DNA of 21,987 nucleotides from the IMG/VR virus record IMGVR_UViG_3300046522_000467, positions 1 through 21,987 of that record. One strand, given 5' to 3'. The notes beneath the pieces were generated by a model. It was given only the letters and a program-made list of their open reading frames with translations. It did no database searches and was not told where the DNA came from. Positions 1 to 21,987 of this stretch are shown here, piece by piece. Position numbers and translations under genes: made by a program. The stretch is from a virus. How positions within the stretch are numbered: position 1 is the first letter of the stretch; the number at the start of each line of letters is the position of its first letter.

Positions 1-280
1 CGGCAACCAGACCCCATTCCCGGCCTGCGCCGCGTTCCAGAAGAATATTCAGTTCTTCGTGCACTGCATCGGTAACTTTACCGGCAAGCCCGAACTGGAC
101 ATTCCGCCAGACAAGGAAGCCGTGGCCAACGCACTGACCGCGCTGAACCAACTGGCTCGCGATCGCGTGCTGCAACCGCGCGTAGAAAAGGTGTTCGCCT
201 TCAACGACTTCGTCGAAGCCCACCGCTACATGGAAAAATGCCCGAAACAGGGCCGCGTGGTAATCGAAGTTAACGACTGA
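1..280 (+). CDS. Zinc-type (medium-chain) alcohol dehydrogenase, C-terminal part
   Basis: The frame is open from base 2 to the TGA at 278-280 and gives about 92 residues, so the start and most of the protein lie left of the window. The visible part looks like the tail of the medium-chain dehydrogenase/reductase (MDR) fold: a segment reading HCIGNFTGKPEL, then FAFNDFVEAHRYME near the end, and the closing strand GRVVIEV that ends many zinc-type alcohol dehydrogenases and quinone reductases. These enzymes use NAD(P)H in the cytosol. The zinc and nucleotide sites are not in view, so substrate and cofactor cannot be named. It is a host gene, convergent with dusA and separated from it by a hairpin terminator. 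Family call is good; exact enzyme unknown. Confidence 0.75.
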   Translation, partial: GNQTPFPACAAFQKNIQFFVHCIGNFTGKPELDIPPDKEAVANALTALNQLARDRVLQPRVEKVFAFNDFVEAHRYMEKCPKQGRVVIEVND

Positions 281-367
281 CACCGAGTCGCACACGTAGG
301 GCGAATACCCGTTTACGGGTATCCGCCGATACGCAACTTTCGAAAACACCAAGATGTAACGGTAACC

Positions 368-398
368 ACGGCGGATATCTCCAAGATATCCGCCGTTT
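368..398. terminator. Bidirectional hairpin terminator between the dehydrogenase gene and dusA
   Basis: Bases 368-380 and 384-396 form a perfect 13-bp inverted repeat (ACGGCGGATATCT and its complement) around a 3-nt loop, followed by only TTT on the plus strand. It lies between two convergent genes and could end both transcripts. A weaker 7-bp hairpin (ATACCCG, loop TTTA, CGGGTAT) lies just upstream at 305-322. Confidence 0.7.
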
Positions 399-401
399 GC
401 G

Positions 402-1415
402 TTATTTGCCCCGCAACAACTCCCCCGCCTGGTCGAGCAACGCCAGCGGGTCCGGCGCCTTGTGAATGTCCACGGACAGCATCTGCCGAAACTTGCGCGC
501 CCCGGAAAACCCCGTCCCCAACCCCAACACATGCCGCGTAACGTGGTGCATTACACCGCCACTGGCCACGTGCTTGGCGATATAAGGCCGCAACGCCTGT
601 AACGCCTCCAGACGGCTGATTATCGGCGCCTCACAGCCAAACAACTGCTGATCCACCTGCGCCAGCAAATACGGGTTGTGGTACGCCTCGCGGCCCAGCA
701 TCACCCCATCAAACGTCTGCAAGTGCGTCTGACACTCTTCCAGCGTCTTGATGCCGCCGTTCAGCACAATCTCCAACTCCGGAAAATCCGCCTTCAACTG
801 CGCAGCCACGTCATAACGCAGCGGCGGAATCTCGCGGTTTTCCTTCGGCGACAGCCCCGCCAGAATCGCGATGCGCGCATGCACGGTAAAACTGCGGCAA
901 CCGGCTTCCTTCACCTGCCCAACAAAATCCACCAACTCTGCATAACTGTCGCGGCCATCAATGCCAATCCGGTGTTTTACCGTCACCGGAATCGACACCG
1001 CATCGCGCATCGCCTTCACGCAATCGGCCACCAAGGCCGGGTGGCCCATCAGGCAGGCGCCGATCATATTGTTCTGCACCCTGTCGCTGGGGCAGCCCAC
1101 ATTCAGATTCACCTCCTGATAACCCGCCTCCTGCGCCATACGCGCACACGCCGCCAACTCAGCCGGCACGCTGCCGCCTAATTGCAAGGCAAGTGGGTAT
1201 TCGGCGACGTCATGCTGGAGAAAGCGCTGCGGGTTATCGCCACGCAGCAAAGCGCCCGTGGTGACCATCTCGGTGTAGAGCAGGGCGTTCTTGGAGAGCA
1301 GGCGCAGGAAGTAACGGCAGTGGTGGTCAGTCCAATCCATCATCGGCGCCACGGAAAAGCGGCGGGATGGCTCAGGGCTTGTGGTTGCTGGGTTTGAAGC
1401 TGATTCTAGAGGCAT
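402..1415 (-). CDS. dusA: tRNA-dihydrouridine(20/20a) synthase DusA
   Basis: The 337-residue product is an FMN-dependent flavoenzyme that reduces uridine in the tRNA D-loop. The signature runs SVAPMMDWTDHHCR near the N terminus, then LQLGGS, NLNVGCPSDRVQ with the Dus catalytic cysteine, VKHRIGID, FTVHAR and LNGGI, all in the order and length expected of DusA. The reading frame stays open upstream to 1688, but that stretch is phage DNA. I chose the ATG at 1413-1415 because it gives a normal-length DusA. The prophage has joined at the 5' end of this gene, so the first codons and the promoter may be supplied by the phage; a -10-like TACAAT lies on this strand at 1481-1486. The gene appears intact, so DusA activity is probably kept. 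Confidence 0.93.
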   Translation of the reverse strand: MPLESASNPATTSPEPSRRFSVAPMMDWTDHHCRYFLRLLSKNALLYTEMVTTGALLRGDNPQRFLQHDVAEYPLALQLGGSVPAELAACARMAQEAGYQEVNLNVGCPSDRVQNNMIGACLMGHPALVADCVKAMRDAVSIPVTVKHRIGIDGRDSYAELVDFVGQVKEAGCRSFTVHARIAILAGLSPKENREIPPLRYDVAAQLKADFPELEIVLNGGIKTLEECQTHLQTFDGVMLGREAYHNPYLLAQVDQQLFGCEAPIISRLEALQALRPYIAKHVASGGVMHHVTRHVLGLGTGFSGARKFRQMLSVDIHKAPDPLALLDQAGELLRGK

Positions 1416-1438
1416 TCTTGTACGTCTGATTTGCAGCT

Positions 1439-1511
1439 GTTTTCGCCCGTTTTCGCTTGTTTTTACATGCTCGGTGCTACATTGTAGCCCTTGGAAACTG
1501 GCATGTAGCAC
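1439..1511. promoter_or_regulatory. int-dusA intergenic control region with inverted and phased repeats
   Basis: This gap between the divergent starts of dusA and int holds two patterns. GTTTT occurs at 1439, 1449 and 1459, exactly one helical turn apart, twice as GTTTTCGC. A perfect 9-bp inverted repeat follows: GTGCTACAT (1474-1482) and ATGTAGCAC (1503-1511); the left arm also pairs locally with GTAGC at 1484-1488. The right arm ends 12 bases before the integrase ATG. Such sites could be integrase arm-type sites, excisionase sites or an operator for int. A minus-strand TACAAT at 1481-1486 could serve as a -10 box for dusA. Function is inferred from position. Confidence 0.5.
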
Positions 1512-1523
1512 TGGACGGTGGGG

Positions 1524-2648
1524 ATGGGGGCGATTACAGCAAGGCCACGAAAGGGTGGCGGAATTGGGTACACCGCGCAGATCCGACTCAAGCGCGAAGG
1601 CGTCGTAGTTTATCAGGAAAGCCAAACCTTCGACCGCAAGCAAACTGCGCAGGCATGGATGAAGCGGCGCGAGACCGAGCTCGCCCAACCTGGTGCACTC
1701 GAACGCGCAAAGCGCAAAGGTGAGCTCCTGACCGACATCATTGATCGGTATCTGGAAGAGTACGAAGTCATTCGGCCGCTCGGGAAAACGAAGCGTGCCA
1801 CCCTCAAGGCCTTAGGTTTGACCTGGCTGGGCCAGGTAACCGACCGGGACCTCACGAGCCAAAAGCTTGTGGAGTATGCGCAGTGGCGAATGAGCGAAGA
1901 GGGTGGAGGCGTGCAAGCCCAGACCGTCGGAAATGATCTTTCCCACCTGGGTGCAGTGCTGTCCGTTGCCAGACCGGCGTGGGGCTACGAGATCGACCCA
2001 CACGCGATGACGGACGCGCGCAAGGTGCTCCGTAAGTTGGGTATGGTGAGCAAAAGCAAAGAGCGAAGTCGGCGGCCAGATAAGGCAGAGCTTGATAGCT
2101 TGCTGCGGCACTACGCCGAAATGCTCAAGCGCAAGCCCAGTTCTATCAACATGCTCAAGGTTATTGGATTTGCGATTTTTTCTACCCGGCGCCAGGAGGA
2201 AATCTGCCGCATTCGCTGGGCTGATCTAGATGAGCGGCGGCGCGCGGTGCTGGTTCGAGATATGAAGAACCCCGGGCAAAAGATCGGCAATGACGTTTGG
2301 TGCGACTTGCCTGAGGAGGCCTGGGAAATCATCCAGTCGATGCCTCGAGGTTGCGATGAGATATTCCCTTATAACGGCGATTCCGTTTCGGCGTCCTTCA
2401 CTCGTGCCTGCAAATTTTTAGAAATCGATGAACTCCATTTTCATGATCTACGCCATGACGGCATTAGCAGATTGTTTGAGATGGACTGGGATATTCCGAG
2501 AGTGGCGGGAGTGTCTGGTCACCGCGACTGGAATTCTTTGCGTAGATACACGCATCTTCGCGGCCGTGGTGATCCATACCGTCAATGGGATTGGTTGGAA
2601 AAGATATACGCTTGCCCCGTACAGCTTGGAAAGCGTGTCATTATTTAA
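1524..2648 (+). CDS. int: Tyrosine recombinase (integrase), dusA-specific type
   Basis: The 374-residue product is a phage integrase that would catalyse recombination between attP and the dusA attB. The catalytic set is visible: Arg222 in TRRQEEICRIRW, His307 and Arg310 in HDLRH, His333 in GHRDW and the nucleophile Tyr342 in LRRYTHL. The N terminus (GGGIGYTAQIRLKREG) is the arm-binding type that reads a short beta-sheet before a core-binding helical domain. The start is ATG 1524, preceded closely by GGTGGGG; a GTG six bases earlier is the alternative. It is divergent from dusA, the usual arrangement for dusA islands. Its stop overlaps the stop of the convergent gene at 2641 by 8 bases. Confidence 0.93.
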   Translation: MGAITARPRKGGGIGYTAQIRLKREGVVVYQESQTFDRKQTAQAWMKRRETELAQPGALERAKRKGELLTDIIDRYLEEYEVIRPLGKTKRATLKALGLTWLGQVTDRDLTSQKLVEYAQWRMSEEGGGVQAQTVGNDLSHLGAVLSVARPAWGYEIDPHAMTDARKVLRKLGMVSKSKERSRRPDKAELDSLLRHYAEMLKRKPSSINMLKVIGFAIFSTRRQEEICRIRWADLDERRRAVLVRDMKNPGQKIGNDVWCDLPEEAWEIIQSMPRGCDEIFPYNGDSVSASFTRACKFLEIDELHFHDLRHDGISRLFEMDWDIPRVAGVSGHRDWNSLRRYTHLRGRGDPYRQWDWLEKIYACPVQLGKRVII

Positions 2649-4311
2649 ACAACCTAAATATTTTGCGCAGAACGAACACCGTTAGTGACACGATTATCAG
2701 TGATCCAATCAAGCTGTAGATCTTTAAAAGATCGGTGTCGTTGGGTGCGATTTTGGTAATCGCTGCCAGAGGTTGTATTAACTCAGGAGAAAGTGCTGCC
2801 GAAGCGATGACGCCGAAGATTATTGAGATTCTTTTTGTGTCTGAATCTGAAGCGATTTTCTCGTCGAGCTCTAGAGCTTTTCGGGTTATATCAATTTTTT
2901 TAAGTAGTAGGGTTGCGAGCGTTTTAACTTGTGATCCTGAGCGCGCAAGGTCTATAAATTCTGAGATCTCGCCATACTTTTGGGTCGAGATTAGGTCTTC
3001 CTCAAATCGCATTACCTTTACTTCCAGCTTGGCTACATCAATTGCTGTTCTGCATTTGTCCAGGTCGGTAGATGCATTTGCGTAAAAAGCTCTAATAAAC
3101 ATGGCCGCTTCATTTAGCGTCTGGACGTCAGCGATCATATTCTCAAAAGAGTAAGCGTCGCTCCTGTCCAGCTGTTCTGTCGCCATGCCAGAGGTCAAAA
3201 GTAACGAGACGGCTTCGGTGTAAAAATGATTGAAATCGTCGAACTTCCTTACGTCCTGAAGCTCCGCTGGCGAGTTCAGGAGTGCTTCAGACAAATGCGT
3301 TCGCGTCAGCACGGCCTTGACCAAAGGCTCATGCTGGGCCCAGTTCTTTGAGGCGCTATGCCACTGATTCCAATGGCGCTCTATATAGATCAATGGTTTT
3401 CCAAACCATAGGCCTTGGTTGGTTGTGTCTGTGCGCTGGGGGGAAAGCCAATTGATCTTTACGTCGAAGCTTCCTCTAAGTAAAGACTTTCGTGCGAGCG
3501 TTAATAGATTGCTGGCTACGTCTTGTATGGTGAGTTTTTCGGTAAATACCAGTTCGTAGGCTGTCAAATATTGTTCATTGAACTTAATTTGTTTGGGTGA
3601 GCGCAATGTAGCCGTTAGAAGTGTTTTGAGATTTTTGCGTATTCCTAATTTTTCTCTGATAGGAAGCTCAGAAACGTGATCTGCAATCCCAGCTAAGAAA
3701 ATCTCTTTACACGCAAGTACGGATTTTATGTTCTTGTTGGCTTTGTTTACTTGGTTTAGGACGAGACTTTTACAGGTTTCGTTCTCGAATCCGGAAAGTG
3801 ATTTTAGACATAGAAAAATTACGCCGCGTTTGAATATTCTGATATAGGGTAAATATAACTCGTAGCTTTCGTCGCGTTCGTTTAGGATTGCAATAGGTTG
3901 CAGAAAAAGTCTAGCGTTTTCGCCTGGAAACTCGAACGGGCCGTTGAATAATTTGTTCTCAGAAAGATGCAAGTTTAAAGCGGTTTGAAAGGCGAATGAA
4001 TTCAAATCTCCTGGGTTAGATTTAATGTAGTCGTCATGGTCGCGAACACTCATTCCAAGACCTGAGATGCTATGTTCGATTTCAAGCATGGTGGTGAAAA
4101 GCCTAAAGTTCTTTCGATAGTAAATCCTTCCGTTACTGTCTAGGCCAAAGATGAACGCTTCCGAACTTGCAAGGGTCTCGCATGCGGCTCGTACGTCAAT
4201 ATCATGGGGCATTTTTGCAGCATAAATATAAGCGGACTGACCTGTGTACCAGTCTTCATGTGGTCTTGAATTTTCGCTTTCCTGCTCCACGGATGACGTC
4301 CCTGTATGCAT
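2641..4311 (-). CDS. Unknown cargo protein with two C-terminal membrane helices
   Basis: About 556 residues with no family I recognise. Most of the protein is soluble and mixed alpha/beta. A helical, charged stretch precedes two hydrophobic segments at about residues 495-512 and 531-548, joined by a short polar loop, with a basic tail RKIFRLFK. That layout (large cytosolic part, long helix, two membrane helices at the C terminus) resembles CorA-like and some abortive-infection effectors, but no GMN metal-channel motif is present. The DNA is clearly more AT-rich than the rest of the phage, suggesting a recent cargo gene. I chose ATG 4311 because GGGA lies 6 bases before it; ATG 4323 and a TTG at 4461 that would overlap the prtN-like gene are alternatives. 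Superinfection exclusion or defence is a guess from position and topology. Confidence 0.75.
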   Translation of the reverse strand: MHTGTSSVEQESENSRPHEDWYTGQSAYIYAAKMPHDIDVRAACETLASSEAFIFGLDSNGRIYYRKNFRLFTTMLEIEHSISGLGMSVRDHDDYIKSNPGDLNSFAFQTALNLHLSENKLFNGPFEFPGENARLFLQPIAILNERDESYELYLPYIRIFKRGVIFLCLKSLSGFENETCKSLVLNQVNKANKNIKSVLACKEIFLAGIADHVSELPIREKLGIRKNLKTLLTATLRSPKQIKFNEQYLTAYELVFTEKLTIQDVASNLLTLARKSLLRGSFDVKINWLSPQRTDTTNQGLWFGKPLIYIERHWNQWHSASKNWAQHEPLVKAVLTRTHLSEALLNSPAELQDVRKFDDFNHFYTEAVSLLLTSGMATEQLDRSDAYSFENMIADVQTLNEAAMFIRAFYANASTDLDKCRTAIDVAKLEVKVMRFEEDLISTQKYGEISEFIDLARSGSQVKTLATLLLKKIDITRKALELDEKIASDSDTKRISIIFGVIASAALSPELIQPLAAITKIAPNDTDLLKIYSLIGSLIIVSLTVFVLRKIFRLFK

Positions 4312-4378
4312 AGCTTTTCCCATTCGCTGATGAGTCAAGATCCCATGTGACGTGAGCACTAGCAAGAAGGCAACACCG

Positions 4379-4657
4379 CTAGCCCGCCAATTTATAGCGA
4401 CCGTGCAACTTGTCGTTTTCGGTGCGAGCTTTATCGCAGCGCTCATCAAGGTATTTGGCAAGGTCGTTAATTTGTATCCCCTTCGCAGCTTTCTGACTGC
4501 CTTCTATTCTGATTAGAGGAAGATCAATTTCGCCGCTCGTGGCCTTTCGAATGAATTTTTCCGGAGTAAGGTGCGAAAAGTAATCGGCGCACACCCGCTC
4601 TAAGGGAATGATCACTTGTCCGTTGTATTGGGCCATTAGTAAAAAGACCGTGTTCAT
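4379..4657 (-). CDS. PrtN-family (pyocin activator-like) DNA-binding protein
   Basis: The 92-residue product matches the PrtN family, small DNA-binding proteins named after the activator of pyocin genes in P. aeruginosa. Family features seen are the start MNTVFLLMAQY, the core IPLERVCADYFSHL followed by a GEIDLPLIRIE strand, SQKAAKG, and a final helix INDLAKYLDER. The start ATG 4657 overlaps the stop of the gene before it as ATGA. It is the last gene of the leftward operon before the cargo gene and lies near the integrase, where excisionase genes often sit, so an excisionase or late-activator role is possible. The specific role is inferred; the family is clear. Confidence 0.8.
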   Translation of the reverse strand: MNTVFLLMAQYNGQVIIPLERVCADYFSHLTPEKFIRKATSGEIDLPLIRIEGSQKAAKGIQINDLAKYLDERCDKARTENDKLHGRYKLAG

Positions 4658-5112
4658 GCCACCGCCTTCGCCGGCCACGCGCCAACGCTATCGTAGAGGT
4701 GATCGACGTGGAGCGGGTCTAAGCTCACGTCGTTTGGAATGGCGATCCAGGCAGAGCCCGCCAAGTGGTTGGGATTGCATCCTTCAAGGTGTTCCCGGTA
4801 GCACGCTTCAATTACATCGGTGAGCTGGCTAGCGAGATAAAGACCGCGCGGTGTTACCTCGATGCTTTTGATGTAGCGCTGCCCGGCCTGGTCGATACAT
4901 AGCGCGCTGATGTAGATGCACCAGGTATGAGCGAAGTCGCACACTGCGTCGACCATCGCTCGGGACCGGATCACCCTGGCAGTTTTCCAGTTGATCAGGT
5001 ACTGCCCGCCGGCCGGATCGACGTTAATAACTGCGGCGTGGTTAGTACGAACCATTGCCTGGCAGGAGCGCTCGAGACGAGCGCGGATGTTGTGGGGCTT
5101 GCGTCTGCTCAT
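4654..5112 (-). CDS. Conserved Pseudomonas phage protein of unknown function (152 aa)
   Basis: The product starts MSRRKPHNIRARLERSCQ and contains HAAVINVDPAGGQYLINWK, a WCIYISALC segment and CNPNHLAGSAWIAIPNDVSLD. This is a pattern I recognise from hypothetical proteins of Pseudomonas prophages, usually beside early-operon genes. There is no signal peptide or membrane segment. ATG 5112 was chosen over an upstream in-frame start because it forms an ATGA overlap with the methyltransferase stop. The gene in turn overlaps the PrtN-like gene by ATGA. Function unknown. Confidence 0.8.
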   Translation of the reverse strand: MSRRKPHNIRARLERSCQAMVRTNHAAVINVDPAGGQYLINWKTARVIRSRAMVDAVCDFAHTWCIYISALCIDQAGQRYIKSIEVTPRGLYLASQLTDVIEACYREHLEGCNPNHLAGSAWIAIPNDVSLDPLHVDHLYDSVGAWPAKAVA

Positions 5113-6791
5113 GCTGCCGCCTCGGCAGGTTGCTGGTCTACCAGATTGGCTCTGACCAGCGCAGCTGCCACGGGAGGACATACGCTGTTACCGCACATGC
5201 GCACCTGGGAGGCCTTAGGCAGCTTGGGATTGGTTAGCGTGCGGTTATGGATGTAGCCGGCTGGGAAACCTTGCGCGGCGTAGAGCTCGTGGGGCTCAAG
5301 CATGCGCATGCCGATATCAACGATCTGATAGGGCTCGCCCTTGACCATTACCAGTCCGAGACGGTGCTTGGTTGTGATGGTATGCAACGGCTCACCCACG
5401 GCTTGGCCAACAGCGGTGTCGTAGTACTTCAGCAGGAAGGCGCGGACCTCACCGTGGTGATTGCCCGATGCAGTGACGGTATGTAGCGACTCGTCCGCTG
5501 GCTGGCCGTCGCGGCTAGTACCACGCAGTTTTACCAGATGACTTGTGACCAAAGCGTTGTGGTCGACAGTTGTAACGGTCGGTGCTGGGGCGGCCAAAGA
5601 CGCGCCCGGGCCTATGTACTTGCCGCCATAGTGTTTGGCTAAGAACGCCGCGACCAAGCCATGCTTGCCGCCGCCCGCCACAACGGTGCCGAGAGGCTTC
5701 TGTAGGCCGGGCGCGCGAGGCGACTGGCCTGGGCGTTCACCGTATCCGAGTTGCACCAGGGTGGGTGCGACCACTGCAAAGTGTCCGCCTTTCACCTCGG
5801 CGCAAATAGTGCGCAGCGGGTCGTCTATGGCCATGTTGCGCTGGGTGGTGCTGTTAGCGTGCTCGGTGATGAAGGGGGCCAAGGTAGGCATCACTAAACC
5901 TGTACCCAGTTTGCTGGTGATGGTCTGCAAAGGTTCGTCCAGCGGCTGTCCACGGAAGTAGTCGTAGCCGTGGTTCACTTTGACTAGGAACGGCTCGGCC
6001 GAATCGATGACGTACCGCTGGATGCCTCTGGCGATGCGGCGAAGTGTGGCTTCAGCCAGCGGCTTTTTACGGTCGAAGATCGAAGGGCAAGGCAAAGACC
6101 AATCAATAATGTCTGCGGCCAGTCGTTGTGGCTTGGCTTGTTTGGCCTTTACCTCCGGGCTGGTGGCCACTAAGTGGGTAGCTTCCGGCCATACGATAGG
6201 TAAGCCGTCACAACGCGCAATCAGGAACAGGCGCTTGCGAATGGTGGCCGCGCCAAAGTGGTTGGCACGTAGTTCTTTCCATTCCACCTGATAGCCGTGA
6301 CGGCGCAGTGCGTTTACGAAGCTGTTGAAGGTGCGGCCCTTGTTCTTCGGGCACGGTCGGCCATCGGCCAACGGCCCCCAAGTGACGAACTCCTCTACGT
6401 TCTCCAGCATGATCACCCGTGGGCGAACGGTGGCGGCGTATCGGATGGCCACCCAGGCGAGGCCGCGAATCTCTTTCTTCACGGGCTTGCCGCCTTTGGC
6501 CTTGCTGAAGTGTTTGCAGTCAGGGCTGAACCAGGCGAGGTCAACGGCGCGGCCCTGCGTGACTTCACGCGGATCAACGTCCCACACGCTTTCGCAATAG
6601 TGCTTTGTGTGTGGGTGGTTAATTTCGTGCATAGCAATGGCTTCTGGGTCGTGGTTGATTGCGATATCGACGGGACGGCCAAGGGCCATTTCTATGCCGG
6701 TGGAAGCGCCGCCGCCGCCGGCGAAGTTGTCGATTACCAGGCCCCCAAAGTTGAAACTAGGTTGCGGGTGGATGCGATAGAGATTGTTCAT
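5109..6791 (-). CDS. DNA cytosine-5 methyltransferase with internal repeat insertion
   Basis: The 560-residue enzyme would transfer a methyl group from S-adenosylmethionine to C5 of cytosine in DNA. Motifs in order: motif I IDNFAGGGGAS (20-30), motif IV SPDCKHFSKA with the likely catalytic Cys92, motif VI ENV (130-132), motif VIII IRKRLFLIA (184-192), then motifs IX and X (ELYAAQGFPAGY, 502-513; GNSVCPP, 534-540). Motif IV reads PDCK where PPCQ is usual. Between VIII and IX, where target recognition normally sits, six diverged repeats with core PLxTIT occur at about residues 287, 325, 366, 402, 435 and 468. ATG 6791 has GGGAGG 5 bases upstream. No restriction enzyme gene is beside it, so protection against host restriction or regulatory methylation is more likely than a restriction-modification pair. 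Confidence 0.92.
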   Translation of the reverse strand: MNNLYRIHPQPSFNFGGLVIDNFAGGGGASTGIEMALGRPVDIAINHDPEAIAMHEINHPHTKHYCESVWDVDPREVTQGRAVDLAWFSPDCKHFSKAKGGKPVKKEIRGLAWVAIRYAATVRPRVIMLENVEEFVTWGPLADGRPCPKNKGRTFNSFVNALRRHGYQVEWKELRANHFGAATIRKRLFLIARCDGLPIVWPEATHLVATSPEVKAKQAKPQRLAADIIDWSLPCPSIFDRKKPLAEATLRRIARGIQRYVIDSAEPFLVKVNHGYDYFRGQPLDEPLQTITSKLGTGLVMPTLAPFITEHANSTTQRNMAIDDPLRTICAEVKGGHFAVVAPTLVQLGYGERPGQSPRAPGLQKPLGTVVAGGGKHGLVAAFLAKHYGGKYIGPGASLAAPAPTVTTVDHNALVTSHLVKLRGTSRDGQPADESLHTVTASGNHHGEVRAFLLKYYDTAVGQAVGEPLHTITTKHRLGLVMVKGEPYQIVDIGMRMLEPHELYAAQGFPAGYIHNRTLTNPKLPKASQVRMCGNSVCPPVAAALVRANLVDQQPAEAAA

Positions 6792-7488
6792 GCAGCCTCC
6801 CCATGGACGAAACATGCTCGTGCGGGCAAGCTCGTTTGTTTAAGTCCATTCAAGAGGTACAAATGTTGCCTGACGAGATTCCCGTCAATTTCACTATTCG
6901 CCCAAAGCATTGGCTGCTTTCGCCCTTTGGAGTGTTGGCAGCTATCGGGATGTTCTATCTGCCATGGGAGTCCCCCGCTGCCCCGGCCTGGGTGCAAGCA
7001 ATAGGTAGCATAGGGGCCATTTTGGTAGCGGCGTGGGCGGCTCTTCACAGCTCGACTGTTCATCAGCGTGCACTGGATAAAGCGGATCAGGAACGAATCA
7101 GAATTGTCTGGAATGCGCTCTATGAATTTGCGCATAACTCGCACGCCGCTCTTAAAATAATCATTGAGAGAGTGCAGCAAGGGGACAAAGCACTGATTCC
7201 CAAGGTCGCCAAGTATATTGCTGACCGGATGGAGTCCGATTTGGTTGCAGCTCAGGCGATTAAGCTGACAGAGCTGCCCTCTACCGAAGCTATCCGGAAG
7301 CTTCTGGCCATCAAGCTCACTCTTGAGAACTCCATTGGCATGGTTAGAGTCGGCGAGATACCCGGCGGCGCCGCGGAATACGAGTTGCTGGCACGAGAGC
7401 TTCAGGGGCGGCTCAAAGATTTCGATGACATTAGGAAGGGCATTCCGCGCTTTAAGGAAAAATAGTCTGGTGCTGTGAATGTTCATGC
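6785..7488. repeat. Short direct repeats flanking the plus-strand moron
   Basis: TGTTCATGC occurs at 6785-6793 and at 7480-7488, each containing the ATGA junction of a leftward gene, with the plus-strand gene 6863-7465 between them. The repeats are probably copies of the shared gene-junction sequence and mark where the extra gene entered the operon. Confidence 0.5.
6863..7465 (+). CDS. Two-helix membrane protein of unknown function (moron)
   Basis: The 200-residue product has two hydrophobic segments near the N terminus (WLLSPFGVLAAIGMFYL and WVQAIGSIGAILVAAWAAL), then about 130 residues of charged, mainly helical sequence without further membrane spans. It should be an inner-membrane protein with a cytosolic helical domain. 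ATG 6863 has AGAGG six bases upstream. It is the only plus-strand gene inside a leftward operon, which is typical of a moron expressed from the prophage. A 233-codon open frame lies antisense to it; I judge that frame a shadow because it is codon-register antisense and its product is rich in Ser, Cys, Asn and Gln. I see no convincing promoter. Function is unknown; superinfection exclusion is one possibility. Confidence 0.65.
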   Translation: MLPDEIPVNFTIRPKHWLLSPFGVLAAIGMFYLPWESPAAPAWVQAIGSIGAILVAAWAALHSSTVHQRALDKADQERIRIVWNALYEFAHNSHAALKIIIERVQQGDKALIPKVAKYIADRMESDLVAAQAIKLTELPSTEAIRKLLAIKLTLENSIGMVRVGEIPGGAAEYELLARELQGRLKDFDDIRKGIPRFKEK

Positions 7489-8028
7489 TGCACACCTCGC
7501 GCGGTGTGTGGTGCCCAGCAAAGACATGAGGCGGTCAAAGTAGAGCTGCGCGGCTTCAGGCTGGGTCCATGGCTTGATTCGCGCCAGAGCCGGCGCGGTG
7601 CCGATCAAGCTGTGGCACAGATCGCTGTGGGAGGGCATGAGGTCTCGACGCTCGGTGGCCAGCGCCACCAGGTCTGCGTCATGCACGCAGGGCGGTAGTA
7701 CTGGATCAATATCGAAACGAGAACAGATGGCGTGCCAAACGTGGTGCTCGATCTGCCGGTACTCAGGAAGCACATCTTTGAGCGGGCTTACCAGGTCGCC
7801 CACATATGCCTCAGCTGCGTCGTGCAGCAGCGCCTCCAACTGGTATTGCTCCGGTACCAGGTCGGCCACAAGGAAGCTGTGTTGAGCAACGCTGTAGAAC
7901 ACGCGGGTGTGGCCGTTAAGCCTGCATTGCATGCTCAGGGCGTGGGCGATATCCGCTGGCTCCACCATAGAGGCGGAGGGCTCCAGCAGATCGAACTTTT
8001 TGCCGAGGCGGGTAAGAATCCAGCTCAT
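7483..8028 (-). CDS. HD-domain 5'-deoxynucleotidase, YfdR-like
   Basis: The 181-residue product resembles E. coli prophage protein YfdR from end to end, as I remember it. Seen here: RLNGHTRVFYSVAQHS with His50, the ALLHDAAEAY box with His69-Asp70, and VHDADLVALATERRDL with Asp119 as a likely further metal ligand. Enzymes of this HD group hydrolyse deoxynucleoside monophosphates, so the protein may adjust the dNTP pool. It overlaps the gene before it by ATGA and ends in an ATGA whose ATG now opens only the antisense shadow of the moron. With the dNMP kinase and methyltransferase in the same operon it suggests a nucleotide-handling module. A DUF2303/YfdQ gene is two genes upstream, as in the E. 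coli CPS-53 prophage. Confidence 0.85.
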   Translation of the reverse strand: MSWILTRLGKKFDLLEPSASMVEPADIAHALSMQCRLNGHTRVFYSVAQHSFLVADLVPEQYQLEALLHDAAEAYVGDLVSPLKDVLPEYRQIEHHVWHAICSRFDIDPVLPPCVHDADLVALATERRDLMPSHSDLCHSLIGTAPALARIKPWTQPEAAQLYFDRLMSLLGTTHRARCAA

Positions 8029-8510
8029 GCTGAGGCCTCCGCAATGATCGCCGGCGGCTCGGCGCCCTCAAGCTGCTGCTGAATACGGACGACCATCTGA
8101 GCCAGCTGTTCGCAGGTTGATTGCGCCGCGCGGGCTGGCTCTGTCAAGTTGGCCTCTGGGAATGCCATGTAGGTTTTGGCGGCAGTCTTCAGGTGCGTGG
8201 CGGCGGTCAGCAGCAGCTTGATGTCTTCGGTCACGAAGCTTTGGCCGGCGTACAGCGCGATCCGGCGATCTGCCACCTGTGTGATCGACTCCTGTTCCTG
8301 TAGTAGGTCGGTGATGCGGGCCTTGGCCGCGCCCAGCCGAAGCTCCAGGTTTATGCCCAGGTCGTGACCAACTCTGGCGGCGTCTTCGTAACCCTCGTCG
8401 TAACCGGCAGTCCGGGCTTTTTCTGCTTGGTAGGTAGCCCAAGCCGCAAGTGCGAGCAGGGCGATGATGTTGGCTGCGATAGCTATTGCAGCGATTGCAA
8501 TTGGGTCCAT
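8025..8510 (-). CDS. Small membrane-anchored coiled-coil protein
   Basis: The 161-residue product has one N-terminal hydrophobic helix (about residues 4-25, alanine and isoleucine rich). It is followed by QAEKARTAGYDEGYEDAARVG and a long helical, probably coiled-coil region containing ARITDLLQEQESITQVADRR. The topology suggests a protein anchored in the inner membrane with a cytosolic helical domain. It ends in an ATGA overlap with the HD gene. Its ATG follows GAGGACACAGCAC, so the Shine-Dalgarno lies inside the repeated leader element described separately. No known function; similar unnamed proteins occur in Pseudomonas prophages. Confidence 0.75.
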   Translation of the reverse strand: MDPIAIAAIAIAANIIALLALAAWATYQAEKARTAGYDEGYEDAARVGHDLGINLELRLGAAKARITDLLQEQESITQVADRRIALYAGQSFVTEDIKLLLTAATHLKTAAKTYMAFPEANLTEPARAAQSTCEQLAQMVVRIQQQLEGAEPPAIIAEASA

Positions 8511-8567
8511 GTGCTGTGTCCTCGTTGGGCCCGCCGCCGGGTATTGATGTGAGAGTCCGGTGGCGGG
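8511..8567 (-). promoter_or_regulatory. Leader element copy a: CTCTCAC-loop hairpin plus GACACAGCAC
   Basis: On the minus strand an 11-bp hairpin (arms 8557-8567 and 8530-8540, one G-U pair) carries the loop ACTCTCACATCAATAC. GACACAGCAC (8520-8511) follows and is immediately joined to the ATG of the 8510 gene. The Shine-Dalgarno GAGG is part of the element. The loop motif and the 10-mer recur in three other leaders of this prophage. Confidence 0.6.
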
Positions 8568-8580
8568 GTGTTGCGAATGG

Positions 8581-9402
8581 TTAGATGCTGGCTTCGTACA
8601 TCGGCACTTCGTTGATGCCTTCGCTGATGGTGTTGCGAACCGCGGCGTAGGCTTCTTCCAATACCTTGTCCGGACGCACGAGCTCGTACCAAACCTGCAA
8701 GCGGCCCTCGACGATGCGGTAGCGGAACCGCGCGGAAACCAGGAAGGCCTCGCCGCCGATGAAAGGCTTCACGCCGATGTAGAACTGCTCAGGGATTCGC
8801 AGTTGGCCAGTTTCCCCGGCGCGGCCATCGATTTCTTCGTTGTAAGTCAGCTGCACCTGGCCGTTATCGAGGCGGGTGCCTTGCCGGAAGGTGATGTTTT
8901 TCTGCGCCTGCAGGGTGCGGCTGATTTCCAGCATGTCAGCCGCAGTCGGCGCGCCTGGCGTCTGGTCGTTGGTGACCACGTCCTTCACGTTGTCCTCAAT
9001 GAACTCGGCGAATTCGGCCTGGGTCATTTTCTTGCGGTCGTTTTGCTTCCAGTTGCCCCATTCAACGGTCAATGGGCAGGCATAGGAGGCGGTGTGCGAC
9101 CCCCAAGCGGGCTGGTCAGGCTGGTGGTAATCGAATACCACGCGGAAGGTGCGGCCGTTGGGGCCGTTACAGAAGACCACCGTGGCTGACGTGGTGAAGC
9201 GTTTTACGTAGTCGATGAAGGTTTCAGCATCCAGCACGTTCAGATGTTGCTTGGTGCGGACCGGGGCCGGCAGGTGCTGCTCCAGCACTTCCAGCGAGAC
9301 GCCGGCCGGTACCAGCGCGAGTGGGGCCTTGATCTGGTCAACGGTGAAGGGTTTGCCGAGGGCCTGCGCCAGTGAGGCCAACAGGCTGATTGCTTCTTTC
9401 AT
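8581..9402 (-). CDS. DUF2303 family protein (YfdQ-like)
   Basis: The 273-residue product matches the DUF2303/YfdQ family found in prophages such as E. coli CPS-53. Recognisable stretches are HLNVLDAETFIDYVKRF near residue 55, VVFDYHQPDQPAWGSHTASY, then EFAEFIEDNV and the C-terminal FLVSARFRYRI...LQVWYELVRPD. The biochemical role of the family is unknown to me; it is cytosolic with no membrane segment. ATG 9402 has AGAGGAG eight bases upstream. The neighbouring YfdR-like gene supports the family call, because these two genes travel together in other prophages. Confidence 0.88.
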   Translation of the reverse strand: MKEAISLLASLAQALGKPFTVDQIKAPLALVPAGVSLEVLEQHLPAPVRTKQHLNVLDAETFIDYVKRFTTSATVVFCNGPNGRTFRVVFDYHQPDQPAWGSHTASYACPLTVEWGNWKQNDRKKMTQAEFAEFIEDNVKDVVTNDQTPGAPTAADMLEISRTLQAQKNITFRQGTRLDNGQVQLTYNEEIDGRAGETGQLRIPEQFYIGVKPFIGGEAFLVSARFRYRIVEGRLQVWYELVRPDKVLEEAYAAVRNTISEGINEVPMYEASI

Positions 9403-9434
9403 GGGGTGCTCCTCTGAGCGATGGGGAAGGGTTG

Positions 9435-9773
9435 TTATTCGCCGGCTGTGCGCAGCTGGGCGGGGGATTCGTCTATAACCGGGCGTAGTTCCAGATTCTG
9501 CTGGCGTGGATCGCGGCGGCTGAGGTTGCCCTCGGGGGTGAGGAAGAACAGCGAGCTTCCACGCGGCAACTTCGGTTCTTTGGCTTTCACTTCCGCTTTC
9601 ACGGTGATCTGGCCAGCGCCTTCGGGCTTATAGGTGAGCTTGATCGTCAGCTCGCCGGCCTTATTGGTGAGGCGAATCAGGTCTATCAGGCTGTGCTGAG
9701 CGTCAGTCAGCTCGTCCAGCAGGCCGCCCATCTCCACTTCGCGGATGGTGTCGAGGAAAGGTCGTTTACTCAT
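9435..9773 (-). CDS. Small early phage protein of unknown function (112 aa)
   Basis: The product starts MSKRPFLDTIREVEMGGLLDELTDAQHSLIDLIRLTN. It has a beta-rich middle (GELTIKLTYKPEG, QITVKAEVKAKEPKLPR) and a charged tail. Its place directly upstream of the DUF2303 gene matches where yfdP-type proteins sit, but I cannot confirm a family. ATG 9773 was chosen because it directly follows GAGACACAGCAC, the same start context as the 8510 gene; an upstream in-frame ATG would read through that element. No membrane segment. Confidence 0.75.
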   Translation of the reverse strand: MSKRPFLDTIREVEMGGLLDELTDAQHSLIDLIRLTNKAGELTIKLTYKPEGAGQITVKAEVKAKEPKLPRGSSLFFLTPEGNLSRRDPRQQNLELRPVIDESPAQLRTAGE

Positions 9774-9813
9774 GTGCTGTGTCTCGGTGATGGTGGGGCC
9801 GGTGAGAGTCGGC
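9774..9813 (-). promoter_or_regulatory. Leader element copy b: CTCTCAC-loop hairpin plus GACACAGCAC
   Basis: On the minus strand GCCG-ACTCTCAC-CGGC (9813-9798) forms a small hairpin whose loop is ACTCTCAC. GACACAGCAC follows 18 nt later (9783-9774) and abuts the ATG at 9773. The stem differs completely from those of the other copies while the loop is kept. Confidence 0.55.
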
Positions 9814-9815
9814 AA

Positions 9816-9838
9816 AGGGCTGGCGGGCCAGCCCTGGG
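9816..9838 (-). terminator. Possible weak terminator or attenuator in the leftward operon
   Basis: On the minus strand AGGGCTGG-CCCG-CCAGCCCT (9835-9816) is a perfect 8-bp GC-rich stem followed by TTGCC, a short T run. It lies just before leader element b, downstream of the 78-aa PrtN-like gene. It could reduce read-through into the DUF2303 segment. The poor T tract makes full termination unlikely. Confidence 0.4.
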
Positions 9839-9898
9839 TGGGTGAGGTCGTGCGGTGCAGCTATTTCATTGCCAATCCTCCCTACAGAGCCTGGCGCC

Positions 9899-10135
9899 TC
9901 AGGCGGCTGTTGCGGCGCGGGTGTCCAGAAAAGCGGCCAGATCAACTAGCCGGACTTGCAACGGTGCCAGCCGCGATTCGTACGGTTTGAACGTGGCGAG
10001 ATTCACGCTGCCGTGGCGGATCAGCGAGCGCAGGCGCTTCTCGGTTTTAATGCCTGGGAAGTAGTGTTCGCGTACCAGGTCCAATGGAAGGCTGGTGGCC
10101 TTCCATCGTTCTTGGAGGAGTTCAAGCGTTGTCAT
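9899..10135 (-). CDS. Second PrtN-like DNA-binding protein (78 aa)
   Basis: The product has the same layout as the PrtN-like protein at 4379-4657: LPLDLVREHYFPGI (compare IPLERVCADYFSHL), a short helix, GSVNLATF, then a serine-containing turn and the closing helix VRLVDLAAFLDTR (compare INDLAKYLDER). I therefore call it a diverged PrtN-family DNA-binding protein; the true target is unknown. ATG 10135 forms an ATGA overlap with the gene before it, and AGGAG lies six bases upstream. It has no close downstream partner: about 125 bases with a hairpin and leader element b follow. Confidence 0.65.
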   Translation of the reverse strand: MTTLELLQERWKATSLPLDLVREHYFPGIKTEKRLRSLIRHGSVNLATFKPYESRLAPLQVRLVDLAAFLDTRAATAA

Positions 10136-10404
10136 GCTGCTCCTACCCCGCGCCCCACCTCTTGGTGGCCGAGCCGGTGCGCGATCAGCTCGACGAGCCC
10201 GTCAATGCTGTGGCAAGTGGCGCTGGCCGCAATGCAGTTCGCTTCGTTGGCCATTACTGCCCCGTAGGGGCGTTCGGGGTCGGTCGTGAGCGTCACGTGC
10301 GGCAGGCATCCAACGGGAGCGATTGCCAAAAGCGCGACGAACAGCGCCACCAGGTCAGACGGTTGAGCTGGCACGGCTTGGGCTTTGTCGATGTTGGTTT
10401 TCAT
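10132..10404 (-). CDS. Small protein of unknown function (90 aa)
   Basis: The gene is supported mainly by context: ATG 10404 overlaps the previous stop as ATGA, AAGGA lies upstream, and the stop overlaps the next start as ATGA. The product has a hydrophobic stretch SDLVALFVALLAIAPVGCL (about residues 16-34), which could be a membrane helix or a buried helix, and then a mixed segment with several Cys and His residues. No family recognised. Confidence 0.6.
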   Translation of the reverse strand: MKTNIDKAQAVPAQPSDLVALFVALLAIAPVGCLPHVTLTTDPERPYGAVMANEANCIAASATCHSIDGLVELIAHRLGHQEVGRGVGAA

Positions 10405-10685
10405 GCTGCGCTGTCCTTGCTGGGTATGTTGGTGATGGCGACGCCCAGTTGGGACGCGAGCCAGTCAATTCCTTGTTCGGTGACCATCAGCACGGCGTAG
10501 TGCTTCGGGCGGCCGAAGTGTTTAGGGGTGGTTACGCGAGGGTCCATGAACAGCTTGCCGCCACCGATGTGCTTGGCTGCGAGTGAGCCGTCCCGGTTAA
10601 CAGCGTTGGTGCCACGCAGGTGGTCGCGCAGGCGAGTCTCCGAGACGCCCAGCACTTGGGCGGCTTCACGAATGGTGCGATTCAT
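10401..10685 (-). CDS. KilAC-like (phage antirepressor C-terminal type) DNA-binding protein
   Basis: The 94-residue product reads as a free-standing KilAC-type domain: the helix-turn-helix TIREAAQVLGVSETRLRDHLR (residues 4-24), then GGKLFMDPRV, HYAVLMVTEQGIDWLASQL. In larger antirepressors this domain forms the C-terminal part, fused to a Bro-N or KilA-N domain that is absent here. It could compete at operators or regulate the early operon. ATG 10685 is the start, with GAGGG about ten bases upstream. The fold is a good guess; the role is inference. Confidence 0.65.
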   Translation of the reverse strand: MNRTIREAAQVLGVSETRLRDHLRGTNAVNRDGSLAAKHIGGGKLFMDPRVTTPKHFGRPKHYAVLMVTEQGIDWLASQLGVAITNIPSKDSAA

Positions 10686-10696
10686 GTTGGCGACCC

Positions 10697-11266
10697 TCAG
10701 GCTGCTTGGCGGCTATTGCGTTGCAACGTCCGGATGAGGCTTTCCAGATCGTCGTAAAGATGCTCAATTGGGCCATCGTTGACCACTACGTGATCAAGCG
10801 GCCACACGGTTACGCCGCTCTCGCTGACGTGGTCTGCTACTACTGAAGCGTCAGGACGGGTGATGTGAACGATCACGCCACCTTTACTGCGTACCCAGTC
10901 CGCCTCGTTGTCGAAGCGCACATCGCGGATCACTACGCCTTGCATGTCCTGATTCAGCTCGGCCATTGCCTGGAGGTTTCGCTCCGCCAGCAGCAACCAC
11001 AGCTGAGGGTGCACCAGGTCGCGGCCCCACTCGGTACCGAGCAGCTGCATCAGCTCGCGCGGCGACTTGCCGAGCCACTCCAAAGGCAGCTCTTTCTCAG
11101 CGCCTTCTAGCTGCGCGGCGGTGAGGCTGAATAGCCCTGCCAGCGCCTGTTTAAGCGGATCGGCGAAGGCGTAGCTGATGAGGGTCAGGTGTGCTGCCAG
11201 ATAGCTGGCAACGGTGTCTTTGCCTACCCGGGCGCGGCCAGCAAGGCCTATGAGCATCTGGCTCAT
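10697..11266 (-). CDS. Deoxynucleoside monophosphate kinase
   Basis: The 189-residue product starts with MSQMLIGLAGRARVGKDT, whose P-loop (residues 7-18, Lys16) and following FADPLKQAL match the phage dNMP kinase group typified by T4 gp1. Further family marks are RELMQLLGTEWGRD and VVIRDVRFDNEADW. The enzyme would use ATP to turn dNMPs into dNDPs, feeding phage DNA synthesis. ATG 11266 overlaps the previous stop as ATGA and has GGAGG five bases upstream. In T4-like phages such kinases also accept modified dCMP, so pairing with an HD nucleotidase and a cytosine methyltransferase in one operon is worth noting. Confidence 0.85.
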   Translation of the reverse strand: MSQMLIGLAGRARVGKDTVASYLAAHLTLISYAFADPLKQALAGLFSLTAAQLEGAEKELPLEWLGKSPRELMQLLGTEWGRDLVHPQLWLLLAERNLQAMAELNQDMQGVVIRDVRFDNEADWVRSKGGVIVHITRPDASVVADHVSESGVTVWPLDHVVVNDGPIEHLYDDLESLIRTLQRNSRQAA

Positions 11267-11604
11267 GCTGCCTCCTGGCGTTCGGCTGGGTAGTTGGGCA
11301 GGTAGGCATGAAGAGCGGCGCGCATGAATTCCAGTTCGCGCTGGCAGCGCAGTAGCTGCTGGGTGTAGCGCTGTTCATCCTCATGCTGCGGGCAATACGG
11401 CTCCCAGCGGACATCGGCGCAGGCTATTTGCAGGGGGCGATGGTCTGGGACCTGACTCCAATCGGAGCCGCGTGGATAGATCTCTACCGATATGCGTGAG
11501 GTGTGTCCGCGGGTTTGGACAAACACTTGATAGGTGCCATCGGCGGCCAGCATGGCGCCGATTTGCATGATCTGGATGAGCAGAAGCTGGGTTGAGGCGC
11601 TCAT
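11263..11604 (-). CDS. Early phage protein of unknown function (113 aa)
   Basis: The product starts MSASTQLLLIQIMQIGAML and continues with a beta-rich part (YQVFVQTRGHTSRISVEIYPRG). It then has a helical tail containing QQLLRCQRELEFMRAALHAYL. It is held in the operon by ATGA overlaps at both ends, with GGAGG nine bases before its start. No membrane segment long enough to be convincing and no recognised family. Confidence 0.7.
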   Translation of the reverse strand: MSASTQLLLIQIMQIGAMLAADGTYQVFVQTRGHTSRISVEIYPRGSDWSQVPDHRPLQIACADVRWEPYCPQHEDEQRYTQQLLRCQRELEFMRAALHAYLPNYPAERQEAA

Positions 11605-11861
11605 GCTGCGTCACCTCCGAATGGGTCGGAGTTGGGCGCAACAAGGGCTGCGAGACGGCGGCTGTTTATGTCATCAGAGAAAAACTCAGTGCGACCAGAG
11701 ACGGACCATTGAGTGGTGCGAGGTTGGCTGAGCCGAGGCTTGCCGCCATTGATCACAATCAGTTGGCCAGTAGCCTCCTGAACTGCGCGAACGGCGGCAG
11801 GGCTTGTAGTACATGCCGGGTGTAAAAGCACCGGGCAGCGGGAGTGCTGTGTCGTTTGCAT
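11601..11861 (-). CDS. First gene of the leftward operon, unknown function (86 aa)
   Basis: The first gene after the predicted leftward promoter, where lambda has N. The product is 86 residues with no recognised family and is not arginine-rich enough at the N terminus to look like an N antiterminator. The start is uncertain: ATG 11861 has TTGGGG 8 bases upstream, but codons 3-6 coincide with GACACAGCAC of leader element d. The true start may therefore be further inside, or the element and gene really overlap. The stop overlaps the next start as ATGA. Confidence 0.55.
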   Translation of the reverse strand: MQTTQHSRCPVLLHPACTTSPAAVRAVQEATGQLIVINGGKPRLSQPRTTQWSVSGRTEFFSDDINSRRLAALVAPNSDPFGGDAA

Positions 11862-11894
11862 TGCGTAAACCCCAAGGTGAGAGAGTGGGTACGC
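11844..11894 (-). promoter_or_regulatory. Leader element copy d at the 5' end of the leftward transcript
   Basis: On the minus strand GCGTA+CCC pairs with GGG+TACGC (11894-11863, with a small bulge). The loop contains ACTCTCTCACC and the GGGG Shine-Dalgarno of the 11861 ATG is in the 3' arm. GACACAGCAC follows at 11853-11844. The predicted transcription start (about 11893) falls at the base of this hairpin, so the leftward mRNA would begin with it. Confidence 0.5.
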
Positions 11895-11899
11895 AGCAA

Positions 11900-11928
11900 A
11901 CAATACAGCCGTGAATAGATCAGATCAA
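11900..11928 (-). promoter_or_regulatory. Predicted leftward early promoter (PL-like)
   Basis: On the minus strand TTGATC (11928-11923) and TATTGT (11905-11900) are separated by exactly 17 bases, four of six matches in each box. An operator-like 18-mer (11926-11943) overlaps the -35 box. It would drive the long leftward operon. Confidence 0.55.
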
Positions 11929-11943
11929 TACATCTATGAATTA
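11926..11943. promoter_or_regulatory. Repressor operator-like site (OL-like)
   Basis: CAATACATCTATGAATTA matches the best operator at 12687-12704 at 15 of 18 positions. It covers the last codons and stop of the repressor gene and the -35 box of the predicted leftward promoter. Repressor bound here would block leftward transcription. Confidence 0.6.
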
Positions 11944-12608
11944 AAGTTGTGGGCGCGATGCCTTCTTTTCATCCAAGAGCCTGTTACGACGCCGCAGATC
12001 TCGGTGTCCTCCGGTACGGTGATGATCCGGTTCGGGAAGTCGGGGTTAAGGGCTAGGAGAAAGGTACCGTCCTCGGTGATTTGAAGACGTTTGAATGTCG
12101 CTAAGCCATCCGGTGTTCGACAGACCACGTCATCGTCATGCATCGCTTCGAGCATCGGCTCAACAACGATTAACTCACCTGGGCGGTAGTCGGGAAACAT
12201 GCTGGTACCGCGCACCTCGAGGCAATAAGCTTTCTTACTGTGCGGGAATGGGCAATCTAGCCATTCCTCTGCGTAGCCGGGTTCAAACAAATCAATAGCC
12301 TCACTTAGGGCGCCTGCCTGCACCCAAGACAACCGAGGTACCCGGCCAACAATGGCGGGGCCTGCAATGACGTTCTCGTCATAATCCGTTGCGAGTTTTC
12401 CGCTTAGTAAAGCAGCACCGTCCAAGCCTAGGGCTTTGGCGATGTTCATCACGTTATCAATTCGCGGATTGTTAGAATCACCGTGGAGTATCCGGTGAAC
12501 TGTCGGCTGGGAAACGCCAGAGCGTCGCCCCAACTCACCTTCCGACCAGCCCTTCTCGGCTAACTTGATCGTCAGCAGCTGACCCATCAGCTGCCCTGAA
12601 ATCGCCAT
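11934..12608 (-). CDS. Phage repressor, HTH plus S24/LexA-like autocleavage domain
   Basis: The 224-residue product is a CI/LexA-type repressor that should keep the prophage silent and be inactivated by RecA-stimulated self-cleavage. The N-terminal helix-turn-helix includes GELGRRSGVSQPTVHRILHG (24-43). The C-terminal peptidase domain has a cleavage site Ala98-Gly99 in WVQAGA, the nucleophile Ser136 in RGTSMFPDYRPGE and the general base Lys173 in ATFKRL. ATG 12608 has AAGGA about nine bases upstream; ATG 12587, preceded by AGGG, is the alternative. The gene is divergent from the Cro-like gene with shared operators between. Its recognition helix starts SQPT as in the Cro-like protein, which fits binding to the same sites. 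Confidence 0.93.
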   Translation of the reverse strand: MAISGQLMGQLLTIKLAEKGWSEGELGRRSGVSQPTVHRILHGDSNNPRIDNVMNIAKALGLDGAALLSGKLATDYDENVIAGPAIVGRVPRLSWVQAGALSEAIDLFEPGYAEEWLDCPFPHSKKAYCLEVRGTSMFPDYRPGELIVVEPMLEAMHDDDVVCRTPDGLATFKRLQITEDGTFLLALNPDFPNRIITVPEDTEICGVVTGSWMKRRHRAHNFNS

Positions 12609-12621
12609 GCGCTTTGATTCC

Positions 12622-12704
12622 TTATTCGCAGATGAATAATTCAGGATTGTATTGCTCTGATAAATTCATGTGCGTATCATCGCCAGTAATTCATCTGTGA
12701 ATTA
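12622..12704. promoter_or_regulatory. Operator cluster with divergent promoters PR and PRM
   Basis: TAATTCATCTGTGAATTA (12687-12704) is a perfect palindrome with 7-bp arms. Related 18-mers lie at 12622-12639 (15/18 on the other strand) and 12662-12679 (13/18), with a weak one at 12637-12654 (12/18). PR: TTGCTC 12652-12657, 17-base spacer, TATCAT 12675-12680; an operator covers the -10. PRM on the minus strand: TACAAT at 12651-12646 with a poor -35. Confidence 0.8.
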
Positions 12705-12716
12705 AAGGGGTCTTAG

Positions 12717-12911
12717 ATGACCATTCAAAAAATGCTTGAGGCTTTGTTTGGTTTAGGCCTCAGCCAGCAGGAGATTGCAGCGTTGACCGGTGTCAGTCAG
12801 CCGACCATCTGCAGGGCCCACCGCGGTGCAGATGTGCTCTACAAAAGCGGCAAACAGATTGAACGCCTTTACCAAGAACGCTTGAGCGGCCCGGTAAAAA
12901 AGGTTGCTTGA
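12717..12911 (+). CDS. Cro-like repressor
   Basis: A 64-residue helix-turn-helix protein: LSQQEIAALTGVSQPTICRA (residues 15-34) with a short basic tail. It lies opposite the S24 repressor across the operators, exactly where Cro sits in lambda-type phages, and its recognition helix begins SQPT like that of the repressor. ATG 12717 has AAGGGG six bases upstream and is about 30 bases from the predicted rightward start site. It would shut off the repressor promoter and favour lytic growth. Function follows from position and motif. Confidence 0.85.
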   Translation: MTIQKMLEALFGLGLSQQEIAALTGVSQPTICRAHRGADVLYKSGKQIERLYQERLSGPVKKVA

Positions 12912-13102
12912 GTAGCTCCAGCGTAAAGAGCTGGAGAGCAAGATGCTGGCGCGGAGCTCTCACACACCGCGCCAGCAGGTGCCTGGCAAGGACTCTCACA
13001 TCCTTGCTTCGGCGTACGACGACACAGCACAGCATCGGTCGTGGTCATAGAGTAGGGCTTGCCCTGCGCCATGGCTACACCGTAAAGGAGTCATTTACGG
13101 TT
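12912..13102 (+). promoter_or_regulatory. Structured leader between cro and cII: four hairpins, element copy c
   Basis: No coding frame is convincing here. H1: CTCCAGC-GTAAAGA-GCTGGAG (12916-12936). H2: 11-bp stem 12944-12954/12967-12977 with loop AGCTCTCACACA. H3: GCAAGGA-CTCTCACA-TCCTTGC (12986-13007). GACACAGCAC is at 13021-13030. H4: ACCGTAAA-GGAGTCA-TTTACGGT (13079-13101) carries the Shine-Dalgarno GGAG of the cII-like gene in its loop. H2 and H3 share the eight loop bases CTCTCACA on unrelated stems. The position equals that of lambda nutR, and GCTCTCACACA in H2 differs at one base from the lambda nutR boxA core as I remember it. The CUCU of these loops could also pair with the GGAG of H4. 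Confidence 0.6.
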
Positions 13103-13591
13103 ATGAGTCGCACAGACCTTTTGCCGGATGCAGGTCCGGTCCTCTCACTGCGCCAAGCGCTTTATCGCTCGGGGCGCGACTTCAAGGGCGGCATCACAGG
13201 CCTTGCCCACTCACTGGATATCGATTTAGACGCCCTTCAAAAAAAGCTCAAGTGGGATTTCGAGGGACGATGGTTGTCGCCTGATGAGCTCGAAGAGGTG
13301 ATCCGAAAAACTCAAGATCCAAGGTTGCTTGATGCGCTAGTCCGCCCAGCCGGCGTGGTCTGGTTCAAGCCTCAACCGGTATCGGCAACTCGCGACGCTC
13401 TACGGGCTGTTGGGTCCCTTTTGGAGACTGAGGGTAAGTTCGTTGGCAGCCTTCACGAAGGTGCTGCCGACAACGTATGGCAGCATCATGAGGTGGCGCT
13501 GCTTGAATTTCACGGAAACGAAGTGATACGAGCCGTGCTCGGAATTATGGCTGGGGCTCGCGCAGCAATGGAGGGCCGCCAGGATGGATGA
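13103..13591 (+). CDS. CII / CP76-type phage regulatory protein
   Basis: The 162-residue product matches the Phage_CP76 (regulatory CII) family: SLRQALYRSGRDFKGGITGLAHSLDI followed by DALQKKLKWDFEGRWLSPDELEEVIRKTQDPRLLDAL, a helix-turn-helix unit with the family's leucine pattern. Such proteins act as transcription activators in the lysogeny decision. The frame is open upstream to 12908, but ATG 13103 gives the family start. Its Shine-Dalgarno GGAG is 12 bases away, in the loop of an 8-bp hairpin, which is unusual and may make translation conditional. The stop overlaps the next start by 8 bases. Confidence 0.82.
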   Translation: MSRTDLLPDAGPVLSLRQALYRSGRDFKGGITGLAHSLDIDLDALQKKLKWDFEGRWLSPDELEEVIRKTQDPRLLDALVRPAGVVWFKPQPVSATRDALRAVGSLLETEGKFVGSLHEGAADNVWQHHEVALLEFHGNEVIRAVLGIMAGARAAMEGRQDG

Positions 13592-13787
13592 GCACATCTA
13601 CGAGTTGGCTCAGGCCTCCGAGGAGGCGCGCATACAGACGGCCATCGCTAACCGGGTGCAATACCGCGGTGAAAGCGCGACTGAGTGCGATAGCTGCGGG
13701 GTCGATATACCTGACGCGCGTCGTCTGGCAGTACCGGGCTGCCGTTATTGCACCTACTGCCAGACCTTGGTGGAGGTGCGGAAATGA
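13584..13787 (+). CDS. TraR/DksA-family C4 zinc-finger protein
   Basis: A 67-residue protein with the DksA/TraR zinc finger: CDSCG followed by DIPDARRLAVPG and CRYCTYCQ, giving the Cys-x2-Cys/Cys-x2-Cys set. An N-terminal helix (DEHIYELAQASEEARIQTAIANR) precedes it, as in short TraR proteins. Phage and plasmid TraR proteins bind the secondary channel of RNA polymerase and mimic ppGpp-DksA. The start overlaps the CII-like gene and the stop overlaps the next gene as ATGA, so translation is likely coupled. Confidence 0.85.
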   Translation: MDEHIYELAQASEEARIQTAIANRVQYRGESATECDSCGVDIPDARRLAVPGCRYCTYCQTLVEVRK

Positions 13788-13966
13788 AATCGCATACTCT
13801 CGATCAGGCCATCCTCGACGCCTTGGCGTTCGTTCGCGCTGCCCGCGCATTGCGCAAGGCAAATAAAACCGAAGGCAACAAGCGTCACCCCCTTGAGTCC
13901 GGTGCATTGCAGCGCTCCAGCATGGAGCTAACCCGACGCCTGGCCGATCTGCGGCAGGGGCGTTAG
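13784..13966 (+). CDS. Very small helical protein of unknown function (60 aa)
   Basis: ATG 13784 overlaps the TraR stop as ATGA and has GAGG about ten bases upstream. The product starts MKSHTLDQAILDALAFVRAARALRK, is basic and helical, and ends in LTRRLADLRQGR. It could bind nucleic acid or the adjacent replication protein, but nothing shows this directly. Five bases separate it from the primase-helicase gene. Confidence 0.65.
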   Translation: MKSHTLDQAILDALAFVRAARALRKANKTEGNKRHPLESGALQRSSMELTRRLADLRQGR

Positions 13967-13971
13967 GGGAA

Positions 13972-16725
13972 ATGACGAAACCCAATACACCGAACAACAT
14001 GGCCGCATGGGCGCGGCGCTATATCGAAGCCTTCGGTCTGGCTCTGGTCAAGATCGAACCCGGACAAAAAGCCCCGAAGGGCAACGCTTGGAACAAGCCT
14101 GGCGGCTACTTCACTGAGGCCGACCAGGCTGAAGCTTTTTGGGCCAAAAACCCGAAGCACAACATGGGGGTGGTACTTGGCCCAAGCCGCATTTGCTCGT
14201 TGGACGTCGATCACGCGGAGTACAGCCGTCAGGTGCTGCGTGATGTGCTGGATCTGCACCTTGACGATATCGCGGCCGTGTACCCCACTCTGGTGGGCAA
14301 CCCAACTCGTTTTCGCATCATGTTCCGCGTTCCGGAGGGGTTGGAATTCAGTCGTCACTCGCTGACCTGGCCGAACCCCGCGGACCCTGATGGCAGCAAA
14401 CTAAAACTGGTCAACGTTTCGCTGAAAGCCGCTCGCGATAAAGGCGATGCGGACCAAATCGAAGTCATGACTGCCCGCCAGAAAGAGTTCGCACCCATCA
14501 CCGTATTCGAGCTTCGTGGTGGTCTAGTGCAGGACGTGCTGCCTCCCTCGATTCACCCTGATACAGGCAAACCCTACACATGGCGCAACCCGCCATCGGC
14601 GGAAGGTTTGCCGGACCTGCCTCGCGACCTGGTGAACATTTGGAATAACTGGGACGTGTTCAAGCGGATGGCGTTAGAGGCGTGCGAATGGGCGCCAAAG
14701 GCGGCGACCCCGAAGATCAAGAACATTTCTCCGCCTCGGCTTGAGGCTGGCGATCATCCCTCTGTTATCGATGCGTTCAACAATGCAACCCAGGCGGAAA
14801 GCTTGCTTGAAGCCCACGGCTATAAGCGGCGGGGTAAGAAGTGGCTCTTTTCGGGCAGCACCACTGGGCTTCCCGGCGTGACCGTAAATGATGAAGGGCG
14901 GGTGTATTCGCACCACAGCTCGGACCCTATTGGCAACGGTCACATGAACGATCCGTTCGACGTCTTCTGCATCCTAGAGCATAACGGCAACGTTTCGGCG
15001 GCCATCAAGGCGGCGGCCAAGTCATTGGGTTTGGATCACGCCAGTCAGCGCAAGAATCGTGTAAGTGGCCCGAAAGCGCCGCGGCCGGAAACGGGTGGAG
15101 AAGGGGAGCCAACGCAACCTGTGAGCGCGGATCTTCCCCCCGCCCCAACTGGTGACGAACCCTCGGCCGAGCCCGGCAGCAGCAGTACCGGGGGGGCGGG
15201 GGGCGGGTTTCATATCCAGGGCTTGCTCAGGCGGTACGCGCTCATCGAGGGTACAACGCAGGCGTGGGACATCGATCAGTCGCGGCGCATCAAAAAGGCT
15301 GCGCTCATTGCGCACGTCGGCAAAGACCTGTTCAAAGAATGGGATTCGATCACTGATCCAAAGCGGAAAAAGCGCGTGGGTGAGGATTGGGTAAAGGATA
15401 TCGAGCGGACCCAGGCATTGGCCGGTAAGGCGCTCGGCGATATCACGATGCCGATGATGACGCGCTACGTATATATCGACGGCACGAAGGATGTTTGGGA
15501 CTACGCGAAGAAACGGCGTGTGGCTGAGGGTGCTGTGAAGATGGCGCTCGGCGACGCGTACAGCTTGTGGTTGAACAGTCCGGATCGGCGAGTGGTGGAC
15601 ATGAACCACATCGTGTTCGACCCGAGAATGACGCACGACCCGGAGATGTACATCAACACGTTCGAAGGCCTGCCGCTCCAGCCGGCTCGAGATGACAGCC
15701 GGTGCGAAAGCCTCATCTGGCTTATCAGCTTTTTATGCAACCACGCCGACGATGCAAACGAATGGTTGTGTCGGTGGTTGGCCTACCCGCTGCAGCACAC
15801 AGGCGCGAAGATGGATACGGCGGTGCTTATGCACTCCACCACAGAGGGTTCAGGTAAGAGCCTGTTGTTCTCGGTAGCAATGGGTCTGCTTTACGGGCAG
15901 TACTCGGCAACGGTCGGGCAGACCCAGTTGGAGGGAAGTTTCAACGCGTGGCAGAGCGGCAAGCTTTGGGCGGTATTCGAGGAGGTTGTCTCCCGCGACC
16001 AGAAGTACAACCAGGTGGGGAAGATCAAGCAACTAATCACCGGGCAGACCGTGCGGATTGAGAGCAAGTTCGTCAACGGGTGGGAAGAAGCTAGCCACAT
16101 GAACGCCGTGTTCCTTTCGAACGAAATCGTGCCTTGGCCCATCAGTGAAAGCGACCGGCGATTCCTGGTGATGTGGCCGGAAGACAAGCTGCCGCCGGAG
16201 CGCCAGAAGGCTATCAGTCATGAGCTCGCCAATGGGGGCGTTGAAGCGTTGTACGCCTGGCTGCTGGCATATGACTTGGGCGACTTCGACCCCCAGACCA
16301 AGCCTCCAGTTACGCCTGCTCGCCAGCGTCTGGTGGCACTCAGTAGGGCGCCTTGGCAGACGTTCGCCAACCTTTGGCGGTTGGGCGAGCTTGGATTCGG
16401 TTTGTGGGGCGGGTGCTTAAGCTCTGATCTTTACGCGATGTTTGTTGAGTGGTGCCACCGCAACGGAGAGCACCGTATGAGCCAAACGAAATTCAGCTTG
16501 TTCATTGAGACGCTCGGCGTGGAGAAGACCAGGGCCATCCCGTATGAGCAGGATGCGCGGCGGCGTTTCGCTGCGTTTCTGATGCCCAAGGACGCCGGTT
16601 CCTTCCTGCCACCATCCATGAGTTCGGCCGCGCTCGGCGCACACGTCATCGAATGGCGTGAAAGGGCGCGAGGGAATGGCTGGAGCGTCGATGGGTGGGA
16701 CCACGTTAAGGCAGGGGCGGCATGA
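13972..16725 (+). CDS. Prim-Pol primase / SF3-like helicase replication protein
   Basis: A 917-residue replication initiator. The N terminus is a bifunctional primase-polymerase domain: MAAWARRYIEAFGLALVKI, then KAPKGNAWNKPGG, GVVLGP and ICSLDVDH with the metal-binding Asp78 and Asp80. A proline- and glycine-rich linker (about residues 365-415) separates it from a DUF5906/D5-type helicase: Walker A TTEGSGKSLLF (near 626), Walker B KLWAVFEEV (near 666) and sensor-like NAVFLSNE (near 713). It should melt and prime the phage origin, as the P4 alpha protein does for its own. ATG 13972 follows AGGGGAA. The stop region leads directly into the iteron-rich candidate origin. The gene also contains a chance CTCTCAC-free body, so the leader motif is not a general feature of the coding DNA. 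Confidence 0.92.
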   Translation: MTKPNTPNNMAAWARRYIEAFGLALVKIEPGQKAPKGNAWNKPGGYFTEADQAEAFWAKNPKHNMGVVLGPSRICSLDVDHAEYSRQVLRDVLDLHLDDIAAVYPTLVGNPTRFRIMFRVPEGLEFSRHSLTWPNPADPDGSKLKLVNVSLKAARDKGDADQIEVMTARQKEFAPITVFELRGGLVQDVLPPSIHPDTGKPYTWRNPPSAEGLPDLPRDLVNIWNNWDVFKRMALEACEWAPKAATPKIKNISPPRLEAGDHPSVIDAFNNATQAESLLEAHGYKRRGKKWLFSGSTTGLPGVTVNDEGRVYSHHSSDPIGNGHMNDPFDVFCILEHNGNVSAAIKAAAKSLGLDHASQRKNRVSGPKAPRPETGGEGEPTQPVSADLPPAPTGDEPSAEPGSSSTGGAGGGFHIQGLLRRYALIEGTTQAWDIDQSRRIKKAALIAHVGKDLFKEWDSITDPKRKKRVGEDWVKDIERTQALAGKALGDITMPMMTRYVYIDGTKDVWDYAKKRRVAEGAVKMALGDAYSLWLNSPDRRVVDMNHIVFDPRMTHDPEMYINTFEGLPLQPARDDSRCESLIWLISFLCNHADDANEWLCRWLAYPLQHTGAKMDTAVLMHSTTEGSGKSLLFSVAMGLLYGQYSATVGQTQLEGSFNAWQSGKLWAVFEEVVSRDQKYNQVGKIKQLITGQTVRIESKFVNGWEEASHMNAVFLSNEIVPWPISESDRRFLVMWPEDKLPPERQKAISHELANGGVEALYAWLLAYDLGDFDPQTKPPVTPARQRLVALSRAPWQTFANLWRLGELGFGLWGGCLSSDLYAMFVEWCHRNGEHRMSQTKFSLFIETLGVEKTRAIPYEQDARRRFAAFLMPKDAGSFLPPSMSSAALGAHVIEWRERARGNGWSVDGWDHVKAGAA

Positions 16726-16737
16726 ATCCGGGTGCAA

Positions 16738-17052
16738 GTGTGTTGGGTGTGTTGGGTTTGTGTCGGGTTCCTCATGCAACCTTACACACGTTCAGGCCAG
16801 TGAATCCGGGGCCTGCGGGAGGCTGTGTAAGGTGTGTAAGGTTTGCGCGCCCGCGCGCGCGCATGCGGAAAATATTTTTCTTCCTCTTCAATAGGGGAGT
16901 TTATTTCCAAGGAGGGGAAATTCTCTTACGCGAACTTCTAAAAACCCAACACACCTTACACACCTTACACAGAAAGCTCAGAGGCATTGATTTTAAAAGG
17001 GTTTTCCTGTGTTGGGTTTGTGTTGGGTTGATGGTTTTTGTGTTGGGTTGGG
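16738..17052. other. Candidate replication origin: iterons, GC-alternating tract, AT-rich tract
   Basis: GTGTTGGGT occurs at 16740, 16749, 17009, 17020 and 17040, once with one change at 16760 and inverted at 16944. The related TGTGTAAGG occurs at 16824 and 16833 and inverted at 16780, 16954 and 16963. Between the two groups lie a 16-bp alternating purine-pyrimidine stretch (16852-16867) and an AT-rich, polypurine/polypyrimidine tract (about 16869-16945). Twelve related repeats directly after the primase-helicase gene fit an iteron origin bound by that protein, as in P4. No convincing gene lies here. Spacings of 9, 11, 11 and 20 bases put several copies near the same helix face. Confidence 0.65.
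16823..16972. repeat. Perfect 20-bp inverted repeat flanking the AT-rich tract
   Basis: CTGTGTAAGGTGTGTAAGGT at 16823-16842 has its exact reverse complement at 16953-16972, 110 bases apart. Each arm is itself two tandem TGTGTAAGG units. The pair brackets the alternating GC tract and the AT-rich tract of the candidate origin. Confidence 0.9.
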
Positions 17053-17073
17053 TTTTGGTTGGAGAGAATGGCC

Positions 17074-17673
17074 ATGATTGAAGCAGTAGAGGCGGTAATG
17101 CGGCATTGGGGCGAAAGCGTGCGCCGTGGTGCGGATGGCGGCGGCTTGGCGAGCCCGGCCGGAACCTTGGTGGAGTGGAAGGGTTGTCCGCCCCGCACCG
17201 CCTCCTCCGGCTCTCGTGTGCTGCTTGCCGGCGCAGGGCCTGACTTCCTGTCCAGCGAAGTGGAAGCGGCGTTGGCAGCTATCGAGCGCATGCCAGAGGG
17301 GGCTGGCGCGGTTCGGCTTGCTTTGAGGCGTTATGTGTTCGTGCCTCCCCTTACCGTGGATGAGCAAGTCCGTGACCTGCAGCTTGGGTTGGGCGCTGCT
17401 GGCCAGCAGGCGTACTTCCGTCTGCTTCATCGGTTGCATGAACTGGTGAAGGCGGAACTGACGGCAAGGCGCGAACTGGTTCTAGCCATTCACCGGGAAT
17501 CGAAGAAAGCTGGTGATCGCACTCGAAAGTCAGCGGTGCGGCTGGCGGGGCGAGCGCATGCAGCGCGGGTTAAAGAGCTGTATCGCGGCAATGGTTTAAA
17601 CCATTCGTCTGGAGACTCGGCGCCAGTCGGCTCCGGTGCGCCCCGGCAAGCCCCCGTCAGGAACAACCGTTAA
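17074..17673 (+). CDS. Unknown protein in the Q antiterminator position
   Basis: About 199 residues, starting MIEAVEAVMRHWGESVRRG. A helix-turn-helix-like stretch lies in the second half (VRDLQLGLGAAGQQAYFRLLHRL), followed by a basic tail that becomes low-complexity (SSGDSAPVGSGAPRQAPV). The W-G pattern near the N terminus, the C-terminal sigma-4-like helices and the location between replication and lysis genes resemble antitermination protein Q, but I cannot confirm the family. ATG 17074 has GGAGAG seven bases upstream; ATG 17068 is an alternative. A strong terminator lies 125 bases downstream, where a Q-type protein could act to let late transcription pass. Confidence 0.6.
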   Translation: MIEAVEAVMRHWGESVRRGADGGGLASPAGTLVEWKGCPPRTASSGSRVLLAGAGPDFLSSEVEAALAAIERMPEGAGAVRLALRRYVFVPPLTVDEQVRDLQLGLGAAGQQAYFRLLHRLHELVKAELTARRELVLAIHRESKKAGDRTRKSAVRLAGRAHAARVKELYRGNGLNHSSGDSAPVGSGAPRQAPVRNNR

Positions 17674-17797
17674 TTGGGGGTTTTCGGTTTGTCATTCGGA
17701 GGGTAAAAAGTCACCACGATTCGATAGGTACGCCTACCGAGCAACTAGTGCACGTGCTGTGCCGCCAAGCCCCGAAGTCCCCACTTTGGGCACCTGC
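17674..17797 (+). other. Non-coding stretch before the lysis genes
   Basis: With the terminator at 17798-17828 and the holin leader it makes a 185-base gap without a gene. It holds an 8-bp hairpin with loop CCCC around 17771-17790 (CCCGAAGT pairing with ACTTTGGG through one G-U) and the short palindrome-like AGTGCACGTGCT. I see no clear promoter and no tRNA. In lambda the Q-dependent late promoter and terminator tR' lie in the matching position. Confidence 0.4.
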
Positions 17798-17828
17798 AAA
17801 CCCCGCCACCTGGCGGGGTTTTCTTTTT
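17798..17828 (+). terminator. Strong intrinsic terminator before the holin genes
   Basis: AAACCCCGCC (17798-17807), loop ACCT and GGCGGGGTTT (17812-17821) form a perfect 10-bp stem running into TTTTCTTTTT. It precedes the first lysis gene by 30 bases, like lambda tR', so late expression would need antitermination or a nearby promoter. Confidence 0.9.
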
Positions 17829-17858
17829 CTGGCCCATGGCCGCCTGGAGGGAATCATC

Positions 17859-18248
17859 ATGGGTGAGCCGTTGACTACAGCAGTCGCAGGCGTTGCCGTT
17901 GCAGGCGCGGGCGCTGCTGTTGCTGGCGCCGCCGGTGCCGGGTTCGCTGGCTTCATGGCTGGCGTTGATGTGGCGGCTGCAACCGGTGCTCTGCTTGGAG
18001 CGCTCATTTACTTCACAACCACGCATGAGTTGCCGGTTTGGCAGCGGGGGTTGTTCTTCATCGTCTCGTTCGTCATGGGCTACATGTTCGCCCCCGGCCT
18101 GGTTGAGGCTGAGTTCTGGGGCGTGCGCCCGTTCCGTTTTCCAGGGCCTGCCGCATTCGGTGCGTCTGTCTTGGTGGTGACGGTATCCCTGGCAGCGATC
18201 AAGCGGCGAGGTCCACCAGCTGATTCGGCTGGACTAGGGGGTAGCTGA
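17859..18248 (+). CDS. Putative phage holin (Phage_holin_8-like)
   Basis: The 129-residue product has a glycine/alanine-rich hydrophobic N-terminal region, a second span around VAAATGALLGALIYF, a third LFFIVSFVMGYMFAPGL and a fourth AAFGASVLVVTVSLAAI, with a short charged tail. The HELPVWQRGLFFIVSFVMGY segment matches the putative holin family seen in many proteobacterial phages. It should form pores in the inner membrane at lysis. ATG 17859 has GGAGGG eight bases upstream. The stop overlaps the next ATG by one base (TGATG). Confidence 0.8.
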   Translation: MGEPLTTAVAGVAVAGAGAAVAGAAGAGFAGFMAGVDVAAATGALLGALIYFTTTHELPVWQRGLFFIVSFVMGYMFAPGLVEAEFWGVRPFRFPGPAAFGASVLVVTVSLAAIKRRGPPADSAGLGGS

Positions 18249-18583
18249 TGTTTAGCCCGTTACTCACACAGGTTCTGTTCTGGATGTGTTTGGTCATCTT
18301 CTTGCGTCTGTTCACCTATCAACGCGGCGATGCCCGCTTCAAGCGGGGCATGTCTTGCCTCGCTTGGATTGTTATGGGTAGCGCAGGGGCGACGATGCTC
18401 AACATCCTAAAAGGCGAGCTCGTTATTCCTGAGCCTGCCTGGCCGTTGGTGATCATGGTCGGGGTGTTCGTTTGGGCGGTCATGCGGGCCGGCGGCAACA
18501 TGGCAGGCGTGCTTCGGCCGGAGCCTGCGCTGAGCTGGCCCAAAGTAGAGCGGCGGCGCGCGTCCCATGAAAGCAAGAATTAG
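18248..18583 (+). CDS. Second holin-like protein (three membrane helices)
   Basis: The 111-residue product has three hydrophobic segments (LLTQVLFWMCLVIFLRLF, SCLAWIVMGSAGATML, WPLVIMVGVFVWAVM) and a basic tail, matching the putative three-helix phage holin family. Its start is coupled to the first holin by TGATG. A holin pair such as this may be holin plus antiholin. The end overlaps the next gene by 17 bases. No endolysin gene follows directly, so lysis genes are split or the endolysin lies elsewhere. Confidence 0.78.
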   Translation: MFSPLLTQVLFWMCLVIFLRLFTYQRGDARFKRGMSCLAWIVMGSAGATMLNILKGELVIPEPAWPLVIMVGVFVWAVMRAGGNMAGVLRPEPALSWPKVERRRASHESKN

Positions 18584-19328
18584 CGCCAGCGGGCTGGATG
18601 ATTCGCTCGCGGCCCTTGCCAAGCTGGGTGCTGGGCTCGCGCCGCGGGCACTGGCAGATGCGCTGAACCATCAGGCCAACCAGGCTGCTCAAGCGCTGCG
18701 TGGCGCATTGCCTGATGCATTCGACAGGCCCACGCCCTGGACGCTGAACTCAACACGCATCCTTTACGCCAGGCCGTCAGCTGAGCCAGAGGCGGCGGTG
18801 TGGGTGAAGGATGAGTCGGGTGGCAAGAACCCCTTCAGCGCCGAGGATTACCTCATGCCGCAAGTCGAAGGGGGCGAGCGCATCACTCGCCGCTCTGAGA
18901 AGTATCTGCGCGAGGCGGGCATCCTGCCCGCTGGCAAGTTCGTGGTGCCAGGTGCTGGGGCACGCCTCGATGCATACGGCAACATGCAGCGCGGCCACAT
19001 GATGCAGATCCTTTCGGGCTTGAGCGCGCTCACTCGCGATGGCTCGGATCACAGCGCATCGGATAGTCGGCGGTCACAACGTAAGGGGCATGCCCGCGCC
19101 TTCTTCGTGCTGAAGCGAGGCAAGACGCCCATCGGCATCGCTGAGCGTAGGGGTAAGGGTGTCGCGGTGGTTCTCGCGTTCGTACGTCAACCGCACTACC
19201 GGGAGCGCTTCAAGTTTTACGACATCGTGAGGCGGGTTGCCGAGAACGACTCGGGGCTTGAGGCGAACATCGATAAGGCCATCGCTGATGCCCTGGCCGG
19301 CAAGCTGCCCCGGGTGGGTCGGCGCTGA
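18567..19328 (+). CDS. Putative virion protein, minor-tail-like
   Basis: The 253-residue product starts MKARISASGLDDSLAALAKL and has DRPTPWTLNSTRILYA, AEDYLMPQVEGGERITRRSE, LPAGKFVVPGAGARLDAYGN and a C-terminal RERFKFYDIVRRVAEN. I recognise the pattern from proteins in phage structural clusters, and the overall layout recalls lambda minor tail protein Z, but the family is uncertain. There is no membrane segment. Its position is odd: it lies before the candidate cos site, so in the packaged genome it would be at the opposite end from the head and tail genes. It overlaps the second holin gene. Confidence 0.65.
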   Translation: MKARISASGLDDSLAALAKLGAGLAPRALADALNHQANQAAQALRGALPDAFDRPTPWTLNSTRILYARPSAEPEAAVWVKDESGGKNPFSAEDYLMPQVEGGERITRRSEKYLREAGILPAGKFVVPGAGARLDAYGNMQRGHMMQILSGLSALTRDGSDHSASDSRRSQRKGHARAFFVLKRGKTPIGIAERRGKGVAVVLAFVRQPHYRERFKFYDIVRRVAENDSGLEANIDKAIADALAGKLPRVGRR

Positions 19329-19357
19329 CCCCTTACCATGAACTTGTCCGGGCGATG

Positions 19358-19391
19358 CGGGGCGCCAACCCTCGGGGGCCCCTGGGGCGCC
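19358..19391. other. Candidate cosN (DNA cleavage site for packaging)
   Basis: CGGGGCGCCAACCCTCGGGGG (19358-19378, read in two pieces CGGGGCGCCAACC and CTCGGGGG) resembles the lambda cosN region CGGGGCGGCGACC-TCGCGGG as I remember it, with 11 of 13 matches in the first part. GGGGCGCC recurs at 19384-19391. The site is about 150 bases upstream of the small terminase gene, close to the lambda cosN-nu1 distance, and the large terminase is of the GpA type used by cos phages. Confidence 0.5.
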
Positions 19392-19450
19392 GAAACGGGC
19401 AAGGGTAATTCGAGCCCCGTTCTCGCGCTAGTGGCTGGCCCTGCAAGTTA

Positions 19451-19497
19451 GTTAACAAGGGTTAATCCGGTTAACCCGGTGGTTCATTGCGGTTAAC
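19451..19497. repeat. GTTAA repeats, possible small-terminase (cosB-like) binding sites
   Basis: GTTAAC occurs at 19451, 19470 and 19492 and GTTAAT at 19461, within 47 bases, between the cosN candidate and the small terminase start. The spacing is 10, 9 and 22 bases. They are placed like the R sites bound by lambda Nu1. The rest of 19329-19509 holds no gene. Confidence 0.5.
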
Positions 19498-19509
19498 AGG
19501 TATCCCTAA

Positions 19510-20100
19510 ATGACGTTGATGACCAAGGCTGAGTACGCAGATCGGCGCGGCTGGTCACGGGCCTACGTTTCCAAGCTGGTAAAGCAGAACCGCTTGGTGA
19601 TTACGCCAGACGGAAAGGTCGATGCAGAGGCGAGCGATGAGCTGCTGGCCGCCAGCGCGGACCCGAGCAAGACGGGTGTTGCAGATCGGCACCATCAAGA
19701 GCGCTTGGACAAAGGCGTGTATTCACACATCGCCCCGTCAGCCGCGCCCAGTCCGGCCCTGCCAGCACCTGGTGTGGTCGCCGTTGGCCCCGACTACCAG
19801 AAGGCACGAGCGCGGCGCGAGTTTGCCTTGGCTCTACTGGCCGAGGACGAACACCGCAAGGTCCGGAACGAACTGGTGGAGCGCGTGCAGGTGGATACAG
19901 CCGCCTTCACCACCGCTCGTGTACTGCGAGACCTGCTGATGGGCATCCCGCCCAAGATCGCTGGCGAGCTGGTCACCCTGACGGATGTCTGGGAAATCGA
20001 ACGCCGACTAACACAAGCCTTCCGGCGAGCCCTTGAAGATGCTGACCGCGCATTGCGGAAAGAGGGGAGCGAAGTGGGGGGTACTCAAGAGCTGAGCTAA
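19510..20100 (+). CDS. Terminase small subunit-like protein
   Basis: The 196-residue product has an N-terminal winged-helix-like motif (TKAEYADRRGWSRAYVSKLV, residues 5-24) as in Nu1-type small terminases. A proline-rich linker (SAAPSPALPAPG) and a helical C-terminal part (ARREFALALLAEDEHRKVRNEL) follow. It would bind cos DNA and load the large subunit. ATG 19510 has no clear Shine-Dalgarno; ATG 19519 is equally possible. Its stop is three bases before the large terminase ATG, which strongly supports the call. Confidence 0.75.
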   Translation: MTLMTKAEYADRRGWSRAYVSKLVKQNRLVITPDGKVDAEASDELLAASADPSKTGVADRHHQERLDKGVYSHIAPSAAPSPALPAPGVVAVGPDYQKARARREFALALLAEDEHRKVRNELVERVQVDTAAFTTARVLRDLLMGIPPKIAGELVTLTDVWEIERRLTQAFRRALEDADRALRKEGSEVGGTQELS

Positions 20101-20103
20101 CCC

Positions 20104-21987
20104 ATGGAACAACCGTATGCCGACGGTGCCGCCGCGTACCTGGCGGCATATCGCCGAGGGCTGATGCCCGACCCTGAGTTGTGGATTGATGAGTGGGCCG
20201 ATGAGTACCAGATGATCCCGGCCGACACTGGCGCGGCTGAGCCTGGGAAGTACCATACGGATCGCACGCCGTATGCGCGTGAGGTGCAGCGGTGCTTATC
20301 GCCGATCCACCCGGCCAAACGGGTGGTCACCATGATCGCCTCCCAGCTGATGAAGACGCAGGTGGCCTTGAACTGGATCGGCGGCAGCATCCACATGGCG
20401 CCGGCCAACTTCTTGGTGCTGCTGCCCACTGACAAATTGAGCAAGCGGGTGTCAGCCCGGATCGACAAAACGATCAAGGCTGTCCCGGAGCTGGCGAAGC
20501 GCGTAGCGCAGGCCCGCTCGCGCGATGGCAAGAACACCATCGACACCAAGGAATTTGAAGGCGGCGCGCTGTACTGCGCCACTGCCGCCTCCGCATCCAA
20601 CCTGGCAGAGATGTCGGCGCGATACGTCTACGGCGATGAAATCGACCGGTGGGAGCTGAACGTCGATAACGACGGCGACCCGGTAAAACAGGCCGAGGCA
20701 CGGGGCTCAACATTCGGCCGGCGGGCCAAGTTCTATTACTCCAGCTCGCCGACCCTGAAAGGAGTGTCCCGCATCGCGGATCTGTTCTTTCAGGGCGATC
20801 AACGCCACTTCTACGTGCCGTGCCCGCATTGCGGAACGATGCAGGTGCTTGAGTGGGAAGGGCTCAAATATGAGGCCGACTTCCGTCTGGTGCAGTACCA
20901 GTGCTGCACACCCAATTGCGCGCTGATTGAGGAGCACCACAAAGCGGCGATGTTGGCGGCTGGTGAATGGCGAGGCCACGCGGCGGGGGACGGGGAGACG
21001 GTGAGCTTCACGCTCAGCGCTTTGTATGCGCCGGCTGGCTGGTTGAACTGGACCGACATGGCCAAGGAATACGAGGAGGCCAAGAAGCTGCAGGAGAAAG
21101 GCGACCCGGGCTCCATGCAGGTTTTTTACAACACCCGCCTGGCCAAACTCTGGGACAGCGCCGAGGAAATGACCAAAGCCGATGAGCTGCGCCAACGAGC
21201 GGAGGCTGAAGGCCACCGGCTTGGCTTGGTCCCTGCCGGCGCGCTCATCCTCACCGCGGCAGTCGACACGCAGCACAACCGTCTTGAGCTTCTGGTCATT
21301 GGCTGGGGCGAAGGCATGGAGCGCTGGACGGTGGACTTTCAGGTGATACCTGGTGATCCGGCGGACGAGCGTACCTGGGCCCTGCTCGATCAAAAGTTGA
21401 AAGAGCGGTACCGCCACGTCAGCGGTGTTGATCTGTCGATCTGCGCTGTGTGCGTTGACTCCGGCGGTCACCACACCGACGAGGTGTATCAGTTCACCCG
21501 GCTTCGTCGTTGGCGCAATGTGTTGGCCGTGAAAGGCTCCAGTAAGCGCGGACGGCCTGTGCTGGCCCAGCGACCCTCCAAGGTCGATGTGACCTGGCGC
21601 GGTGCTACCGAGAAACAGGGCGCTGAGCTCTGGATGATCGGTACCGACACGGCAAAGGACTGGATCTACAACCGCTATGCGTTAGAGGCCGGGCCAGGGG
21701 CGCTTCACTTTTCGGCAGACCTTCCACCCGACTTCTTCGATCAATGCGTCGCCGAGCGGAAGGTTGTTCGCTACGTCAAAGGCTTCAAGCGTGAAGAGTG
21801 GGTCAAAGCGAAGTCGGAGCGAAACGAGGCTCTCGACCTGCTGGTTTACAACCTGGCAGCCGCGCAATTCCTCGGCTTGCATCGGTACCACGAACCGCAG
21901 TGGAGCAGCCTGCGTTCGGCCGTCAGCCAAGGCAGCTTGTTCGCTGAGCCAAGCGTGACGGCGCCGAGTGCCGTCGATGACGATGAC
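20104..21987 (+). CDS. Terminase large subunit, GpA family (3' end outside window)
   Basis: The frame is open from ATG 20104 to the end of the window (628 codons, no stop), so it is nearly full length but truncated by the edge. Family marks: YHTDRTPYAREVQR near the N terminus, a Walker-A-like segment MIASQLMKTQVALNWIGG, Walker B SARYVYGDEIDRW, SSSPTLKG, a CPHCG and CCTPNC zinc-like pair, a nuclease-domain aspartate in LTAAVDTQ and VDSGGHHTDEVY. It is the ATP-driven motor and nuclease that packages DNA into the prohead. The Walker A reads SQLMKT where other members have SQxGKT. It follows the small subunit gene after three bases. Confidence 0.93.
   Translation, partial: MEQPYADGAAAYLAAYRRGLMPDPELWIDEWADEYQMIPADTGAAEPGKYHTDRTPYAREVQRCLSPIHPAKRVVTMIASQLMKTQVALNWIGGSIHMAPANFLVLLPTDKLSKRVSARIDKTIKAVPELAKRVAQARSRDGKNTIDTKEFEGGALYCATAASASNLAEMSARYVYGDEIDRWELNVDNDGDPVKQAEARGSTFGRRAKFYYSSSPTLKGVSRIADLFFQGDQRHFYVPCPHCGTMQVLEWEGLKYEADFRLVQYQCCTPNCALIEEHHKAAMLAAGEWRGHAAGDGETVSFTLSALYAPAGWLNWTDMAKEYEEAKKLQEKGDPGSMQVFYNTRLAKLWDSAEEMTKADELRQRAEAEGHRLGLVPAGALILTAAVDTQHNRLELLVIGWGEGMERWTVDFQVIPGDPADERTWALLDQKLKERYRHVSGVDLSICAVCVDSGGHHTDEVYQFTRLRRWRNVLAVKGSSKRGRPVLAQRPSKVDVTWRGATEKQGAELWMIGTDTAKDWIYNRYALEAGPGALHFSADLPPDFFDQCVAERKVVRYVKGFKREEWVKAKSERNEALDLLVYNLAAAQFLGLHRYHEPQWSSLRSAVSQGSLFAEPSVTAPSAVDDDD

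Follow-up and report, generated by a model that had tools for sequence, protein, structure and literature searches.

Two separable RNA signals in the early leaders of temperate Pseudomonas phages and a candidate late-leader partner

Background

Temperate Pseudomonas phages without a recognisable N protein are common, and to our knowledge little is known of how early and late expression are ordered in them. The stretch of DNA analyzed here (the window) is a piece of a virus record, 21,987 bases long, whose gene order is that of a temperate Pseudomonas phage: integrase, a minus-strand left operon, cI, cro, cII (PF06892), primase, and lysis genes (integrase, primase, and lysis genes were assigned by comparison with annotated relatives). 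Four leaders in the window carry CTCTCAC followed by GACACAGCAC. Five hairpin-associated copies of CTCTCAC and four copies of GACACAGCAC, distributed over both early operons, had been reported in a preliminary description, and all of them were recovered at the same positions (Table 1).

Results

Occurrence of the motif pair

CTCTCAC was present six times in the window against 2.3 expected, a count reached in 2 of 100 shuffles; the sixth copy, at 13142, was coding. The earlier argument that a 10-mer present four times is not chance did not stand on the count, because nine different 10-mers were present at least four times in the window and the four copies of GACACAGCAC alone are thus not decisive. 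It did stand for the combination, with four matches to CTCTCAC plus GACACAGCAC in the window versus no control matches.

In IMG/VR, the pattern CTCTCAC-N8..38-GACACAGCAC was found in at least 119 stretches, some of which are chance matches, and it was also found repeatedly in Pseudomonas genomes. The pattern with ACACAGCAC was present in 22 of 249 whole Pseudomonas genomes, nearly always as 2-4 copies inside one prophage, whereas the reversed control pattern gave only scattered singletons in the same genomes. Among other Gammaproteobacteria, 3 of 368 genomes contained the pattern (single, chance-like matches), and a covariance model of the cII leader had no match among 115 non-Pseudomonas genomes of the order. 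Dozens of Pseudomonas phages and prophages carried the motif pair, which elsewhere was at chance level. Between 8.5 and 13.1 kb no Rfam family (release 15) was matched, the only hit being a sub-threshold osmY inside a gene, and no description of the leader element was found in the literature searched, motif searches included. The two RNA signals are new.

Table 1 Positions of the leader features in the window
Feature	Position (strand)	CTCTCAC	Stem of at least 6 pairs in distinct relatives	Remarks
Class A leader hairpin	8530..8567 (-)	8549-8555, in loop	58/62	Fold z -3.0
GACACAGCAC, class A	8508..8520 (-)			Immediately 5' of the ATG of gene 8510-8025; relatives arranged alike
Class B CTCTCAC	9802..9808 (-)	9802-9808	0/6	Single-stranded; stems counted over class B sites; surrounding 4-bp stem not conserved
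GACACAGCAC, class B	9771..9783 (-)			Immediately 5' of the ATG of gene 9773-9435
Class C hairpin	11863..11894 (-)	11877-11883	74/78	Between the cI end (11934) and the first left gene
ATGCAAACGACACAGCAC, class C	11844..11861 (-)			Start of left gene 11861-11601 (phrog_13491)
Class D upstream tandem hairpin	12944..12977 (+)	12957-12963	17/17	Perfect 11-bp stem; stems counted over upstream tandem hairpins
Class D second hairpin	12986..13007 (+)	12993-12999	49/49	
Possible helix UACGAC/GUCGUG	13015..13043 (+)			GACACAGCAC (13021-13030) in its loop
Hairpin GUGGUCAU...AUGGCUAC	13041..13078 (+)			Conserved; between motif and cII; from RNAalifold consensus and pair counts
Hairpin ACCGUAAA/UUUACGGU	13079..13101 (+)			cII Shine-Dalgarno GGAG in loop; cII ATG at 13103
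Late leader before lysis genes	17720..17830 (+)			Candidate small RNA; hairpin and intrinsic terminator at 17798-17821
GTGCTGTG	17754..17761 (+)			Conserved core of late leader; complementary to early-leader CACAGCAC

Two signals that occur together and apart

The 10-mer did not survive as a unit. Its core in relatives was CACAGCAC, preceded by U or by other letters and mostly located just 5' of a start codon. Across 59 distinct loci, 257 copies of CTCTCAC were counted (permuted 7-mers, 28 to 66) together with 239 copies of CACAGCAC, for which base composition predicts 16 and permuted 8-mers gave 4 to 52. The second motif lay downstream of 172 of the CTCTCAC copies, and those lacking it were mostly in leaders too, namely the leader of the DUF2303 gene and the upstream hairpins of class D. 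Eighty-five copies of CACAGCAC stood immediately 5' of ATG, 24 of them without CTCTCAC. The constant partnership described earlier thus holds within the window and not in relatives; since each motif also occurs alone, two separate readers are likely. The element comprises two signals that are single-stranded and can be separated: CUCUCAC, which a hairpin loop usually displays, and CACAGCAC, which lies at a start codon or next to one.

Leader classes and their hairpins

Four recurrent leader classes (A to D) were distinguished. In class A a GC-rich hairpin precedes CACAGCAC immediately 5' of ATG, and class B has the same arrangement without the hairpin. Class C is the leader of the first left gene, just after cI, and class D lies between cro and cII. 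Stems around the loop were scored as at least six pairs and counted over distinct relatives, sites, or hairpins (Table 1), and exchanging hairpin arms between relatives gave weaker folds. Of the five hairpins proposed for the window, four (8567-8530, 11894-11863, 12944-12977, and 12986-13007) both fold and show conservation; the fifth (9813-9798) has only four pairs and is without counterpart in five relatives. At the corresponding start of the gene at 9773-9435, fluorescens-group relatives keep CACAGCAC-ATG without CTCTCAC.

The class C hairpin lies at most 50 nt downstream of the presumed left promoter, as read from the sequence, and the gene that it precedes (phrog_13491) is the most constant small gene. 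Here the second motif forms codons 4-6 of the gene, yet it is kept at the nucleotide level: 44 of 50 relatives have ACA for Thr4, a codon used at 15 of the 257 other Thr positions in these genes, and 35 of 46 have ACG for Thr3, versus 14 of 257, these counts not being independent because the genes are related.

Compensatory change around a conserved loop, as suggested in the preliminary description, was borne out: relatives keep both the loop and the pairing stems. In the class D loop hairpin, both-side changes were found at 10 of 12 pairs. Over the whole class D leader, 89 doubly changed pair-cells were counted versus 27.6 +/- 4.4 in shuffles; the share of cells that pair was 85.7% versus 33-52% in slid controls. 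Loop, stems, and second motif are under selection at the nucleotide level, and the leaders almost certainly form a family of functional RNAs, which we read as cis-regulatory elements in the early genes of Pseudomonas temperate phages.

Additional structure was found between the motif and cII. The ACCGUAAA/UUUACGGU hairpin had 99% of its cells paired, five of its eight pairs being invariant, and the UACGAC/GUCGUG helix showed a C-G to U-A both-side change at one pair in five sequences. This helix would exclude part of the 13041-13078 hairpin, and the cII leader may therefore switch between two folds. Coding explanations of class D were rejected: the spacing of loop, 10-mer, and cII varies by 1-2 nt between phages, so that no reading frame is kept (SSH/DSH repeats), and an N-terminal extension of CII meets stop codons in that frame in many relatives.

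A candidate partner in the late leader

The late leader was found through a search for complements. Its hairpin, GCAC-NUGCU-GUGC, is followed by an intrinsic terminator, both kept in otherwise divergent relatives, and GUGCUGUG of the hairpin is complementary to CACAGCAC. The hairpin was present in 33 of the 43 loci that reached far enough to test. Among the 10 scored without it, one had a changed copy in place, one had a CCGCU loop, and at least four had a UUGCU, CUGCU, or GUGCU hairpin elsewhere in the record; in at least six of the 10 the same leader was present with the copy changed or more distant. A homologous late leader was present in almost every relative in which this could be examined. 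Rfam gave only sub-threshold hits to this leader (rnk_pseudo, 30.9 bits against a cut-off of 55), and a sigma-70 promoter was looked for upstream of it and not found.

Contiguous helices were used to score pairing because RNAduplex was uninformative on long strands. The best helix with the phage's own targets, which had been picked by the motif, averaged -18.3 kcal/mol versus -14.3 for other starts and -13.8 for shuffled RNA, with overlapping energies such that 11% of other starts reach the own-target median. At 74 of 105 sites this helix coincided with CACAGCAC. At the cII leader, pairing extends to 18-19 of 20 positions in P. aeruginosa phages, in this one lineage only. Left-operon starts without CACAGCAC often carry GCAGC-AUG, which pairs with the seed via wobbles (227/599 versus 75/643 right and late starts). 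When starts were grouped into families, the seed was matched in 16 of 36 left-operon families versus 2.0 with shuffled seeds and 4 of 30 right and late families; 3 of 150 shuffled seeds equalled the left-start score. No clear co-variation of seed and target was seen, as the targets do not follow the loop variants UUGCU, CUGCU, and CCGCU.

Proposed pairing as a shut-off of early genes

We tentatively propose, at a likelihood approaching but short of even, that the late-leader RNA pairs with early mRNA start regions and shuts off their translation. A transcript of ~110 nt, ending at the intrinsic terminator, would expose NUGCUGUG across the 5-nt loop and 3' arm of a hairpin, and CACAGCAC would be the target of the phage's own RNA. 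Made at the onset of late transcription, this RNA would pair with the left-operon mRNA starts as well as the cII leader and keep ribosomes from binding, the outcome being an early-to-late shut-off. Genomic place, terminator, conserved seed, and the position of the targets speak for pairing.

A common trans factor may read the loop, as the preliminary description suggested; the candidate partner would read the second motif rather than the CUCUCAC loop, and pairing leaves CUCUCAC unexplained. No conserved complement to CUCUCAC was found anywhere in the phages; an antisense partner for it was discarded, as the sole conserved complements were the elements' own opposite strands. The loop may instead be a docking site for a further factor. 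It is doubtful that all of these parts combine into one phage-wide RNA circuit, in which the late-leader loop, conserved in the P. aeruginosa, fluorescens, and syringae groups, would silence the whole early operon through the spacer shared by its start codons (CACAGCAC or GCAGC ahead of AUG), with CUCUCAC on interchangeable stems recruiting the further factor and the cII leader switching between two exclusive folds.

Alternative explanations

The main rival to pairing is processive antitermination of the nut/put kind, which we consider unlikely. In both early operons, RNA polymerase would then acquire Nus factors and a phage protein through the CUCUCAC hairpin and the linear CACAGCAC. As with lambda nutL/nutR and HK022 put, hairpin RNA elements lie downstream of both early promoters, class C matching nutL in the first left leader and class D matching nutR between cro and cII. 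In a lambda-type nut site, boxA (about CGCUCUUUA) precedes a boxB hairpin whose loop is GNRA-like. The leaders read differently: CUCUCAC is in the loop, boxB is absent, and the linear motif is downstream. HK022 put RNA needs no phage protein to suppress termination. Three left-operon copies adjoin start codons in the window, and a fixed 7-mer loop sits on interchangeable stems ahead of a linear 8-mer, unlike nut and put. We take CUCUCACACA to resemble lambda boxA (CUCUUACACA), and this was counted for antitermination, but the base preceding CUCUC is not the G of boxA. A single phage can have more than two nut sites, as does mEp021 with three (PMC11893012); however, sites at start codons within the left operon would be superfluous for a complex loaded once, and a terminator is not consistently downstream of the sites in the window. 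An N-like arginine-rich protein was not recognised among the conserved ORFs surveyed, such proteins being short and diverse.

Control of translation by a phage or host RNA-binding protein that reads both motifs near ribosome-binding sites, the late-leader complementarity being coincidence, seems about as unlikely. Two strictly invariant unpaired motifs on free stems are typical of protein sites, CACAGCAC is located between Shine-Dalgarno and AUG, and the stretch conserved in classes C and D reaches ACGACACAGCAC, exceeding what the late-leader RNA can pair with. On the other hand, each motif is also found without the other and no candidate RNA-binding protein was found; the structure model of phrog_13491 was of low confidence (pLDDT 65.5). 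It is very improbable that CACAGCAC acts as a DNA operator, with a regulator binding GCACAGCACrTGC at early leaders and reversed at the late leader and only the loop part acting as RNA: the late copy is quasi-palindromic and reads as the early motif's reverse complement, but the sites are found at start codons and 3' of promoters, their orientation is invariant, and the late copy is followed by a same-strand terminator.

Comparison with known phage RNAs

Pairing by the late-leader RNA would most resemble StxS of Shiga-toxin phages, a small RNA from the PR'-tR' late leader that blocks the stx1B ribosome-binding site (PMC7873438). In both cases the RNA would derive from a terminated leader before the lysis genes, and the block of a ribosome-binding site is proposed here from sequence. 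The sequences differ, StxS targets stx1B and host rpoS rather than, as proposed here, the phage's own early genes, and the promoter here looks activator-dependent, not constitutive. An intrinsic terminator and a conserved 7-8 nt seed complementary to starts were found, as in base-pairing small RNAs of the StxS kind, but the late leader is not classed as a proven member because the seed variants are not mirrored in the targets. The c4, sar, and OOP antisense RNAs likewise silence an early or regulatory gene of their own phage through pairing; they have one overlapping or neighbouring target, whereas one conserved loop is proposed here to act on several unlinked leaders.

A covarying early-leader element and a candidate RNA partner in the same phage offer a concrete handle on the ordering of early and late expression. 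If the pairing is true, a late transcript would silence a whole early operon via one shared seed. The element also serves as a marker for finding such phages. Annotated phages with the motif pair are Lodos, Turba, Presto, and KT1, among which Lodos and Turba, as inducible P. aeruginosa phages (PMC11846083), form a ready test set.

Recurrent features of the early operons

The first left gene was present almost always, and cII was followed by a gene for a TraR/DksA-like C4 zinc-finger protein in 72 of the 75 loci carrying the early-leader element (CTCTCAC plus a second motif at or near the start codon). A nearly invariant hairpin (CCGUAAA/UUUACGG) holds the cII Shine-Dalgarno sequence in its loop in all aligned relatives. 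In the window, the starts of four left-operon genes (10135, 10404, 11266, and 11604, minus strand) share the junction GCAGCATGA, which overlaps the stop codon of the preceding gene.

Features in the window
Feature	Positions	Location	Remarks
PrtN-family gene	9899-10135	left operon	excisionase according to PHROGs
First left gene (phrog_13491)	11601-11861	left operon	64-86 aa; RCPVYLHP, GPWGGDAA
Hairpin region	13079-13103	cII leader	
TraR/DksA-like gene	13584-13787	after cII	
Direct repeats	17605-17690	upstream of late leader	period 10-11 nt

CTCTCAC was also found 15-40 nt upstream of the DUF2303 start in many relatives (L246, which is phage KT1, L072, L084, and others), there without a hairpin and without CACAGCAC; unlike these, the window has no CTCTCAC ahead of DUF2303.

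Region upstream of the late leader

Like the window, three relatives (L053, L104, and L010) have direct repeats with a 10-11 nt period ahead of the late leader. The units in L053 and L104 read ATTGnnGTnnn and resemble PrtN P-boxes. Given the PrtN-family gene in the left operon, its product may activate the late promoter.

Follow-up and report, generated by a model that had tools for sequence, protein, structure and literature searches.

Replication origins in which an iteron array stands directly behind a primase gene have been described for satellite elements. The pri-rep origin of the E. coli PICI EcCICFT073 has two iteron sets flanking an AT-rich part (Fillol-Salom 2018, PMC6092414), and that report states that the PICI pri-ori, consisting of the primase and its downstream array, maintains a plasmid and drives replication, and that such a layout is present in 'no other known bacterial replicon' (PMC6092414). 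We found the region behind the EcCICFT073 primase to hold TGTCTACC[CT] units at 9-bp spacing, and its primase and P4 alpha to match DUF5906, D5_N and Pox_D5 alike. Two primase-polymerase systems are also relevant. The NrS-1 genome is reported to contain two 8-nt primase recognition sites (TTTGGTTA), with no iteron array mentioned in the available sections of the reports (PMC7102993, PMC8718748), and the minimal replicon of pRN1, whose ORF904 is a prim-pol replicase, is described as needing a stretch downstream of the gene (PMC4234260).

The DNA analysed here is a virus record of 21,987 bases, referred to at its full length as the window. Twelve units of a 9-bp repeat, TGTGTNRGG, lie at 16739-17047, between the stop of a 917-aa primase-helicase gene and the start of the next gene at 17068. 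The features of the locus are as follows (basis in parentheses; the iterons were read from the sequence):

13972 to 16725, plus strand: gene of the putative initiator, 917 aa, with Prim-Pol (residues 14-217), DUF5906 SF3-type helicase (620-730) and predicted C-terminal winged helix (about 815-875) (Pfam, PHROGs, model)
16483 to 16509, plus strand: codons 838-846, predicted recognition helix QTKFSLFIE (model); Q838 is the top repeat-covarying column
16739 to 16747, plus strand: iteron 1, TGTGTTGGG, outer left
16748 to 16756, plus strand: iteron 2, TGTGTTGGG, outer left
16759 to 16767, plus strand: iteron 3, TGTGTCGGG, outer left
16780 to 16788, minus strand: iteron 4, TGTGTAAGG, inner
16824 to 16832, plus strand: iteron 5, TGTGTAAGG, inner
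16833 to 16841, plus strand: iteron 6, TGTGTAAGG, inner
16852 to 16867, no strand: alternating purine-pyrimidine GC tract, 16 nt, Z-DNA-prone (sequence; run of at least 12 in 164/164 testable relatives)
16869 to 16893, no strand: AT-rich core, candidate unwinding element (80% AT; most AT-rich 25-mer of 13.9-18.5 kb)
16927 to 16933, plus strand: conserved box YAYGCGA, here TACGCGA (present in 181/192 related arrays)
16945 to 16953, minus strand: iteron 7, TGTGTTGGG, inner
16954 to 16962, minus strand: iteron 8, TGTGTAAGG, inner
16963 to 16971, minus strand: iteron 9, TGTGTAAGG, inner
17008 to 17016, plus strand: iteron 10, TGTGTTGGG, outer right
17019 to 17027, plus strand: iteron 11, TGTGTTGGG, outer right
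17039 to 17047, plus strand: iteron 12, TGTGTTGGG, outer right
17068 to 17673, plus strand: next gene, phrog_4300 (PHROGs 1.1e-36, read from 17038; no Pfam match)

A first-pass annotation of this DNA had placed twelve TGTGTWRGG-like copies just 3' of the primase-helicase gene. This proved correct: the first unit follows the stop (16725) after 13 bases, eleven of the twelve units are exact TGTGTWRGG and the twelfth (16759-16767) is TGTGTCGGG. The strand order across the array is +++ - ++ --- +++. Allowing one mismatch, 13 matches were observed versus a simulated mean of 0.11 (maximum 2) for the dinucleotide make-up of the window and 0.58 (maximum 3) for that of the region, an expectation of 0.1-0.6 overall, confirming that the twelve-unit array is real and far above chance. 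The perfect 20-bp inverted repeat noted in that annotation, and the alternating GC and AT-rich tracts that it had placed between the repeats, were likewise recovered. The inner units oppose each other in an inverted repeat (16823-16845 / 16950-16972) that matches at 96% over 23 nt and perfectly over 20 (16823-16842 / 16953-16972), enclosing the GC-alternating run (16852-16867) and the AT-rich 25-mer (16869-16893).

The primase-helicase matches PF09250 (4e-21) and PF19263 (1.4e-18) in Pfam and phrog_1156, DNA primase, in PHROGs (4.6e-125). A predicted model of residues 555-917, made with 91 diverse homologues (mean pLDDT 90.7), has a helicase core followed by a winged helix with a recognition helix (838-846) and a beta wing; the full-length model, from 33 close homologues, reached a mean pLDDT of 52.8, and the usable model is limited to residues 555-917. 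The best fold match is the NrS-1 CTR (PDB 6k9c, 6lrb; Z 27.8), whose entries were also retrieved by sequence search with the window primase and which belongs to a primase-polymerase that likewise comprises Prim-Pol, ring helicase and C-terminal domain. SaPI5 primase-helicase (PDB 7ola; Z 17.9) and PriRep1 with dsDNA (7pds; Z 15.2) share the fold of helicase plus C-terminal domain, but the SaPI primase-helicases are from Gram-positive satellites and have 11-12% identity to the window protein.

In its organization the locus agrees with PICI/SaPI-type modules, having the DUF5906/SF3-type domain PF19263, a predicted C-terminal winged helix with SaPI-like fold, and iterons immediately 3' of the gene in two sets that flank an AT-rich part. 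EcCICFT073 shares with it the DUF5906 protein, the iterons directly 3' of the gene and the 9-bp tandem spacing, but is a satellite, is without Prim-Pol, has D5_N and Pox_D5, and uses another repeat. P4 is similar in the position of crr directly behind alpha, in its type I repeat (TGTTCACC, in the same sense), in the 9-bp spacing of repeat pairs and in DUF5906, and differs in that alpha has a Toprim/zinc-ribbon primase and a separate ori lies 2-3 kb past the far end of the alpha gene. The pRN1 system, as described, parallels the locus in its prim-pol replicase and needed downstream stretch, but is an archaeal plasmid. In lambda O-type origins the iterons are inside the initiator gene, whereas the window array is outside it, and no Rep_3-type initiator domain (as in iteron plasmid Reps of the RepE/TrfA type) was found in the gene adjoining the array. 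The term 'P4-alpha-like', as used in the first-pass annotation, is appropriate in a broad sense but not in a narrow one: against the P4-family model TIGR01613 (NCBIfam) the protein scored 22.6 bits versus a cut-off of 108.7, and D5_N (PF08706) was absent at E 1e-3, and it is therefore not filed as a P4-family primase. By analogy it would work like the PICI and P4 modules.

Protein searches produced 75 viral and 18 genome loci, the named organisms of the latter being Pseudomonas save for one gammaproteobacterial metagenome; after leaving out three loci with truncated genes, 90 were used. These reduce to 72 distinct downstream regions, every one of which (72/72) holds 7 to 12 units at like offsets. 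Over the 192 distinct arrays obtained from all scans the first unit occurs at the same offset in 178, the commonest unit spacings are 9, 11, 20-22 and 44-45, and the units are conserved whereas the intervening spacer sequence differs. TAAGG units, which in the window occupy inner positions on both strands while the outer units are TTGGG or TCGGG, are present in 21/192 arrays with 104 copies at inner and 2 at outer positions. This near confinement indicates that the inner set can change spelling together. The two unit types had been thought to form groups of opposite orientation that set an unwinding geometry; however, spellings do not sort by orientation and 171/192 related arrays have no TAAGG unit at all, leaving the geometry unsupported in that form.

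The association also holds in reverse. In a scan of viral contigs for the exact repeat pattern, 73 of the 80 loci examined among the matches listed had a primase homologue adjoining the array; the other seven comprised five that are cut off on the primase side and two that are primase-free (L122 and L140). The latter contain other repeat arrays (L122, 4655-4794; L140, 1-420) with two TGTGTAGGG units each and no primase homologue; L122 further contains inverted repeats separated by a long A-tract.

Arrays with a different repeat were found behind the DUF5906 gene of Moraxella phage Mcat4, Stenotrophomonas phage S1, Halomonas phage H4907, Pseudomonas phage KT1 and a 9.7-kb Roseomonas plasmid. 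Extended scans gave 428 loci with a complete gene end, which form 109 clusters by C-terminal sequence. Requiring the commonest downstream 7-mer to exceed all 100 shuffles, an array is directly downstream in 100/109 clusters versus 0/109 control windows of the same loci. Three of the clusters failing this test have an explanation, namely a split reading frame in L033, where the array is present when examined among close relatives, and mixed unit spellings in L127 and L228, with 11 frame units each; the remaining 6/109 (L224, L287, L393, L395, L404 and L439) show no clear array. Most repeats fit the frame TGT-NNN-GGG with the core GTT, GTC, GTA, GCA, GAT, CTA, CCA, TAC, TAA or GCG, and those departing from it are TGTCGGAAT, TGGTTAGGG and TGTGCGGGA. 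In the Roseomonas plasmid the primase family with its array is the sole recognised replication gene. This plasmid (L223) also encodes a resolvase and, at 8253-8762, what may be a fragment of a terminase large subunit (22.4 bits, below cut-off); it is perhaps a phage-derived plasmid or satellite.

Comparison of loci further indicates which part of the protein goes with the repeat. Among TGTGTNRGG loci 173 have a Prim-Pol N-terminus, 47 do not and 35 more are truncated; the 47 include at least two split frames (L217 and L163), and others carry PriCT_2 and Toprim_3 (Pfam, shown for L218). Conversely, the Prim-Pol N-terminus occurs with other repeats at 11 loci, or 10 after removal of one artefact (L033). 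Across 4,950 pairs of clusters, the partial rho of repeat similarity is -0.35 with the distance between C-terminal domains, controlling for the helicase, and -0.14 with helicase distance, controlling for the C-terminal domain, both values being without permutation p. From these sequence comparisons, the repeat appears to go with the C-terminal helicase/winged-helix part while the N-terminal primase is exchanged. In an alignment of 169 proteins the most information on repeat class lies in the column of Q838, at which the predicted recognition helix begins. TGTGTNRGG goes with Q (129) or H (17) in this column, TGTCTAGGG with E (11) or D (1), TGGTTAGGG with A (2), ACTAGGG with D (3), TGTGTCAGG with H (5) and TGTGCAGGG with H (1). 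Scores close to that of Q838 are reached by several columns of the tail; in mean column score, residues 867-917 come first (1.13), ahead of the winged helix (0.83) and the helicase (0.48). The co-variation of repeat and C terminus in relatives, proposed as a check in the first-pass annotation, was thus found both in the partial correlation and at Q838, although it is confounded by descent and the minor repeat classes have 1 to 12 members.

We propose that the primase-helicase is an initiator and the adjacent array its cognate iteron replication origin, a reading based on sequence, model and analogy to which we assign a probability of about 0.88. It is favoured because the layout is fixed in relatives, arrays follow the gene in nearly all clusters, the repeat follows the C-terminal half, a winged helix is predicted with fold matches to SaPI proteins, and the same arrangement is reported for the PICI origin (PMC6092414). 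The same comparisons support the self-contained initiator-origin module suggested in the first-pass annotation. According to this proposal, the C-terminal winged helix of the primase-helicase would bind the 9-bp iterons in the frame TGT-NNN-GGG, and copies of the protein would gather on the inner iterons, which are opposed across the GC-alternating and AT-rich core, while the outer iterons would contribute affinity. A ring formed by the SF3-type helicase part would melt the AT-rich core and unwind the DNA, the N-terminal Prim-Pol part would lay the first primers, and the phage would copy its DNA from the array after excision or infection. Direct outcomes of the analysis are the array, the conserved layout, the C-terminal link and the covariation; replication is known for the PICI relatives only. 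Neither the window nor phage Lodos shows an inflection of GC skew at the array, so skew is uninformative on bidirectional replication.

Plasmid iterons also serve copy control, and the array could conceivably be a control element only, through which an initiator or repressor limits its own or the next gene while replication takes place elsewhere, for example at a distant origin as in P4. P4 indeed has both crr behind alpha and a separate ori, and the next gene, phrog_4300, is conserved; members of its family stand behind 186/187 related arrays. Judged within the family alone, the array could in theory belong to phrog_4300, which adjoins it as regularly as the primase does, but distant families and the PICI and P4 cases speak against this, and we do not regard the phrog_4300 gene as part of the module. 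The absence of a sigma-70-like promoter in 16600-17200, of a second unit cluster elsewhere in the window and of one among the matches listed for 24 whole records of relatives all count against a purely regulatory role, and an origin would account for the location 3' of the gene, for an AT-rich core enclosed by opposed iteron sets and for the resemblance to the PICI system, making control alone improbable. In Halomonas phage H4907 the gene at the place of phrog_4300 is annotated as an antitermination protein.

Other functions for the array are less plausible still. The terminase genes lie 2.5 kb downstream (19510-20100), which would suit a role in packaging, as a pac/cos site or as an array recognised by terminase; however, 56/118 array loci with more than 4.8 kb downstream show no detected homologue of the window TerS, the repeat follows the primase C-terminus, and the arrays of the E. 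coli PICI and P4 adjoin primase genes, so that a packaging role is very unlikely. The Roseomonas plasmid counts for little against it, since it carries a possible TerL fragment. Tandem and inverted repeats are common at recombination, excision and partition sites, but the integrase gene is 14 kb away beside the Dus gene and the array accompanies the primase regardless of which N-terminus or terminase is present, and we give such a site scarcely any weight. An open frame (ORF 16722-17081) extends across the array in the window and in 49/192 relatives, raising the question of whether this is coding DNA or a functionless repeat-rich stretch. The frame is closed in 143/192 relatives, the spacing between the core halves varies by lengths other than multiples of 3, and units are kept where spacers differ, rendering both options highly improbable. 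A cognate origin for the primase-helicase accordingly remains our preferred interpretation of the array.

The alternating purine-pyrimidine tract is a second conserved element. A run of at least 12 is present in the core of all 164 testable TGTGTNRGG arrays, with a mean of 18.4 versus 5.7 in shuffled sequences. The purine fraction swings between about 0.05 and 0.95 over about 18 positions at a mean tract identity of 0.60, and the transition/transversion ratio is 0.84 in the tract versus 0.48 in a spacer; the Z-prone tract may be conserved more in its purine-pyrimidine alternation than in its sequence. In 68/109 clusters the run length is reached by fewer than 5/100 simulated sequences. Runs in the Pseudomonas, KT1 and Halomonas groups are mostly 100-135 nt behind the stop codon; the tract is rare in the Moraxella-type group (3/17) and absent in the Roseomonas-type (0/3). 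The longest tract alternates over 38 bases, 138 nt 3' of the primase stop codon of L306. The tract may have a Z-DNA role.

A more speculative extension, which we consider possible but doubtful, combines a shared origin code with a supercoil sensor. It would be mainly the first part of the recognition helix that reads the middle triplet of TGT-NNN-GGG (GTN by Q/H838, CTA by E/D, the TGGTTAGGG form by A and the ACTAGGG form by D), the primase being swapped freely, and the Z-prone GC tract might flip in competition with the AT-rich core, tying firing to superhelicity.

By sequence, the module appears to be a variation on the PICI/SaPI/P4 theme, here carried by complete temperate phages. The window is itself a fragment, and its relative Lodos has terminase, portal, capsid and tape measure genes. 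These phages look like a counter-example to the uniqueness statement made for PICIs (PMC6092414), and an origin layout printed as special to satellites would be the norm across a large number of temperate phages. Hundreds of related phages share this layout but spell the repeat differently, which provides material on how initiators choose repeats. Many natural repeat spellings are matched to natural reader-domain spellings, so that two questions become testable, namely which residues choose the repeat and how satellites and phages exchange replication modules. As a physical property of an origin, the conserved alternating tract is simple and open to testing. In the literature within reach, which mostly excluded subscription journals, we found no account of this phage array or of an iteron origin with a conserved alternating tract; new here are the TGT-NNN-GGG frame, the covariation and the alternating GC tract conserved beside the AT-rich core.

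Elsewhere in the window, a tRNA-dihydrouridine synthase gene (Pfam Dus) lies beside a tyrosine integrase (402-1688 and 1518-2648) and GC skew shifts at about 1.2 kb; this has the appearance of a prophage inserted in a dus gene, with some host DNA at the left end. On the minus strand, 2641-4461 encodes a 606-aa protein with a hydrophobic C-terminus and no Pfam match, at a GC content of 0.39-0.49 versus about 0.6, possibly a cargo gene. A C5 cytosine methyltransferase is encoded at 5109-6815, also on the minus strand, and phage Lodos has one at a like place.
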